Positions 1-62,403 of a stretch of DNA of 62,403 bases are shown piece by piece. The position numbers and the translations under genes were made by a program. Where the stretch lies: positions 344,940 to 407,342 of the forward strand of contig NZ_LMUI01000059.1 in assembly GCF_009765995.1 (NCBI RefSeq). Direction: 5' to 3'. Numbering within the stretch: position 1 is the stretch's first letter; each line of letters begins with the position of its first letter. The stretch comes from Methylocapsa sp. S129 (lineage in GTDB: Bacteria > Pseudomonadota > Alphaproteobacteria > Rhizobiales > Beijerinckiaceae). The notes beneath the pieces are model-generated. The model was not told the DNA's origin and did not search any database. It saw only the letters and a list, made by a program, of their open reading frames with translations.

Positions 1-14
1 AAGGGAATGCTAAA

Positions 15-1016
15 ATGCTTAAAGTCGGTCTCCTTGGCGCCGGTCGCATCGGCAAGGTTCACGCCAAGGCGATTTCCTCGCATCCGGAAAGCCGTCTCGT
101 CGCGGTGTCTGACGTCGACATGGGCGCCGCTGAAGCGCTCGCGGCGCAATATGGCGCGGAGCCGCGCAGCAACGAAGCCATCCTCTCCGACCCGTCCATC
201 GACGCTGTCCTAGTCGCTACCTCGACCAACACGCATTCCGATTTCATTGAGGCTGCGACCCGAACCGGGAAGGCCGTGCTCTGCGAAAAACCCGTCGACC
301 TCAGTCTCGCGCGAGCAAAGGCGTGTCAGAAGGCCGCCGCCGCGACCAGGCGCCCGGTGATGATCGGGTTCAACCGCCGCTTTGATGTGAATTTCGCCGC
401 CCTCAAGGCCGCTTCCGACCGCGGCGAAATCGGCAAGAGCGAGCTTCTGTCGATCACGTCTTTCGATCCCGCACCGCCACCGATCTCCTACGTGAAAGTA
501 TCGGGCGGGCTGTTCCGCGACATGATGATCCACGACTTCGACATGGCGTGTTGGATCATGGGAGCGACGCCGCAAAAGGTGACTGCGATCGGTTCGTCGA
601 TCGTGAATCCCGAGATTGGCGCCGCAGGCGACGTCGACACAGCGGTCGTCACTTTGCATTTCGCCGCCGGTCGCATCGCCGTCATCAAGAACAGCCGGCG
701 CGCGGTTTACGGCTACGATCAACGCGTCGAATTGCTCGGCTCAGAGGGCCTGCTCTCGGCGGGCAACGTGATTGAAAACACCGTCGTCAAGGCGACGACG
801 GCCGGCGTCGTCAGCGCCAAGCCGGAATTCTTCTTCCTGGAACGCTACATGCGCGCCTATGCCGCCGAATGGGCGGCGTTCGTTGAAGCTGTCACGAAAG
901 GGACGGCTCTGCCAGTGACGCTCGACGACGGCGTCAACGCGCTCGCGATCGCGGAGGCGGCGACCCGCTCCGCGAAGACGGGAGCGACTGTCGATATGGC
1001 CACGGTCATGGGCTGA
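15..1016 (+). CDS. iolG: Inositol 2-dehydrogenase (Gfo/Idh/MocA family)
   Basis: This 333-residue cytoplasmic enzyme would oxidise myo-inositol at C2 to scyllo-inosose with NAD+. The sequence shows the Rossmann motif GAGRIG (residues 8-13), the EKP motif (91-93) whose Lys is catalytic in the family, and IHDFDMACW (171-179) with the Asp/His of the active site. The later YGYDQRVE and FFLERY stretches are typical of inositol dehydrogenases. The start is preceded by AGGGA at about 8 bases. The gene is convergent with the GreA-like gene and lies beyond the FrcB-type sugar operon; upstream genes are outside the window. Another Gfo/Idh sugar substrate is possible, but the match to inositol dehydrogenase is good over the whole length. 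Confidence 0.85.
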   Translation: MLKVGLLGAGRIGKVHAKAISSHPESRLVAVSDVDMGAAEALAAQYGAEPRSNEAILSDPSIDAVLVATSTNTHSDFIEAATRTGKAVLCEKPVDLSLARAKACQKAAAATRRPVMIGFNRRFDVNFAALKAASDRGEIGKSELLSITSFDPAPPPISYVKVSGGLFRDMMIHDFDMACWIMGATPQKVTAIGSSIVNPEIGAAGDVDTAVVTLHFAAGRIAVIKNSRRAVYGYDQRVELLGSEGLLSAGNVIENTVVKATTAGVVSAKPEFFFLERYMRAYAAEWAAFVEAVTKGTALPVTLDDGVNALAIAEAATRSAKTGATVDMATVMG

Positions 1017-1480
1017 GCACCCTTTCCGCTGGCGTCGTGATATTCAAGAAGGACCCTGGCGCTGCTCGGCGCCGGAATCTAAATTCTTGGGCAGTTCTTT
1101 CGTGCGGACTATCCCCGTCTCCGGGGCAAGCGCCTCCGCGCGTTCTCTGAGGGACGGCTTCAGGCCGCCGGCCAACCAAACTCGCTCGGCGCGGTCACGA
1201 TCACGCTTCCGCATCCTGCTGCTGAAGGCGCAGACGATCGCGCGCAGCGACCGCACCCAAGGGAATCGGCGACACAAAGTTCGCAGTTTCGTTCAGCCCG
1301 GGAGAGCCAATTCGGAATGAAACGGCGAACGCCGTTTGCGCGAAGTTCCACTCCAGTGTCTCCGCCGAACTTGGTGACCATGTCGATATGCATGATCTCG
1401 CACATGGCTCGCTCTTCATGATCGACCCTGATCCTAACCGAGGAAGAACATAATTCGGCTCGCCGCCTTGGGAATCTGCC
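1017..1480. other. Intergenic region with no recognisable gene
   Basis: This 464-base gap lies between the convergent iolG and GreA-like genes. Open frames of about 80 codons exist on both strands but none resembles a family I know, none has a good Shine-Dalgarno sequence, and they overlap each other. I see no terminator hairpin with a T tract. It may hold decayed coding sequence. Confidence 0.4.
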
Positions 1481-1966
1481 CTATTCTGCGATGGCGAGAA
1501 CCTCGATCTCGCCATCGCCCAAAACGACGACATCACCGACAGCCTTGCCGATGAGCGCGCGCGCCACGGGGGAGACGTAGGAGATTGATCCATTCCGAGG
1601 ATCTGCTTCGTCTTCACCCACAATTCTGAAAACCTGGCGCCGGCCGTCGTCGCGACTGAACGTAACGCGGTTTCCAAAAGCAACGGTGTCGCCCAATGCC
1701 GGCGGCGCGACGAGCTGAGCGCTCCGCAGACGCTCGGCAAAATACCTCAGATCCCAATAAGCGGGCGCGGCGGCGCGGCGACGTTCGTTCACGTCCTCAA
1801 TCTGCTGCGCGGCGTCGTAGGCGGCACGAGCTTCTGTCATCGCCGCGCCCAGCGCTCTTAATCCGGACGCCGTCACCAAATTAGGATGTGGCGAGACAGG
1901 TCGATCGGGAAGTCCGACCTCCGCGGCGGTTTCGGCGCTCTCCTCCCGAGTAAAGGCGACGCTCAT
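1481..1966 (-). CDS. GreA/GreB-family transcript cleavage factor-like protein
   Basis: This protein of 161 residues has the C-terminal GreA/GreB FKBP-like domain: the stretch FRIVGEDEADPRNGSISYVS followed by SPVARALIGKAVGDVV is characteristic. Family members bind the secondary channel of RNA polymerase and stimulate cleavage of backtracked RNA, or (Rnk type) act as regulators. The N-terminal half has a helical region with acidic residues but is less like true GreA, so it may be a paralogue and not the main GreA. The ATG at 1966 is preferred over an upstream in-frame ATG because the sequence from MSVAFTREES onward looks like the true N-terminus. It stands alone, downstream of the GH32 gene on the same strand with a 220-base gap. 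Confidence 0.7.
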   Translation of the reverse strand: MSVAFTREESAETAAEVGLPDRPVSPHPNLVTASGLRALGAAMTEARAAYDAAQQIEDVNERRRAAAPAYWDLRYFAERLRSAQLVAPPALGDTVAFGNRVTFSRDDGRRQVFRIVGEDEADPRNGSISYVSPVARALIGKAVGDVVVLGDGEIEVLAIAE

Positions 1967-2189
1967 TGCTTCTCTCTCTTCTTGATCCAATCCAATACCC
2001 GCTCACAGCACAGGGGCGGGATCAAGGCTAAGGCCGTTAAGAACGCTCGACGCTTTGGCCAACCTGGCGCAATAATCTTCTTCACAACTCTCTGCGAACT
2101 GCTTCCCCGGTGCTTCCGCGAGAATTTCACGGATAGCCATATCGATCGGACCGTGCTTCGACGGCTTGTGCCCGACGAGCCTCTGCAGT

Positions 2190-3665
2190 TTAGTTTTGAT
2201 ACTGAACGGAAATATCGGTGAACTCCATCGACCCGCCCTCGACGAAAACTCCAATTCGCTGCCGAGCGCCGGAGTAGATGCGATAGCTTAGCGCGACTCG
2301 CCGATCTACGAAGATCTCGACGACGCTGCCAGTCGCCAGCAATTGGAACTCCGGACCCGATCCGTCGGAACGCCACTCGAAGGGATGTTCCACAAGACGC
2401 GGGCCGTCGACTTCGCGCGTCTCGCCCGAGCGGTCAACGAGATCCGCCCAGAACGAGTCGAGCGGCGCCGGCCAACGCGTCAGAGACACCGAGCGCCGCG
2501 CGGAATCGAACACCACCGCGAAAGCCGTGAGGTCGTCATCGGGGCGCAGCAGCAGCCCGAATCGCGCCGGAGCAGGATGAAAATGGAAGCGTCCCGACAG
2601 AAGATAGTCCTCGCGATCGAGTTCGAAGACCTCCCAAGCGAACCCTCCGTTTGACTCTAACTTCAGCGACTTCCGACGAGGCGCTTCAGTCCCTTGACGG
2701 GATAGGCTCACGACTTTGAGCGATTGACGGGGGCCGAACGCATTTGCGACCTCGTCCGCCAGCCTCATCGTCAAAGCGCCGGACGGCGTCGATGCAAGCA
2801 ACCTCGGCGCGGCGAAATCGCCGCCCCACAGCCATTCGCCTGTATCGACGTCGCCGGCGCGATCATGCACCCACCCGAAAAAGACGCGGCCTTCGCCATA
2901 GGGAGCGGATTTAGCGGCGTACCAGCGGCGGCCATCGAAGGCCTCGCGACTTGGAATGCGCCACGGCCCGCGCGGATTCTCCGACACGCGGCAGATGGTC
3001 GCGGCATCCTCGGAATAGCGCGAATAAACAAGATGCCAGTGGTCGTTCAATTGGAAGAGTTCCGGGCACTCCGGACAGAAGATGCTCATCGGGGCGTAGA
3101 AGGGCATCGGCTCAACCGACCAGGTCTTGAGATCGCTGGACGTCGCGAGCGCGATGCAACCGCGACGCCATTTCGGCCCATTGCGCAGCCGCGCGGCGAT
3201 CAGCATCCAAAAGACCTGCTCCGCCTCATTCCACATCACGAACGGATCGCGCCAATCGATCGCTTCATATTCGGCGGTCGGAGAAAGGATCGGGTTCGCC
3301 GCGTCCTTCTCGAAGTGGACGAGGTCGCGACTGGTCGCATGGCAAATGGTCTGCGGATGCTTCGCGCCCAGCTTGTGGCCGGTGTAGAAGAGATGAAAGA
3401 CGCCGCCGCTTTCGATCACCGAGCCGGTCCAGGCGCCATCGGCGTCGGGCGCGCCTCCCTCGCCTGGAGCCAGCGCCGCCGGAAGCTCTTCCCATTCGAC
3501 CAGGTCCTTCGAGCAGGCATGACGCCAGGTCGTGCGCACGCGCTCAGGATATTTGACCGTGTTCGCCGGCGAAGCGAGGTGGAAGAGATGAACGACGCCC
3601 TGATGCGCGAATGGTATCGCGTCGCCCGCGGCGACGCCGTCCTTCGGCCGTCTGTAGATCGACAT
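2190..3665 (-). CDS. Intracellular glycoside hydrolase family 32-like beta-fructosidase
   Basis: This 491-residue protein fits GH32 in order and length: an N-terminal five-bladed propeller and a C-terminal beta-sandwich (from about residue 340, ending in VEIFVDRRVALSYRIY). The probable nucleophile is Asp15 in AGDAIPF, in the place of the WMNDPNG motif, which is otherwise not conserved. The RDP motif is at 139-141 (WRDPFV) and the acid/base motif is Glu199-Cys200-Pro201 (PECPELF). There is no signal peptide, so it would cleave imported fructosides in the cytoplasm. A strong AGGGAGG lies about 8 bases before the ATG. It is the last gene of the operon that runs from the LacI regulator at 9866. 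The weak first motif leaves the exact substrate open. Confidence 0.8.
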   Translation of the reverse strand: MSIYRRPKDGVAAGDAIPFAHQGVVHLFHLASPANTVKYPERVRTTWRHACSKDLVEWEELPAALAPGEGGAPDADGAWTGSVIESGGVFHLFYTGHKLGAKHPQTICHATSRDLVHFEKDAANPILSPTAEYEAIDWRDPFVMWNEAEQVFWMLIAARLRNGPKWRRGCIALATSSDLKTWSVEPMPFYAPMSIFCPECPELFQLNDHWHLVYSRYSEDAATICRVSENPRGPWRIPSREAFDGRRWYAAKSAPYGEGRVFFGWVHDRAGDVDTGEWLWGGDFAAPRLLASTPSGALTMRLADEVANAFGPRQSLKVVSLSRQGTEAPRRKSLKLESNGGFAWEVFELDREDYLLSGRFHFHPAPARFGLLLRPDDDLTAFAVVFDSARRSVSLTRWPAPLDSFWADLVDRSGETREVDGPRLVEHPFEWRSDGSGPEFQLLATGSVVEIFVDRRVALSYRIYSGARQRIGVFVEGGSMEFTDISVQYQN

Positions 3666-3720
3666 TGCCCGTTCCTCCCTCGCAATGGTCTTGACTTTCC
3701 GCGCGGCGCCGGGCGCCCAG

Positions 3721-4599
3721 TCAGGCGACCGCCGCCTCTAGTTGCGCCGCGATATACGCTCGCGCATGGCTGGCGATGCCGCCGCCGTCGGTCCACAGAT
3801 CTCGCCAGATCGCGAGGTCGTTGGACAGACCCTGAGCGACCACCGTCGAGGAGAAGGATTCGAATGTGATCGGCCCTTTAAAACGAACGTCGGCGAGCGC
3901 ATGGAAAAGCGAGGCGAAATCGATGTGACCCGACCCCAGCAGTCCGCGATGATTTTCTCCCACATGGACATAGCCCAACCGCGCTCCCGTCTCACGGATG
4001 GGGCGCGCGAAGTCGTCCTCCTCGATGTTCATGTGGTAGGCGTCGAGATGAATGAAGACATTGTCGCTGCCGATGTCGTCGGCGAGCGCAATCGCCTGAC
4101 GCGCAGTATTGACGACATTCGTCTCGTAGCGGTTGCATACCTCGAGACCGAGCGCGACGCCGAGCCGCTGCGCCTCTTCGGCGAGACTCCGCAGGACAGC
4201 GACGGCGTTTTGCCGCCCGCGCTCGGTTACCGGCCGCCCATATTTGCCAAGCGCGCTATAGAGGGCGCCCGTCAAAATGCGCGCGCCGAGGCCGGCGGTC
4301 GCCACGAGCGAATCATGGAGCAACTTCGCGCCGCGCTCGACGACAACCCTATCCTCACTCGATACGTCAGCGTCGAACGCCAACCCACGCGAGCACGCGA
4401 CTTGAAGGCCATGCCGTTTCATGACGTCTCGCGCATGCGGGACGTCGAGATTGGCAAGATCGTGCAGCGAGAGTTCGAGCAGGTCGAAGCCTGCTTCCGA
4501 TGAGCGCTTGGCCGCGATCTCGATCGATTCGCGCGACGTATCGCCCGCCCACACCAACGCATGGACGCCTACCAGATTGCCGCCGGACTTCTTGTTCAT
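3721..4599 (-). CDS. Ketose 3-epimerase (D-psicose/D-tagatose 3-epimerase family)
   Basis: This 292-residue TIM-barrel protein would interconvert ketohexoses at C3, for example D-psicose (allulose) and D-fructose. The four metal ligands and catalytic residues are visible: Glu153 (LEVCNRYET), Asp186 (HLDAYHM), His212 (VHVGENHRG) and Glu247 (FESFS). Their spacing is the same as in Agrobacterium D-psicose 3-epimerase (Glu152, Asp185, His211, Glu246). The ATG at 4599 (MNKKSGGN) is chosen over one ten codons upstream because homologous sequence begins there. It lies between the nucleoside hydrolase and the GH32 gene on the same strand. With a fructosidase next door and a FrcB-like transporter, a role in feeding rare ketoses into fructose metabolism is a fair inference. 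Confidence 0.85.
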   Translation of the reverse strand: MNKKSGGNLVGVHALVWAGDTSRESIEIAAKRSSEAGFDLLELSLHDLANLDVPHARDVMKRHGLQVACSRGLAFDADVSSEDRVVVERGAKLLHDSLVATAGLGARILTGALYSALGKYGRPVTERGRQNAVAVLRSLAEEAQRLGVALGLEVCNRYETNVVNTARQAIALADDIGSDNVFIHLDAYHMNIEEDDFARPIRETGARLGYVHVGENHRGLLGSGHIDFASLFHALADVRFKGPITFESFSSTVVAQGLSNDLAIWRDLWTDGGGIASHARAYIAAQLEAAVA

Positions 4600-4640
4600 G
4601 CTCCGCCTTTCACACTCATCGCCTGTCACACGGCGCTAGT

Positions 4641-5624
4641 TCACGCGGCGAGGATTGTCTTGACGATGTCCCCAACCACCTTCTCGCCGTCTACGCCGAC
4701 GCAAACACGCATGTTCGCTTTGCCGCCGGGCCTCATCACGGTCTGCCCGAGACCGGGCCCTGGCTCCAAATTCACGGAAACCGACAGGTCCTGAAAGGAT
4801 GCGACGCCTGGATCGGCGGCGACCGCCACCGCCAAAGGATCGTAAAGCACGCAACCGTCGCCCCAATCGAACATCGGCGCATCGAGATAGGTCATGCACA
4901 CCTCGCGGAAGATCGGGGCGAGCAGCGCGGATTTCGGATCCACCGCGCGGATGGCGCTCTCGCGCAACATGAGGCCGGTGGTCGGATTGGTGACGTCGAG
5001 ACTGACCATGGTGAGCTCGACGCCGGAACGGAAGACGATGTCCGCCGCCTGCGGATCGAACCAGATGTTGCATTCGGCGAGCGGGGTGATGTTCCCCTTC
5101 CCGTAGCGCTGCTCAAGACCGAGGCCGCCGCCCATGAACACGACGGCGCCGATGTCCTTACGTAGCCGCGGCGCCTTCTCGAGAGCGAGCGCCAGATTGG
5201 TTTGCGCGCCGATCGCGACGATGGTCACCTCGCCGGGATGGGCCGAGACTGTTTCGATGATGAAATCGACCGCGCTGAGGATTGTGCGCGGATTGACGAT
5301 TTCGGGCAGTTGGACGCGGCCGGGTCGGCCGCGCGCGCCCGCATAAGCGTCCTTCAACGGCTGCGGCAGTTCGCCATTCATCCGCGTTCCCATTCCGATC
5401 GCGACCGGAACGTCCTCGCGCCCCGCCGCGCGCAGCACCGCCGCCGCGCATCGCGCGCCCAGCGCTGGCGGACAATTTCCGAATATGGTCGTTACGCCCA
5501 GCAGCTCAAGGCGCGGGTCCTGCAAGGCGAGCATCAGAGCGAGCGGATCGTCGGCATCCGTGCCGGGAATGCCGACCGCCGGATCCGTGTCGAGGATGAT
5601 CTTGCGACGATGAGACGCGCCCAT
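4641..5624 (-). CDS. Nucleoside hydrolase of the inosine-uridine family
   Basis: This 327-residue protein would hydrolyse the N-glycosidic bond of ribonucleosides with a bound Ca2+. The metal-binding cluster is present as DTDPAVG at 12-18 and DADD at 23-26, a spaced variant seen in part of the family, and an FMGGG loop and NIWFDPQAAD also fit. Near the C-terminus, the place where the family has His-Asp reads LYDPLAVA, so the Asp ligand is kept but the His that protonates the leaving group is Tyr. It starts one base after the stop of the ABC ATPase gene and is therefore in the same operon. A nucleoside hydrolase inside a fructose-type operon is unusual; ribose release from a nucleoside, or an N-glycosylated ketose, could be the substrate. 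Confidence 0.85.
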   Translation of the reverse strand: MGASHRRKIILDTDPAVGIPGTDADDPLALMLALQDPRLELLGVTTIFGNCPPALGARCAAAVLRAAGREDVPVAIGMGTRMNGELPQPLKDAYAGARGRPGRVQLPEIVNPRTILSAVDFIIETVSAHPGEVTIVAIGAQTNLALALEKAPRLRKDIGAVVFMGGGLGLEQRYGKGNITPLAECNIWFDPQAADIVFRSGVELTMVSLDVTNPTTGLMLRESAIRAVDPKSALLAPIFREVCMTYLDAPMFDWGDGCVLYDPLAVAVAADPGVASFQDLSVSVNLEPGPGLGQTVMRPGGKANMRVCVGVDGEKVVGDIVKTILAA

Positions 5625-5625
5625 C

Positions 5626-6473
<848 letters not shown>

Positions 6474-6477
<4 letters not shown>

Positions 6478-7511
6478 CGTTGCGCCTTTACGCCGCGAAT
6501 CCATTGGTCGAGCGAGACCGCGGCGATGATGAGCAGGCCGATGGCCAGCGTTTGGTAGAGGACGTCAAAGCGCGCGAGCGCCAGACCGTTGCGGAAGACG
6601 CCAACGATCACCGCGCCGAGGAACGTTCCCAGAAGGCTGCCGCGGCCGCCAAACAGGCTGGCGCCGCCGATCACCACCGCGGTGACCGAGTCGAGATTGG
6701 CGTCAACCGCCGAGCTCGTCGTCGCCGCGCCGACGCGCCCTATGAGCACCCACGCGCTCAGCGCGACGATCACCCCGGTGAGCGTGTACACGCTCAGCAG
6801 CAACCGTTTGACCTGAATGCCGGCGAGCCGCGCAGCGGACGAGTCGTCGCCAACCGCATAGACATGACGCCCCCATGCGGTCTGCGACAATGCGAAGCCG
6901 ACCGCGAGATACATTGCGATGACCAACACGGCGCCGACCGTGAATTGGAACGGACCGACCGGAAAGGAAAGATTGGTTGCGACCAGGAAGGGACCGAGGT
7001 CGGCTCCGGGAATCGAGCGCCCGCCGCTCATCAGGAGCGCAATGGCGATGAAGACGTTGAGCGATCCTAAAGTCACGATAAAGGGCGGCAACCGCACCTG
7101 AGCGACGAGCACGCCGTTGAGAAAGCCTGCGAACCCGCCAACGCCGATGCCGATTCCCAACGACAGCCAGCCCGGGACGCCAGCTTTGCCAGCGAGAACG
7201 CCGATAACCATCGTCACGAGCAGCATCATCGCGCCGACTGACAAGTCGATGCCGGCGGTGAGGATGATCAGCGTCTGCCCAATCGCCAGCGAGCCGACGA
7301 CCGACACCTGCTGAAGGATCAGCGACAGGTTGGACGGTTGGAGAAAGCGTGAACTCGCGAAGGAGAATGTCACCAACGCGGCCAGCAACACGCAGAGCGG
7401 GCTGATTTCCGGATGCCGATGCAGCGCGCGTTGGATGCGCTGCATCGTCGTAAGCTCCCGCCGCCGAAAGATTTCGGCGGCGGTCATTGGCGTGATTCTT
7501 GATTCACTCAT
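6474..7511 (-). CDS. Sugar ABC transporter permease, FrcC-like
   Basis: This 345-residue inner-membrane protein belongs to the branched-chain/ribose permease family (BPD_transp_2). It has about eight to ten hydrophobic segments and the family stretch ILTAGIDLSVGAMM, plus VIGGASLFGGRGS near the C-terminus. The N-terminal 40 residues are hydrophilic and lie in the cytoplasm. It ends in a 4-base overlap with the ATPase gene and starts 28 bases after the binding-protein gene. Confidence 0.88.
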
Positions 7512-7539
7512 TGGCGATCAGCCTCAAATGGGACTCGCG

Positions 7540-8589
7540 TCACCAGCAAAGCTCCGCGCCTTTCTTGGAGTCGATGCTCTTCATCTCCGCGACGGGCTTG
7601 TCGGTGACCAGCGTGATGCCGGTGTTGACGAAGTCAACGCCTTTCGAATTGACCGGCTCGGCGTGATTGCGGATGTGGTCGATGACCGCCTTGACGCCGA
7701 AGCGACCCATCGCGCTCGGATATTGCTGGGAGAGCGCGCCAAAGTCGCCCGAGGCGACCGCCTTCACGCCCCTGCAACTGCCGTCGATCGAGACGACGAG
7801 CGCATCCTTGATCCCGGCCGCCTTCAGCGCCTGTACGGCGCCGACGCCGGAAGTTTCATTGGCGCTGAACACGACGTTGATCTTCGGATTGATGGACAGG
7901 CAATTCTCCATCACGGTGCGGCCGCCATCCTCCGCGCCATTGGTCGCGCCATTGCAGATTATTTCGTAATCGCCGCCTGAATATTTGCCGGTCTTGTCCT
8001 CGCGGCCGTTGACCTGCGGATCCTTGGTCTTGACGCCCATCCCATTCAGAAAGCCGTGGTCGCGCTGCCAGTCGATCGAGACGACCTTGTCGGCGAACAG
8101 GTCGAGCATGGCGATCGTCGCCTTCTTGCCGCCCAGCGTGGCCGCGGTCCATTTGCCAATCAACTGACCCGCCTCGTAATTGTCGGAAGCCAGAGTTGCG
8201 GCGACGAGTTTGGTCGGCGAGAACGGCGTGTCGAGCGCCAGCACATAGAGACCAGCCGCCTGCGCCTTCTTGACCGCTTCGTTCACCGCCGGGCCGTTAT
8301 TGGCGATGAGGATCGCGTCGTCGCCTCGCGAGACCGCATATTCAATCGCCTGGATCTGGCCGTCGGCGTCGCTCTGGTCACGTCCGGCCGCGACGGTGAT
8401 TTCGACATTCTGGCCTTTGGCGGCCTCCTTGGCGCCTTCGACCATCGCGGTCCAGAAGTGGTTGTCCGGATCCTTGGTGATCAATGTGATGTGGATTGTC
8501 TTGTCCGTCGCCGACGCGCCATTGGCGAACAGCAACGCCGCGGCCACGACGGCCGACGAGATAATTCCTAGACGATTCATGGCTTTCAT
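7540..8589 (-). CDS. Periplasmic sugar-binding protein, FrcB-like
   Basis: This protein of about 349 residues is the solute receptor of the transporter. A signal peptide is clear (MKAMNRLGIISSAVV, hydrophobic core, cleavage near GASA). The mature protein has the type I periplasmic fold, with ITLITKDPDNHFW at the first strand and VVSIDGSCRGV in the second lobe. Its C-terminus, GITLVTDKPVAEM ending in a Cys-Trp, resembles the fructose receptor FrcB. Three in-frame ATGs lie close together (8595, 8589, 8580); the one at 8589 has the best spacing (6 bases) from the Shine-Dalgarno AAGGGAGG. The leader carries two overlapping inverted repeats described separately. Confidence 0.87.
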   Translation of the reverse strand: MKAMNRLGIISSAVVAAALLFANGASATDKTIHITLITKDPDNHFWTAMVEGAKEAAKGQNVEITVAAGRDQSDADGQIQAIEYAVSRGDDAILIANNGPAVNEAVKKAQAAGLYVLALDTPFSPTKLVAATLASDNYEAGQLIGKWTAATLGGKKATIAMLDLFADKVVSIDWQRDHGFLNGMGVKTKDPQVNGREDKTGKYSGGDYEIICNGATNGAEDGGRTVMENCLSINPKINVVFSANETSGVGAVQALKAAGIKDALVVSIDGSCRGVKAVASGDFGALSQQYPSAMGRFGVKAVIDHIRNHAEPVNSKGVDFVNTGITLVTDKPVAEMKSIDSKKGAELCW

Positions 8590-8600
8590 TTTCATCCTCC

Positions 8601-8636
8601 CTTGCAACTTGCGGCCATTGCAAGATCGGCCGCAAG
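8601..8636 (-). promoter_or_regulatory. Leader with two mutually exclusive hairpins before the frcB-like gene
   Basis: On the minus strand, arm CTTGCGGCC (8636-8628) pairs perfectly with GGCCGCAAG (8616-8608), and arm CTTGCAA (8624-8618) pairs perfectly with TTGCAAG (8607-8601). The pairs are interleaved, so only one stem is likely at a time. The last arm runs directly into the Shine-Dalgarno AAGGGAGG of the binding-protein gene. It could be a translational switch or a double operator in DNA. Confidence 0.5.
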
Positions 8637-8792
8637 AAACTCCATCTGGCCCAAGCCTCGTTCGTTTTGCGTTGGCCCTGTCGATTGACAAAGCTGCGCC
8701 GTTCGCGCGGGCGTCGCGCCGCGCGGTTTTGATAGATCGCCTGTTGGTTCATATCCCGGTCGTCGCGCCCAAAGCGGACGCCGACGGCCTAT

Positions 8793-9866
8793 TCAATTGC
8801 TCTTGGCAAGATCGTCGCGGTCTCTCCGAGAAGGGCGTTTGATGTCAATGGTCGTTCCTGGCGGACAGGTCGCGGTCGAGCGTCTACGCTCCAACGTGCA
8901 AGCGAGGCGAATGCCTTCGGGCGGCTCGCTGTCTCCCTCGATGCGTCGTCTGAGAATGCGCCAGGCGCGACGCCCCATTTCCTCCACCGGCTGCCGGATG
9001 GCGGTCAGCGGCGGCGACACCGCGCGCATCCAGGAATAGTCGTCGAAGCCCAGCACGGACACGTCGTCGGGAACGCGTGCATTCCATTGCTGCAACGTGG
9101 CGAGCACGCCAAGGGTGCCGAAATTCGTCAAAGCGAGAAAAGCCGTCGGCCGGCGTCTTTCCGTCGCCAGTTGCTCCAGACGCGCGGCCGCTGACTCGAA
9201 GCTAAATCCGAGCTCAATGAGCGACAGCGGGGCGGAATCGGTTTCGCGAAGGACGGATTCGATTCCCGAACAACGCTCCCGAATATTCTGCAGCCTCATG
9301 CTCGACGCGGCGACGACGATGTCTCGGTGCCCAAGTTCAAAGAGGTGCCTGGCCGCCTGCAAGCCCGCGTCAAAATTGTCGCTGGACACAGCGTCGCCGG
9401 TAAAGTCCTGAGGCACGCGATCGACGACGACGAACGGGAGGCCCGCCTTCTCAAGCAGGCCTCGACTGGGAAACTCATCGCTGGCCGGCACGATCACCAC
9501 GCCTGCCGGTTTCCAGGCGAGCAACGTTCGCAGCCTTGCGGCCTCTTCGCTGTCGTCGTCGCTCGAACTCGCAACGAGGATGTCGAAACTCTCGGCCCTG
9601 GCGGCGGTTTCGATCGCCGCGACGAGCGACGTAAAAAACGGGTTGCTGAGCTCGGGAATGACAATCCCGACCACCCGCCCCTTCCCGCCGCGAAGCTGCG
9701 AGGCCGCGCGATCCGGCTCATAGCCAAGCGCGGCGGCCGCTTCGCGGACCCGTTTTGCGAGCCCCGGCTTCACCGGCCGATTGCCGCTGAATACGTTCGA
9801 AACAGTGCCGGCCGACACGCCCGCGCGTTTGGCAACGTCTTTGATGGACGCCGGCGGGACTTTCAC
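8793..9866 (-). CDS. LacI-family transcriptional regulator
   Basis: This 357-residue repressor has the LacI helix-turn-helix at residues 8-27 (IKDVAKRAGVSAGTVSNVFS), a hinge helix (RAASQLRGGKG) and a periplasmic-binding-protein-like sensor domain (GIVIPELSNPFF, VLGFDDYSWMRAVSPPLTAIRQP). It lies 200 bases upstream of the FrcB-like gene on the same strand and probably controls that operon and itself. Two overlapping palindromes just upstream of its start (9884-9913) are the likely operators. The last 25 residues are basic and extend beyond the usual length. Confidence 0.9.
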   Translation of the reverse strand: MKVPPASIKDVAKRAGVSAGTVSNVFSGNRPVKPGLAKRVREAAAALGYEPDRAASQLRGGKGRVVGIVIPELSNPFFTSLVAAIETAARAESFDILVASSSDDDSEEAARLRTLLAWKPAGVVIVPASDEFPSRGLLEKAGLPFVVVDRVPQDFTGDAVSSDNFDAGLQAARHLFELGHRDIVVAASSMRLQNIRERCSGIESVLRETDSAPLSLIELGFSFESAAARLEQLATERRRPTAFLALTNFGTLGVLATLQQWNARVPDDVSVLGFDDYSWMRAVSPPLTAIRQPVEEMGRRAWRILRRRIEGDSEPPEGIRLACTLERRRSTATCPPGTTIDIKRPSRRDRDDLAKSN

Positions 9867-9883
9867 AAGTTCACTCCCTTTCT

Positions 9884-9913
9884 ACGTAAAACGATTTACG
9901 TTTAAATCGTTTT
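9884..9913. promoter_or_regulatory. Double LacI-type operator upstream of the regulator gene
   Basis: Two overlapping dyads are visible. ACGTAAA/TTTACGT with 4 bases between the arms spans 9884-9901 and has the central CG typical of LacI-family sites. AAAACGATTTA/TAAATCGTTTT, also with 4 bases between, spans 9888-9913. They lie 18 bases before the regulator start codon, fitting autoregulation. No copy was found near the FrcB-like gene. Confidence 0.55.
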
Positions 9914-10259
9914 TCTCACAGACTACGCATCGACGCAAGAGGAATCTTGGCCAATTTCGAATCCCTTGTCGGGCTCAGCGATCTTCAACCTGCTCCGCGT
10001 GAATCGTGACTTTGGGTCTAGGCTGTGTCAACGCGCTTATGTCGTCGTCGGAATCGGGCGGGCGTTGAGGCAATTTCTTGGTTCAACAACATCGCAAAAG
10101 TTCGCCGAACCCTCCGGCTCGCCATACCGCGCGATACCCGCTGCTTTGACAGAGTTGGCCGTCGCCTCCTCCGAGCGGCCGACCACGGCATGCGCCGACA
10201 ATTCAATTTCGATTGCCGGACGAACCGCACCAGAAACGGCCCCGCCAAAGCGCAACAAT
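9914..10259. other. Intergenic region, possible rearrangement junction
   Basis: These 346 bases separate the start of the LacI gene from the stop of the response-regulator gene. Open frames of 70-135 codons occur on both strands, but none is recognisable and none has a credible ribosome binding site. In particular I see no histidine-kinase sequence, although a kinase gene often follows this type of regulator. No promoter or terminator stands out. Confidence 0.4.
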
Positions 10260-10952
10260 TTATTTGGCCCCATCGCGGATCATATATCCCGCGCCCCGGA
10301 TCGTATGCAAAAGCGGCGTCTCGAAATCCCTGTCGATCTTGGCGCGCAGGCGCGAGACATGGACGTCGATCACATTGGTCTGCGGATCGAAATGATAGTC
10401 CCAGACATGTTCGAGCAACATGGTGCGCGTGACCACTTTGCCCGCGTGCTGCATGAGATATTCGAGCAGCCGAAACTCGCGAGGCTGGAGGATGATTTCT
10501 TCGCCCGCCCGCGTCACCTTATGCGAGAGCCGGTCGAGTTCGAGATCGCCGAGGCGATAGAGCGTTTCTTCGCTCGCGCCCTTGGGGCGACGGCGCGCCA
10601 GCACTTCGACGCGCGCGAGCAGTTCAGAAAAGGCGTAGGGCTTGGCCAGATAATCGTCGCCGCCCGCTCGCAGGCCCTTGACGCGGTCGTCGACCTGGCC
10701 GAGCGCCGAGAGGATCAACACCGGCGTCTCGACGCTTTGCGCGCGCAAGGCGCCGATCAGCGACAGACCGTCCATCTTGGGCAGCATGCGGTCGACGATC
10801 GCGACGTCATAGGCGCCCTCGCGCGCCAGATCGTAGCCGTTGAGGCCGTCGGCGGCGTGATCGGCGACATGGCCGACTTCGCGGAAAGCCTTGGTCAGAT
10901 AGGCCGCCGCGTCACGGTCGTCTTCGATAATGAGAATGCGCATGGAGGACAT
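10260..10952 (-). CDS. OmpR/PhoB-family response regulator
   Basis: This protein of about 230 residues has a receiver domain (acidic pair Asp-Asp at residues 11-12, phospho-acceptor Asp54 in AIVDRMLP, Lys104 in YLAKPYAFSEL) and a C-terminal winged-helix domain (LQPREFRLLEYLMQH, TNVIDVHVSRLRAKID, HTIRGAGYMI). It would bind DNA when phosphorylated. The start may be 10952 (MSSM) or 10943 (MRIL); neither has a clear Shine-Dalgarno. It lies 158 bases downstream of DegP on the same strand. No cognate kinase gene follows, so the partner kinase must be elsewhere or lost. Confidence 0.85.
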   Translation of the reverse strand: MSSMRILIIEDDRDAAAYLTKAFREVGHVADHAADGLNGYDLAREGAYDVAIVDRMLPKMDGLSLIGALRAQSVETPVLILSALGQVDDRVKGLRAGGDDYLAKPYAFSELLARVEVLARRRPKGASEETLYRLGDLELDRLSHKVTRAGEEIILQPREFRLLEYLMQHAGKVVTRTMLLEHVWDYHFDPQTNVIDVHVSRLRAKIDRDFETPLLHTIRGAGYMIRDGAK

Positions 10953-11110
10953 ATAGCCTCTCCGCCAAAACGGCAAAAACGTAAAAAGCGGCAGGCCAGG
11001 GGGGCGCCCGGCCTGCCGCCCGATATCCCGCGCCATATCCCGCGGGGGCTGGAAGATGGCGCTGGACGCGGCTCCAGATGCGGACCTCTGGAGCCAACTC
11101 CTGCAGGCTT

Positions 11111-12631
11111 TTAGGAAGCCGCCTGGGTGGACAGAGCGACGAAGCGGAAGGCGTCGCCCGATTTCACGCGCAGCAGCACAGCCTTGTGGCCGCTCGCCTT
11201 GGCCGCATCGAACGCCGCCGTAATATCGGCCGCACTCGCCACCGGCTTGCCGCCGGCGTCCAGAATGATGTCGCCCGTCTGGAGGCCCTTCTGCCCGGCG
11301 AGACCGTCGGGATCGACTTCGGCGACCGTTACGCCTTCACGGCCGGCGCGCGCGGGCTCGACCGTCAGGCCGAGCTTGGCGAGCTCGGTCGGCCCGGAGG
11401 GCTGGGTCGTTGTGGCGTCCGCCTTGGCTTCCTTTTCGCCGGCCATCGCGCCGAGCTTCACGCTGATCGTCTGCGCGGCGCCGTTGCGGAGGATGCCAAG
11501 CTCCGCGGTCGTCGTGGGGCCGAGCAGCGCGATCTTGCGCGCCAGCTCCTTGGGATCGGCGACCTTTTCGCCATTGACCGAGGTGATGACGTCGCCGGTC
11601 TTGACGCCCGCCGCCAGAGCGGGGGAATCGGGTTGCGCCCTGGAGACAAGCGCGCCGGACGCTTCCTTGATGCCGAGGCTGTCGGCGATGTCGGCGCTGA
11701 CCGGCTGGATCTCGACGCCGAGCCAGCCGCGCGCCACCGAGCCGTGATCCTTCAGCGATTGCACGACGGATTTGACGACATCGCTGGCGATGGCGAAGCC
11801 GATGCCGACGCTGCCGCCTGACGGCGAGAAGATCGCCGTATTGACGCCGACGACCTCACCCTCGGAATTGAAGGTCGGACCGCCCGAATTGCCGCGGTTG
11901 ACCGGCGCGTCGATCTGCAGGAAATCGTCATAGGGGCCCGAACCGATATCGCGGCCGCGCGCCGAAACGATGCCGGCCGTCACCGTGCCGCCCAGGCCGA
12001 ACGGATTGCCGACCGCGATGACCCAATCGCCAACGCGCGGCGACTGGCTGGCGAAATTGACGAAGGGATAGTCGCCGCCTTCTTTGACTTTCAGCAAAGC
12101 GAGATCGGTCTTGGGGTCCGTGCCGATAACCTTGGCCGGGATCGTCTTGCCGTCGACCGTGGTGACGGTGACGTCGGTGGCGTGATCGACGACGTGATTA
12201 TTGGTGACGACATAGCCGTCGGCGGAAATGAAGAAGCCGGAGCCCTGCGCCATCGACAGATGTGGCGCATGCGGATGTCTCATGCCGGGCATGTCCCCGT
12301 CGCCGTCCTGCCCCTGGCCGAACTGCTTGAAGAAGCGGTCCATCGGGCTGCCTGGCGGGAAATCGGGCATATGCGGCCGGTCGGACTGATCGTCGCTGGC
12401 GTCTTCGGAAATCTTGACCTTGACCGAGACGACGGCGCCCTTCACGCGATCGACGACATCGGCGAAAGAGGCGGGGCCGGCAGGCGAGGCGCTGGTCGCG
12501 GCGAGCGCAGCCTGTGAGAACTGGGGCACGCTTTCGAGCGCCACGCCGCCGATGGCGAGAATGGCGACCGCGCCGAGCAAGGCGCCGCGCAGGGAGCGCG
12601 GCCGGAAATCGGCGGAATGGGGGAATGACAT
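11111..12631 (-). CDS. degP: Periplasmic serine protease of the Do/DegP family
   Basis: This 506-residue protease/chaperone would degrade misfolded periplasmic proteins. The N-terminus has a membrane/signal segment (ALLGAVAILAIGGVAL, residues 18-32). The trypsin-like triad is His146 (TNNHVVDH), Asp176 (KTDLALL) and Ser249 (NRGNSGGP). Two PDZ domains follow (about 300-395 and 420-500). A glycine/methionine/histidine-rich loop at 105-126 is typical of alphaproteobacterial members. The ATG at 12631 has GGAGAAG seven bases upstream and is preferred over the much longer open frame. It lies upstream of the response regulator on the same strand, the order often seen next to ccm genes in related bacteria, although here the ccm genes are 5 kb away. 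Confidence 0.92.
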   Translation of the reverse strand: MSFPHSADFRPRSLRGALLGAVAILAIGGVALESVPQFSQAALAATSASPAGPASFADVVDRVKGAVVSVKVKISEDASDDQSDRPHMPDFPPGSPMDRFFKQFGQGQDGDGDMPGMRHPHAPHLSMAQGSGFFISADGYVVTNNHVVDHATDVTVTTVDGKTIPAKVIGTDPKTDLALLKVKEGGDYPFVNFASQSPRVGDWVIAVGNPFGLGGTVTAGIVSARGRDIGSGPYDDFLQIDAPVNRGNSGGPTFNSEGEVVGVNTAIFSPSGGSVGIGFAIASDVVKSVVQSLKDHGSVARGWLGVEIQPVSADIADSLGIKEASGALVSRAQPDSPALAAGVKTGDVITSVNGEKVADPKELARKIALLGPTTTAELGILRNGAAQTISVKLGAMAGEKEAKADATTTQPSGPTELAKLGLTVEPARAGREGVTVAEVDPDGLAGQKGLQTGDIILDAGGKPVASAADITAAFDAAKASGHKAVLLRVKSGDAFRFVALSTQAAS

Positions 12632-12865
12632 CTTTCTTCTCCATCTGTGGCGGCGCGCCAGCATCGAGGACTCGGCTGGCGGCATGGCCGACAAGATGGA
12701 CGAACGCCCTTTACCGCTCGATGGCGCGGACGTGAAAGGTTGGTAATGTTGGGGGCCGCGCGGCCAACCAGAGCGCGCTTCGGCCGAAATTTGTGAGACA
12801 GCCATTGGATTGCCGAGCGGTCTCCCGTAGAATAGCGCATGGTTCGGCCTTATCGAGGAGCGATC

Positions 12866-13060
12866 ATGCCTACAAACGCCGAAGCCTTGATGACGAAGAT
12901 TCAGGCCCTGCCTGTCGAGCGTCTCGCCGAGATCGAGGATTTCGTGGATTTCATCGCTTCCCGAGAACAGGAACACGCGACCTCACGCGCCACCGCAAGC
13001 GCGCCCGCCTTCGCGGCTATCTGGAGCAATCCGGAGGACGACGTATACGATGCCCTATGA
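12866..13060 (+). CDS. Antitoxin-like protein of a PemIK-type pair
   Basis: This 64-residue protein has the pattern of short antitoxins of about 65-80 residues: a helix LPVERLAEIEDFVDF and a C-terminal tail ending in IWSNPEDDVYDAL, the part that normally binds a PemK/MazF-fold toxin. GAGGAG lies 6 bases before the ATG at 12866, so the upstream in-frame ATG at 12839 is less likely. The next reading frame overlaps its end by 11 bases and starts like a PemK toxin but is broken, so this antitoxin seems to have lost its partner. Confidence 0.65.
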   Translation: MPTNAEALMTKIQALPVERLAEIEDFVDFIASREQEHATSRATASAPAFAAIWSNPEDDVYDAL

Positions 13061-13160
13061 ATTCGGGGACATCGTCCTCGCGCCTTTCCCTTCGCGCGGA
13101 TGGCAAATCCCTAAAGATTTGCAAGGCTGCGATCGCTACTCGCCCGCACTCGCTTTCTGA
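13050..13160 (+). pseudogene. Truncated PemK/MazF-family toxin remnant
   Basis: The frame begins MPYEFGDIVLAPFP, which matches the first beta-strand of PemK-family mRNA interferases (usually 110-120 residues). It then turns into unrelated sequence and stops after 36 codons. No other frame downstream continues the toxin, so this is a deletion or replacement and not a simple frameshift. A 7-bp hairpin (GCAAATC/GATTTGC, 13103-13122) lies just after the break. The toxin is very probably inactive. Confidence 0.6.
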
Positions 13161-13194
13161 CGTCGAGCCACAATAAAAATGAGGCCTCCGCTCG

Positions 13195-13377
13195 ATGCCC
13201 GCCAAGAAACACCAAATCACTGACGCCGAGTGCGCCGCGAACATCGGTAAGCTGGCGCGCGAGGTCGAGGCCAGCAACGATCCGGCGATGCTAGACAGCG
13301 CCGTTAGGAAGATCGTCCAGCATAGGCCGGCACCGGCCGAACCGAAACCGCTGAAGTTCGGGGGCGGACCAAAATGA
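13195..13377 (+). CDS. Hypothetical small protein
   Basis: This 60-residue protein is not recognised. It is charged, starts MPAKKHQITDAECAANIGKL, and ends in a Pro-rich basic tail (RPAPAEPKPLKFGGGPK). GAGG lies about 11 bases before the ATG. Its stop codon overlaps the start of the next gene as ATGA, which supports both as real and cotranslated. It lies directly after the broken PemIK-type locus. Confidence 0.5.
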   Translation: MPAKKHQITDAECAANIGKLAREVEASNDPAMLDSAVRKIVQHRPAPAEPKPLKFGGGPK

Positions 13378-13583
13378 AGAAATCTAATAAGGCTTTGCCT
13401 TTCTTCCTAACATGGTCTGTTTGTACAGGGGCTGGCGTAGTTTACGGAGGCATCAAAGAAGGCGGCTCTATGTGCGCAGATGTCTGCGGCTTGGGTATGC
13501 TCTTCTTCGGCGTCCAAGGTTTCTTGATAGGTCTGACTTTGGCCTTGGGCGTAATCGTCGCTTTGGATTGGCCAGTAAAATAA
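13374..13583 (+). CDS. Hypothetical small membrane protein
   Basis: This 69-residue protein has two hydrophobic segments (about residues 8-26 and 38-64) separated by a short loop with two Cys residues (SMCADVCGLG). It begins with KK and ends DWPVK. It starts within the stop codon of the preceding small gene (ATGA). The family is not recognised; the base composition is lower in GC than the neighbours, which hints at transfer. Confidence 0.5.
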   Translation: MKKSNKALPFFLTWSVCTGAGVVYGGIKEGGSMCADVCGLGMLFFGVQGFLIGLTLALGVIVALDWPVK

Positions 13584-13654
13584 TGGCCCAGCACAAACGA
13601 AGACCGGCGCCGATGATGCATGGTCCCTTCAATTACAATATCGCCGCCGCGATT

Positions 13655-14659
13655 TCACGGCGCGAGGCTCTCCAGCAGCGCCTTGCGAAAGGCGTCGGGG
13701 TCCTGCATTTGCGGCGCATGGCCAAGGGTCGGAAATTCGATCAGTTTGGCGTTGGGGATCAATCGCGCGGCGTTTTTGCCGAGTTCCGGATAGTCACCGA
13801 GCTTGGCGCGCAGCTCCGGCGGCGCGAGATCCTTGCCGAGCGCCGTCGTGTCCTTGTCGCCGATGAACAATACGGTGGGAATCGCCAGCTTGCCGAGTTC
13901 GTAGATGACGGGCTGGGTGTAGATCATCTCGTCGATCAGAGCCGAATCCCGGGCGACAGCCTCGCGTCCCGGCCCGCGATACATCCCCGCCAGCATCTCG
14001 ACCCAGCGATCATAGGCGGGTTTCCATTCCCCGGAATAATACGTCGCCTGTTCGTAGCGGCGCACGCTTTCGGCCGAGGTTTTCAATTCGCGCTCGGTCC
14101 ATTGATCGACGCTGAGCGACGGCACGCCTTCGGCTTTCCAGTCTTCAAGACCGATCGGATCGACGAGAACGAGCTGGCGGACCTGTCCTGGGTACATCAA
14201 GGCGTAACGGATCGCGAGCATGCCGCCGGTCGAATGCCCCATGATCGTCGCCTTTTCGACGCCAAGCGAGGCGAGCAGCGCGCGGGTATTGCCGGCGAGT
14301 TGCTCAAAGCTGAACAGGTAGTCGCCGGGTTTGCTCGATTTGCAGAAGCCGATCTGGTCGGGAACGATGACACGATAGCCCGCATCGCTCAGCACCCTGA
14401 TCGCGGCTTCCCAGGTGGCGCCGCAAAAGTTCTTGCCGTGCAGCAGCACGATCGCGCCCCGCGGCGCCTTGGCGGCGGCGACGTCCATATAGGCCATATG
14501 GAGATTCTGGCCCTGCGAGACGAACGCGAATTGCTTCACCGGATAGGGATAGTCGAAGCCCTCAAGCTCGGGGCCGTAGACTGGCGCTTCGGCGGCGAGA
14601 GCCGGAGCGAAGGACAGCAAGGCGACGATCGGGAGGAACAAGCGGGAGTGACGGAACAT
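13655..14659 (-). CDS. Secreted alpha/beta-fold hydrolase
   Basis: This 334-residue protein has a signal peptide (LFLPIVALLSFAPALA, cleavage near residue 23) and a full alpha/beta hydrolase core: oxyanion-hole HG in VLLHGKNFCG (71-80), nucleophile Ser143 in GHSTGG, the likely acid Asp in FIGDKDTTA and the His in PTLGHAPQ. It is probably a periplasmic esterase or lipase-like enzyme; the substrate cannot be told. It stands alone, convergent with the small membrane-protein gene. Confidence 0.82.
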   Translation of the reverse strand: MFRHSRLFLPIVALLSFAPALAAEAPVYGPELEGFDYPYPVKQFAFVSQGQNLHMAYMDVAAAKAPRGAIVLLHGKNFCGATWEAAIRVLSDAGYRVIVPDQIGFCKSSKPGDYLFSFEQLAGNTRALLASLGVEKATIMGHSTGGMLAIRYALMYPGQVRQLVLVDPIGLEDWKAEGVPSLSVDQWTERELKTSAESVRRYEQATYYSGEWKPAYDRWVEMLAGMYRGPGREAVARDSALIDEMIYTQPVIYELGKLAIPTVLFIGDKDTTALGKDLAPPELRAKLGDYPELGKNAARLIPNAKLIEFPTLGHAPQMQDPDAFRKALLESLAP

Positions 14660-14746
14660 GGGGGCTGGCTTTCATAGGAATGGCGCGGTCGGCAAAAAGC
14701 CAAGGCAAATGGCTCTATCATGGCATCGCCGACGTTTTCGCGATCT

Positions 14747-15061
14747 TCACGCCGCTCTTTTTCCCTTGCGCGTCGATTCCAGGATACGCGCGACGCCTTG
14801 ATGATCGCGGCCGATCATCATCAAGTAAGCCCTCACGCCGCCAAGCGGCCGGCTGCGCGCCTGCTCCCAGGCGCGAATTTGTTCGACCGTGAAGCCGAAG
14901 GCATAAGCGAACGCCTCTTGCGACAAGCCGACCTTCTTGCGGATCGCCTTGACGTCGATCTCGGCCGGCACATGGAGGCGGGCGGGCGAGACCTCGCCGC
15001 GCGCAATGCCGATGGCCTCTTCAAGGCCTGCAGCGATCTTGTCGAAAGCTTTCCTGGTCAT
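14747..15061 (-). CDS. HigA-like antitoxin (XRE-type helix-turn-helix)
   Basis: This 104-residue protein has a Cro/XRE helix-turn-helix (KAIRKKVGLSQEAFAYAFGF, about 38-57, then VEQIRAWEQ) and would neutralise the toxin and repress the operon. It begins three bases after the stop codon of the toxin gene, giving the toxin-first order of HigBA systems. A palindrome upstream of the toxin gene is the likely operator. Confidence 0.82.
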   Translation of the reverse strand: MTRKAFDKIAAGLEEAIGIARGEVSPARLHVPAEIDVKAIRKKVGLSQEAFAYAFGFTVEQIRAWEQARSRPLGGVRAYLMMIGRDHQGVARILESTRKGKRAA

Positions 15062-15064
15062 AAT

Positions 15065-15433
15065 TCATCCCTCGCTTGTTCGATCGCCGCGCATGATTTT
15101 CTTGCCGTAATCGGCCGCCAGGATTGCCGTAAGCTTGGCCAGGCCATTGCGCTCGGCGGCGCTCAAATTCGCCTTTTCACCCTTCGCAAAGACGGTCAGC
15201 AGAAAGATCGGCAAGTCCTCACCGGTGAAAAACGTGACGACGCGATAGCCGCCGCTCTTGCCCCGGCCTTCGCCGGCGACGCGTATTTTCCGGCAGCCGC
15301 CCGAGCCTTGGATTTCATCCCCGGCGTCGGGATTGGCTGCAAGAAACCCGATAAAGGCATCAACCTCCGCTCGGGACATGCCAGCCCCCGACGCGGCGCG
15401 TTCGAATGCCTTGGTTTCACAAACGGCATGCAT
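15065..15433 (-). CDS. HigB/RelE-like toxin
   Basis: This 122-residue protein matches the HigB/RelE ribonuclease group, with the signature GGCRKIRVAGEGRGKSGGYRV and then LPIFLLTVFAKGEKANLS. Members cleave mRNA at the ribosome. It lies directly before the HigA-like gene, and the length is normal, so the pair looks intact. Confidence 0.8.
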   Translation of the reverse strand: MHAVCETKAFERAASGAGMSRAEVDAFIGFLAANPDAGDEIQGSGGCRKIRVAGEGRGKSGGYRVVTFFTGEDLPIFLLTVFAKGEKANLSAAERNGLAKLTAILAADYGKKIMRGDRTSEG

Positions 15434-15453
15434 CGTCCGACCCGAAGGCGACT

Positions 15454-15472
15454 ATGGAATAGCCATATATGG
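15454..15472. promoter_or_regulatory. Operator-like repeats upstream of higBA
   Basis: The half-site TATGG/CCATA occurs three times: TATGG (15454-15458), CCATA (15464-15468) and TATGG overlapping it, so that CCATATATGG (15463-15472) is a perfect palindrome. It lies about 30 bases before the toxin start codon. The HigA-like protein is the likely ligand. Confidence 0.5.
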
Positions 15473-15568
15473 AAGTTACATAGTTTTGTCAATATTTCGA
15501 GGAACGAAAATTGATCTCCACGCCGCGCCGGCGGCTATCCGTCCAGGCCCGGCGCTGTGCGCCATGCG

Positions 15569-16918
15569 TTACAGTCGAAATGGATATGTTACGCCAGCGA
15601 GCGCCAGCGCCAAAACAGCAGGCGCCGCCGCAAGCGCGACGACGACGCGTTTGTCGCCCCATTGTTGGCGCAGCCATTTTCGGGAGGGCGTTTCGCAAAA
15701 CGAATAGAGCGCGCGCGAGACCAGAAGAACGATCGCTATGACGCCGACGAGCTTTACGACATCGAACGCGAGGCTGTGCGGCCGCTGGCCCGACAACCGC
15801 ACCGCGATCAAGAGCGCGACATCGTGCACCAGATAGATGGAGTAGCTCGCTTCTCCCAAGGCGATCGCCGACCGCGCGTTCAGCAACCGACCGCCGAATC
15901 CGGTGTAGCGCGCCGCGCAAAAAACCAGCACGGCGGCGGGCGGCGCCAGTCCAAAGTTCATGTTCATCTTGCGGAAGAGATTCACGCCGACATCGGGATC
16001 ATACATGAGATAGGTGATATAAAAGACGCTCAGCGCCGCGGCGAGCATGACGCAAGAGCCGATGAAATTTTCGAGTTCGGTGACCATCCGACCGCGCATT
16101 TGAACATAGAATTGAGCGACAAGCGCCCCAACAACAAACTCTCCCATCCGCAGATAGGGAGAGAAGTAGAGCAGCCATCGCACGAAAGAATCCTGCTGAT
16201 GGTCCTGCATTCCGGCAATCGATCCAAACCGGTCAACCGCCCACGCATCGATCGCCGGGGACCTGTCGTAGAGACCGGCGGCGAGCGCGATCCAGAGGGC
16301 GCACCAAAGCGCCAATAGCGCGGCCGCGGTCCCTGGCCGCCGTCGCCGCAGAATGAACCAGGCCATGCATGGATAAGCAAAGTAGAAAAACCATTCCGCG
16401 CTGATCGACCAGGTCAGCGGAGAGCCGCCGCCGACGGCGGTAATGAGCGAACCGCCCTGGATCGGCGCGTAGAACCAGCTCTGAATGGACACGAGGAAAT
16501 AGGGAAGCGCCCGAAGCGTGCTTTCGAATGGTTCGACATGCCCATTCCACAAATCGAATAGCCTGCTGCTCAGCAGCACATTGACCAGCAGCGTGAGAAG
16601 AAAAAGGGGGTAGAGGCGCGCGAACCGCGCCCACAGATAGGCGGCGACGCCGCGAAGCCCGTCCCTGCTTATCAAGCTCGCATAATTGTAATGAATCACG
16701 AAGCCGCTGAGCACGAAGAACAGCGTCATCCCGAATCCAGACGCCTGCCTGAGCCAATAAACGACGCCGAGCGGCGTCTCGTGAACCGCCAAAAGCGCGG
16801 CGGCGGCGTGCGCGATCAGCACGGAAAAGGCGGCGACGAAACGGAGGCCCGTCAGCCCCGGCAATTCTTCGTGATGCGAGTGGCGCGCTTGCGCGCTCAC
16901 ATCTCTTTCAGACAACAT
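15569..16918 (-). CDS. Acyltransferase 3 family membrane protein (OafA/YrhL-like)
   Basis: This 449-residue protein has about ten hydrophobic segments and the family start LPGLTGLRFVAAFSVLIAHA, in which the His is the conserved catalytic residue, then LFFVLSGFVI and RFARLYPLFL. It would O-acetylate a surface polysaccharide or lipid at the inner membrane. Its first codons overlap the end of the orphan VapB gene by 11 bases. A small antitoxin upstream is not the usual partner, so the overlap probably comes from a deletion that joined the two. Confidence 0.85.
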   Translation of the reverse strand: MLSERDVSAQARHSHHEELPGLTGLRFVAAFSVLIAHAAAALLAVHETPLGVVYWLRQASGFGMTLFFVLSGFVIHYNYASLISRDGLRGVAAYLWARFARLYPLFLLTLLVNVLLSSRLFDLWNGHVEPFESTLRALPYFLVSIQSWFYAPIQGGSLITAVGGGSPLTWSISAEWFFYFAYPCMAWFILRRRRPGTAAALLALWCALWIALAAGLYDRSPAIDAWAVDRFGSIAGMQDHQQDSFVRWLLYFSPYLRMGEFVVGALVAQFYVQMRGRMVTELENFIGSCVMLAAALSVFYITYLMYDPDVGVNLFRKMNMNFGLAPPAAVLVFCAARYTGFGGRLLNARSAIALGEASYSIYLVHDVALLIAVRLSGQRPHSLAFDVVKLVGVIAIVLLVSRALYSFCETPSRKWLRQQWGDKRVVVALAAAPAVLALALAGVTYPFRL

Positions 16919-17063
16919 TGCGGGTGTCGCCGCGCGGCGCGTCAGGCCGCAACGCCTGTCGCGCCAGATCCGAGATCACTTCGCCCAGGCTCTTGCGCTG
17001 TTGGGACGCCAGACTTTTGGCGGCCGCCAGGACATCGTCGTCAATAGCGAGCGTCGTGCGCAA
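16908..17063 (-). CDS. Orphan VapB-like ribbon-helix-helix antitoxin, short
   Basis: Translation from TTG at 17063 gives 51 residues starting MRTTLAIDDDVLAAAKSLAS, then KSLGEVISDLARQALRP: the ribbon-helix-helix domain of VapB antitoxins. GGAG lies six bases before the TTG; an in-frame ATG six codons upstream (17081) lies inside a repeat and is less likely. Typical homologues have 70-80 residues with a C-terminal toxin-binding tail, and a VapC PIN toxin follows. Here the tail is shortened and the acyltransferase gene follows, so the toxin is missing. Confidence 0.65.
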   Translation of the reverse strand: MRTTLAIDDDVLAAAKSLASQQRKSLGEVISDLARQALRPDAPRGDTRNVV

Positions 17064-17077
17064 GCGAGTCTCCAAAA

Positions 17078-17105
17078 ACATCAACCATCAGACATCACAC
17101 ATCAA
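17078..17105 (-). promoter_or_regulatory. Four tandem heptad repeats, putative RHH operator
   Basis: Read on the minus strand, four consecutive 7-bp units share a TGATG core: TTGATGT, GTGATGT, CTGATGG, TTGATGT. They end 15 bases before the TTG start of the VapB-like gene. Tandem heptads are the binding mode of the ribbon-helix-helix repressor omega of pSM19035 (WATCACW units), so autoregulation is a reasonable inference. Confidence 0.55.
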
Positions 17106-17187
17106 TCAACCCGCCATGTCATGCCTGACAAAGGCTGCTCCATCTCTTTTTATAAAACAAAATCTTTCTGAAAAAGAGAATACTCGT

Positions 17188-17193
17188 TATAAT
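17188..17193 (+). promoter_or_regulatory. Candidate -10 box
   Basis: A consensus TATAAT lies 50 bases before the ATG of the unknown HTH gene at 17244, in an AT-rich stretch (17150-17195) that contrasts with the GC-rich surroundings. The -35 region (about 17165-17170, TTTCTG) is poor. Confidence 0.35.
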
Positions 17194-17243
17194 CGCCCAT
17201 CATGCGTCCGACCCGCACAACCTCTTTTTCAGGAACAGCCCCT

Positions 17244-17618
17244 ATGTCCGAGCCCGATCTCGAATCTAAGCCCTCCCCGACCGATCCTGACGCCGCCGGC
17301 GGCCCGCGCGAAAAGCTGCGCGCCGGGCGCAAAGAGGCCGCCTTGCGCAAGGAGCGCATTTTCGAGCGGCTGGTCGAAGGCGCCTCCTATCTGGCCATTG
17401 CGCGCGAGGAAAATTGTTCGGTTCAATGGGTGAGAAGAATCGTCGCCGAAGCGCTCAGCGCGCGCGACATCGACCCGCCGGAGCAATTCGCGCAGTTGCA
17501 GATCGCACGTCTCAACCATGTGCTGAGCGTGGCCAACGCGTATATGATCAAGGGCAAGCTTGGGGCTGTCGATCGCTATCTCAAGACCGTCGAACAGCTC
17601 GACCGCTATCACGAATGA
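17244..17618 (+). CDS. Hypothetical protein with helix-turn-helix-like segment
   Basis: This 124-residue protein has a charged, Pro-rich N-terminus (residues 1-30) and a helical centre, ERIFERLVEGASYLAIAREE, then CSVQWVRRIVAEAL, which looks like a helix-turn-helix of the kind found in resolvases and terminase small subunits. The rest is helical. I do not recognise the family. An in-frame ATG at 17202 is also possible. It lies between an orphan antitoxin and the ccm operon, and its stop overlaps the next small frame as ATGA. Confidence 0.5.
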   Translation: MSEPDLESKPSPTDPDAAGGPREKLRAGRKEAALRKERIFERLVEGASYLAIAREENCSVQWVRRIVAEALSARDIDPPEQFAQLQIARLNHVLSVANAYMIKGKLGAVDRYLKTVEQLDRYHE

Positions 17619-17755
17619 AGAATGCGCCACCGCCGAGCGCCAGAGCAGGGCTTTCGCCTGCGCAAGCGGCTCCCACGCCGCATGCCCTGCCCGCGCCCGA
17701 AGCGGCCCCGAAACTGACCGTCGCGCAGGACGCATGCGAGACGGCGGGAAACTAA
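17615..17755 (+). CDS. Hypothetical 46-residue Ala/Pro-rich protein
   Basis: The frame starts in the stop codon of the preceding gene (ATGA overlap) and runs for 46 codons, MKNAPPPSARAGLSPAQ onward, ending in QDACETAGN. Composition is dominated by Ala and Pro. The overlap is the only support; it may not be expressed. Confidence 0.3.
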   Translation: MKNAPPPSARAGLSPAQAAPTPHALPAPEAAPKLTVAQDACETAGN

Positions 17756-17836
17756 ACCGCCTTGCAAGCCGTTGGAAAAGCTCGATTCGCGGGACTAAAG
17801 TCGTTGGCCGTCATGCAAGCGGCGACCGCTCCCCCT

Positions 17837-18301
17837 TCAGCCCCGTTCGCCCTCCTCCGCGATCGCCGCCAGCCGCGCCTCCTCGGCTGGGCTCAATGCC
17901 GGCGCCGCCTCTTCCCGGCGCCGCGCCGCGCGCCATAGGGCGAGCGCGCCCAGGATCAGCGCCAGCGGCGCGCCGGCCCACAGCAGCAAGGTCTCCGGTT
18001 TGAACGGCGGGTTGAGCAGGATGAAATCGCCGTAGCGAGAGACAAGAAAGCCGCGCACCGCCTCATTGCTCTCGCCCTTGGCGATGCGGTCGCGGATCAA
18101 CAGGCGGATGTCGCGCGCCAGCGGCGCGTCGGAATCGTCGATCGACTGGTTCTGGCAGACCATGCAGCGCAGCTCCGCCGAAAGCGTCCGCGCGCGCGCT
18201 TCCAGCGCGGGATCGCGCAGCACTTCGTCGGGCTGCACGGCATGGGCGAGAGGCGCTGCGATCATCAGGACGAAAAGAAGGGCGAGCCGCGCGCGCTTCA
18301 T
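17837..18301 (-). CDS. ccmH: Cytochrome c-type biogenesis protein CcmH
   Basis: This 154-residue membrane-anchored thiol protein reduces apocytochrome c for haem ligation in the periplasm. It has a signal segment (LALLFVLMIAAPLAHA), the redox motif LRCMVCQNQS (Cys46 and Cys49) and one C-terminal membrane helix (LLLWAGAPLALILGALALW). It is the last gene of the ccmI-E-F-H cluster, four bases after ccmF. It corresponds to the CycL form of rhizobia, without the TPR extension, which is separate as CcmI. Confidence 0.95.
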   Translation of the reverse strand: MKRARLALLFVLMIAAPLAHAVQPDEVLRDPALEARARTLSAELRCMVCQNQSIDDSDAPLARDIRLLIRDRIAKGESNEAVRGFLVSRYGDFILLNPPFKPETLLLWAGAPLALILGALALWRAARRREEAAPALSPAEEARLAAIAEEGERG

Positions 18302-18305
18302 CGTT

Positions 18306-20285
18306 TCAACGCGCCGCTATCGCTGGCGAGCCGCTCCGCGCGGGCGCCGGGGCGCCGATGCGCAGACGCCGATCGGCGAGCGAGAGCGCGCCGCCAAACG
18401 CCATCAAACAGGCGCCCAGCCAGATGAAGGTCACCAGCGGCTTCCAGTAGAGCCGCGCCGCGACGGCGCCGTCGCCAGTCTGATCGCCGATCGAGATATA
18501 AAGCTGGCCGAACCAAAGCGTCGCAATGCCCGCCTGCGTCGTCGATGTCTGGCGCGCCGAAAAGAAACGCTTGGCCGGCTCGACCGAGGCGACGATTGTT
18601 CCGCCCGAACGGATGTCGGCTTTGGCGACCACTTCGCTGTAATTGGGGCCGGGACGGGAGGCGACCGATTGAAACGTCACCTGATAGGGTCCGACGTTCT
18701 GCGGCTCGCCGACGCGCATGCTGGCGATCGTCTCGGCGCCGAATGCGGTCGCGGCCAGCCCAAGCAGCGTGACGCCGACGCCGATATGAGCCAGCGCGCT
18801 GCCCCATGCCGACAGCGGCAGGCCGCGCGCACGGGAGAACAATACGCCGAGCGACGCGCCGCGCCGCCAGACGCGCGCGGCTATTTCGCTGAGCGAGCCC
18901 AGGATAATATAGATTGCGAGGCCCGCTGCGATCGGCGCCAATACCGGGCCGCCGCGTAGCGTCGCGAAGAGAGCGATGAAGATGCAAAGCCCGATCGCCG
19001 CCGCGACGCTGAGGCGTTGCGCGACGCCCAGCAGATCGCCGCGCTTCCAGGCGAGCGACTGGCCGAACGGCACGACAACGCACAGCATCAGCAGCAGCAC
19101 GCCGCAGGTCATGTTGAAGAAAGGCGCGCCGACGGTGATTTTTTCGCCGGTCAATTGCTCGAGCGCCAAGGGATAGAGCGTGCCGATCAGCACGCCGGCG
19201 CAGGTCGTCGTCAGCAGCAGATTGTTGAGGACGAGCGCGCCCTCGCGCGAGATCGGCGCGAACAGGCCGCCGCGCTTGAGCATCGGCGCGCGCCAGGCGA
19301 ACAGAGCCAGCGCGCCGCCGATGAAGAGCGCGAGGATCGCAAGAATGAACACGCCGCGCGAGGGATCGCTGGCGAAAGCATGGACCGAAGTCAGCACGCC
19401 CGAGCGCACCAGGAAAGTACCGAGCAGCGAGAATGAAAAGGCGAGGATCGCCAGAAAGATCGTCCAGACTTTCAACGCGTCGCGCTTTTCCATCACGGCG
19501 ACCGAATGCACGAAGGCGGTGCCGGCGAGCCAGGGCATCAGCGAGGCGTTCTCGACCGGATCCCAGAACCAGAAGCCGCCCCAGCCCAAGGTGTAATAGG
19601 CCCAATAGGAGCCCATCGCGATGCCGAGCGTGAGGAAACACCAGGCGACCAATGCGAAGGGCCGCACGAAGCGCGCCCAGGCGGCGTCGATGCGTCCCTC
19701 GATCAGGGCCGCCGCCGCGAAGGAGAAAACGATCGAGAAGCCGACATAGCCGAGATAGAGCAGCGGCGGATGGATGGCGAGGCCAAGATCCTGCAGGACG
19801 GGATTGAGATCGCGCCCCTCGAACGGCGCCGGCGACAGGCGCGCGAAAGGGTTCGACGTCAGCAGAATGAACGCGAGGAAGGCGGCCGAAATGAAGCCCT
19901 GCACAGCCAGCACATTGGCGCGCAGAATGAGCGGCAGGCCGCGCCCAAGGCCGGCGACCAAGGCGCCAAAGAAGGCGAGGATGAGAACCCAGAGCAGCAT
20001 CGAGCCCTCATGGTTGCCCCAGACGCCGGAGATTTTGTAAATCGTCGGCACGGCGCTATGCGAATTCTCGGCGACGTTGAGCACCGAGAAATCGGACGCC
20101 AGATGCGCCTGGACCAGCGCGCCGAACGACAGCGCGATCGCGACGAACTGACCCAAAGCGCAGGATTGCCCGACGGAGGCCAGGCCTTCGTCGCCCCGCA
20201 GCGTTCCCCAGAGCGGCACGATCGCCTGCACCAGCGCCAGAGCGAGCGCGAGGGTCAAAGCGTAATGTCCGATCTCGACGATCAT
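18306..20285 (-). CDS. ccmF: Haem lyase CcmF
   Basis: This 659-residue inner-membrane protein attaches haem to apocytochrome c. About 15 membrane helices are visible, and the haem-handling WWD domain reads WGGFWFWDPVENASLMPWL (residues about 235-255). VWGNHEGSMLLW near residue 90 is also conserved. Its ATG overlaps the ccmE stop codon as ATGA and its length is normal. Confidence 0.96.
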   Translation of the reverse strand: MIVEIGHYALTLALALALVQAIVPLWGTLRGDEGLASVGQSCALGQFVAIALSFGALVQAHLASDFSVLNVAENSHSAVPTIYKISGVWGNHEGSMLLWVLILAFFGALVAGLGRGLPLILRANVLAVQGFISAAFLAFILLTSNPFARLSPAPFEGRDLNPVLQDLGLAIHPPLLYLGYVGFSIVFSFAAAALIEGRIDAAWARFVRPFALVAWCFLTLGIAMGSYWAYYTLGWGGFWFWDPVENASLMPWLAGTAFVHSVAVMEKRDALKVWTIFLAILAFSFSLLGTFLVRSGVLTSVHAFASDPSRGVFILAILALFIGGALALFAWRAPMLKRGGLFAPISREGALVLNNLLLTTTCAGVLIGTLYPLALEQLTGEKITVGAPFFNMTCGVLLLMLCVVVPFGQSLAWKRGDLLGVAQRLSVAAAIGLCIFIALFATLRGGPVLAPIAAGLAIYIILGSLSEIAARVWRRGASLGVLFSRARGLPLSAWGSALAHIGVGVTLLGLAATAFGAETIASMRVGEPQNVGPYQVTFQSVASRPGPNYSEVVAKADIRSGGTIVASVEPAKRFFSARQTSTTQAGIATLWFGQLYISIGDQTGDGAVAARLYWKPLVTFIWLGACLMAFGGALSLADRRLRIGAPAPARSGSPAIAAR

Positions 20286-20728
20286 GGCTTGGCTTCACCT
20301 TCTTGCCAGCGGCCCTGTTTCTTCAGGGCGTCGACCACTTCGCGCGGCATATAGCGCTCGTCATGTTTGGCGAGCACCGTATCGGCATGGAAGCGGCCCG
20401 GCGCCTCCAGCACGCCTTCGGCCACAACCCCCTGCCCTTCGCGAAACAGATCCGGCAGCAGCCCTTGATAGGTGACGGCGACATTATTGGCATTGTCGGT
20501 GATCGTGAAAGCGGCCTTTTGATCCTCAGTTTTAACCAGCGAGCCCGCCTTGACGAGACCGCCGATGCGCAGACGCGTCCCCGGCGTGGGATTCTTTTGC
20601 AGAACTTCGGTCGGACCGTAAAAGAACACGATGCTGTCGCTGAGCGCATAGAGCGCCAGCGCCGCCGCAAAGGCGATGATGGCGAGCGCGGCGCCGATCA
20701 GCGTGAGACGTCTGCCCTTGCGCGTCAA
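20282..20728 (-). CDS. ccmE: Haem chaperone CcmE
   Basis: This 148-residue periplasmic haem chaperone has an N-terminal anchor (LTLIGAALAIIAFAAALALYAL) and an OB fold. The covalent haem site is His122 with Tyr126 in LAKHDERYMP, the HxxxY motif. It lies between ccmI (3-base gap) and ccmF (4-base overlap). Confidence 0.96.
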   Translation of the reverse strand: MTRKGRRLTLIGAALAIIAFAAALALYALSDSIVFFYGPTEVLQKNPTPGTRLRIGGLVKAGSLVKTEDQKAAFTITDNANNVAVTYQGLLPDLFREGQGVVAEGVLEAPGRFHADTVLAKHDERYMPREVVDALKKQGRWQEGEAKP

Positions 20729-20731
20729 ACT

Positions 20732-21835
20732 TCAGCTCCCAAGCCCGAACTCCCGCGCCAGCGCGTCAAGATCGCGGCCTGCCGTTTCATTGCCTGTCAT
20801 CGCCTTGCGCGCCTGGACCAGCGCATCCCTCGCTTTATCCGTTTCATGGAGGACGCCATAGGCGCGAATAAGGCGCAGCCATCCCTGCGCGTCGTCGCCG
20901 TTTTGCGCAAGTCGCTCGGCGAGCCGCTCCACCATGCCGCGAATGGCCGATTGCTGAGCGGCGGGATCAAGCGCGGCGATCGCCGCCGCTTCGCCGCCCG
21001 GCGCCGCGGGCGCGGCCTCAAGGCCGGCCAGACGCTCGCGCACGTTGGCGAGCCAGGGCGCGCCAGCCGGCCCGTCCGCCAGCAGCTTCTGATAGATGGC
21101 GGTCGCCTTCGGCTTATCCCCGTCCTGCTCGGCGGCGAGGCCGATATAATAGCGCGCCTTGGGCAGATCGCCCCGATCGGTCAAAGCCTGCTCGAAGGCG
21201 GCGCGGGCTTGCGCGGTCACGATTCCGCCGGCGGCGGCGGTCAGCGCCTCGCCATAATCGGCGCGCATCGGCGCGTCTTCGCCGAGCAAGCGCAAAGCTT
21301 CGCCAAAGGCTTTCGCCGCATCATCGAAGCGCCCCAGACGCATATAGACCGGGGCGATGACCTTGAAGCCGCGACCATCGTTAGGGTCAGCGATCAGATG
21401 CGCTTCGATCTTGGCAAGCGCGGCTCCAAGGTCGCCGTTCCCAGCAGCGCCGGCGCGCGCGAGGATCGGCTGGTCCGGCAGATTGGGGCTGCCAAGCTTG
21501 AGGTAGAGGCCGAATGTCACCAAGGGAATGGCGACGAAGACGATGACGACGGCCGCGCGCGCGCGCAGGGACGCGCGCCCGTCTCCTGCGCCCGCCGTGG
21601 TTTTGGCCACGTCGCTCGCGGCGATGAGCCGGCGCGCCGCCTCCGCGCGGGCACCCGCCGCCTCGCTCGGCGGCAATTGCCCACGCTCGACGTCGCGATC
21701 GATCTCGGCGAGTTGCGCCTTGTGGAAAGCAATGGCGCGCGCTTGTCCTTCGGGGCCGGAGCGCCGACGCGACAATGGCCAGAGCGCGCACAAAATAGCG
21801 GCGCCGGTCATCAAGGCGAAGGCGACCCACAGCAT
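20732..21835 (-). CDS. ccmI: Cytochrome c biogenesis protein CcmI (CycH)
   Basis: This 367-residue protein binds apocytochrome c and presents it to CcmF/CcmH. It has two membrane helices (residues 2-20 and about 92-112) with an intervening region FHKAQLAEIDRDVERGQL, the family signature, and a TPR-containing periplasmic domain. It is the first gene of the cluster, and an ATG start at 21835 gives the expected length. Confidence 0.92.
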   Translation of the reverse strand: MLWVAFALMTGAAILCALWPLSRRRSGPEGQARAIAFHKAQLAEIDRDVERGQLPPSEAAGARAEAARRLIAASDVAKTTAGAGDGRASLRARAAVVIVFVAIPLVTFGLYLKLGSPNLPDQPILARAGAAGNGDLGAALAKIEAHLIADPNDGRGFKVIAPVYMRLGRFDDAAKAFGEALRLLGEDAPMRADYGEALTAAAGGIVTAQARAAFEQALTDRGDLPKARYYIGLAAEQDGDKPKATAIYQKLLADGPAGAPWLANVRERLAGLEAAPAAPGGEAAAIAALDPAAQQSAIRGMVERLAERLAQNGDDAQGWLRLIRAYGVLHETDKARDALVQARKAMTGNETAGRDLDALAREFGLGS

Positions 21836-21961
21836 TTCAATTGGCCTTTGAACGAACCCGCCCTGAGAACATCATGACGATGGCGATGGCAAGGCGAAAT
21901 TTCCTCGCTTGCCGCATCCCGGCGGCGCAGCAGAGTTTTAGTGATGCTAAAAAGCTACTCT

Positions 21962-21982
21962 CGGGCTCGCGCGCTCAGCCCG
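21962..21982 (-). terminator. Possible weak terminator after the lipoprotein gene
   Basis: A 6-bp stem (CGGGCT/AGCCCG, 9-base loop) overlaps the lipoprotein stop codon and is followed on the minus strand, eight bases later, by TTTTT. The distance makes it a poor intrinsic terminator. Confidence 0.25.
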
Positions 21983-22406
21983 CCATCCGCCACGCACCGT
22001 CCGACTGGCGACAACCGAGGCCATGGCCGCGTTGCGGGCGCCCGGCGATATAGATCGTCTGCGCGTAGCTCCGGCAAAAGCCCTGGGCGCTGTCGGCGCC
22101 GGGACCAGGCTCTACATAGCCAAAGGCGCCATGCGCGCCGCGCCATGTGCGCCGCTCGCCGGCGTCCAGCGCGGCGACCTGCGCGTCATAGGCCGTCTGC
22201 CTGTCGGCTTCGTCAAGCTGAGCGCCGACAGGCCCGCCAAGAATGCCGCCCAGAGCCGCGCCAGTGGGCAAAGGAGCGGGAGCGGCCGGCGCCGAGACCG
22301 CTGGGGTGGTCGCTGCGCCCGAGCCCAATAGGGAGCCGCCGCCCGAACAGCCCCCGATCAAGAGGACGCCAATGCCGCAAATGGCGATCGATAGGGCGCG
22401 GTTCAT
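21975..22406 (-). CDS. Lipoprotein with surface-antigen-like C-terminus
   Basis: This 143-residue protein has a lipoprotein signal with lipobox LIGGC (Cys20), an Ala/Pro-rich linker, a glycine-rich patch (GAALGGILGGPVGAQLDEADR) and a C-terminal domain WRGAHGAFGYVEPG ending CRSYAQTIYI, the layout of small outer-membrane surface-antigen-like lipoproteins of alphaproteobacteria. The role is unknown. It lies between ccmI and the FeuQ-like kinase. Confidence 0.75.
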   Translation of the reverse strand: MNRALSIAICGIGVLLIGGCSGGGSLLGSGAATTPAVSAPAAPAPLPTGAALGGILGGPVGAQLDEADRQTAYDAQVAALDAGERRTWRGAHGAFGYVEPGPGADSAQGFCRSYAQTIYIAGRPQRGHGLGCRQSDGAWRMAG

Positions 22407-22547
22407 GAGAAAGCCCTCAATGAGTCAAAGCCTAAGGCGGAGACGGGATCGCTTGGGCGCCCCGCCGCAGACGCATTTACGGTCTCGCGCGCCGCGCCGC
22501 AACCTCCGTGACCCGCATTTTTGGGCGACGCCAAGTTCATAGCGCGC

Positions 22548-23933
22548 TCACAGCGCCGGCAGGCGCAGGGTGGCTCGCAGGCCGCCGAGCGGACTGTCCT
22601 CGAGCAGCAGCGAGCCGCCATAGATTTGCGCGAGATCGACGATGATCGACAGACCAAGGCCCGAGCCCGGCCTCGATTCATCAAGCTTCTGGCCGCGGCG
22701 CAGCGCGGCGGTCCGCGCCTGCGGGTCAAGGCCCGGCCCGTCGTCATCGATCCGCGTAATGAAATAGGCGCGGCCGCCAGAATCGAGATTGGGATCGCGC
22801 GCAGCGGATATATCGACGCGCGCGCGCGCCCATTTGCCGGCATTGTCGAGGAGATTGCCGATGAGATCGTTCAGATCCTGCGCTTCGCCGCGAAAGCGCA
22901 GGCCGTCGGACGCATGAATCGCGAAGGTCAGCGCGCGTTCGGCATAGACTTTGTCGAATGCTCGGGTGAGGCCCTCGATCACCGGCCTGACCTCGGTCGC
23001 CGAGCCGATCGACCCCGCCCGCGCCGCCGCCCGCGCCCGGTCGAGATAGAAAGTCACCTGACGGCGCATGACCTCCGCCTGCTCCTTGACCTTTTCGGCG
23101 AGCGTGGGGCTGCCGGCGTCCGCTTCGTTCAGGATGACGCTGAGCGGCGTTTTCAGCGCATGCGCGAGATTGCCCACCTGCGTGCGCGCCCGGTCGACGA
23201 CCTCGCGATTGGCGTCGAGCAGCAGATTGACCTCGGCGGCGAGCGGCGAAATGTCCTGCGGGAAATCGCCGCTGATATGCTCGGCTTCGCCTCGCCTGAT
23301 CGCGGCGACGCCCTCGCGCAGCTCGCGCAGCGGGCGAAGCCCGAAACGGACCGCCAACGCCATCGAGCCGAGAATGGCGGCAAGCAACACCACGAAGGTC
23401 GCGCCCAGCGTATATTCAAAATCGCTGATTTCCGCCTCGATCTCTTCGGAATTGCCCGCGACCTGAATGAGATAGCGTCCTTCATCGCCCGCATCGATGA
23501 CGCGCTCGATCAGGCGCAGGCTCCGCTCGTCGGGGCCGGTGACATAGCCGCTGCGCACGGCGCCTGATTCGGGATTGGCCGCGGCGGCGTCGACGCGGGG
23601 CAATTGCGCCGCAAAAAGCGAGCGCGAACTCTTGATGTCGGCCGGCTGCGAATCGAGCCGCGTGACTTGCCAATACCAGCCCGAGCGCGCCAGTTCGAAT
23701 TGGGGGCCGATAAATTGTCCGGGCCCGCTGAGCGCCTCCTCGCCGTTGGAGGCGACCTGGGCGACGAGCGCCTTCAGATAGACCTCCAGTTGTTCGTCGA
23801 ACGCGGCCTCCGTCGAGCGCGCATGAACCGCGGTCAGGCCAAGACCCGCGACCACGAGAATCGTCGCGCTCAGGAACGCCGCCGACAGGAACAGGCGCGC
23901 CGCGATCGATTGCGCATTCAGCGCCTTAAGCAT
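22548..23933 (-). CDS. feuQ: Sensor histidine kinase, FeuQ-like
   Basis: This 461-residue kinase has two membrane helices (about 13-37 and 176-196) around a periplasmic sensor, a HAMP-like linker, the phospho-acceptor His258 in NLAHALKTPLS, and an ATPase domain (NLLDNAGKWARA, DDDGPGL, GSGLGLSI). Position beside a FeuP-type regulator and the ccm cluster fits FeuQ of rhizobia, which controls osmoadaptation and cyclic-glucan export. A GTG ten codons upstream (23963) is an alternative start. Confidence 0.85.
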   Translation of the reverse strand: MLKALNAQSIAARLFLSAAFLSATILVVAGLGLTAVHARSTEAAFDEQLEVYLKALVAQVASNGEEALSGPGQFIGPQFELARSGWYWQVTRLDSQPADIKSSRSLFAAQLPRVDAAAANPESGAVRSGYVTGPDERSLRLIERVIDAGDEGRYLIQVAGNSEEIEAEISDFEYTLGATFVVLLAAILGSMALAVRFGLRPLRELREGVAAIRRGEAEHISGDFPQDISPLAAEVNLLLDANREVVDRARTQVGNLAHALKTPLSVILNEADAGSPTLAEKVKEQAEVMRRQVTFYLDRARAAARAGSIGSATEVRPVIEGLTRAFDKVYAERALTFAIHASDGLRFRGEAQDLNDLIGNLLDNAGKWARARVDISAARDPNLDSGGRAYFITRIDDDGPGLDPQARTAALRRGQKLDESRPGSGLGLSIIVDLAQIYGGSLLLEDSPLGGLRATLRLPAL

Positions 23934-23978
23934 TTTGCGATATCCACAAGCCGAGACGCTCACGCATTCGGTTTCGCC

Positions 23979-24653
23979 TCAGCGAGCCGGTTCCCCCTCG
24001 ACGCCAATGAGATAACCAAGTCCACGCAGGGTCTGGATAATGTCGACCCCGAGCTTCTTGCGCAACCGGCCGACGAAAACCTCGATCGTGTTGGAGTCGC
24101 GGTCGAAGTCCTGATCGTAGAGATGCTCGACGATCTCGGTGCGGGACACGATCCGCCCAGCATGATGCATGAGATAGGACAGAAGGCGATATTCGTGCGA
24201 GGTGAGTTTGACGACGACGCCTTCGACCGTGACGCGCCCCGCGCGCGCATCGAGGCGCACCGGACCGGCGACAAGTTCGCTCGTCGCATGGCCGGCGGCG
24301 CGGCGCAGCAGCGCTCTGAGGCGCGCCAGCACTTCCTCCATATGGAAAGGTTTGGCGACATAATCGTCAGCGCCCGCGTCGAAGCCCTGAACCTTGTCGC
24401 TCCATCGATCGCGAGCGGTCAGAATCAGCACGGGCATCGTTCGCCCGGCCCGGCGCCAGGCTTCGAGGACCGCGACGCCATCGCGCTTGGGCAGGCCAAT
24501 GTCGAGAACGACCGCGTCATAGGGCTCGGTATCGCCCAAAAACCACCCCTCTTCGCCGTCCAGCGCTCGATCGACGGCGTAACCCGCATTTTCGAGGGCC
24601 GTCACGATCTGTCGATTGAGATCGCGGTCGTCTTCCACGACGAGCAGACGCAT
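23979..24653 (-). CDS. feuP: Response regulator, FeuP-like
   Basis: This 224-residue OmpR-type regulator has phospho-acceptor Asp51 (VVLDIGLP), Lys101 (VAKPFHMEEV) and a winged-helix domain (LTSHEYRLLSYLMHHAG, NTIEVFVGRLRKKLG, QTLRGLGYLI). It lies between the PepSY gene (6-base gap) and the FeuQ-like kinase on the same strand. The order PepSY protein, FeuP, FeuQ matches the rhizobial feuNPQ unit. Confidence 0.88.
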   Translation of the reverse strand: MRLLVVEDDRDLNRQIVTALENAGYAVDRALDGEEGWFLGDTEPYDAVVLDIGLPKRDGVAVLEAWRRAGRTMPVLILTARDRWSDKVQGFDAGADDYVAKPFHMEEVLARLRALLRRAAGHATSELVAGPVRLDARAGRVTVEGVVVKLTSHEYRLLSYLMHHAGRIVSRTEIVEHLYDQDFDRDSNTIEVFVGRLRKKLGVDIIQTLRGLGYLIGVEGEPAR

Positions 24654-24659
24654 ATTCGT

Positions 24660-25037
24660 TCAGGTCCTCGGCGGCGCTTCGCGCGAAATGCGCGTATTCA
24701 CGACTTTGCCGGTCACGGCGCTCATGACGACATGCACCAACCGACCGTCATGATGCAACAAAGCGATTTCATAGACATATTCGTCGCCAAGCCGGCAAAG
24801 CTTGGCCGACAGAGCCTCGGCCTTGTTCTTTGGCGACGAGATGGCCACGGCCGCGCTCTTGAGCACGACGAACGGCTCCAGCAGATGGTGCGATTTGATC
24901 TCTTCGCGCGTTTCGCTGGTCGCCAGGCAAACGGCTTTCACCGCCGGGGGCGCCTGGGCGCGCACGGGCGCGATCGCCGGCGCGCAGATGAGGGCGCCAA
25001 GCGCCAAGACGATCGGAGGAATAGACTTTCGCGCCAT
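24660..25037 (-). CDS. Secreted PepSY-domain protein, FeuN-like by position
   Basis: This 125-residue protein has a signal peptide (PIVLALGALICAPAIAPVRA) and a PepSY-like domain, ending in YEIALLHHDGRLVHVVMSAVTGKVV. In Sinorhizobium a small periplasmic protein, FeuN, encoded just before feuPQ, restrains FeuQ; the position here is the same, but I do not claim sequence identity. It is the first gene of the operon and is divergent from the trypsin-like gene. Confidence 0.7.
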   Translation of the reverse strand: MARKSIPPIVLALGALICAPAIAPVRAQAPPAVKAVCLATSETREEIKSHHLLEPFVVLKSAAVAISSPKNKAEALSAKLCRLGDEYVYEIALLHHDGRLVHVVMSAVTGKVVNTRISREAPPRT

Positions 25038-25352
25038 GCCCGGACCCTCACCCGCCCCGCCTGAACGACGAATGAATGGTCAGCCCGCGCCCATAACCTG
25101 GCCACGGGCCAATGTCGTGAAGCCAGTTGACGGACATTTCCACCCCCGCGCGCATTCACGCTTCAAACCGACTTCGACCGCAAGGCCGTTTTCAGATCAA
25201 GACATCAACTTGTCTTGATCCTTTCTGGGTCCGCGCTCTCATCGCCGAAGCTCGGAATAATCCGAAACTGGATTGCTGGCGAGCCGGCTCTTGCCTTGGG
25301 CTTGGCCCGCGCGCTAACGCTGGACGCCATGCAGGCGGGAAAGCGCAATCTC
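25038..25352. promoter_or_regulatory. Divergent promoter region with a perfect inverted repeat
   Basis: The 315-base gap between the PepSY gene (minus) and the trypsin-like gene (plus) holds no convincing gene. It contains a perfect 10-bp inverted repeat, GATCAAGACA (25195-25204) and TGTCTTGATC (25211-25220), six bases apart. This could be a regulator site, possibly for FeuP, or an RNA hairpin in the leader of the protease. Confidence 0.45.
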
Positions 25353-26120
25353 ATGATCAAGACGCAATGGCGGCGCCGGCTCCCTTTCTGGCTTCTCCTC
25401 TGCGCCGGAATCTGTGCAATCAGTTTGCCCGCTCTCGCCCTTGTCGGACCGGCGAGCGAGGATCAAAGCTTCGCCGCCCATGTCGTGATGGTGCTCAAAC
25501 GCGGCGGCGACCGAGCGGGCTTTTGCACAGGCGTCGTCTTGGCGCCGCAAGTCGTGCTAACGGCCGCCCATTGCGTCGCGCCGATCAAAGACATGCGCAT
25601 CCACTATAAGGACGACACGGGGCGCCCGGAGATCGTCGAGGTCCGGGCCGTCGCCGTTCATCCCGGCTTTCGCGCCGATGCCCTGAGCAAACGCGTCGTC
25701 TCGATCGATCTTGCCCTTGTCGAGACGCAAGCGCCGCTCGACGCGCGTTTTTCGGCCGCCGAACTGGACGAGGCCGGCGCGGTCGCGGTGGGGCAATCGG
25801 TACGGGTTGTGGGTTATGGGCTTGGACGCGAAGGCGAGGGAACGAGCGGCGGCGTGCTTCGCAGCGCCGCGCTGCAAGTGCGGGCGCCGCTTTCGGCGAT
25901 CCTGCTTTGGGCGGAGGACCCTAACGGCGCAGGCGCGGGGGCCTGCAGCGGCGATTCGGGCGGTCCCATTTTGTCAGGCGACGGCGCAAAGGTGCTGGCC
26001 ATCACGACCTGGTCGGCGGGACCGAACAGGGGAGTACATTGCGGCGCCGTCACCCAGGGCCCGCTCATCGCTCCGCAGCGCGCCTGGATCGATGGCGTGC
26101 TCAAACGATGGGGTTTGTAG
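25353..26120 (+). CDS. Secreted trypsin-like serine protease (S1 family)
   Basis: This 255-residue protein has a signal peptide (LPFWLLLCAGICAISLPALA) and the chymotrypsin-fold triad His73 (LTAAHC), Asp119 (SIDLALV) and Ser202 (GDSGGP). Cys58/Cys74 and other Cys pairs suggest disulfides, so it works in the periplasm or outside. The ATG at 25353 directly precedes the signal peptide; the longer frame upstream is not plausible. Neighbours give no hint of its substrate. Confidence 0.85.
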   Translation: MIKTQWRRRLPFWLLLCAGICAISLPALALVGPASEDQSFAAHVVMVLKRGGDRAGFCTGVVLAPQVVLTAAHCVAPIKDMRIHYKDDTGRPEIVEVRAVAVHPGFRADALSKRVVSIDLALVETQAPLDARFSAAELDEAGAVAVGQSVRVVGYGLGREGEGTSGGVLRSAALQVRAPLSAILLWAEDPNGAGAGACSGDSGGPILSGDGAKVLAITTWSAGPNRGVHCGAVTQGPLIAPQRAWIDGVLKRWGL

Positions 26121-26430
26121 GCTCCATCGGACGTTCATTTTGGCGACCGGCAGCCCCCGATAGCCTGGTGACGCCTCCAGGTCGAATTTGAGAAAATCTG
26201 GATCATCATGCTCCGCTTGTAGAAGCGGGCGCCGCGGGCGGATAGCACGGTTTTTTTTGCACTATCCGATCTATCTCTATTAAATAAGTAGAATTACTAT
26301 TGATCTAATTGTGGCGGCGTGCCACAATTGGTTACTGGCGCTCTTGTCGCGCCGACAGAAATTCAGGACGGCGGATGACCAGACGGCGCCTCAAAGCGTC
26401 AGCGCCGCCGCCCTGAACCGGGGGCGTATA
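26121..26430 (+). promoter_or_regulatory. AT-rich porin leader with a 9-bp stem
   Basis: This 310-base gap before the porin contains an AT-rich stretch (26250-26310) that probably holds the porin promoter, and a perfect stem AATTGTGGC (26307-26315) and GCCACAATT (26321-26329) with a 5-base loop, 100 bases before the porin ATG. A second small stem (CCGCTT/AAGCGG, 26213-26228) lies closer to the protease gene. I see no gene. Confidence 0.4.
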
Positions 26431-27963
26431 ATGAAAATATTTGGTTCAATTCTTGGGGGCTCGGCAATAGCGCTCGCCCTTGCAGGCGGCGCCCAATCGG
26501 CAGACCTCCCGACCACAAAGGCGCCTGCGGCGCCCCCGCCTACTCATTCCTGCTTCGCCAGCTTTTACGACTACTTCAACGCGAGCGCGCAAGACTGCCC
26601 GCTGACCTATATGGGCATAACTGCTTATGGCGTGATTGATGTGGGCGGAGGCTGGGCCGAGCACGCCTCCAAGTTCAACCCATCTTACAATAACGGCGTC
26701 TTCTCGGTCATATCCAAGACCAACCAGGGGGCGGCGTTTCAATTGGTTCCCAACGGCCTGAGCCAATCCAACATCGGCATCAAGGGCAGGGAGGAATTCG
26801 CGCCCGGATGGGCGTTTGTCTTCGACGCGAATACGAGTTTTGATCCTTATTCGTTGCAACTCTCCAACGGACCAAGGTCGCTGGTCGAAAACAACAACAC
26901 GCCGCTTATCGGCCAAAATACCAATTCCGACTCGAGTCGGGCAGGTCAATGGGACAATACGCGCGGTTATTTGGGAATCAGCAGCAGCACGTTCGGCACG
27001 CTGACCGCCGGTCGCGAAACTGCCCTGTCCAACGACCTGGTGACTGTTTACGATCCGATGGGCGGCTCCTACGCGTTTTCCTTGATCGGCTTCTCGTCGT
27101 CGCTCGCCAGCGGCTTGGGCGACACCGAGACCTCCCGCTACAACACCTCGGTCAAGTATCAAGTCGCCTACAACAATTTCCGCGCCGCCGCGGCTTGGCA
27201 GTTCGGCGGCTATGAACAGGGCAACGGCTCGGACGGCGCCTATCAGTTTGACCTCGGCGCCGATTACGCCGGCTTCTCGGTCGACGCGGTCTACAGCTAT
27301 GCGAAAGATGCCGTCTCGCTCGGCACTTACAGCTTCGGCGCGCTTCCCAAAGGCGCCACCGTAGACGACCTGAAGGCGACGCTTGCTGACATCAACGCGG
27401 GGATTATTGGCCTCAAATATGTCAATGGACCGTTCAAGGCGTTTGGCGGATACGAATATGCACGCTATTCGAACCCGACCGATTCCTACGCGGCCAATGC
27501 CGTCGCGAACGGGTTTTCAACGCTTGGAGGTTACGACGTGCTTCCAGGCGCCGCGAACGTAAGCATTACCTCTTACAGCAATAACAAGATATTGCAGGTC
27601 GCATGGCTCGGCGCGACGTATTCGATCCGTCCGGACCTCGATATAACCGGCGCTTATTATTACGCCGAGCAAAATAATTTCTTCCCGTCTACCGTGATCA
27701 CACCGACGGCTCGGGCGGCCGCCTGCGCGCCCAACACCACGAAGCCGTCCGCCGCGACGGGATTCCAGCAGCTTCAGGGGGCGACGAACACCTATTGCGC
27801 CGGCCACGAAAACGCCGAGTCCGCCCTGCTCGATTGGCGCCCGTTCAAGCGTCTTGACGTCTATGCCGGCGTGATGTTCTCGCAGGTTACCGGCGGCCTC
27901 GCGAGCGGCTTTTTCCACACCACCAACATCGCTCCGACCGCCGGCCTGCGCCTGACCTTCTGA
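26431..27963 (+). CDS. Outer-membrane porin
   Basis: This 510-residue protein has a signal peptide (ILGGSAIALALAGGAQSA), a Pro-rich stretch, and alternating aromatic beta-strands. It has GVIDVGGGWAEHASKF in the first strand, SNIGIKGREEFAPGWAFVFD, and ends in a terminal Phe (TAGLRLTF), the assembly signal for outer-membrane barrels. It is a 16-strand type general porin by length. The ATG at 26431 is chosen because the signal peptide begins there. A strong terminator follows. Confidence 0.9.
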   Translation: MKIFGSILGGSAIALALAGGAQSADLPTTKAPAAPPPTHSCFASFYDYFNASAQDCPLTYMGITAYGVIDVGGGWAEHASKFNPSYNNGVFSVISKTNQGAAFQLVPNGLSQSNIGIKGREEFAPGWAFVFDANTSFDPYSLQLSNGPRSLVENNNTPLIGQNTNSDSSRAGQWDNTRGYLGISSSTFGTLTAGRETALSNDLVTVYDPMGGSYAFSLIGFSSSLASGLGDTETSRYNTSVKYQVAYNNFRAAAAWQFGGYEQGNGSDGAYQFDLGADYAGFSVDAVYSYAKDAVSLGTYSFGALPKGATVDDLKATLADINAGIIGLKYVNGPFKAFGGYEYARYSNPTDSYAANAVANGFSTLGGYDVLPGAANVSITSYSNNKILQVAWLGATYSIRPDLDITGAYYYAEQNNFFPSTVITPTARAAACAPNTTKPSAATGFQQLQGATNTYCAGHENAESALLDWRPFKRLDVYAGVMFSQVTGGLASGFFHTTNIAPTAGLRLTF

Positions 27964-27988
27964 ACGAACCGGCTTTTCCTTCCAACAC

Positions 27989-28016
27989 AGCCCCGGGCCT
28001 TGCGCCCGGGGCTTTT
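27989..28016 (+). terminator. Rho-independent terminator of the porin gene
   Basis: A perfect 10-bp stem AGCCCCGGGC (27989-27998) and GCCCGGGGCT (28004-28013), with loop CTTGC, is followed by a run of T bases. It lies 26 bases after the porin stop and touches the stop codon of the convergent YcgN-family gene. Confidence 0.88.
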
Positions 28017-28497
28017 ATTTGCGTCGTCGCACGGGCCGGTTCGGCCATTTGACGATGCGGTCGGGCCAAAGCTCGACAGGCACGTCCTCCTCGCTGGCGC
28101 TGACGCGCCCGCGCACAGACACGCCGGCGTCATGGACGGTCTGATCCGAACCTGACACCAGCGGATGCCACCAGGCGAGATCCCGCCCCTCCGCGACAAC
28201 GCGATAGGCGCAGGTCACCGGCAGCCAGGACAAGGAGCGCACCGCCTCGGGCGTCAGTTTGACGCAATCGCGCACCCGCCGGCGCCGATGGGAATAATCC
28301 GTGCAGCGACAGCTTTCGCCATCGAGCAGCTTGCAGCCGATATCGGTGAAATGAATCTCGCCGCTGTCCTCGTCTTCGAGCTTGACGAGGCAACAGCGCC
28401 CGCACCCGTCGCAAAGGCTCTCCCATTCCCGTGTCGACATGTCCTCAAGGGTCTTGGCGCGCCAGAACGGTACTGGATCGGCCGGTAGGCTCGTCAT
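28015..28497 (-). CDS. YcgN/YkgJ-family cysteine cluster protein
   Basis: This 160-residue cytoplasmic protein has the family Cys set: [11 protein letters not shown] near residue 30, then [16 protein letters not shown] and VRDCVKL. These could bind Zn or an iron-sulfur cluster; the function is not known. The ATG at 28497 is chosen because homology starts at [12 protein letters not shown]; the longer frame is not conserved-looking. Confidence 0.85.
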
Positions 28498-28667
28498 CGG
28501 CTCAGCCTCATGAAATCTGCGCCAGAGGAATTCTGCCGGCCGCATCGCGCCAAAAGCCATAACACAGCGCCGCCGCGGACGCTCATCGGCCAGCCGGCCC
28601 TGCAAAAACCGCACAGGTTCAATTATATGGTAGTTTGAGACCCAGGGAGAGGGCGCGCAGGAAGCCA

Positions 28668-30917
28668 GTGTCGAAAAAATCGAAAACAGCGGTCTTTGTC
28701 GAAATCATCGGGCGAGCGTTTCTCGCCCTGGACGCGTTTATCGATTCGTCGCTTTTTAACGGCAAGCGCCGCGCTATCGCCGCCTATACGTCCTATTCCG
28801 CTTTTCTCGATCGCTTCCACGTTTCGGGGTTTGGGAAGTTCGCCGTCGAAATGGCCTGCGAAGGCCTGACCCTGGGTCTGGCCGGCGCGCTTGTCGCGCT
28901 CGCGCTCGCCCTGCCCGCCTTTCGCGAGACCAGCGACGAGGATTGGTTGAAACGCGAGGATCTCGCGGTCACTTTCCTCGATCGCTATGGCGTTGAAGTC
29001 GGACGCCGCGGCATCAAGCATGACGATTCGATTCCTCTGGAGCAATTGCCTGATCATTTCATCAAGGCCGTCCTGGCCACCGAGGACCGCCGCTTCTTCA
29101 GCCATTTTGGCATCGATGTCGTCGGCACGTTGCGCGCGCTGACCGTCAACGCACGCGCCTCCGGCGTCGTCCAGGGCGGCTCGTCGATCACCCAGCAGCT
29201 CGCCAAGAACCTGTTCCTGACCAATGAGCGCTCTCTCGATCGCAAGGTCAAAGAGGCCTATCTCGCGCTCTGGCTCGAACATCACCTCACCAAGAGGGAA
29301 ATTCTCAAGCTCTATCTCGATCGCGCCTATATGGGCGGCGGCGCTTTCGGCGTACAGGCGGCGGCGCAATTTTACTTCGGCAAGTCGGCCAGGGACATCG
29401 ATCTCGCCCAATCGGCGATGCTGGCTGGCCTGTTCAAGGCGCCGACGAAATATTCGCCCGAGGTGAATTTGCCGGCCGCCCGCGCGCGCGCCAACGACGT
29501 GTTGAGTAACCTCGTCGATGCGGGCTTCATGACCGAAGGGCAAGTCTATGCGGCGCGCCGCAATCCGGCGACGCCGGTCGATCATAGCGCGCGTGGCAGC
29601 CCGGACTGGTATCTCGATTTCGCTTATGACGAGGTCAAGGGGCTCGCCGACGAGGGCAAGCTTGGCAATGAGCGCGTGCTCACGGTGCGCACCGGCCTCG
29701 ACACGGGACTACAGCTTCACGCCGAAAGCGTGATCGAGGATATGCTGCGCGTGAAGGCGCCGGCCTATCGCGCGCATCAGGCGGCCACCGTGGTGGGGGA
29801 AACCAATGGCCTCGTGCGGGCGATGGTTGGCGGTCGCGATTACGGCGCCAGCCAGTTCAATCGCGCCACCGACGCGCTGCGCCAGCCCGGCTCGTCATTC
29901 AAGATCTTCGTCTATCTCACCGCCCTGCTGACGGGCAAATATCATGGCAATACGCCAATCGACGCTTCAGCCGTCTGCATCGGCGATTATTGCGTGCATA
30001 ATTATGATGGAGAGAGCGGCGGTTCGATGCCGATCTACACCGCGCTCGCGCAGTCGTTCAACACTGCGGCGATTCGTATGTCGATCAAGATCGGCGAGTT
30101 CTATTGGCCGGCGAAACAGAGCTACCACCTGGGCAAGATCGCGGCTCTCGGGCGCAGCAAGATCGTCGAGACGGCGCGCAAGATGGGCATCACAACGCCG
30201 CTTGTCGACACCGTCTCGCTGCCGGTCGGCGCCGATGAGGTCAAGATGATCGACATGTTCGGCGCCAATGCGCTGCTCGCCAATGGCGGCAGGCGCGCGA
30301 CGCCCTATGCCGCGATCGAAATCCGCAATTCGGCCGGCGCGCTGATATATACGCACGAGGCCAATGGGCCAGATCCCCTCCAGGTGATCCCCGCCGACAA
30401 GATCGCCGAAATGAACAATATCATGACCCATGTCGTGACCGAGGGCACCGGCCGCGCCGCCCAGATTCCAGGCATCGTCGCGGCGGGAAAGACCGGGACG
30501 ACCAATAACTCGACCAACGCCTGGTTCAATGGCTTTACCGGCAATCTCGTCGGCAGCGTCTGGTTCGGCAATGACGACAATGCGCCGATGGAGAATTTGA
30601 CCGGCGGCATATTGCCCGCGCAGACATGGCACGACATCATGATCTACGCCCACCAGGGGCTCGACATAAAGCCGCCCTATGGCGTCGCGCCCGGACCCGC
30701 CAAAGCCCCCGAAATCGCCGCCGCGCCGGCGGCCGGCAGCGCGGCCGATGCGACGGCTCCGCGGCCGATTATTGGATTGTCGCCGCGCGCGGCGCGCGCG
30801 CTTGCAGAGATCGGGGATCTCGCGCGCACGGACAAGAGCCGTAGCGCGGAGCTGACGACGCCGGTCTCGGTCGCCGCGCAAATGAGCCCCGCCGCCGTGA
30901 GCGCCGGCCAACCATAA
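28668..30917 (+). CDS. Class A penicillin-binding protein (PBP1A family)
   Basis: This 749-residue bifunctional murein synthase has a membrane anchor at about 65-85, a GT51 glycosyltransferase with catalytic Glu139 (ATEDRRFF), then [13 protein letters not shown], and a transpeptidase domain with Ser409 of SSFK, SFN (463-465) and KTGT (608-611). The C-terminal 80 residues are Ala/Pro-rich. GTG at 28668 has AGGAA five bases upstream; a TTG at 28635 is the alternative. It would build peptidoglycan in the periplasm. Confidence 0.92.
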
Positions 30918-31062
30918 ACGAGCCCGCCGGCCGCCAGGCGGCCTATTGAAAAACCGGGATTGCCAACACAAGTGGGCTCGGCGCCCGTATTGGAAGGTTG
31001 CAGATCGCGGAAGGCCGTCTATCGTTGTCTGGAATCGTCACGCGACCCCAATGGAGTTTTGG

Positions 31063-31767
31063 ATGTCCTCTCTCTCCGCTTTTCCGATCGCCGCGCGCTG
31101 GCCGGCCCAACATCCAGAGCGCCTTCAGCTCTATTCCGTACCGACGCCCAATGGCGTCAAGGTCTCAATCGCGCTGGAAGAGATCGAACTGCCTTATGAG
31201 CCGCATGCGATCGACATCGGCAAGAATGAAAGCTGGACCCCCGAATTCCTGTCGCTGAACCCGAACGGCAAGATCCCGGCGATCATCGATCCCGACGGAC
31301 CGGGCGGCAAGCCGTTCGGCCTGTTCGAATCTGGCGCGATCCTGCTCTATCTCGCCGAGAAAACCGGCCTGCTTCTGCCGCGCGGCGCGGCGGCGCGCTA
31401 CGAGACCATCCAATGGGTGTTCTTCCAGATGGCCGCCGTGGGGCCGATGTTCGGCCAGGTCGGTTATTTCTATAAATTCGCGGGCCGCGAGATCGAGGAC
31501 AAGCGCCCGCTTGAACGTTATAGGGCCGAATCCAAGCGCCTGCTCGGCGTCCTCGAGACGCGCCTCGATGGCCGGCGATGGATCATGGGCGACGAATATA
31601 CGATCGCCGACATCTCCCTGCTCGGCTGGGTGCGCAATCTGATCGGCTTCTATGGCGCACGCGATCTCGTCGCATTCGACGATCTGGAGCGCGTCCCATC
31701 ATGGCTGGACCGCTGCCTGGCGCGGCCCGCCGTGCAACGTGGGCTCGAAATCCCCAAACGCCCTTAA
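31063..31767 (+). CDS. Glutathione S-transferase (YghU/Nu-like)
   Basis: This 234-residue protein has the thioredoxin-like N-domain (LYSVPTPNGVKVSIALEEI, then NPNGKIPAIIDPDGP, FESGAILLYLAEKTG) and an all-helical C-domain (DEYTIADISLLGWV). The TPNG stretch is that of the YghU/Ure2-like group. ATG at 31063 has GGAG six bases upstream. It probably conjugates or reduces disulfides of small molecules. Confidence 0.85.
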   Translation: MSSLSAFPIAARWPAQHPERLQLYSVPTPNGVKVSIALEEIELPYEPHAIDIGKNESWTPEFLSLNPNGKIPAIIDPDGPGGKPFGLFESGAILLYLAEKTGLLLPRGAAARYETIQWVFFQMAAVGPMFGQVGYFYKFAGREIEDKRPLERYRAESKRLLGVLETRLDGRRWIMGDEYTIADISLLGWVRNLIGFYGARDLVAFDDLERVPSWLDRCLARPAVQRGLEIPKRP

Positions 31768-31854
31768 AATCGTTGGGCGCAGGTCGCGCATCCTATCGTC
31801 GCGCTGTCAGCGTGCTGCGCCCACAGCATTCAAGGCCCTATTCTTGCTCGCCGA

Positions 31855-33066
31855 TCAATCGGCCGGCCGCCGGAATTCGGTCGCGAAGAGAAGCAGCGCG
31901 ATCAGCGGAAAGGCGAGGCCGATCCAGCTCACGCGCTCCCAGCCGCCCAGCGTATAGGCGAGGCTCGCGATCGACGAGCCGACGGCGCCGCCCACAAAAA
32001 ATATCGCGATATAGAGTCCGTTCAATCGGCTCCGGGCTTCCGCGCCAAGCCCATAGATGACGCGCTGACCGACAACCTGATTGCCCTGGACGCCCGCGTC
32101 CAGCAGAATGCCGGCCGCCAATAGCGCGATCATCGATCCGTGCCCGCCGATTCGGGCAAGCAGGAAGGCGACCGCTACGACAGCCATCGACACGCCGGTC
32201 GAAGCGCGGCCCCAGCCTCGATCGGCGATGCGTCCGACGACGGGAGCGGACAGAGCGCCGCCCGCCCCGGCGAGCGCAAAAAGCGCGATTCCCCGCTGGC
32301 TCAATCCGAAGGTCGGTCCGGCGAGTTCGAGAGGAACGGCCGTCCAATAAAGACTGAACGCGGCAAAGAGCGCCGCTTGATAGGCCGCGCGACGGCGCAG
32401 CAGCGGCGTATCGCGCAGCAACGCCCACATCGATGCGATCAGTGCGACATAGCCATGATCGACCTTTGGGCGCCGCCGCGGCAGCAGGCCGCGCAGAGCG
32501 AAGGCCAGAGCCGCAATGGCGAGGGCGGACACGCCGAAAACCGCGCGCCATCCGAAAGCATCGGCGATCAGGCTGGAGATCGGGCGCGCGAGCATGATTC
32601 CCAGCAACAAGCCGCTCATCACATTGCCGATCGTGCGGCCGCGCGTCGCGTCCGGCGCCAGATGGGCGGCGATCGGCAACAGCATTTGCGCCGCGACCGA
32701 GGCGATTCCGATCAGAAGAGCGGCGGCCAGAAACATCGGCGCTGAGGGCGCGAACGCGGCCGCCAAAAGCGCGACGACAGCGGCGCAGAGCGTCCAGAAT
32801 GTCAGCGAGCGATTTTCGACGAGATCGCCAAGCGGAACGAGCAACACGAGGCCAATGCCGTAGCCAACCTGGGTGACGGTGACGATCAGACTGGCGGCTG
32901 TCTCGCCAAGCCCGACGGCCGGCGCGATAAGACCGATCAGAGGCTGCGCGTAATAGATGTTGGCCGCCGTCAGGCCGCAGGCGGCGGCGAGCAGGAACGT
33001 CATCCCCGCTGACACGGGCTTTTCAGCGGCGCCGCTTTTTGCCGCCGCCGCGGTCGCAATTGTCAT
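31855..33066 (-). CDS. MFS transporter
   Basis: This 403-residue inner-membrane protein has twelve hydrophobic segments. The loop motif between helices 2 and 3 is GDLVENRS and the start ACGLTAANIYYAQPL is typical of the YnfM/YgaY-like exporters of small molecules. The ATG at 33066 is favoured because the longer N-terminus is not hydrophobic and has no homology-like features. It is convergent with the GST gene. Confidence 0.82.
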   Translation of the reverse strand: MTIATAAAAKSGAAEKPVSAGMTFLLAAACGLTAANIYYAQPLIGLIAPAVGLGETAASLIVTVTQVGYGIGLVLLVPLGDLVENRSLTFWTLCAAVVALLAAAFAPSAPMFLAAALLIGIASVAAQMLLPIAAHLAPDATRGRTIGNVMSGLLLGIMLARPISSLIADAFGWRAVFGVSALAIAALAFALRGLLPRRRPKVDHGYVALIASMWALLRDTPLLRRRAAYQAALFAAFSLYWTAVPLELAGPTFGLSQRGIALFALAGAGGALSAPVVGRIADRGWGRASTGVSMAVVAVAFLLARIGGHGSMIALLAAGILLDAGVQGNQVVGQRVIYGLGAEARSRLNGLYIAIFFVGGAVGSSIASLAYTLGGWERVSWIGLAFPLIALLLFATEFRRPAD

Positions 33067-33544
33067 CAGGCAACAACTCCACATCGCGATGATCGCGAAT
33101 CTTTTCCTGGCCGCCGCGCCAGTTCTTCCCGAAACTGCGCAACGAGCGCCCGCCACACAAGATAGGACGGCCCGACCGCTGGCCTTCGCCGAGAATCTGG
33201 CGACCGGTTTGAACGAGCGAACCTAGCCGCGGTTCATCGCCTATCCCAGGCCTCGGCGCGGATTTGAGCCGCATACCACGCCGGCCGCAAAGCAGATCGA
33301 TCGCGCATCGGTTCCGATTCCCCCGCGCACGGGATCGCGCTTAGGAAGGCTGCGAGGCGCCACTGTATAACGACGGGCGTCTCAGATCGCCATGCGGCAT
33401 TAAGACCGCCCGCGGCAATAAGGCGGCGGCCGCCTGGCTTGCGACCCACAGTCCGCCGGCGCCGCGTCGCTTGACTTGGGCGCACGCCATCGCGCTTTAT
33501 CTGCCGCGCCCTCAATACACCCTCATCGGCCCCTTGTTTTGGAT
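33067..33544. other. Intergenic region with candidate promoter
   Basis: This 478-base gap between the divergent MFS gene and the DUF1214 gene has no convincing gene. A candidate plus-strand promoter is TTGACT (33471-33476), 18 bases, then CTTTAT (33495-33500), 44 bases before the DUF1214 start. Short frames here lack ribosome binding sites and similarity. Confidence 0.35.
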
Positions 33545-34117
33545 ATGCTGATTAAAGCGCTCATCGCCTGCGTCGTCGGTCTGGCTCTCGGTCTGTGGGC
33601 GACGGCGCTGAGCTTGCGCAGCGGGCGCGGATTTGACGCGACGACCATCGGCGCGTGGACGGTGTCGGAGAAGGCGGGCGCCCCCGACGCCGACCCCTAC
33701 ACCCGCGCTGGTCTGGAGCGCAGCGGCGAAATTCCCCTGGCGGCAGGCGAAGGGCTGCAATTCATTGCGCGCGCGGACGACACTGGCGCGGCGCTCAATT
33801 CACGCTGCACCTATCTTGTCGGTCGTGTGACGCCCCCTGCCCGCTACTGGACCTTGAGCCTGGTCGATCGACAAGGTTTTCCGGTTGAAAATCCGGCGGC
33901 GCGTTATGGATTTCGGTCGAGCGAGATTGTGCGCGACGCCGACGGCGGTTTCGTCATCGCGGTTGCGGCAAGCGCGCATTCGGGCAATTGGCTGCCCATC
34001 GGATCCGAAGGCCGCTTTGCTTTGGCGCTTCGCCTTTACGATTCGCCTGTCAGCGCGACGGCGGGGGCGATCGAGAAGACCGCGATGCCGCGTATTTCCA
34101 GGGAAAGCTGCCGGTGA
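33545..34117 (+). CDS. DUF1214 domain protein
   Basis: This 190-residue protein has one N-terminal membrane helix (LIKALIACVVGLALGLWAT) and a DUF1214 domain in the periplasm: YWTLSLVDRQGFPVENPAARYGF and GNWLPIG are typical. The function of the family is unknown. It overlaps the next gene by four bases (GTGA); the DUF1214 and DUF1254 domains are often fused in other bacteria, so the two proteins probably work together. Confidence 0.8.
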   Translation: MLIKALIACVVGLALGLWATALSLRSGRGFDATTIGAWTVSEKAGAPDADPYTRAGLERSGEIPLAAGEGLQFIARADDTGAALNSRCTYLVGRVTPPARYWTLSLVDRQGFPVENPAARYGFRSSEIVRDADGGFVIAVAASAHSGNWLPIGSEGRFALALRLYDSPVSATAGAIEKTAMPRISRESCR

Positions 34118-34692
34118 ATCTCAAGCGGCGCGCGACCGATATCCTGATGATCGCGCTTGGCGCGGCGATGATCGCCGCGCTGGTGCATATTGTCGCCATC
34201 CTCATCATTCCGCTCTATGCTTCGCGCGACGCCTTTGCGCGATTGAGTCAGCTTGGGCCGGTCAATGCGACGATCCTGTTGGCGCAGCCAGGCCCGCAAG
34301 CGCGGCTGCTTCCTTACGGCGACCCCGCGGTCGCCAGCGCTTTCTGCCGCTTCGACCTCGGCGCCGGCCCGTTGCGGGTGAAGGCGCCGGCGGACCCATC
34401 GGGTTTTGCTTCGCTGTCGTTCCATACGCGGCGCGGCAGCATCTTTTATGCGATCACCGATAAAGCGGCGACGCATGGCGTGCTGGAGGCGCTGGTGCTT
34501 ACCGAAGATCAATTGCGCGCGGTGGCGGCCAAGGACGACGAGGACGTCCCTGTGCAGGAATTGCGCATCGTATCCCCCACTAATGCGGGCTTTGTGGCGA
34601 TGCGTTCCTTCAGCGAGCAACCGAGCCTCTATCCGCGCGCGGAAAGCACCGTGCGCGCGCTGAACTGTGCGACCGAGGCCAGCCCGGAATGA
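34114..34692 (+). CDS. DUF1254 domain protein
   Basis: This 192-residue protein starts with GTG at 34114 inside the stop of the DUF1214 gene. It has an N-terminal membrane helix (ILMIALGAAMIAALVHIVAIL) and the DUF1254 pattern (LPYGDPAVASAFCRFDL, FYAITDKAATHGVLEALVLT). It would be anchored in the inner membrane with the domain in the periplasm. The role is unknown. Confidence 0.8.
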   Translation: MNLKRRATDILMIALGAAMIAALVHIVAILIIPLYASRDAFARLSQLGPVNATILLAQPGPQARLLPYGDPAVASAFCRFDLGAGPLRVKAPADPSGFASLSFHTRRGSIFYAITDKAATHGVLEALVLTEDQLRAVAAKDDEDVPVQELRIVSPTNAGFVAMRSFSEQPSLYPRAESTVRALNCATEASPE

Positions 34693-34784
34693 TCGCGCCG
34701 ACAGCCTGTGGACAGGGGTTCGCGTTAGCGCGATGCTCGCGCGACTGACCGCTCGATGACAAACGCCGCCGGGATACTGCTGAC

Positions 34785-35714
34785 GTGACAACGCTTCTCT
34801 TGACCCATCCTGCAAGCTACGGCCACCAAATGGGAGCGGGCCATCCTGAACGACCGGACCGGATTCGCGCGATCGAGCAAGCGCTTGAGCACGAGACGTT
34901 TCAGGCGCTGGCGCGCGCGCAGGCCCCCCGCGTATCACGCGCCGCGTTGCTGCGCGTGCATCCTGAAGCCTATGTCGCAGCCATCGAGGAGGCGGCGCCG
35001 AGCGAAGGATTCACCCGCCTCGACGCCGACACTTCGATGTCACCCGGCACGCTAGAAGCGGCGATGCACGCAGCGGGCGGCGCGACTTTCGCCGTCGATG
35101 AAGTGATGAGCGGGCGCCGCGCCAACGCCTTTGTCGCGACGCGGCCGCCCGGCCATCATGCAGAACGGGCGACTCCAATGGGCTTTTGCTTTTTCAACAG
35201 CGCCGCCATCGCGGCGCGCCACGCCCAGGCGGCCCATGGCGCCGGGCGCGTCGCGATCGTCGACTTCGACGTTCATCACGGCAATGGCACACAGGATATC
35301 TTCTGGGACGATCGAAATGTGATGTATGGCTCGACCCACGAAATGCCGCTTTATCCCGGCACAGGAGCCTTGGGTGAGCGCGGCGAACACAATCAGATCG
35401 TCAATGCGCCGCTGCGCGCCGGCGATGGCTGCGAAGCGTTCCGCGAGGCGTTCGAAGTCGCGATCCTGCCGCGCCTGGAGGCGTTCAGCCCGGACCTGAT
35501 CGTCATTTCGGCCGGCTTTGACGCGCACCGGCTCGATCCGCTCGGCCATCTCGATCTGGTCGAGGCTGATTATTCCTGGGCGACGCGGCGCCTGATGGCG
35601 ATCGCGGACAAAAGCTGCAAGGGGCGCGTGGTTTCCCTGCTCGAGGGCGGCTATGATCTTGACGGCCTGTCGCGCTCCGTCGCCGCCCATGTCGCCGCTT
35701 TGATGGGAGCGTGA
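34785..35714 (+). CDS. Histone deacetylase-like (AcuC/acetylpolyamine amidohydrolase family)
   Basis: This 309-residue Zn-dependent deacetylase has the family residues: RPPGHHAE with the two catalytic His, [12 protein letters not shown] with Asp/His metal ligands, SAGFDAH with the third ligand and LLEGGYDL near the end. The start is GTG at 34785. Bacterial members deacetylate polyamines or acetyl-CoA synthetase; which applies cannot be told. Normal length for the bacterial type. Confidence 0.88.
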
Positions 35715-35872
35715 ATGGCGATGCGCGCCGAAGTCCTGCTCGACCGCACCCGCAGCGGGAATAATTGGCGAACCGCCTTTCGATTTGGGGACGGCCGCAT
35801 TATTTGACGTTTCGCCCCGCCAGCGTAAACCCGTCGCGCCGATCCAGCGCCTCTTGAGAAACAGGAGCAAAA

Positions 35873-36406
35873 ATGCCCACCGCACCCGCTAAAGCCTATG
35901 ACGCGTCCGCCGCCGAGATTTTCAAGCGGCCGATCGATCCAAAGGTCGGCATCGGCCACGTCCACCTCAAAGTCGCCAACATCGAACGGGCTTTGGCGTT
36001 TTACTGCGGCGTGCTCGGTTTCTCCCTGGTGGCGCGTTATGGCGCGGAAGCGGCGTTCATCGCGGCGGGCGACTATCACCACCATATCGGCCTCAACACC
36101 TGGGAAAGCCGCGGCGGATCGCCGCCCGCGCGCGGGACCACGGGACTGTTTCACCTCGCCATTCTCTATCCGACCCGCGCCGCGCTCGCCGACGCGTTGC
36201 GCCGTCTGGCGACAGCGGGAATCCCGCTGGACGGCGCCTCCGACCATGGCGTCAGCGAAGCCCTCTATCTGCGCGACCCCGACGAAAACGGCGTCGAACT
36301 CTATTGGGACCGTCCGCACGAAGAATGGCCAAAAACAGCCGAAGGCGGTATCGAGATGTATACGCGCCGCCTTGACCTCGAGGGGCTGCTGAAGGAAGGC
36401 GCTTAA
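35873..36406 (+). CDS. VOC-family dioxygenase-like protein (CatE type)
   Basis: This 177-residue protein of the glyoxalase/bleomycin-resistance fold has VGIGHVHLKVANIERALAFY, YHHHIGLNTW, LFHLAILYP and ENGVELYWDRP, which carry the His and Glu ligands of the metal. It resembles the ring-cleaving dioxygenase CatE. A good CAGGAG lies before the ATG. The substrate is unknown. Confidence 0.82.
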   Translation: MPTAPAKAYDASAAEIFKRPIDPKVGIGHVHLKVANIERALAFYCGVLGFSLVARYGAEAAFIAAGDYHHHIGLNTWESRGGSPPARGTTGLFHLAILYPTRAALADALRRLATAGIPLDGASDHGVSEALYLRDPDENGVELYWDRPHEEWPKTAEGGIEMYTRRLDLEGLLKEGA

Positions 36407-36449
36407 GACAGCGGCTGAGCCAGGCGGTCGTCTCCGTCGGCCGCGCCCG

Positions 36450-37463
36450 TCAGGCGCGGCGTGAAACTGGCGCCTGAATTCCGATCTGGCGCACGTCCCG
36501 CTCCTCTTTGAGGCAGCCCAGTCCCACAAGCGTCTCGCGCACCGCTGCATGGAGCGGCGTCGCCGGCAAGTCGTCGCCGAGGAAAGCTTTGAGCTTGCCG
36601 CCGTCGAGCGAAATCGTCTCGCGCCAGAGGTAGCGCATCTCCGCCATTTCATGGAACAGCCGTACGAAGGGCTGCAGTGCGACGACGAGCGGCCAGGGGA
36701 AGGGCCAGGCGCGCAGGCGAGGATTGCCCGTCGCCGCACGGATCGCCGCCGCCATTTCGCCCGGCGCCAATTGATGGCCGGCAAAATGAAACACTTCGAA
36801 ATCGCCAAGCTCGCTCTCGCGATCCATCAGGCGCGCGATCGTCTCGCCGACATCGGGGAGATAGCCCCAGGCATGGCTGGCGCCGCGGCGCGCGGGATCG
36901 ATGATCCGCTTGACGGGCGCGCCCGGCTGCACCATCGCTGCCGAGAAAAAGCTGTTGCCGGTCGTGTTCGGCCCAAAATAGTCGCCCGCGCGCACGATCA
37001 GCGCCGGCGCGCCCGCCCCGGCCGCGGCCTGCAGCCGCTTCTCCATCTCCACCCGGATCGCGCCCTTGCGGGTCGTCGGACGCTGGGCTGAGTTTTCGCG
37101 CAGCACGGGGAAGGCGTCTGGACCGTAGTTGTAGATCGTTCCCGGCAGCACAATGCGCGCGCCGACCGCTTTGGCGGCGGCGATCGTATTGTCGACCATG
37201 GGCAGCACCTGGGTCGCCCAGTTGCGATAGCCCGGCGGGTTGGCGGCATGGACGATCAGACCAGCGCCTTGCGCGGCGCGCAGCACATCGGCCGCGTTCA
37301 TCGCATCGCCGGGTATCCATTCAACGCCGGCCTTCGCCGGCTGCGGGCGACGGGTGAGGCCGCGCACCGACCACCCGTGACGAACGAGCGCGGCGGCCGT
37401 TTCTCCGCCGACGCCGCCCGCCGCGCCAATGACGAGCGCGATCTTTTTGCTGGATTGGGACAT
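36450..37463 (-). CDS. NAD-dependent epimerase/dehydratase family protein
   Basis: This 337-residue extended short-chain enzyme has the N-terminal GAAGGVGGETAAALV motif and acts on a nucleotide-bound sugar or similar compound; the YxxxK motif is weak, so catalysis may differ. It is divergent from the LysR regulator at 37569 with a 105-base gap, and is the likely target of that regulator. Confidence 0.75.
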   Translation of the reverse strand: MSQSSKKIALVIGAAGGVGGETAAALVRHGWSVRGLTRRPQPAKAGVEWIPGDAMNAADVLRAAQGAGLIVHAANPPGYRNWATQVLPMVDNTIAAAKAVGARIVLPGTIYNYGPDAFPVLRENSAQRPTTRKGAIRVEMEKRLQAAAGAGAPALIVRAGDYFGPNTTGNSFFSAAMVQPGAPVKRIIDPARRGASHAWGYLPDVGETIARLMDRESELGDFEVFHFAGHQLAPGEMAAAIRAATGNPRLRAWPFPWPLVVALQPFVRLFHEMAEMRYLWRETISLDGGKLKAFLGDDLPATPLHAAVRETLVGLGCLKEERDVRQIGIQAPVSRRA

Positions 37464-37540
37464 GAGGAATCTCCTTTGCGCCCGGTCAAACGACTTTGAC
37501 GTCGACTATCCCTCTTCCCGAACCATCCGTGAATTGCCTA

Positions 37541-37570
37541 ATATCATGCAGTTGATATACATATATGTAT
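37541..37570. promoter_or_regulatory. Two palindromes in the LysR/epimerase intergenic region
   Basis: ATATCA (37541-37546) and TGATAT (37553-37558) form a 6-base-spaced dyad, overlapped by the perfect palindrome ATACATATATGTAT (37557-37570), which reaches into the LysR start codon. This fits the recognition and activation sites of a LysR protein. Confidence 0.5.
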
Positions 37571-38468
37571 GACTGAGCCGGACTGGAGCCATTACCGCGC
37601 GTTTCTCGCCGTCTTGCACGAGGGCAGTCTTTCGGGCGCAGCGCGGGCGCTGGGGCTGACCCAGCCGACGCTCGGGCGTCAGATCGCCGATCTCGAATAT
37701 AACCTGGGCGCCGCCTTGTTCATCCGCTCGCAACGCGGCCTGGTACCCACCGATGTCGCGCGCGACATCTCCCCGCACGCCCGGGCGATGGCGGCGGCGG
37801 CGAGCGCGACGATGCGCGCCGCCTCCGGCGGGGCGCGCGAGAGCGCGGGAACCGTGCGCATCACGGCGAGCGAAATCATCGGGGCCGAAGTGTTGCCCGC
37901 GCTGCTCGCCGGTTTTCATCGCGCCAATCCCGCCGTGACCATCGAACTCGCGCTCTCCAATCGCGTCGAGGATCTCTTGCAAGGCGAGGCCGATATTGCC
38001 GTGCGCATGGTGCGCCCGAGCCAAGCGGCGCTGGTGGCGCGGCGCATCGGCGCGGTCGGTCTCGGGCTTTACGCCCATCGGCTTTATCTCGAGGCTTTCC
38101 CAGCGCCGGCGACAGCCGTGGCGCTGCTGACAAGCGATCATGCGCTGATCGGCTTCGATCAGGAGACGCCCTTCTTACGCGAGCTTTTGACCCGCATGCC
38201 GATCGCGCGCGAATCCTTCGCATTGCGCACCGACAGCGACCTCGCGCAGATCGCAGCGATCCGCGCCGGCTTTGGCGTCGGCTTCATCCAGCACGGCGTC
38301 GCGCGCCGCGATCCCGATCTCATCCCTCTCTTCCCGGGCGAGATCGGCTTCAGCCTGGAAATGTGGCTCGCGCTGCACGAGGATTTGCGCGCGAGCCGGC
38401 GATTGCGGCTGATGATGGATCATCTGGCGACGGGTCTGGCCGAATATGTCGCGCGATCCCAGTCGTGA
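37569..38468 (+). CDS. LysR-family transcriptional regulator
   Basis: This 299-residue protein has the LysR winged helix at the N-terminus (LAVLHEGSLSGAARALGLTQ, then TLGRQIADLEYNLGAALF) and a substrate-binding domain. Its start codon overlaps a palindrome, so it probably controls itself and the divergent epimerase gene. Confidence 0.88.
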   Translation: MTEPDWSHYRAFLAVLHEGSLSGAARALGLTQPTLGRQIADLEYNLGAALFIRSQRGLVPTDVARDISPHARAMAAAASATMRAASGGARESAGTVRITASEIIGAEVLPALLAGFHRANPAVTIELALSNRVEDLLQGEADIAVRMVRPSQAALVARRIGAVGLGLYAHRLYLEAFPAPATAVALLTSDHALIGFDQETPFLRELLTRMPIARESFALRTDSDLAQIAAIRAGFGVGFIQHGVARRDPDLIPLFPGEIGFSLEMWLALHEDLRASRRLRLMMDHLATGLAEYVARSQS

Positions 38469-38474
38469 GCATGG

Positions 38475-39290
38475 TCAGGCCAGTCCCATGCGCTGCTCGG
38501 TAAACGCGAGATATTGCTCGTCGGTCATCGTCTTGCGCGCGGCGACCAGGGCGACGGCGTCCTCGCCGGCGACATAGAGCGTCTTTCGAGTTCCATCCGT
38601 GGCCGCCGCATAGATGCATTCGGCAAGATATTCGCTCGTCGAACGGGCGCTCTGCCGCGCGCGAAAAGCCGCGACCACCTTGGCGATAGCGTCCGCATAA
38701 GGCTGGCCGTCGCCGCTAAAAGTGAGCGCGAGCGAACGTCCGCCGAAATCGGTCGCGACGCCGCCCGGCGCCACGACTTTCACGCGAACGCCAAACGGCG
38801 CGAGCTCGAAATTCAGCGATTCCGAGAAGCCGACCACGGCGTATTTGGTCGCATGATAAAGTGAATTCAGCGGAAAGGTCGTCAACCCGCCGATCGAGGA
38901 AATATTGACGATGACGCCCGAGCGCTGTTCGCGCATTGTCGGAAGCACCGCGCGCGTGACGTCAAACAGGCCGAACAAATTGGTCTTGAACTGTCGTTCG
39001 ATGAGTTCGTCGGACGCCAATTCGAAGGGGCCGAAAAGGCCGTAGCCGGCATTGTTGACGAGCGCGTCGATCTGGCCGAAAGCGGCCAAAGCGTCCGCAA
39101 CCGCTTTGGCGATCGACGCCTTATCGGTCACATCGAGCGCGAGGAGTTTGATGTTTGGAATGTCCTTGAGATGGGCGGCCGCCGCCGGATTGCGCATTGT
39201 CGCCGCGACGCTCCAGCCCTGAGCGGCGAAATGTCGGGCGCAAGCTTCGCCGATGCCGGAAGAACAGCCAGTGATGAGAACGGTTTTCAT
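38475..39290 (-). CDS. Short-chain dehydrogenase/reductase (SDR)
   Basis: This 271-residue oxidoreductase has TGCSSGIG (7-14) for NAD(P) binding, NNAGYG, and the active-site residues Ser (NISSIGG) and YHATKYAVVG (YxxxK). It is of the classical type. The gene lies 62 bases downstream of the TetR-family gene on the same strand, and a repeat shared with the TetR promoter sits 5 bases before its start, so TetR probably controls it. Confidence 0.88.
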   Translation of the reverse strand: MKTVLITGCSSGIGEACARHFAAQGWSVAATMRNPAAAAHLKDIPNIKLLALDVTDKASIAKAVADALAAFGQIDALVNNAGYGLFGPFELASDELIERQFKTNLFGLFDVTRAVLPTMREQRSGVIVNISSIGGLTTFPLNSLYHATKYAVVGFSESLNFELAPFGVRVKVVAPGGVATDFGGRSLALTFSGDGQPYADAIAKVVAAFRARQSARSTSEYLAECIYAAATDGTRKTLYVAGEDAVALVAARKTMTDEQYLAFTEQRMGLA

Positions 39291-39295
39291 TTAGC

Positions 39296-39307
39296 GAATC
39301 CTTATTC
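39296..39307. promoter_or_regulatory. Candidate TetR operator (SDR promoter)
   Basis: The 12-base element GAATCCTTATTC has the pattern GAATnnnnATTC, the same as the palindrome before the TetR gene (39944-39955), and both are followed by GG. It lies 5 bases upstream of the SDR start codon. Confidence 0.5.
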
Positions 39308-39352
39308 GGTTAAAGAGCAAGCAATTCAAGGGGCGCCATTGGACTGTGTCAT

Positions 39353-39925
39353 TTATGCCTTGATGGCGTCCCAGCAGAGAGCGAAAGCAATATCCAGGGT
39401 TTGCTCGTCGGACTTAATATCCTTTCGGCGTATAAGCTCAGCGGTCTCGCGGGTTGAACCCATGAATAGCGCCGTCATCAGCGAAGACGGCGCATTCTTC
39501 AATATTTCCTGACGCTTTCCCTCTTCAAGGAAATCCAGCCACTCTTGCATCAGATTTGAAAACAGAGCGTGATTGCTCGCGCTGCGCCATTGCGAATTGG
39601 AATATTGCTGCTGGAATATGGCCTCCGCATAGTGATCGAGGCGATTTCTCATCGAATTTCGCCAAAGTGTGCGCGCCCGCCTGCGAAAGGGAAGACGGGC
39701 GTCGTACCCCTTGAGAAGACGGTTCGCCGTCGCCGTCTTCGACTTTCGGTAGAGGTCGTTGATCAATTCTTCCTTTGAAGAATAATAGACATAAAGGGTT
39801 CCTGTCGCGATGCCCGCGGCGCGCGCAATATCGGCCATCGTCAATCCGCTGAGGCCGACCTTTTCCACAAGGCCGAAAGTCGCATCGACAATCGCCTGAA
39901 GTTTCTCGTCATCCTTAGGTTTCAT
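39353..39925 (-). CDS. TetR-family transcriptional regulator
   Basis: This 190-residue protein has an N-terminal TetR helix-turn-helix (KVGLSGLTMADIARAAGIAT then GTLYVYYSSKEELINDLYRK) and an all-helical ligand domain. It lies upstream of the SDR gene on the same strand and is preceded by a palindrome that fits a TetR site. Confidence 0.88.
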   Translation of the reverse strand: MKPKDDEKLQAIVDATFGLVEKVGLSGLTMADIARAAGIATGTLYVYYSSKEELINDLYRKSKTATANRLLKGYDARLPFRRRARTLWRNSMRNRLDHYAEAIFQQQYSNSQWRSASNHALFSNLMQEWLDFLEEGKRQEILKNAPSSLMTALFMGSTRETAELIRRKDIKSDEQTLDIAFALCWDAIKA

Positions 39926-40268
39926 CCGCCCCTGCGTTTAGATGAATATATATTCGGAGTCAAGGCGATCTGAAAGTCCTCATTGGCCCATCCGCCGTGA
40001 TCGGACGACGCCGTCTGATCGAAGGGCCTGAAGGGCATAAGGAAACACCCTGCCGCGGCTATCGGCCGTATGGAAGCGGACATGAGGCGCGTCTGCCTGG
40101 CTGCAAATTCTTCACGTCTCTCGTCGCGCTTCGACTGGCGCTGCGGCGCAACATAAATAGTGCATTGCAATAGTCATATTTTTGCTTGACTGATAATAAT
40201 CTTGTCCGCTCTATTAGCAATAGGTCGGCCGAACACGGCGACTGGGGAGACGATCAAGGAGAACTTAG
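39926..40268 (+). promoter_or_regulatory. Intergenic region with candidate promoter of the ABC operon
   Basis: These 343 bases between the divergent TetR gene and the YtfQ-like gene hold no gene. Apart from the TetR palindrome, a candidate promoter is TTGACT (40186-40191), an 18-base spacer, then TCTATT (40210-40215), with about 50 bases to the start codon. GCAATAG occurs twice in this region (40167 and 40216). Confidence 0.4.
39944..39955. promoter_or_regulatory. Candidate TetR operator (tetR promoter)
   Basis: GAATATATATTC is a perfect 12-bp palindrome 18 bases upstream of the TetR start codon. A sister site with the same outer bases precedes the SDR gene. Confidence 0.5.
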
Positions 40269-41249
40269 ATGGTATCTATCTCGCGCCGTATGGCGCTTAT
40301 GGCGACCGTGGCGATCGCCGGTTTCGCCGTCACCGCGGCTATGGCCGATGGCCTGCCGCCCCTCAAGCAGAAAGCAACCTACAAGGTCGGCTTCGCGCAG
40401 ACCGAAAGCAACAATCCCTGGCGCCTCGCGCAGACGGCGAGCATGAAAGACGAAGCCGCCAAGCTCGGCTGGCAGCTTGTCTACACCGATGCGGCCGGCT
40501 CCGCGGCCAAGCAGGTGGCCGACGTCAACAGCATGATCGCCCAGGGCGTCGATGCGATCTTCCTTTCGCCTCGCGAAGAGAAGCCGCTGATCCCCGCCGT
40601 CATGGCCGCCAAGAAGGCCGGCATTCCGCTGTTCCTGATCGATCGCAGCGTCGACCCGAACCTCGCCAAGGCTGGCGTGGACTATGTGACCTTCATCGGC
40701 TCCGACTTCCTGCTCGAAGGCAAGCAGGCTGCCGACTGGCTCGTCAAGAAGGTCGACGGCAAAGGCATCATCCTCGAAATCGAAGGCTCGACCGGCTCTT
40801 CGCCCGCCAACGACCGCAAGAAGGGCTTCGACGACGTCATCGCCCAGAACCCTGGCTTGAAAATTGTCGCTTCGCAGACCGGCAACTTCAACCGCGACGA
40901 AGGCCGCAAGACCGCTGAGGCGCTGTTGCAGGCTCATCCCGAGGCCAACATCATCTTCGCGCACAATGACGAAATGGCGATCGGCGCCATTTCGGCGATT
41001 GAAGCGGCGGGCAAGAAGCCCGGCAAGGACATTCTCGTCGTGTCGATCGACGGAGAGAAGGATGGCTTGCAGGCGATCATCGACGGCAAGATGGGCGCGA
41101 CCGTCGAATGCAATCCGAAGTTCGGTCCGGCCGCTTACGCCGCCGCGATCAAATATTCGAAGGGCGAAAAGATCCCTGCGACGATGACGAACACCGATCG
41201 CTTCTATGACGCCAGCAACGCAGCGGCGAGCATCGCCGACTCGTACTGA
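40269..41249 (+). CDS. Periplasmic sugar-binding protein, YtfQ-like
   Basis: This 326-residue receptor has a signal peptide (MALMATVAIAGFAVTAAMA) and a type I periplasmic fold. It resembles the galactofuranose receptor YtfQ: KVGFAQTESNNPWRLAQTAS, then FLIDRSVD and FAHNDEMAIGAISAIEAAG. It would deliver a furanose-type sugar to the transporter encoded next. A large hairpin follows its stop codon. Confidence 0.87.
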   Translation: MVSISRRMALMATVAIAGFAVTAAMADGLPPLKQKATYKVGFAQTESNNPWRLAQTASMKDEAAKLGWQLVYTDAAGSAAKQVADVNSMIAQGVDAIFLSPREEKPLIPAVMAAKKAGIPLFLIDRSVDPNLAKAGVDYVTFIGSDFLLEGKQAADWLVKKVDGKGIILEIEGSTGSSPANDRKKGFDDVIAQNPGLKIVASQTGNFNRDEGRKTAEALLQAHPEANIIFAHNDEMAIGAISAIEAAGKKPGKDILVVSIDGEKDGLQAIIDGKMGATVECNPKFGPAAYAAAIKYSKGEKIPATMTNTDRFYDASNAAASIADSY

Positions 41250-41276
41250 GGTCATCTAAGTTCATTGGCCTCCCCA

Positions 41277-41317
41277 GGTCCGCCCGCCACTTGACGAATC
41301 TCGTCGGCGGGCGGACC
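41277..41317 (+). other. Large intercistronic hairpin after the binding-protein gene
   Basis: GGTCCGCCCGCC (41277-41288) pairs perfectly over 12 bases with GGCGGGCGGACC (41306-41317), and the loop holds a second 5-bp stem (GACGA/TCGTC). ATTTT follows. Such stems after the receptor gene stabilise its mRNA or partly end transcription, giving more receptor than ATPase. Confidence 0.6.
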
Positions 41318-41333
41318 ATTTTGTTGTCCAGGC

Positions 41334-42908
41334 ATGAGACGGGCTGATATGACCGCGTCGGCGACTTCCCCATCGGTTTCTCCTTTGCTTTCGATGCGTT
41401 CGGTCAGCAAGGCGTTTGGCGGCATTCCAGCCCTCTCCGAGGCCTCGCTTGAGGTCGCTCCGGGCGAAGTCCAAGCGCTAATCGGTCAGAACGGCGCCGG
41501 CAAATCGACCATGATCAAGATCCTGACCGGCTATATCGGTCGCGATAAGGGCGAAATTCTTTTCGACGGCGCCCCTTTCGAAGCGCGCTCGCCGCAGGAT
41601 GCGCAGAACAACGGCATCAGCACGATCTATCAGGAAATCAATCTCGTACCCTTTCGCTCCGTCACCGAGAACATCTGTCTCGGACGGGAAAGCCGCCGCT
41701 ATGGCCTGCTCGATTGGCAAGCGATGCACGAGCAAGCGCGCAAACTGCTGGCGCGATTCAAAATCGATCTCGATGTGCGCAAGCCGTTGCTGCGGTTCAA
41801 CACCGCGACCCAACAGATGGTCGCCATCGCAAGAGCCATTGGCTTCAAGGCGAAGCTAGTCATCATGGACGAGCCGACCTCCTCGCTCGACGAACGCGAA
41901 GTCGCAGTGTTGTTCGACGTGATCCGCCAGTTGAAGGCTGAAGGCGTCTCGGTTGTTTTCGTCAGCCACAAGCTCGACGAGCTTTATGCGGTGTGCGACC
42001 GTGTGACGATCATGCGCGACGGGCGGACGGTGAAGACCGCCGACATGGCTTCCATCGGCAAGCTTGAACTCGTCGCCAGCATGCTGGGACGCGACATCGC
42101 GCAAGTCGCCAAAAGCGCCACCGCCTTTGGCGATCGGCGCGGACGCATCGGCGATGTCGTGCTCACCGCCAACAGTCTGGCCGCCGGTCATAAGGTTCAC
42201 GATGTCTCTTTCAGCGTGAGGCGTGGCGAAATCGCCGGTTTCGCTGGCCTTCTGGGCGCCGGCCGCACCGAAACGGCGCGGTTGGTTTTCGGCGCTGACC
42301 CGTTGCAATCAGGCGCCTTGTCCCTCGACGGCGCGGCGATTCATCCGCGCGAGCCGATCGAGGCGATCAAGGCCGGCATTGGCTTTTCCTCCGAAGACCG
42401 CAAACTGGAAGGCATTGTGCCGGAAATGTCGGTGGCGGAAAATCTGACCCTCGCTCTCATGCCGCAGCTCGCCAGGGCCGGCATCGTCGACGACGCCAAG
42501 CAGCGCGCCATTGTCGAGAAATTCATTCAGCGGCTCGGCGTCAAATGCAGCGGGCCCGACCAGAAAATTCGAGAGCTTTCGGGCGGCAATCAGCAAAAGG
42601 TTCTGTTGGCGCGATGGCTCGCCATGAATCCGAAGTTGCTCATTCTTGACGAACCGACGCGCGGCATCGATGTCGGCGCAAAAGCGGAGATCCAAAGCCT
42701 CATCAAGGAACTTGCCGATCAAGGACTTGCCGTATTGATGATTTCTTCCGAACTCGAAGAAGTGCTCGAAGGCTCCGATCGCGTCTTTGTCTTGCGCGAG
42801 GGGCGAAGCGTCGCCGAATTTTCCCACGCCGAGGCGACCGAAAGCGCCGTCATGACCGCTATGGCGCACGGCGATAGCGACCTCGTCGCCGAAGGGAGCG
42901 CGTCTTGA
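41334..42908 (+). CDS. Sugar ABC transporter ATPase, two domains, YtfR-like
   Basis: This 524-residue protein has two nucleotide-binding domains: Walker A GQNGAGKST at about 53-61, VIMDEPTSSLDERE as Walker B, and in the second half LSGGNQQKVLLARWL and ILDEPTRGID. Domain two has a degenerate Walker A (GLLGAGRTE), as usual in this family. The start is ATG at 41334 or 41349; no strong Shine-Dalgarno decides it. Confidence 0.88.
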   Translation: MRRADMTASATSPSVSPLLSMRSVSKAFGGIPALSEASLEVAPGEVQALIGQNGAGKSTMIKILTGYIGRDKGEILFDGAPFEARSPQDAQNNGISTIYQEINLVPFRSVTENICLGRESRRYGLLDWQAMHEQARKLLARFKIDLDVRKPLLRFNTATQQMVAIARAIGFKAKLVIMDEPTSSLDEREVAVLFDVIRQLKAEGVSVVFVSHKLDELYAVCDRVTIMRDGRTVKTADMASIGKLELVASMLGRDIAQVAKSATAFGDRRGRIGDVVLTANSLAAGHKVHDVSFSVRRGEIAGFAGLLGAGRTETARLVFGADPLQSGALSLDGAAIHPREPIEAIKAGIGFSSEDRKLEGIVPEMSVAENLTLALMPQLARAGIVDDAKQRAIVEKFIQRLGVKCSGPDQKIRELSGGNQQKVLLARWLAMNPKLLILDEPTRGIDVGAKAEIQSLIKELADQGLAVLMISSELEEVLEGSDRVFVLREGRSVAEFSHAEATESAVMTAMAHGDSDLVAEGSAS

Positions 42909-43924
42909 GCCAGGTCCAGACTCAAGGGCCTACAGCGGCGACCCGGCGGATCGATGCGCTGGCTGCGGTCATGCGCTATTCGACGTTAGGAGCGCTTGTC
43001 GCGCTTCTTATCTTCAATGTCCTTTTCACGCGCCATTTCCTGGCGATGCAGACGCTCGACGTCAATCTGACGCAAGTGGCGGCGATCGTCATTGTCGGCG
43101 TCGGCATGACGCTGGTGATCGCGACCGGCGGCATCGATCTTTCGGTCGGCTCGCTTATGGCGATTTCAGGCGCGATCGCGCCGATCATTTTCCTGAACAA
43201 GGTCTTCAATATCGGCGAAATCCACCTCGCCGTCGCGGTCGCGATGATTGTCGCTGTTTTGCTCGCCGGCGCATTCGGCTGGTTCAACGGTTGGCTGATT
43301 ACGCGTTTCCGCATTCAGCCGATCATCGCGACCCTGGTGTTGTTCATCGCCGGGCGCGGTATCGCGCAGGTGATGACCAACGGGAATTTGCAGCCCTTCA
43401 AACTGGATGCGTTCCAGTGGATCGGCCTTGGCCGCCTGTTCGCTATAACGGACGTGTATCGCGGCCTGCCGATCCAAGTCGCGATCATGATCGTGCTCGT
43501 CGTGGTCGCCGCCTGGGTGCTCAAGCGCAGCCTGTTCGGCCGACAGATACTCGCCATTGGCGGCAATGAGCGCGCCGCGCGCCTGTCAGGCGTGCCGGTC
43601 GCGCAAGTCAAGCGCTGGGTCTATTGCATCAGCGGCCTTTGCGCCGGCGTCGCCGGACTGGTGGTCATCGCCATCAACTCGTCGAGCGACGCCAACCAGG
43701 TCGGGCTCGGCATGGAGCTTGACGCCATCGCCGCGGTCGCGGTCGGCGGCACGCTGCTCAGCGGCGGGCGCGCGACCATCACCGGCACGCTGATCGGCGC
43801 GCTGATCATTCAACTTGTGCGCTACACGATGCTCGCCAATGGTGTCCCCGACGACGTCGCCAAACTCGCCAAGGCGGCGTTGATTGTGGCCGCGGTCTGG
43901 CTCCAGGGCCAAGGGAGGGCCTGA
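42905..43924 (+). CDS. Sugar ABC transporter permease, YtfT-like
   Basis: This 339-residue inner-membrane protein has about nine membrane segments and the family stretch VIATGGIDLSVGSLMAISG. It starts with TTG at 42905, in the stop codon of the ATPase gene, so translation is coupled. Confidence 0.87.
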   Translation: MSQVQTQGPTAATRRIDALAAVMRYSTLGALVALLIFNVLFTRHFLAMQTLDVNLTQVAAIVIVGVGMTLVIATGGIDLSVGSLMAISGAIAPIIFLNKVFNIGEIHLAVAVAMIVAVLLAGAFGWFNGWLITRFRIQPIIATLVLFIAGRGIAQVMTNGNLQPFKLDAFQWIGLGRLFAITDVYRGLPIQVAIMIVLVVVAAWVLKRSLFGRQILAIGGNERAARLSGVPVAQVKRWVYCISGLCAGVAGLVVIAINSSSDANQVGLGMELDAIAAVAVGGTLLSGGRATITGTLIGALIIQLVRYTMLANGVPDDVAKLAKAALIVAAVWLQGQGRA

Positions 43925-43927
43925 GCC

Positions 43928-44902
43928 GTGAAAAAAACATCGATCGCATCTGTTCTCTCAAGCCAGGGCGTGCTGATCGCTTTGGCGGCGCTCATCCTGT
44001 TCGGCTGGCTGCGTTACGATCATTTTCTCGGGCTGTTCAACATAACCTCGGTGCTCCGTTACAATTCGATGTTCGCACTGGTGTCGCTGGGCATGTGCTT
44101 CGTCATCATGACTGGCGGCATCGATTTGTCGGTCGGCGCCACCGCGGCGCTCGGCAGCGTCGTCTCGGCGCTGCTCAGTCCCTACGGCACAATGGCCGGA
44201 ACGCTCGGCGGCGTCGGCGCGGGGCTCTGCATCGGCCTCATCAACGGCTTTGTCATCGTCAGGCTGCGCATCCTGCCCTTTATCGCCACGCTCGCCGCGA
44301 TGCTGGCGGCGAACGGCGCGGCGCTGTTGCTCGCCGGGGATCAATCGGTCTCGGTGTCCTACGACAGCGGGTTCACCGATCTCGGCCAGGGCGACTTTTA
44401 CAATATTCCGATCCCCGCGCTGATTGCCGCGATCCTTTACGTCGTGGGTTCGATCGTTCTCAATTTCACCAGCTCAGGCCGTACGGTGCTGGCGATCGGC
44501 GGCAATGAAGATGCGAGCCGCATGATGGGTCTACCGGTCAACCGCATCAAGTTTCTGGTCTATGTCGTGAGCGGCGGCCTGTCGGGATTGGCCGGCGTCA
44601 TCCTCGCGTCCCAATTTGGCGCGGGACAGCCGATCGAAGGCGTCGGTTGGGAATTGTTCGCCATCGCCTCGGTCGTCGTCGGCGGCACCTTGCTGACCGG
44701 CGGCCTCGGTTCGGTCGGCGCCACTTTGGCCGGCGTGATGCTGCTCGGTCTGATTTTCAACGTGCTGAATTTCGAGAACGGCATGGGATTCATCTCCCTA
44801 TCCGCCTATTGGCAGTCGGTGATCCGCGGCGTGTTCCTGTTGATTGTCGTTATCCTGCAATCGCAACTCACAGGGCGGGCGGAGCGCGTGGAAGCCCGCT
44901 AA
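43928..44902 (+). CDS. Sugar ABC transporter permease, YjfF-like
   Basis: This 324-residue inner-membrane protein is the second permease of the pair, with VIMTGGIDLSVGATAALGS and VVGGTLLTGGLGSVG. It starts at GTG, four bases after the YtfT-like gene. Two permeases in series are the mark of the YtfQRT-YjfF type. No sugar-metabolism gene or regulator is encoded next to it, so the substrate is unconfirmed. Confidence 0.87.
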   Translation: MKKTSIASVLSSQGVLIALAALILFGWLRYDHFLGLFNITSVLRYNSMFALVSLGMCFVIMTGGIDLSVGATAALGSVVSALLSPYGTMAGTLGGVGAGLCIGLINGFVIVRLRILPFIATLAAMLAANGAALLLAGDQSVSVSYDSGFTDLGQGDFYNIPIPALIAAILYVVGSIVLNFTSSGRTVLAIGGNEDASRMMGLPVNRIKFLVYVVSGGLSGLAGVILASQFGAGQPIEGVGWELFAIASVVVGGTLLTGGLGSVGATLAGVMLLGLIFNVLNFENGMGFISLSAYWQSVIRGVFLLIVVILQSQLTGRAERVEAR

Positions 44903-44905
44903 ATT

Positions 44906-46198
44906 CTAGCTGTCGATCCCCTCCACCGCCGAAATCTCAATGCCAAAGCCCGCCAGCCCGACATATTTGCGCGGGCTGTCGGTGCGCAGGCGGATCGAGG
45001 AGACGTCGAGGTCGCGCAGGATTTGCGCGCCAAGACCGATCTCCCGCCATTGATTGGCGCGCGCGCCCTCCGAACCCGCCGGTTCGGCGCCGGCGAGATT
45101 GGCGGGCACGCCCGCCGAACCGTCGCGCAAATAAACCAGCACGCCGCGCCCCTCGTCCTTGAAGCGCTGCAAAGTGCGCGGGATAATGCCGCCGCCGAAT
45201 ATGTCGCCCAGAATATCGGCCCGATGCAGCCGGGCGGGCACATCGCGCCCGTCGCCCACATGGCCATGAACGAAGGCGAAGTGCAGGACGGAATCGAAAG
45301 GCGTGCGATAGGCATAGCCTGAGAGTTCGCCGATCGGCGTCTTGACCGGGAACGTCCCAACGCGCTCGACCAGCTTTTCGCGCGACTGCCGGTAGGCAAT
45401 CAGGTCGGCCACCGAAATGCGCTTGAGATTGTGCTTGGCCGCGAATTCCGCGATCTGCGGTCCGACCATCACCGTGCCATCGTCATTGGCCAATTCACAA
45501 ATCACCGCGACCGGCGGGACAGCGGCAAGTTTACAAAGATCGACGGCCGCTTCCGTATGGCCTGAGCGCATCAGGACGCCGCCTTCCTTGGCGATTAGCG
45601 GAAAGACATGGCCGGGGCGGACGAAATCATTCGCGCCCATATTGCCGTTGGCGAGCGCGCGCACGGTATTGGACCGCTGCTCGGCCGAAATGCCCGTCGT
45701 CAAGCCGTGGCGCGCGTCGACGGAAACAGTGAAGGCGGTGCCAAGCGGCGCATCGTTCATCGCCACCATCGGGTTGAGATTCAAGCGCTGCGCGTCCCGC
45801 GCGGTGAGCGGCGCGCAAACGATGCCGCAGCAATTGCGGATGATGAAAGCCATTTTCTCGGGCGTGCAATGCGAGGCGGCGACGATCAGGTCGCCTTCGT
45901 TTTCGCGATCGTCGTCGTCGGTGACGACGACGATTTCGCCCCGCGCGAAGGCTTCGACCGCCTGGGTGACGTTATGCGACATTTCAGTTCCCTGGTTTGG
46001 AGCGGGGGCAAGCGCGAGAAAATCGTTGGGCGTAACGGCGCCGCGCGTCTGGGCGAGGATTTGCTCGGCCGTCTCGCGCGAAACCCAGGCGCCCTCGTCC
46101 TTGCAGATCTGCGTGACCGCGCCAGGCGAAACGCCGATACGGCGCGCAAAATCCGAACGCTTGACGCCATTGCGGATGAGCCAGTCGGCGAGCTTCAT
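44906..46198 (-). CDS. ribB: 3,4-dihydroxy-2-butanone 4-phosphate synthase with N-terminal HTH and degenerate GTP cyclohydrolase II domain
   Basis: This 430-residue protein has three parts. Residues 1-62 form a Cro/YdaS-like helix-turn-helix (MKLADWLIRNGVKRSDFARR, then GVSPGAVTQICKD). Residues 73-275 are RibB, which makes the four-carbon riboflavin precursor from ribulose 5-phosphate; visible are DDDDRENEGDL, CGIVCAPL and GHTEAAVDL. Residues 280-430 align with GTP cyclohydrolase II but contain no Cys, so the three zinc ligands are gone and that activity is unlikely. An internal ATG at 45982 (MSHNV) has AGGGA seven bases upstream and could give an enzyme without the HTH. A perfect 19-bp palindrome lies 24 bases before the main start. 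Convergent with the YjfF-like gene, 3-base gap. Confidence 0.88.
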   Translation of the reverse strand: MKLADWLIRNGVKRSDFARRIGVSPGAVTQICKDEGAWVSRETAEQILAQTRGAVTPNDFLALAPAPNQGTEMSHNVTQAVEAFARGEIVVVTDDDDRENEGDLIVAASHCTPEKMAFIIRNCCGIVCAPLTARDAQRLNLNPMVAMNDAPLGTAFTVSVDARHGLTTGISAEQRSNTVRALANGNMGANDFVRPGHVFPLIAKEGGVLMRSGHTEAAVDLCKLAAVPPVAVICELANDDGTVMVGPQIAEFAAKHNLKRISVADLIAYRQSREKLVERVGTFPVKTPIGELSGYAYRTPFDSVLHFAFVHGHVGDGRDVPARLHRADILGDIFGGGIIPRTLQRFKDEGRGVLVYLRDGSAGVPANLAGAEPAGSEGARANQWREIGLGAQILRDLDVSSIRLRTDSPRKYVGLAGFGIEISAVEGIDS

Positions 46199-46221
46199 GG
46201 CGAAGACATAGGATGAAAGAG

Positions 46222-46240
46222 TCTTTAGTTCAACTAAAGA
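46222..46240. promoter_or_regulatory. Perfect 19-bp palindrome upstream of the HTH-RibB gene
   Basis: TCTTTAGTT and AACTAAAGA flank a single central base in a fully symmetric 19-bp site. It sits in an AT-rich stretch (46205-46280) that should hold the ribB promoter, 24 bases before the start codon. The HTH domain of RibB is the obvious candidate ligand. Confidence 0.65.
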
Positions 46241-46280
46241 TATGAAATAATTTAAATGAAAACGAAATTTCCCAGTAAAT

Positions 46281-47147
46281 TCATTTCTCCTCGGTCGTGA
46301 CGCCGACGCCCCCTGTTGTAAGCGGGCGCCCAGCGCTTTGCGCATCCTCGACCTTATCAAGGCGCATCAGGGCCAGCGCCCGCCCGTTCGCCGCCGAACC
46401 CAGCGTTCCGATGGACGTTTCCCCCGCCAGAACCGGCGTCCCCCGCTCCGGGGCGGCGCCCGCGAGCGTCAGGCGCACGATCCGCTTACGCGCGCCGCCA
46501 CGATGGTGCATGCGCGAGACGACTTCCTGGCCGACATAGCAGCCCTTTTCGAAATCGACGCCATGCAGCAGGTCGAGATTCGCGTCGTGAGGAAAAATGT
46601 CGGCATAAGCGAAATCGACGCCGCCCTTGGGCACGCCCAGCTTGATGCGATGCGCTTCGTAGTCGTCGACGTCACTGTTGGCGAGGGCGGCGGCTTGCGC
46701 GCGCGGCAGAATCGCCCTTGAGCCAAGCCGTGGGTCGCGCGGATCGACGTAGCATAGGCCTTCAGCCGCCCCATCCGTCATGGCGGTGGACTGTTCGAGA
46801 CGCTGTTCGCCTTCCTTCCAGACTGCGATCACAGCATGATCCGCGCTCTCATCCGAGATCGTCACTTTGGCGCGCAAGCGATAAAAGCCGAGTCGCTTGG
46901 CGAGTTCGCCAGCCTGCGCGGCTGGGCAGTCGACGAGAAAGGCCTTCCCAGACTCGGCGCCGACGCGCAGGACAAGAAAATCAAACAGGATTTTGCCCTG
47001 CGGCGACAGCAGCGCGGCATAGCGCGCTGCGCCGACCGCCAGGCCTTCCACGTCATTGGTCAGCAAGCCCTGTAGGAAACTCGCGGAATCCTCGCCCGCG
47101 ACCCGCAAAACGCCCCTATCTTCGAGCAGGGTCCTATGGATTGTCAT
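46281..47147 (-). CDS. ygfZ: Folate-binding protein YgfZ (GcvT-related)
   Basis: This 288-residue cytoplasmic protein supports iron-sulfur enzyme repair with folate. The signature KGCYVGQEVVSRMHHRG is complete, and LRVAGEDSASFLQGLLTNDV fits the N-domain. The ATG at 47147 (MTIHRTLL) is preferred over one nine codons upstream. It is divergent from the dihydroorotase gene with an 83-base gap. Confidence 0.9.
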   Translation of the reverse strand: MTIHRTLLEDRGVLRVAGEDSASFLQGLLTNDVEGLAVGAARYAALLSPQGKILFDFLVLRVGAESGKAFLVDCPAAQAGELAKRLGFYRLRAKVTISDESADHAVIAVWKEGEQRLEQSTAMTDGAAEGLCYVDPRDPRLGSRAILPRAQAAALANSDVDDYEAHRIKLGVPKGGVDFAYADIFPHDANLDLLHGVDFEKGCYVGQEVVSRMHHRGGARKRIVRLTLAGAAPERGTPVLAGETSIGTLGSAANGRALALMRLDKVEDAQSAGRPLTTGGVGVTTEEK

Positions 47148-47174
47148 TCTGTCAGTCTCCGGGGGCGCTTGCAT

Positions 47175-47216
47175 CTTGCGTGCGCCTTAGTTAGTCCGCC
47201 AGTCGTCGCACGCAAG
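47175..47216 (+). promoter_or_regulatory. 10-bp inverted repeat in the dihydroorotase leader
   Basis: CTTGCGTGCG (47175-47184) and CGCACGCAAG (47207-47216) are perfectly complementary and 22 bases apart. The second arm ends just before the ribosome binding region (TTGGGAAA) of the gene starting at 47231. It could be a leader hairpin or a divergent operator with ygfZ. Confidence 0.45.
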
Positions 47217-47230
47217 CTTGGGAAACGTCT

Positions 47231-48556
47231 ATGCCGCAGATCTTCGATCTCATCCTTCGCGGCGGAACCGTCGTCAATCAGGATGGAATCGGCGCGCGCG
47301 ACATCGGCGTCGCACGCGGCCGGATCGCGGCGATCAACGACCTCGCCCAGGCTTCGGCCGGCGAAATCATCGACTGCCGCGGCCTGCATATCCTGCCCGG
47401 CGTGATCGACAGCCAGGTGCATTTCCGCGAGCCCGGCGCGACGCATAAGGAGGATCTGGAATCGGGCTCTCGAAGTGCGGCGCTTGGCGGCGTCACCGCC
47501 GTGTTCGAAATGCCCAATACCGATCCGCTGACCGTTTCGACCGCCGCGCTCGAAGACAAACTGGCGCGCGCCAAGAACCGCATGCATTGCGATTATGCGT
47601 TCTGGGTCGGCGGCACGCATGACAATGTCGGCGACATTCCCGAACTCGAGCGCCTGCCGGGCGCGGCCGGCATCAAAGTGTTCATGGGCTCCTCGACAGG
47701 CAAGCTGCTCGTCGCCGACGATGCGGGCGTGCTCGAAATCCTCAAGAAGACGCGCCGCCGCGCCGCCTTCCACAGCGAGGACGAAGCGCGGCTCAACGCC
47801 CGCAAAGGACTGCGGGTCGCCGGCGATCCCACCTCCCACCCGGTCTGGCGCGACGAAATCGCCGCGCTCCAATGCACGCAGCGCCTCATCGCGCTCGCCC
47901 GGCAAGCGCATGCGCGCGTCCATGTCCTGCATATTTCGACATTGGAGGAGATCGATTTTCTCCAAGACGCCAAGGATGTCGCGACTTGCGAGGCGACGCC
48001 GCATCATTTGACGCTGGGCGCCGAGGATTATGCGCGCCTTGGAGCGAAATTGCAGATGAACCCGCCGGTGCGCGGCGCCCAGCATCGCGAAGGAATCTGG
48101 CGCGGAATCGCGCAAGGGATCGTCGACGTGCTCGGCTCCGATCACGCGCCCCATACGCTTGCCGAAAAGGCCAAGCCCTATCCCGATAGTCCGTCCGGCA
48201 TGACAGGCGTGCAGACGCTTGTTCCCGTCATGCTCGACCATGTCGCCGCTGGACGCCTCACTTTGCAGCGTTTTGTCGACCTGACGAGCGCCGGCCCGGC
48301 GCGCATCTTCGGCATCGCCAGCAAGGGCCGCATCGCCGCCGGCTATGACGCCGATTTCACCATCGTCGACCTCAAGCGCGTCGAGACGATCCGCGACGCC
48401 TGGATCGCCTCGCACTGCGGCTGGACGCCCTATGACGGGAAGACAGTCATCGGCTGGCCGGTTGGCACGATTGTGCGCGGGGCCCGCGTGATGTGGGAAG
48501 GTGAGTTGACAGCGCCCGCGCAAGGGGCGCCGGTGCGTTTCGGCGAAGCGCTTTAA
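47231..48556 (+). CDS. pyrC: Dihydroorotase (class I)
   Basis: This 441-residue metal-dependent amidohydrolase would close carbamoyl-aspartate to dihydroorotate in pyrimidine synthesis. Visible are DSQVHFREPG (60-69) at the metal site, EMPNTDPLT, FMGSSTGK, FHSEDEARL, LHISTLEEIDFL and GSDHAPHT. The first His of the usual HxH motif is Gln, a variant I recall from related annotated dihydroorotases, and the catalytic Asp is kept. It is cotranscribed with the nucleoside hydrolase (15-base gap). Confidence 0.88.
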   Translation: MPQIFDLILRGGTVVNQDGIGARDIGVARGRIAAINDLAQASAGEIIDCRGLHILPGVIDSQVHFREPGATHKEDLESGSRSAALGGVTAVFEMPNTDPLTVSTAALEDKLARAKNRMHCDYAFWVGGTHDNVGDIPELERLPGAAGIKVFMGSSTGKLLVADDAGVLEILKKTRRRAAFHSEDEARLNARKGLRVAGDPTSHPVWRDEIAALQCTQRLIALARQAHARVHVLHISTLEEIDFLQDAKDVATCEATPHHLTLGAEDYARLGAKLQMNPPVRGAQHREGIWRGIAQGIVDVLGSDHAPHTLAEKAKPYPDSPSGMTGVQTLVPVMLDHVAAGRLTLQRFVDLTSAGPARIFGIASKGRIAAGYDADFTIVDLKRVETIRDAWIASHCGWTPYDGKTVIGWPVGTIVRGARVMWEGELTAPAQGAPVRFGEAL

Positions 48557-48571
48557 TCGGAGAAACTCGCA

Positions 48572-49528
48572 ATGGCGCGCAAACTTATTCTGGACTGCGA
48601 TACCGGCACTGACGACGCGGTCGCCATTATGCTCGCGGCGCTTCATCCCGATCTTGAACTTCTGGGCGTCGCCACCGTCAACGGCAATGTCGAAGTGGCG
48701 CGATGCACGAATAACAGCCTCCGCACCCTCGACTGGATCGGCCGCGGCGACATTCCCGTCTATGAGGGGCTGGCCAAGCCGATCGTGCGCAGCGACTTTC
48801 CCGTGCCGCGCGCGCTAAAGCGCGACGCGAAGGTTCATCTCGCCACCCTGCCCTTTCCAGAAGCCCGCTCCATCAAGCAGCCGCTTTCCGCCCCCGAATA
48901 TCTCGTGCACACATTCGCCAAAAGCCCGGGAGAAATCGTGCTGGTCGCGGTCGGACCGCTGTCCAATCTCGCCGCCGCCACCGCCCTCGATCCGGCTTTC
49001 GCGGGCAATGTATCGGAACTCATCATCATGGGCGGCGCGATCGACAAATCGAACATCACGCCTTCGGCCGAGTTCAATATCTGGGCCGATCCCGAGGCCG
49101 CGGCGGTCGTGATGGAGGCGGCGTTTCCCAAGATCACGCTGGTCCCGCTCGACGCCACCCATCAAGCCCTCATTTCCCTCGATCAATGCGCGCAATTGCG
49201 CGCGCTCGGCACCAATGCTGGCGAGGCCGCCGCGCAACTCGTCGAATTCAGGATCGGGGGCTATGAGGCGAATCAGCCGACCGGCGTGCCGCAAACCGCG
49301 CCCGTCCACGACGCCGTCTGCATCGCCGCGCTCGTCGATCCCCAGGTGATCGATACGAAATTCCTCAATGTCGTGATCGAGACACGCGGCGAATATACGA
49401 TGGGCCGCACCGTAGTCGATCACGAGAAGCGGACGACGCGCGCGCCCAATTGCCATGTCGCGCTCAACGCCGACCGGGCGAGGTTTTTCGATATGCTGAT
49501 GACGACGTTCGCCAAACGTACGACATAG
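48572..49528 (+). CDS. Nucleoside hydrolase of the inosine-uridine family
   Basis: This 318-residue enzyme has the Ca2+ site LDCDTGTDDAVAIM near residues 7-20 and the late His-Asp motif in APVHDAVCIAAL, so all usual residues are kept. It would free ribose and a base from nucleosides. It directly follows pyrC with GGAG before the ATG, which suggests a pyrimidine salvage role. It is about as long as RihA/RihC enzymes. Confidence 0.9.
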   Translation: MARKLILDCDTGTDDAVAIMLAALHPDLELLGVATVNGNVEVARCTNNSLRTLDWIGRGDIPVYEGLAKPIVRSDFPVPRALKRDAKVHLATLPFPEARSIKQPLSAPEYLVHTFAKSPGEIVLVAVGPLSNLAAATALDPAFAGNVSELIIMGGAIDKSNITPSAEFNIWADPEAAAVVMEAAFPKITLVPLDATHQALISLDQCAQLRALGTNAGEAAAQLVEFRIGGYEANQPTGVPQTAPVHDAVCIAALVDPQVIDTKFLNVVIETRGEYTMGRTVVDHEKRTTRAPNCHVALNADRARFFDMLMTTFAKRTT

Positions 49529-49588
49529 CCGCCAGGCCGCTGCCGCGCGCGCGATCGATCAGAAGAATCGCATAAGGGGGGGGACAAC

Positions 49589-51100
49589 TTGGCTGGCTAT
49601 GATTACATCGTCGTCGGCGCGGGTTCGGCCGGATGCGTGATCGCCGCCGGGCTCTCCGAAAGCGGCGACGCGCGGGTGTTGCTGCTTGAGGCGGGCGGGC
49701 CCGATTCCAATCCTGATATCCATATTCCGGCGCATGCCTGGCGGCTCTGGATGACGGAAGATGACTGGCGGCTGCCGACAGCCCCGCAAGCGGGCGCCGC
49801 CGGCCGCGCGCTCTATCTGCCGCGCGGTAAAGTCCTGGGCGGCTCCAGTTCGATCAACGGCATGATCTATATCAGGGGCAATCGCGCCGACTACGATCAC
49901 TGGGCCTATCTGGGCAATGCCGGCTGGGACTATGAAAGCGTCCTCCCTTATTTCAAGAAGTCGGAAGATTATTGGGGCGGCGCCGGACGCTATCACGGCG
50001 CCGACGGATCGCTGAGCGTCTCGCGGATCGAAGCGCCCAATCCGCTGACCGAGGCTTTCCTCGACGCGGGGCGCGCGCTCGGCATCGAACGCAACGACGA
50101 TTTCGCGGGTGAATCCGCCCTCGGCATCGGGCTCTGCGATCTGACCGTCAGGGACGGCCAGCGTTGCAGCGCCGCGGCGGCGTTCCTGCGGCCCGCCATG
50201 AATCGCGGCAACCTCACCGTCCTCACCCAGGCGCACGTTCGCCGATTGGTTATCGAGGGCAATCGCTGCATGGGCGTCGAATATTGGCATGAGGGGGCTG
50301 TGCGGCGCGCCGAAGCGAGCGGCGAAACCATCCTCAGCGCCGGCGCGTTCGGTTCGCCCAAACTGCTGATGCTGTCGGGCGTGGGCGACGCCGGTCATCT
50401 CAAAACGCTCGGCGTTCCCATCGTACAAAATCTGCCCGGCGTCGGCCGGAATCTGCAAGATCACTTCCTGACCTTCGTCATCCACGAGGCGAAAAAGCCC
50501 GTTCCGCCGCCGCGCCACAATATTCTGGAGGCGCATCTTTTCGCCAAGACGGATTCGCGCCTGATCGGCCCCGATCATCAGCCGCTTTTCATGAATATGG
50601 CGCCGCCCCTGCCCTATCTCGACATCCCGCCGAACGCTTATGCGATCGCGCCTGGAATCATCCGGCCGATCTCGCGCGGCGAGATGCGTCTGACCAGCGC
50701 CGATCCCGATGCGGTCCTGCATATCGATCCCGGCTATCTCCGCGAGGAGGCCGATGTGAACGCTCTGGTGCATTCGCTAGAAGTTTCGCGCGAGATTCTC
50801 AACAACGCCGCCTTCGCCGAATGGCGCAAAGCCGAGGTCTGGCCGCGCAAGAGCGACAGGCAATCGCTGCAGGCCTATGTGCGCGAAGTGTCGGAGACCT
50901 ATCATCATCACGCCGGGACGTGCCGGATGGGCGTCGATGCGGCCAGCGTTGTCGATCCGCAATTGCGCGTCCATGGCGTCACAAGTCTGCGCATCGCCGA
51001 CGCCTCGATCATGCCCGATGTCGTCAGCGGCAACACCAACGCCCCTTCCATCATGATCGGCGAGAAAGCGTCGGACCTCATCCGCGCGTCGGCGAGATAA
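49589..51100 (+). CDS. GMC-family FAD oxidoreductase (choline dehydrogenase-like)
   Basis: This 503-residue flavoenzyme has the FAD motif VVGAGSAGCVIAAGLSE, the GMC signature GKVLGGSSSINGMIYIRG, and the active-site His in HHHAGTCRMG, then NTNAPSIMIGEKASDLI. It would oxidise an alcohol to an aldehyde. The start is TTG at 49589, after a G-run ribosome binding site. The substrate is not known from context. Confidence 0.88.
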   Translation: MAGYDYIVVGAGSAGCVIAAGLSESGDARVLLLEAGGPDSNPDIHIPAHAWRLWMTEDDWRLPTAPQAGAAGRALYLPRGKVLGGSSSINGMIYIRGNRADYDHWAYLGNAGWDYESVLPYFKKSEDYWGGAGRYHGADGSLSVSRIEAPNPLTEAFLDAGRALGIERNDDFAGESALGIGLCDLTVRDGQRCSAAAAFLRPAMNRGNLTVLTQAHVRRLVIEGNRCMGVEYWHEGAVRRAEASGETILSAGAFGSPKLLMLSGVGDAGHLKTLGVPIVQNLPGVGRNLQDHFLTFVIHEAKKPVPPPRHNILEAHLFAKTDSRLIGPDHQPLFMNMAPPLPYLDIPPNAYAIAPGIIRPISRGEMRLTSADPDAVLHIDPGYLREEADVNALVHSLEVSREILNNAAFAEWRKAEVWPRKSDRQSLQAYVREVSETYHHHAGTCRMGVDAASVVDPQLRVHGVTSLRIADASIMPDVVSGNTNAPSIMIGEKASDLIRASAR

Positions 51101-51156
51101 GCGACGGCGCGGCGAACGCATGCTCGTGATTCCGGCGTCCGCGCAAGCGCGCCGGA

Positions 51157-52629
51157 TCAGCTCCCCGAAGCGTTGGGGTTACGCCAAGCGCGCTCGAAGG
51201 GCAATCGCCAGGCATGGGGAGCGACGAGCTGGTGGACCGACTTCGGCCCCCAGGAGTCGGGCGCGTAAAGACGAACCGGCGGCGGCGCTTCCAGCAGGGG
51301 GATCGACACTTCCCACAGCCGCTCGATGCCCTCGGCGGTCGTGAACAAAGTATGGTCGCCGCGCATCGCATCGAGAATGAGGCGCTCATAGGCTTCGAGC
51401 ACCTCGCCGATCAGGCCCGTCTCGTTCAGTGCGAACTGCATGCTCAACTTGTCGAGCCGCATGCCGGGGCCGGGCCGCTTGCCGTAGAAGGACAGCGACA
51501 CTTTCGAAGCGTCCGCGAGATCGAACGTCAAATGATCCGGGCCCTGCGCGCCGACGCCCGACCCCACCGGAAACATGCTCTTGGGCGCTTCCCGGAACGC
51601 GATCGAAATGATCCGCTGCCCCTCGGCCATCCTTTTGCCCGTGCGCAGGAAGAACGGCACGCCGGCCCAACGCCAATTGTCGATCATGCATTTCAGCGCG
51701 ACGAAGGTTTCGGTGTCGGATTCGGGGTCGACGCCTTCTTCAGCCCGATAGCCCGCATATTGGCCGCGCACGACATCTTTGGGCTCGATCGGCAGCATGG
51801 AGCGGAAGACCTTGTTCTTTTCCTCGCTGATCGGCTCCGGCAGCAAAGCGGTCGGCGGCTCCATCGCCATGAAGGCGAGAATCTGGAACAGATGGGTCAC
51901 CACCATGTCGCGATAGGCGCCGGTCGCCTCGTAGAAGGCGGAGCGTTTGCCCAGGCCCAAGGTCTCGGGAACGTCGATCTGCACATGGTCGATGAAATTG
52001 CGGTTCCAGATCGGCTCGAACAAGCCGTTGGCGAAACGGAACGCAAGGATATTCTGCGCCGGCTCCTTCCCGAGAAAATGGTCGATGCGGAAAATCTGGT
52101 CCTCGGAAAAGACCTCGTGCAGCCGGGCGTTCAGCACTTTCGCGCTCGCCAGATCCGTGCCGAACGGCTTTTCCATGATGATCCGCGACCGCTCGACGAG
52201 ACCCGCTTCCGCCAGCAGCTTCACGGCCGACAGGGCCGCTGCGGGCGGCACGCTGAGATAATGCACGCGGCGGCTTTCGCCGCCCAAATCCCGCTCCGCC
52301 TTCTCCACCGCCGCCTTGAGGGCCTCGGGACCGGAGGCCATCGGCACATAGTCCAATATCCCGGAAAAGGCCGCCCAGTCGGCATCGCTGGCCTTGCGGG
52401 GGGAGAATTTATCGAGCGCGCCGCGCGCGATCGCGCGAAAACCTTCGACGTCGATGGAATCCAGCGAGACGCCGATGATCCGGCAGGCGGGAATGAACCC
52501 GGCGCTGCATAGATGGAATAGGCCGGGCAGCAGCTTGCGCTGAGACAGGTCGCCCGTGGCGCCGACGAGCACGAGAACCTGCGGATATTTCGGACCTACT
52601 CCCGGAGGAATCTTAGCCAAAGCGCCCAT
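51157..52629 (-). CDS. zwf: Glucose-6-phosphate 1-dehydrogenase
   Basis: This 490-residue enzyme makes 6-phosphogluconolactone and NADPH. It has GATGDLSQRKLLP (24-36) for NADP binding and the active-site stretch FRIDHFLGKEPAQN, followed by WNRNFIDHVQI. It is alone, without pgl or edd nearby, and lies 210 bases downstream of the AroE-like gene, a gap that holds its promoter. Confidence 0.95.
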   Translation of the reverse strand: MGALAKIPPGVGPKYPQVLVLVGATGDLSQRKLLPGLFHLCSAGFIPACRIIGVSLDSIDVEGFRAIARGALDKFSPRKASDADWAAFSGILDYVPMASGPEALKAAVEKAERDLGGESRRVHYLSVPPAAALSAVKLLAEAGLVERSRIIMEKPFGTDLASAKVLNARLHEVFSEDQIFRIDHFLGKEPAQNILAFRFANGLFEPIWNRNFIDHVQIDVPETLGLGKRSAFYEATGAYRDMVVTHLFQILAFMAMEPPTALLPEPISEEKNKVFRSMLPIEPKDVVRGQYAGYRAEEGVDPESDTETFVALKCMIDNWRWAGVPFFLRTGKRMAEGQRIISIAFREAPKSMFPVGSGVGAQGPDHLTFDLADASKVSLSFYGKRPGPGMRLDKLSMQFALNETGLIGEVLEAYERLILDAMRGDHTLFTTAEGIERLWEVSIPLLEAPPPVRLYAPDSWGPKSVHQLVAPHAWRLPFERAWRNPNASGS

Positions 52630-52839
52630 CCTGTCGTTGCGATGCCCCGCCGCGCCGGCGGTCGGATTTGATCGATATCATGCAATGTCGGCGCCGCTTG
52701 CAACCTATTTCGTCAGCGCCCGGGATTACCGCTAACGGCGCCTATTTGCCGATTTTCGTTCGATTTAATGCGCAACTGTGACGAGATGAACTCATTGCGA
52801 CATTTCCCGAACCGAGGCCGCCTGCGCCTCGCTCCGTCC

Positions 52840-53697
52840 TCACGCCCCAAACAGCGCCACCAGCCTCCGCCTCATCACGCCCGGCTCGACATCCACCCCG
52901 GTCCAGTGCTTCACGCCAATCACGCCCTGATTGACGAGCATGCCGAGACCGTCGAGCGTGCGGCAGCCGCGCGCTTGCGCCTCGCGGATTAGCAAGGTGC
53001 GCGGCGGATTGGGAATGACGTCGGCGACGATCATCGCGGGGCGCAAACTCGCCAGATCAAGATCGAGCCGGCCTTCGACATCGGGAAATAGGCCGATCGA
53101 AGTGGCGTTGATCAGAATGTCGGCGTCCTCGGCCGCGCGATAGGTTTTATCCCAGGCGACGAAATCGCCGCGGGCAGGCGTCTTGTCGTTGATCAGCGCG
53201 ACAAGTTCGCGGCCGCGCGCGGGATCGCGATTGACGATGGTGATCGCGCTGGCGCCGGCGAGCGCCGATTCCACCGCGACGGCGCGCGCGGCGCCGCCGG
53301 CGCCAAACACAATGAACGTCTTGCCCTTCGGGTCGGCAAGCGTGCGCAAAGATTCGACAAAGCCCTTGCCGTCCGTATTCTCGCCGACAAGCCGCCCCTG
53401 CCGGCGGACAACGCAATTGACGGCGCCGATCGTCGCGGCCGATTCGGCGAGTGAATCGAGATGCGCGATGACCGCGATCTTGTGCGGGATCGAGCAATTG
53501 AAGCCGAGCCAACCCATCGCCTTGGCGCCGCGCACGGCGGCGCCAAGATCGGCCGGCGCGACCTCGCAATTGATATAGCGCGCATCAATCCCATGATGCG
53601 CGAAAGCCGCTTCGACCATCGCGACCGTGGGATTCTCCGCGGCGGGCACGGCGAAGGAGCCGACAAGCTGGCTGAGGAAATTATGGGTTTCAGGCAT
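52840..53697 (-). CDS. Shikimate dehydrogenase-like protein, divergent
   Basis: This 285-residue protein has the AroE fold: substrate domain with GFNCSIPHK (Lys catalytic) and NTDGKGF (Asp), and a nucleotide domain FGAGGAARAVAVESAL. The usual HSxSP motif near residue 15, whose Ser residues hold the shikimate carboxylate, is replaced by PAAENPT. So it may act on another compound and a canonical AroE probably lies elsewhere. ATG at 53697 is chosen because homology starts at MPETHNFLSQLVG. It is divergent from the TIM-barrel-like gene of the sugar region. Confidence 0.78.
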   Translation of the reverse strand: MPETHNFLSQLVGSFAVPAAENPTVAMVEAAFAHHGIDARYINCEVAPADLGAAVRGAKAMGWLGFNCSIPHKIAVIAHLDSLAESAATIGAVNCVVRRQGRLVGENTDGKGFVESLRTLADPKGKTFIVFGAGGAARAVAVESALAGASAITIVNRDPARGRELVALINDKTPARGDFVAWDKTYRAAEDADILINATSIGLFPDVEGRLDLDLASLRPAMIVADVIPNPPRTLLIREAQARGCRTLDGLGMLVNQGVIGVKHWTGVDVEPGVMRRRLVALFGA

Positions 53698-53992
53698 GGG
53701 CGCCTCGGGCTTTGCTTGTTCACCGAACAATCGATCGGCGAGCAACGCAACAAAAATCTCTGGTCTTCGCAATAGCAAAGATAAAGAAATCCTGCGTCGC
53801 CGAGGCCCGCCAGTCGAAGGCGCCGTCAAATTGCATCCAACGAAAATCTACGCGACATCGCCGGCGGTCTGTGCCAGCGCCGCAGAGCGTGTTAATTTCT
53901 GAATTGATCTTGCTCTGGGGTTGTTCATTCGCCCTTAGTCGGCAACCACATAAAGAGACGGCCAAGCAGCCACTCCTCGAAGGGAGGAATTC
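53698..53992. other. Intergenic region between divergent genes
   Basis: These 295 bases contain open frames of about 90-108 codons that overlap in different frames and look like chance. No clear promoter or palindrome was seen; the Shine-Dalgarno AAGGGAGG of the following gene is at 53980-53987. Confidence 0.35.
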
Positions 53993-55126
53993 GTGAACTT
54001 GAGGTTTGGCGTCAAGATCTACGACAATGATTGGTTTCTTCGTCACCGAATGAGCGCTGTTCAGGCTGCCGACCTCCTGGCGGAATGGGGCGTCACCTAT
54101 GTGATCGCCCAGAGCAAGTTCCTTCCCATGTCGAATTCGGCGGTGGCGAGCGCGATCGCCGAGGCCGACAGGCAGGCCTATGACGCACTCGACGACGCGG
54201 CCTTTCGGAAGCTCTTAGGGGAGAGAGGCATCGCCTATTTCGCCTGCCTGAATATTTGCTTCGATCCCGCCTTTTCCGATGCGCATCCAGGTTCGGTTGC
54301 GATCGACCAGTGCGGGCGCGCCGCCCGGCAGGAAGATTGGTACATTGGCCTGCCCCCGGATCGGGAAGAAAACCTGACCCACAAGATCGATCTTCTTCGC
54401 CGCGGCGTCGCCGCGCTGCAGCCGGACGCCGTGCATCTCGGCTTCATTCGCTGGCCCGGCTTCTGGGAAACATGGCTGCCGGGAGACGCGCGCTCCGAGA
54501 AACCGGAATATTGCTTTTCCAGTCGAACGGTCAGCGCTTTCAATCGCGATCTCGGACTATCGGTCGACGCCAGCGATCCCATCGTCTCGGCGCGGATCAT
54601 CCACGAAAGTCATCGCCGAGCCTGGACCGATTGGAAATGCGCCAGGACTGTCGCGGCCATCGCACGCATACGGCGCGAACTCGCATCCGTGCGGAGCGGG
54701 CTCAAATATTCGATAAACACCCTGCCGTTCTTCCAATCCGACTTCGACAATGCGGTCGAGGAAGTTTTTGGCCAGGACATCGCTGCGCTTTCCAGCGTGG
54801 TCGATATTTTCGAAGTGATGGCCTATCACCAGATCCTCATGAAGCCCCCGACCTGGCCGGCCGCGGTCGCGGAGGACATCCGGAAGCGCAGCGGGCGCGA
54901 GGCGATCTGCACGCTGCAGGCGAAGGCTCTCTATCTCGAAGGAATGCACGCCGGCCGGGGCCGCAAGAGCGAGCTGACCGCGGAGGAGTTCAGGCTGGCG
55001 CTGAACGCGCTTGAGGCTTCGGATGTCGAAGGCGTCTGCGTCTTCACATTCACCGACCTTCTCGACATGCGGGGCGGCGAGAAGGGCGACGCGATGCTGG
55101 CCGGACTCAAAGCGTTCAGGACCTGA
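53993..55126 (+). CDS. Hypothetical TIM-barrel-like protein next to a sugar transporter
   Basis: This 377-residue protein is not a family I recognise with certainty. It starts NLRFGVKIYDNDWFLRHRMS, and its spacing of beta-strand-like and helical segments (VTYVIAQSKF, AYFACLNICF, AVHLGFIRWP, LKYSINTLPFF, VDIFEVMAYHQ, VCVFTFTDLLDM) suggests a TIM barrel similar to glycoside hydrolases. No signal peptide is visible. GTG at 53993 has GGGAGG close upstream. Its stop codon touches that of the convergent ATPase gene with no gap. A role in breaking down the transported sugar is a guess. Confidence 0.6.
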   Translation: MNLRFGVKIYDNDWFLRHRMSAVQAADLLAEWGVTYVIAQSKFLPMSNSAVASAIAEADRQAYDALDDAAFRKLLGERGIAYFACLNICFDPAFSDAHPGSVAIDQCGRAARQEDWYIGLPPDREENLTHKIDLLRRGVAALQPDAVHLGFIRWPGFWETWLPGDARSEKPEYCFSSRTVSAFNRDLGLSVDASDPIVSARIIHESHRRAWTDWKCARTVAAIARIRRELASVRSGLKYSINTLPFFQSDFDNAVEEVFGQDIAALSSVVDIFEVMAYHQILMKPPTWPAAVAEDIRKRSGREAICTLQAKALYLEGMHAGRGRKSELTAEEFRLALNALEASDVEGVCVFTFTDLLDMRGGEKGDAMLAGLKAFRT

Positions 55127-56632
55127 TCATGCGCGGCCTGGCAACCTGCTCATATTGGCCAGAAGGCTGGCGCGGGTCAGTTCGGCCTTGCGGAACGATC
55201 CGCTCATCGCTCCCGCGGTCATGACGACGATGCGGTCGCTGAGGTCGAGCAGTTCGTCCAGATCGTCCGAAATGACGAGGATGCCCGCGCCCTGCTGCGC
55301 CGCCAGCCTGATCTGGTTGTGCAGTTCCGCCTTGGCGCCGATGTCGACGCCAGCCGTCGGCTGATCGAGAACCATGACCTTCGGCCGCGACGCGACCGCG
55401 CGTGCGAGCAGGACCTTCTGAGCATTGCCGCCGCTGAGCTGGCCGACGATCTTCTTTCGCGCGGGCGGGCGGATCGCGAAGCGCTGGATCATGTCGAGAG
55501 CCATGCGCGCCCGACTACCTGGATGAACGATGCCCGCGGTCGCCAGCAGTTTGCCAAGGGCGCTCGCCACGATATTGGCTTCGACGGAGGAGGTCAGCGC
55601 CAATCCGGATGCTTTGCGGTCTTCCGGCGTCAACACCAAACCATATCGGGTCGCGCGCTCGGGATTGCGCCGCTTCATGAGCCGCCCGCCAACCTCGACG
55701 CGGCCAGCGCTACGAACGTCCCCTATCAACGCCCTTGCGAAACGCGTGCGTCCCGAGCCTACCAACCCGGCGAGCCCAACGATCTCGCCGCGCCGGATCG
55801 AAAGATCAATCGGAGGCCGGCCGTGAATGCTGAGGCCCCGGACGTTAAGCGCCTCCCGCGCCCCGTCCGCCGCGCCCCCCGCCTGTGTGGGCCTCAAGCT
55901 TGCGACAATCTCATGGCCCACGAGCAATTTGGCGAGGCTGTCGACCGTGTAGGACGAACCGGCGCCAGTTTCTACGACCGCGCCATCGCGCATGATCGTG
56001 ATGCGATCGGCGAGCCGGCGGACCTCGTCGAGGAAATGGCTGATGTAGACGATGCCGACCTGCTGCTCCGCGGCCATCCTGCGCATAGTGGCGAACAGAA
56101 GCTCGCGTTCGGCTGGAGCGAGGCGGGCCGTCGGTTCGTCCATCACGAGGATACGGACGTCCTGCGAACAAGCGCGGACGATTTCCGTCATCTGCTGCGC
56201 GCCGACGCCAAGCCGGCGCACGGGCATGTCCATGGGCAGAGCAATTCCGAGCCTCTCGGCTTCCTGTTTCGACCGGTCGCGCAGCCGCCCATAGGCTATT
56301 GTGCCGGAGAGCCGGCCGCGCGGCTCTCGTCCGAGCGCAATGTTTTCGGCCACCGTCAGATCGGGAACCAGCGAGAAATCCTGATAGATGATGGCGACGC
56401 CGCGCTGCAGAGCGTCACGCGGCGCGCCCAGCCTGACTTCCTCGCCGTCGAGCCGAACTTCGCCGTCGTAGTCGGCGTAGTTCCCGCCGAGCACTTTCAT
56501 GAGCGTGCTCTTGCCAGCCCCATTGTGGCCGACAAGAGCATGGATTTCACCGGCTTTCAGCGAGAAGTCGACGCCTCGGAGAACCTGAACTCCGGAAAAG
56601 CTCTTTCGGATGTCGCGCATCTCCAGAAGCAT
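55127..56632 (-). CDS. Sugar ABC transporter ATPase, two domains
   Basis: This 501-residue protein has two ATPase domains: Walker A GHNGAGKST (34-42), VMDEPTARLAPAE, and in the second half LSGGNAQKVLLARAV and VLDQPTAGVDIG (Asp-Gln, not the usual Asp-Glu, at Walker B). Domain two has the degenerate GLVGSGRTR. It is the last gene of the transporter operon, 15 bases after the binding-protein gene. The Asn/Gln change at Walker B in domain two would be expected to lower its hydrolysis. Confidence 0.86.
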   Translation of the reverse strand: MLLEMRDIRKSFSGVQVLRGVDFSLKAGEIHALVGHNGAGKSTLMKVLGGNYADYDGEVRLDGEEVRLGAPRDALQRGVAIIYQDFSLVPDLTVAENIALGREPRGRLSGTIAYGRLRDRSKQEAERLGIALPMDMPVRRLGVGAQQMTEIVRACSQDVRILVMDEPTARLAPAERELLFATMRRMAAEQQVGIVYISHFLDEVRRLADRITIMRDGAVVETGAGSSYTVDSLAKLLVGHEIVASLRPTQAGGAADGAREALNVRGLSIHGRPPIDLSIRRGEIVGLAGLVGSGRTRFARALIGDVRSAGRVEVGGRLMKRRNPERATRYGLVLTPEDRKASGLALTSSVEANIVASALGKLLATAGIVHPGSRARMALDMIQRFAIRPPARKKIVGQLSGGNAQKVLLARAVASRPKVMVLDQPTAGVDIGAKAELHNQIRLAAQQGAGILVISDDLDELLDLSDRIVVMTAGAMSGSFRKAELTRASLLANMSRLPGRA

Positions 56633-56647
56633 CGGCCGTATCCCTGT

Positions 56648-57607
56648 TCAGCCGCCCCAGGCCGCCGGATATTTCTCGACATTCTCCTTGGTGATCGTGG
56701 GCAGGTCGAGATAGTGATTGGGCGAGGGAATCTGGTCGCCCTTGCCGGCGAACGAGAGTATGGCGTCCTCGATGGCGACCTTGCCTTGCGGCGCCGGATC
56801 CTGATCGACGGTGCCATAGACCGTCCCCTTAATGATCGCATTGCGAACATCCAGCGGATAGTCGCCCATGATGAACTTCACATCCGTACGACCGGCTCCC
56901 ACGGCGAAGTTTGCGCCGTTCACCCCTTCGGGACCCTGGTCGACGATCGCGTTGACGGCGCCTTGCGGATATTTGCTCAGAAAATCTTGGGTGATGGCGA
57001 GCGCCTTGGAATTATCCCAGTCAGCGGCCTGCTTCTCGACAACGACGATGCCGGGATGCTTCTTCAGCGTGTCCATCAGACCCGCTTCGCGATCGAGTTG
57101 AGCCGATGTGCCGAGCTTGCCGAGGATATAGGCGATCTTGCCATTCTCTCCCACCGCTTTGACGACGAGGTCGCCCTGGCGCTGGCCGAAGACGAAATCG
57201 TCGACGCCGACATAGGTCACCACCTTGGCGCCGGTGCTGATGTCGGCCTTGGTGTTGACGGCCATCACGGGAATGTTGGCGGCCGTCGCCTGCCTGATCA
57301 CGGGTACGATGCCTTTGGGATCGCTTGGCGCGATCAAGATCATATCCACCTGCTGGGCGATGAACTGCTGAACGATCGAGATCTGGGTGGCGAGATCGCC
57401 ATTGCCGCTCTGAAGGTCGAGCTTGAGGCCGTTCTTCTCGGCCGTCTCTTTCGCTGTCTTGATGAGGTTGGAATAGAAGGGCACGGACGTGTTCCAGATC
57501 ATGAATCCGATCCGCTTGCCCTGCTGCGCCCAGCCGAGGCCCGCGCTCGCCGCCAAGGCGAGGCTGGCGACCCCTGCGAGAACAAATCGGCGTGTGTAAA
57601 GCGTCAT
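56648..57607 (-). CDS. Periplasmic sugar-binding protein
   Basis: This 319-residue protein has a signal peptide (FVLAGVASLALAASAGLGWA) and a type I periplasmic fold: RIGFMIWNTSVPFYSNLI, ILIAPSDPKG, VMAVNTKADI. It binds a sugar, probably a monosaccharide, and lies between permease and ATPase genes. GGGAGGAG precedes the ATG. Confidence 0.85.
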   Translation of the reverse strand: MTLYTRRFVLAGVASLALAASAGLGWAQQGKRIGFMIWNTSVPFYSNLIKTAKETAEKNGLKLDLQSGNGDLATQISIVQQFIAQQVDMILIAPSDPKGIVPVIRQATAANIPVMAVNTKADISTGAKVVTYVGVDDFVFGQRQGDLVVKAVGENGKIAYILGKLGTSAQLDREAGLMDTLKKHPGIVVVEKQAADWDNSKALAITQDFLSKYPQGAVNAIVDQGPEGVNGANFAVGAGRTDVKFIMGDYPLDVRNAIIKGTVYGTVDQDPAPQGKVAIEDAILSFAGKGDQIPSPNHYLDLPTITKENVEKYPAAWGG

Positions 57608-57626
57608 GACTTACTCCTCCCTATGA

Positions 57627-58613
57627 TCAGCGCAACTCGCGCTGCTTACGTTGATAACTGTCGAGTCCCACGGCCACGAGAATGACCGCGCCGGTCACGG
57701 CAGGCTGCCAGAATGGCGACACGCCGATGAGGTTGAGGGCGTTGGCGATGACGCCAAGCAGAAGGGTTCCGAGGACCGCGCTCCAGACCTGGCCAACGCC
57801 CCCGCTCAGCGGCACGCCGCCCACGACAACGGCGGCGATCGCGGTGAGCGGCCAGTCAGCCGCGCTGGCGGGCTGACCGATATTGGTCTGGCCGAGCAGC
57901 ACGACGCCCGCAATCGCGGCGAAAAGGCCGCCGAGCGCGTAAGTTGTCAGAATGACGCGGTCGACATTGATGCCAGCGAGCCGGGCGGCGGTCTTGTTGC
58001 CGCCGACGATGTAGATGTAATGGCCGAGCGTCGTGAACCGCAGGATCGCCCAGGTGACGGTCGCGACCGCTGCGAAGATGATGGTGGGGATCGGGATCGG
58101 TCCAATGCGCCCGAGCCCGAGCACAGTGAAAGATTCGGGAACGCCATAGACCGGCTGCGCGGCGGTTCCCACGAAAAGAAAACCGGTGACCAGCACCTGC
58201 GTCGCAAGCGTCGTGACAAAGGGGTTGATGCCTATCTTGGCGATGAAGAAGCCGTTGACGACGCCGACCGCGAGCCCGAGAAGGAGAGCCGCGACGATGC
58301 CGAGCGGCATCGACACCTGAACGATCAAAGCCGCGGCCACCACCGACGACATCGCGCCGACCGCTCCGACGGAAAGGTCGAACCCTCCGGTCACGATCAT
58401 CAACAACATGCCGCAGGCGACGATGCCGATGATGGAGTTTCGCTGCAGCACATTGGCGAAATTGGCCCAGGTCGCGAAATGCGGCACCCACAGGCAGAAG
58501 CCGATCAACAGCAGCACGAAGATGATCGCCAGCGCATAGGTGGAAAGCGACGCCCATCGCCAGGCAGCCTTTTCCCGCCGGATAGCAGCAGAATCGCCGT
58601 CGACCGGCGTCAT
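57627..58613 (-). CDS. Sugar ABC transporter permease
   Basis: This 328-residue inner-membrane protein has about nine hydrophobic segments and the family motif IVTGGFDLSVGAVGAMSSV, plus VVGGVPLSGGVG. Its start overlaps the stop of the ROK gene by four bases. Only one permease is encoded, so it would form a homodimer. Confidence 0.86.
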   Translation of the reverse strand: MTPVDGDSAAIRREKAAWRWASLSTYALAIIFVLLLIGFCLWVPHFATWANFANVLQRNSIIGIVACGMLLMIVTGGFDLSVGAVGAMSSVVAAALIVQVSMPLGIVAALLLGLAVGVVNGFFIAKIGINPFVTTLATQVLVTGFLFVGTAAQPVYGVPESFTVLGLGRIGPIPIPTIIFAAVATVTWAILRFTTLGHYIYIVGGNKTAARLAGINVDRVILTTYALGGLFAAIAGVVLLGQTNIGQPASAADWPLTAIAAVVVGGVPLSGGVGQVWSAVLGTLLLGVIANALNLIGVSPFWQPAVTGAVILVAVGLDSYQRKQRELR

Positions 58614-59815
58614 GATGATTGTCCTCTCGCCTTTCGACCCACAGTCGCGGCAGACGTCGGCCGCGCCTCGGCTGCCCGCGCCTTTTCGCCCGCAAACAGC
58701 AGTGTCCCGATGAGTTCGGCCTGTTCGCCAAGCATCGCCGGCACGACCCGGACATTCTCTGTCGCGCGCGCAATGGAAAACCGGCGCATCGCCTCCTTGA
58801 GCGGCGCAAACAGGCTTTCGCCGGCGCGCATCAGTTCACCGCCGACGATGATGAGTTCGGGGTTGAAGTAGTTGCAGAGATGACCGACCAAACGGCCGAC
58901 CAGAGCGCCGGCGTCGGCCACGACTCTGTTCGCGCCCACGTCGCCAGCGACGGCCTGGCGCAGCATTTCGTCTGACGAGATGTCGCCATGCGAAACGCTC
59001 AATGCCTTGGCCAGGGCGTTCACGGAGACCAAAGCCTCAAGACAACCGCGGCTGCCGCAGCGACAGACGGCGCCGTGCTCATCCACGACGACGTGGCCGA
59101 GTTCTCCCGCTATGCCGCTCGATCCTCTGAAAACCTGTCCGTTGATGACGATGCCGAGGCCGACGCCGACGGACAAAAGCACATAAAGCGCCACGCCTGT
59201 TTCGCGAGCGGCGCCGTAGACGCTTTCCGCAAGTGCGCCGAGATTAGCGTCATTGTCCATGTAGACGGGAAGACCGAGACGTCGCGACAAACCGCCCGGC
59301 ACGTCCGTGCCGACCCAACGCGCGAGGATCGAGCCGGCGTGAAGTTCCCCTGTCGCAGCGTCCACCGGGCCGGGAACGCCGATGCCGACGGCCTTGATCT
59401 CCGCTCGATCGATTCCAGCCGCCGCGATGATCGTCTCGACATTGGCCGCCGCGAGGTCCAACGCCACGTCGGCGGGCACGTCGATATCGAAATCAGACGA
59501 GACCTGCTCCAGGATCCGATAATTCGCATCGGCGATCGCCGCCTTGATGAACAGGCGGCCGAAATCGATGCCGATGAAATAGCCCTTCGGCGCCGCGAGC
59601 GCGACGCGCGTTCCGGGCCGTCCGGCCGCTTTGGTCGCGTGATGTGCGCCATCCGCTTCTTCGACGAGTTTCTCTTCGATCAGAACCGCGATCACGGCGG
59701 ATAGGGTCGATCGGGAAACCTCGAATTTTCGCGCGAGTTCAGCGCGCGACTGAGCGCCGCTCGCCCTCAGCTCTTCCAACACGCCGGCGCGAAGTCTTGC
59801 TTGTGACGGTGTCAT
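58610..59815 (-). CDS. ROK-family transcriptional regulator
   Basis: This 401-residue protein has an N-terminal winged helix (MTPSQARLRAGVLEELRASG, AELARKFEVSRSTLSAVIAVL) and a ROK sugar-kinase-like domain with the Cys-rich zinc motif CRCGSRGCLEALVS and GIDFGRL near its start. It is likely a repressor of the downstream transporter and responds to a sugar. The ATG at 59815 is preferred over a GTG at 59854. The 28-base inverted repeat between it and the amidohydrolase gene is the likely operator. Confidence 0.86.
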   Translation of the reverse strand: MTPSQARLRAGVLEELRASGAQSRAELARKFEVSRSTLSAVIAVLIEEKLVEEADGAHHATKAAGRPGTRVALAAPKGYFIGIDFGRLFIKAAIADANYRILEQVSSDFDIDVPADVALDLAAANVETIIAAAGIDRAEIKAVGIGVPGPVDAATGELHAGSILARWVGTDVPGGLSRRLGLPVYMDNDANLGALAESVYGAARETGVALYVLLSVGVGLGIVINGQVFRGSSGIAGELGHVVVDEHGAVCRCGSRGCLEALVSVNALAKALSVSHGDISSDEMLRQAVAGDVGANRVVADAGALVGRLVGHLCNYFNPELIIVGGELMRAGESLFAPLKEAMRRFSIARATENVRVVPAMLGEQAELIGTLLFAGEKARAAEARPTSAATVGRKARGQSS

Positions 59816-59846
59816 CGACGCGGCGCTTCCCCCTTGTTGCGGGGCC

Positions 59847-59874
59847 TTTGACACGTCATCGCGGATATGTCAAA
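59847..59874. promoter_or_regulatory. Inverted repeat between ROK and amidohydrolase genes
   Basis: TTTGACA (59847-59853) and TGTCAAA (59868-59874) are perfectly symmetric arms, 14 bases apart, in the gap between the two divergent genes. It lies 31 bases before the ROK ATG and 55 bases before the amidohydrolase GTG. A site for the ROK regulator is likely. Confidence 0.45.
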
Positions 59875-59929
59875 TCCGAACAATAATTGATGGTAATTAA
59901 TCCAAAAATAGACAAATAGGGAGATTGTC

Positions 59930-61180
59930 GTGCCTGACCGATTGAGGCTGAAAGCAGGATTGGTCCTCGCAGGAAGCGACCTTCAGCCGATCAAGGACGG
60001 CGCGATCCTGATCGAGGCCGGCCGGATAGCCGCCGTCGGCGGAGATGACGGCGTGCCTCATCCCGAAGAATGCGAACCGCACGATCTCGGCGATGTCACG
60101 CTCATGCCGGGCATGATCGACGCCCACATGCATACTTTCGGCGTCGATAGCACCCAGTTGCACCTGCTCGCCACGGAGCGCGAGCCGTATCGCGCGGCCC
60201 GCGCGCTTAACGAGCTTGCGGGCATGCTCCGCGCCGGCTTTACCTCCGCCCGGTGCCTCGGTTCGACCATCGGGCCGGACGTCAGGCGGGCCATCGACGA
60301 CGGGCTGGCGGAGGGGCCGCGCCTCAAAGTCGCCGGTGGGTTCATTTCGTCCACCTCCGGCACCTGGGACAGCCGGTCAGTCTCCCTTTCAGCGGCCAGA
60401 CTGAGCGGCGAAGTCGCCGACGGAACGGACGGCCTGTTACAAGCCGTGCGCCAGCGCGTACGGGAAGGCGCGGATTTCATAAAATTGGGCCTCTCAAAGG
60501 GCGGCGTGCATGATCGGTATCACGCCTGGGGCGATGATCCGCTCCGCCAGGTCGCTACCTATAGCCTGGAGGAAGTGGCCGCGGCTGTGGAGGAGGCCCA
60601 TCGAAATCGGCTGCTCGTCAGCGCGCACGCCATCGGAGAGGAGCCCGTGCGATTGGCGATCGAAGGCGGCGTCGACATCGTTGAGCATGGTTACGGCATA
60701 TCGCCGGAAACCCGGAGCACGCTGGCGGCGAAGGGGACGATCGTAGTCTCCACAATCTCGCAATTGCATTTTCATCGCGCCGCTTATGAGGCCTATCGTT
60801 ATCCGCAATGGGAGCGAGATGTCTACGAACGCCACTGGACCATCATGCAGCGCGATTTCAAGCTTGGGCTGCGCGCGGCCGTGCGCTACGCGCTCGGCAC
60901 GGACCTGATTGGCGGCCCCACGCATCCATTGCATGAAGCGGCGACAGAATTCCTGCTGGCGGTCGAATGGGGAATGACTGAGCGTGAAGCGCTGCGTGCG
61001 GGAACAATGCTGGCGGCCGAAGCGCTCGGCATCGCTTCGCAGACGGGCAGCATAGAGGTTGGCAAAGCGGCGGATATCGTCGCGCTCAACGGCAATCCTC
61101 TGATCGATATCAAGGCCGTTAAAAATCCGGTTCTGGTTGTGAAAGAGGGGCGCGTGCTGCGCCTCACAAGTCCCGCTTGA
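59930..61180 (+). CDS. Metal-dependent amidohydrolase (imidazolonepropionase-like)
   Basis: This 416-residue hydrolase of the amidohydrolase superfamily has the HxH motif DAHMHTFG, Lys in FIKLGLSKGG, SAHAIGE, VEHGYGI and GTDLIGG for the metal centre. The start is GTG at 59930 with AGGGAGA upstream. It is divergent from the ROK regulator, so it may share its control and act on an amide or lactam linked to the sugar transported. The subgroup (COG1228) includes prolidases and imidazolonepropionase. Confidence 0.82.
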   Translation: MPDRLRLKAGLVLAGSDLQPIKDGAILIEAGRIAAVGGDDGVPHPEECEPHDLGDVTLMPGMIDAHMHTFGVDSTQLHLLATEREPYRAARALNELAGMLRAGFTSARCLGSTIGPDVRRAIDDGLAEGPRLKVAGGFISSTSGTWDSRSVSLSAARLSGEVADGTDGLLQAVRQRVREGADFIKLGLSKGGVHDRYHAWGDDPLRQVATYSLEEVAAAVEEAHRNRLLVSAHAIGEEPVRLAIEGGVDIVEHGYGISPETRSTLAAKGTIVVSTISQLHFHRAAYEAYRYPQWERDVYERHWTIMQRDFKLGLRAAVRYALGTDLIGGPTHPLHEAATEFLLAVEWGMTEREALRAGTMLAAEALGIASQTGSIEVGKAADIVALNGNPLIDIKAVKNPVLVVKEGRVLRLTSPA

Positions 61181-61230
61181 ACGCATGTTGATCGTCAGGC
61201 GGCCGCTGAGAGCGACGCAGCCGCCCCAAA

Positions 61231-62139
61231 TCAATCCACAGCAGGATCGAGGAGCTTGGCCTCGGCCATGACCTTGCTCCCCAATGCGATGACCTCTTGA
61301 ATCAAACTTCCGCCATCCGCAAAGCGGTAGATGGCGAACATGCGCGAGGGATGCAGCGCGAGTTCGCTCTCGAGGCCGCACACAATCCCCGCTTCGATCG
61401 CGCTCTGGATAAGGCGCCGGGGCAGCAAACTCACGCCGAGGCCGGCCGTCACAAGCTGGGCGACCACGGTTGGACTGCTGCAGCGGCAGACGGTGGACGG
61501 CTCCAACCCGGCCTGTCGAAACCAGTCCGTAATCTGCCGCCACATCGGCGCGGGATGCGGGTTCGTGATCACGGGCACCCCGAGCAGATGGGAGGGGTGG
61601 AGGGGAGAGCGGAGATTGAACGAGCGGGCCGCCGCCCAAGTGAGGGGCTGGATGCCGAGGGGCACCAAGGTGAGCTTCGGATCGCCTGTCGGATTGATGA
61701 CGAAGGCGACGTCGAGCTTGCGGTCCAAAATGTCCTGTTCAAGCTGTGCGCTGGTGCTGATCACGAATTCGAGTTGAAGAACGGAGTATCGCGTTGCGAT
61801 GGCGCGCATATAGGCCGGTAGGCAGGCTTGGGCGAAGGTTTCCGTGACGCCAATTCTGAGGATGCCTGTGTTTTGCCCGCCGCCCTCAACGGCCGCGCGG
61901 ATCTTCCCATATTCCTCGATCACCGACGCGACGCGCGGCGCCAGGGCTTCGCCGCGCTGGGTCAGAACAAGACCGCGGCCGGCGCGTTCGAACACGGGGC
62001 TGCCCAGTTCAGCCTCGAGGTGGTCGATGCGCAGCGAAATCGTCGGAGGCGCCACGCGAAGATGGCGCGCCGCCTCCTTCACCGATCCGAGGCGCACGAT
62101 CCAATAGAACGCCTCGAGCTGAACGAATGTTGGCCGCAC
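61231..62139 (-). CDS. LysR-family transcriptional regulator
   Basis: This 302-residue protein has the LysR helix-turn-helix (RLGSVKEAARHLRVAPPTIS, then LRIDHLEAELGSPVFERAGRG) and a ligand-binding domain. The start is GTG at 62139. A palindrome GTTTTGAAAAC lies directly upstream at 62141-62151. It converges with the amidohydrolase gene and probably controls a gene to its right, outside or at the end of this window. Confidence 0.87.
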   Translation of the reverse strand: MRPTFVQLEAFYWIVRLGSVKEAARHLRVAPPTISLRIDHLEAELGSPVFERAGRGLVLTQRGEALAPRVASVIEEYGKIRAAVEGGGQNTGILRIGVTETFAQACLPAYMRAIATRYSVLQLEFVISTSAQLEQDILDRKLDVAFVINPTGDPKLTLVPLGIQPLTWAAARSFNLRSPLHPSHLLGVPVITNPHPAPMWRQITDWFRQAGLEPSTVCRCSSPTVVAQLVTAGLGVSLLPRRLIQSAIEAGIVCGLESELALHPSRMFAIYRFADGGSLIQEVIALGSKVMAEAKLLDPAVD

Positions 62140-62346
62140 AGTTTTGAAAACCTGAATTGAGAGAACGAAAATTTCCTAATTGTCCTATCCTTCCGGTTCC
62201 GCTTCTATTTGCAAACAAAAAAACAAGGGCGGAGCGCGAATTGTGAAACGGAGTGCATGCAGAGCGGAGGCCGGCGGACCGCTGGCGTCGCCGTGTGGCC
62301 GCTTCTGCGCCCGGGCCTCCCGCCTCGCATAGGAGCTGAGCCGACC

Positions 62347-62403
62347 ATGATGGCTGGATATCGCGCCGACTTTTCGCTTGAGCTTCGAGCTGGCGTCATC
62401 GAA
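62347..62403 (+). CDS. Possible 5' end of a gene cut by the window
   Basis: An open frame starts at ATG 62347 (a second ATG follows at once) and runs to the window end: 19 codons beginning MMAGYRADFSLELRA. TAGGAG lies about 12 bases upstream, a little far. It is on the side that the LysR gene faces, as a target gene would be. Too short to identify. Confidence 0.35.
   Translation, partial: MMAGYRADFSLELRAGVIE

Follow-up and report, generated by a model that had tools for sequence, protein, structure and literature searches.

The literature searched gives no answer as to what controls ribB in Hyphomicrobiales in place of an FMN riboswitch, and the ribB locus of Methylocapsa sp. S129 raises this question together with a proposed answer, namely the enzyme itself. 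The window (the whole stretch of DNA that was analysed, 62,403 nucleotides) carries ribB on the minus strand at 44906-46198, where the sequence reads as an ATG at 46198, a stop codon at 44908-44906 and a product of 430 residues. No match at the Rfam gathering level was found within the window, no FMN riboswitch was found in the organism's own genome with stricter filters, and none was found in the genomes of its own family (0/25), in keeping with the original prediction that ribB is not preceded by such a switch. The same prediction read the gene as encoding an enzyme that represses its own transcription, and the sequence comparisons described here support this reading.

The enzyme is predicted to be a RibB with a cysteine-less GCHII-like domain, that is, of the RibBX type. 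Pfam recovers DHBP_synthase (E 1.7e-80) and GTP_cyclohydro2 (E 1.4e-25) in the window protein, and the DHBP synthase domain is complete, with its conserved motifs present and a TIGR00506 score of 240.7 bits (cut-off 177.45). GCHII carries a zinc cysteine motif, and because the GCHII-like domain of the window protein contains no cysteine it should be of the inactive RibX type; among 123 HTH-A proteins this region has no cysteine in 87, one in 34, two in 1 and three in 1. RibBX is the name given in Proteobacteria to a RibB joined to an inactive GCHII-like domain, and the window enzyme shares this architecture, although to our knowledge RibBX lacks a helix-turn-helix (HTH). The claim of a RibB enzyme fused to an HTH therefore stands as far as the fusion and the RibB part are concerned, and needs amending in that the enzyme is RibBX and not plain RibB. 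The enzyme for the first riboflavin intermediate is not evident in this genome (G000, 98.8% complete), because its sole PF00925 match is the cysteine-less domain itself; a comparable gap, with an undiscovered GCHIII, is described for Sinorhizobium in PMC9478397. As to the neighbourhood (40269-44902 and 47231-49528), a sugar-type ABC transporter operon (Peripla_BP_4, BPD_transp_2) is convergent with ribB, a GcvT/CAF17-like gene lies directly upstream of it, and an amidohydrolase and a nucleoside hydrolase follow slightly farther away.

Table 1. Features of the ribB locus, with positions in the window.
Feature	Position	Strand	Basis
Putative operator, perfect palindrome TCTTTAGTTgAACTAAAGA	46222..46240	-	Sequence; conserved class TTnAGTnnnACTnAA upstream of HTH-fused genes
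Predicted -35 TTGAAC, in the middle of the operator	46228..46233	-	Sequence position; aligned profile of 123 regions
Predicted -10 TATGTC, 17 nt after the -35	46205..46210	-	Inference; 6 nt, then the ATG
First ATG and predicted transcription start (leaderless mRNA)	46196..46198	-	Aligned profile; sequence
N-terminal HTH domain, residues 1-62	46013..46198	-	Sub-threshold Pfam match; alignment; AlphaFold2; Foldseek
Recognition helix (residues 25-33) with residue 30 (Gln, codon 46109-46111)	46100..46126	-	AlphaFold2; co-variation
Variable linker, residues 63-72, with weak Shine-Dalgarno AGGGA (45989-45993)	45983..46012	-	Sequence; relatives
Internal ATG, residue 73, predicted start of the HTH-less enzyme	45980..45982	-	Relatives; aligns with the region where HTH-less orthologues begin
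DHBP synthase (RibB) domain, residues 79-269	45392..45964	-	Pfam; conserved motif DDDDRENEGD
GTP cyclohydrolase II-like domain without cysteines (RibX), residues 279-423	44930..45364	-	Pfam; sequence

A Cro/YdaS-like HTH in frame with RibB had been proposed for the first 62 residues, and both the reading frame and a structural model confirm it. With an alignment of 39 HTH sequences as input, AlphaFold2 folds the domain alone into a five-helix HTH (helices at residues 3-10, 14-21, 25-33, 41-50 and 57-60; mean pLDDT 89.9). The best Foldseek matches of this model are SinR, HigA, YdaS and similar DNA-binding domains at a TM of about 0.7-0.77, with E values of 0.05 and higher, as is usual for so small and common a fold, and the nearest solved chains by sequence profile are phage Cro proteins (E 0.003-0.005). 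The Pfam HTH_3 match of the window protein (residues 7-48) reaches 17.5 bits, which is below the gathering cut-off of 23 and counts against self-regulation; scores above the cut-off among the scanned fusions come from one protein of the A2 subtype (L165, 34.1 bits), one of type B (L022, 32.5 bits) and the one of type D (L171, 40.2 bits). As modelled, the window domain fits an XRE/Cro-type DNA-binding fold with a recognition helix.

Fusions of this kind appear to be widespread across Hyphomicrobiales. Within the genus, 9 of the 10 other genomes contain a match spanning residues 1-429, and in the tenth (G006) the match falls into two pieces that jointly cover the HTH as well. In the order-wide sample a match from residue 1 occurs in at least 58 of 297 genomes, 7 of which carry the divergent A2 subtype, and the carriers include Microvirga, Methylobacterium, Bosea, Xanthobacter, Ancylobacter, Labrys, Methylocella, Rhodoblastus and Lichenibacterium. 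Outside the order but in the same class, three genomes have an HTH fusion, each with an operator scoring 10/10. The HTH start codon is GTG and not ATG in the Methylobacterium-type genes L069, L071-L073 and L124. Among plasmid records, none of the 15 matches listed of 105 aligns from residue 1; the plasmid NZ_LR594663.1 of Variovorax sp. RA8 encodes a RibBA-type protein with 38.7% identity to the window protein from residue 10 onward, and this protein may also have an N-terminal extension.

The palindrome predicted upstream of the gene is indeed perfect. It is the sole match in the window at up to 3 mismatches, with none in 100 shuffles, and a perfect TTTAGTnnnACTAAA occurs once in the 6.87-Mb genome, at the ribB site. 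Operators were scored over the ten fixed positions of TTnAGTnnnACTnAA within 100 nt upstream of the gene, with a pass at 9 or more. By this measure 117 of 123 distinct HTH-A genes possess an operator, a count in which the motif was derived from part of the set being counted; the contrast with HTH-less orthologues and control windows is independent of this. None of the 44 sampled HTH-less orthologues passes, a set made up of 21 fetched loci and 23 hand-picked from listed rows and hence not a random sample, nor do any of 2019 control windows taken around those HTH-A genes or any of 13 genes whose HTH is of type A2, B, C or D. Conservation of the palindrome only where the HTH is fused had been put forward as a check on the self-regulation reading, and this is the pattern observed. 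Neither of two outcomes named beforehand as refuting that reading, a palindrome lacking conservation and an FMN riboswitch upstream, was encountered. Left out of the counts are 3 duplicate loci and 5 more, the truncated L075 and L178 with its doubtful frame, and 11 later-fetched loci, inspected in part, are left out of the operator, tree and promoter counts. The six HTH-A genes that miss score 8 (four genes), 7 and 5, the lowest being L002 and L004 of the organism's own genus, and these count against self-regulation. In a FastTree phylogeny built from 180 enzyme cores, the presence of the HTH changes 17 times and that of the operator 22 times, and the independent pairs on this tree (6 supported, 5.8 concordant on average, none opposed; median p 0.031) are concordant for HTH and operator in 6/6 cases in most pairings. 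It is thus very probable, as far as such comparisons reach, that the HTH binds DNA at the ribB palindrome.

Two Microvirga species (L095 and L099) have a ribBX with neither HTH nor operator, and both are present at the remaining named Microvirga loci for which the 5' end is available. The sequence upstream of L095 resembles what we take to be the end of a chorismate synthase gene, and on loss of the HTH ribBX may in this case ride on the chorismate synthase operon.

The position of the palindrome relative to the promoter bears on what such binding would do. When the 123 upstream regions are aligned on the first start codon, TTG is seen at -35 to -33 (frequencies 0.89, 0.80 and 0.63), TA at -12/-11 (0.73 and 0.82) and T at -7 (0.59), with C at -1 (0.85) and A at +1 (0.96), which is what a sigma-70 promoter would look like if the start codon were also the start of transcription. 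A Shine-Dalgarno score of at least 11 before the first start is found in 3/123 genes. Leaderless mRNAs are known from Alphaproteobacteria, and PMC4117421 gives their number as 375 for Caulobacter and 171 for Sinorhizobium meliloti. A scan of the window for a strict sigma-70 consensus did not find the promoter, and this counts against self-regulation. The aligned profile nevertheless makes it highly likely that the ribB transcript is leaderless and begins at the first ATG. A reading of the palindrome as an RNA hairpin is unlikely because the predicted transcript starts downstream of it.

The gene appears to contain a second point of entry for ribosomes. An internal start at 45982 with a Shine-Dalgarno of its own had been predicted, and of this claim the ATG stands and the site is conserved among relatives, whereas the window's own Shine-Dalgarno is weak (score 8) and is surpassed in most relatives. 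In each gene the internal start was taken as the start codon with the best Shine-Dalgarno in a window of 21 codons, and controls were chosen by the same rule. A score of at least 11 is reached in 101/123 genes (82%) compared with 10% of controls (n=1718), and a start codon is present in all 123 real windows compared with 78% of controls. It could be argued that the domain binds DNA and regulates while the internal start is unused, its Shine-Dalgarno being a relic from before the fusion, so that one long protein is made. Such a relic is conceivable because HTH-less orthologues begin in the same region as the internal start. The weakness of the window's own site also speaks for it, and part of the signal reflects the amino acids kept, as synonymous codon controls have a mean score of 9.46 compared with the 12.12 observed. 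However, the eight residues before the internal start share a mean identity of 15% over random pairs (73% in the RibB core), and relics in such a linker should decay, yet the start codon and a strong Shine-Dalgarno persist; moreover, the ribosome site is kept with both ATG and GTG starts. A single long protein is consequently regarded as unlikely, and because the internal start has a conserved Shine-Dalgarno it is likely that two products, with and without the HTH, are made from the one gene.

The main rival to autorepression is activation from a distal site. The fused HTH could bind the palindrome and activate, or both activate and repress from a distal site at -67 and a proximal site at -40. 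At a looser threshold of 7/10 a site lies near -40 in 108 of the 123 genes, near -67 in 67 and at both places in 59, and this abundance of double sites favours activation, as do Ancylobacter and Bosea, which are among the genes where the distal site is the better match and from where activators can work. On the other hand, the best site covers the -35 in the window, Microvirga, Methylobacterium and others, which is the usual place for repression. The A2 subtype, whose recognition helix contains QGRVSQ, also argues for repression. Its genes carry ATTAGCnnnGCTAAT-type palindromes at -24/-23 in 7/7 cases (5 exact, one with T at position 6 and one ending in AAA), and these sites finish some 10 nt short of the start codon, at the place expected for a -10. 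Activation is thus held to be improbable, and repression of its own ribB promoter by HTH-RibBX is, on this geometry, highly probable.

An alternative is that the palindrome belongs to a separate transcription factor, the HTH of RibB having another partner or being a relic. A blind mutual-information scan of 52 residues against 6 half-site positions (312 pairs) gave the largest excess information, 0.83, for residue 30 and operator position 3, the next values being 0.68, 0.65 and 0.61. With Ala, Gly or Ser at residue 30 the operator is C..G in 69/70 genes, with Gln it is T..A in 25/41 and C..G in 2, and with Leu the left arm has G in 5/5. Two aspects of these data count against self-regulation: the operators of Gln30 proteins are mixed (16/41 are not T..A), and the next-ranking HTH residues, 46, 50 and 26, follow position 3 nearly as well, which implies that shared ancestry contributes to the co-variation. 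A further point against is that, once corrected for the tree, residue 30 leaves too few pairs to reach significance (0-4 concordant per test, 0 opposed). The weak Pfam score of the window HTH would suit a separate factor, but this explanation is disfavoured because such a factor would not track the sequence of RibB's HTH, whereas operator position 3 follows residue 30 best of all pairs, HTH and palindrome are gained and lost together, and the A2 proteins come with a palindrome of their own. It is accordingly rated very improbable. An HTH that is no more than an upstream extension due to chance or mis-annotation, with the real protein beginning at residue 73, would account for a first start without a Shine-Dalgarno but is scarcely credible given an HTH sequence conserved across families and a promoter-like pattern whose position suits leaderless initiation at the first codon of the HTH.

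A strict form of the operator, TTTCAGTnnnACTGAAA, was found in 15 HTH-A genomes at 7 sites in 7 genomes, 6 of them at ribB, and the reversed control pattern gave no sites in the same 15 genomes; in 8/15 no site passing the strict pattern was found, which counts against self-regulation. In the organism's own genome perfect and one-mismatch sites together number 3 per strand compared with 8 for the reversed control pattern, so that a broad regulon is unsupported there, with one perfect site and near-matches below the control. One such near-match, with the core TTTAGTGATGCTAAA, lies in the window at 21937-21951, 102 bases upstream of a minus-strand frame at 20732-21835, and is probably due to chance because of the reversed-control count. 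ribB is thus a near-exclusive target in the genomes searched.

The seventh strict site lies upstream of an EamA transporter gene (PF00892). Relatives of this transporter (E <= 1e-30) occur in 4/16 genomes searched, two of which (G313 and G143) are 97% alike. The four EamA loci, made up of the seventh site and the three orthologous loci detected, have operators scoring 10, 10, 9 and 10 of 10 about 280-320 nt upstream. In these four genomes operator and gene have an FMN riboswitch (102-114 bits) between them, which in L223 directly follows the operator. EamA genes with both elements (L218 and L220-L223) belong to two genera of one family. FMN riboswitches are described in PMC4418817 for the RibN riboflavin importers of Alphaproteobacteria, and the EamA transporter is possibly a RibN-like flavin transporter. 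Across 60 HTH-fused genomes the FMN riboswitch (RF00050) is absent from 52 and present in 8, four times at EamA genes and four times at lumazine synthase genes without an operator (three identified by Pfam and L225 by a similar reading frame). It never occurs at ribBX, and control of ribB by this switch was therefore rejected for the window, the organism's own genome and all 60 genomes.

The same place on RibBX is occupied elsewhere by HTHs of a different sequence, namely type B (L022, L030, L084 and L108), type C (L023) and type D (L171), which suggests that the enzyme has acquired unlike HTH domains several times independently. Type D has a perfect palindrome, GTTGCCAAAATGGCAAC, in its upstream region, and L030 has GCTTGCGAAATCCGCAAGC upstream (shuffle p 0.07), and no significant inverted repeat was found upstream of L022, L084, L108 and L023. 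A pairing of the type B, C and D HTHs with operators of their own is only suggestive.

The fusion, the operator tied to the HTH, the co-variation of the recognition helix, the promoter-like geometry, the conserved internal start and the near-exclusive target, all obtained by computation, can be accommodated in a single circuit. RNA polymerase would start at the first ATG to give a leaderless mRNA whose first product is HTH-RibBX. RibB is a dimer, and HTHs paired through its core would bind the palindrome with one helix per half-site, the equivalent half-site positions being 10 bp apart or about one helical turn. Because the -35 lies inside the operator, bound HTH-RibBX would block the promoter, and a rising enzyme level would switch the gene off. 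Ribosomes that enter instead at the internal Shine-Dalgarno and ATG would yield RibBX without the HTH and so supply enzyme, and mixed dimers of the two products could weaken repression. At ribB this HTH-operator circuit would replace the FMN riboswitch. As a whole, an autorepressing HTH-RibBX made from a leaderless mRNA together with a second, HTH-less product is considered likely, with fairly high confidence, and the chances that a metabolite signal acts on HTH-RibBX are about even. A wider proposal is put forward tentatively: a flavin-homeostasis regulator made from an enzyme, with internal ribosome entry on a leaderless mRNA, where mixed dimers set the degree of repression, flavin or substrate state sensed via RibB or the inactive RibX tunes it, unlike HTHs were captured and the circuit spread to the EamA gene.

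Comparable arrangements exist, and a likeness in principle to BirA and the archaeal RbkR had been pointed out with the original prediction; it is apt as an analogy, although neither enzyme domain is related. BirA acts on an inverted-repeat operator with a known co-repressor, whereas HTH-RibBX has no known co-repressor, and we know of no internal start in BirA. Like HTH-RibBX, BirA has an N-terminal DNA-binding domain fused to a vitamin-pathway enzyme, and is described in PMC5343134 as both repressor and ligase, but its enzyme is unrelated to RibBX and its regulons centre on bio genes, with autoregulation found in that paper only in Desulfovibrionales. RbkR likewise is a flavin-pathway enzyme with an N-terminal HTH and is listed as 'bifunctional as gene regulator and enzyme' in PMC8305020, but is a riboflavin kinase of archaea and not a DHBP synthase. 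Pfam finds neither a biotin protein ligase domain nor a riboflavin kinase domain in the window protein, the enzyme domains present being DHBP_synthase and GTP_cyclohydro2. HTH-RibBX has the predicted make-up of a bifunctional enzyme-repressor, an HTH-enzyme fusion with a conserved operator in the target promoter, and is in kind with BirA and RbkR while being a member of neither family. XRE-type regulators of a riboflavin gene promoter in Alphaproteobacteria are represented by wBmxR1 and wBmxR2, which bind the Wolbachia ribA promoter and, according to PMC3518464, differ in being free-standing proteins without a fusion that regulate a reporter positively. FMN riboswitch control of ribB concerns the same gene and presumably serves the same purpose, but the window ribB lacks the riboswitch and the control proposed here is exerted on DNA by the enzyme itself. 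A literature search of titles and abstract starts found no paper on an HTH-RibB fusion, which is weak evidence of novelty because subscription papers lay mostly outside the search.

If these predictions hold, DHBP synthase would join the few vitamin-pathway enzymes that also act as DNA-binding regulators. The family offers a natural series in which HTH and operator co-vary along with gain and loss of the domain, and the EamA genes that carry both operator and riboswitch make control at the DNA and at the RNA level comparable at one gene. With two starts in one gene, the ribosome's choice between them may determine how much regulator is made relative to enzyme. In these bacteria, production of the enzyme seems to be governed by the enzyme itself, a task that an RNA switch performs in other bacteria.
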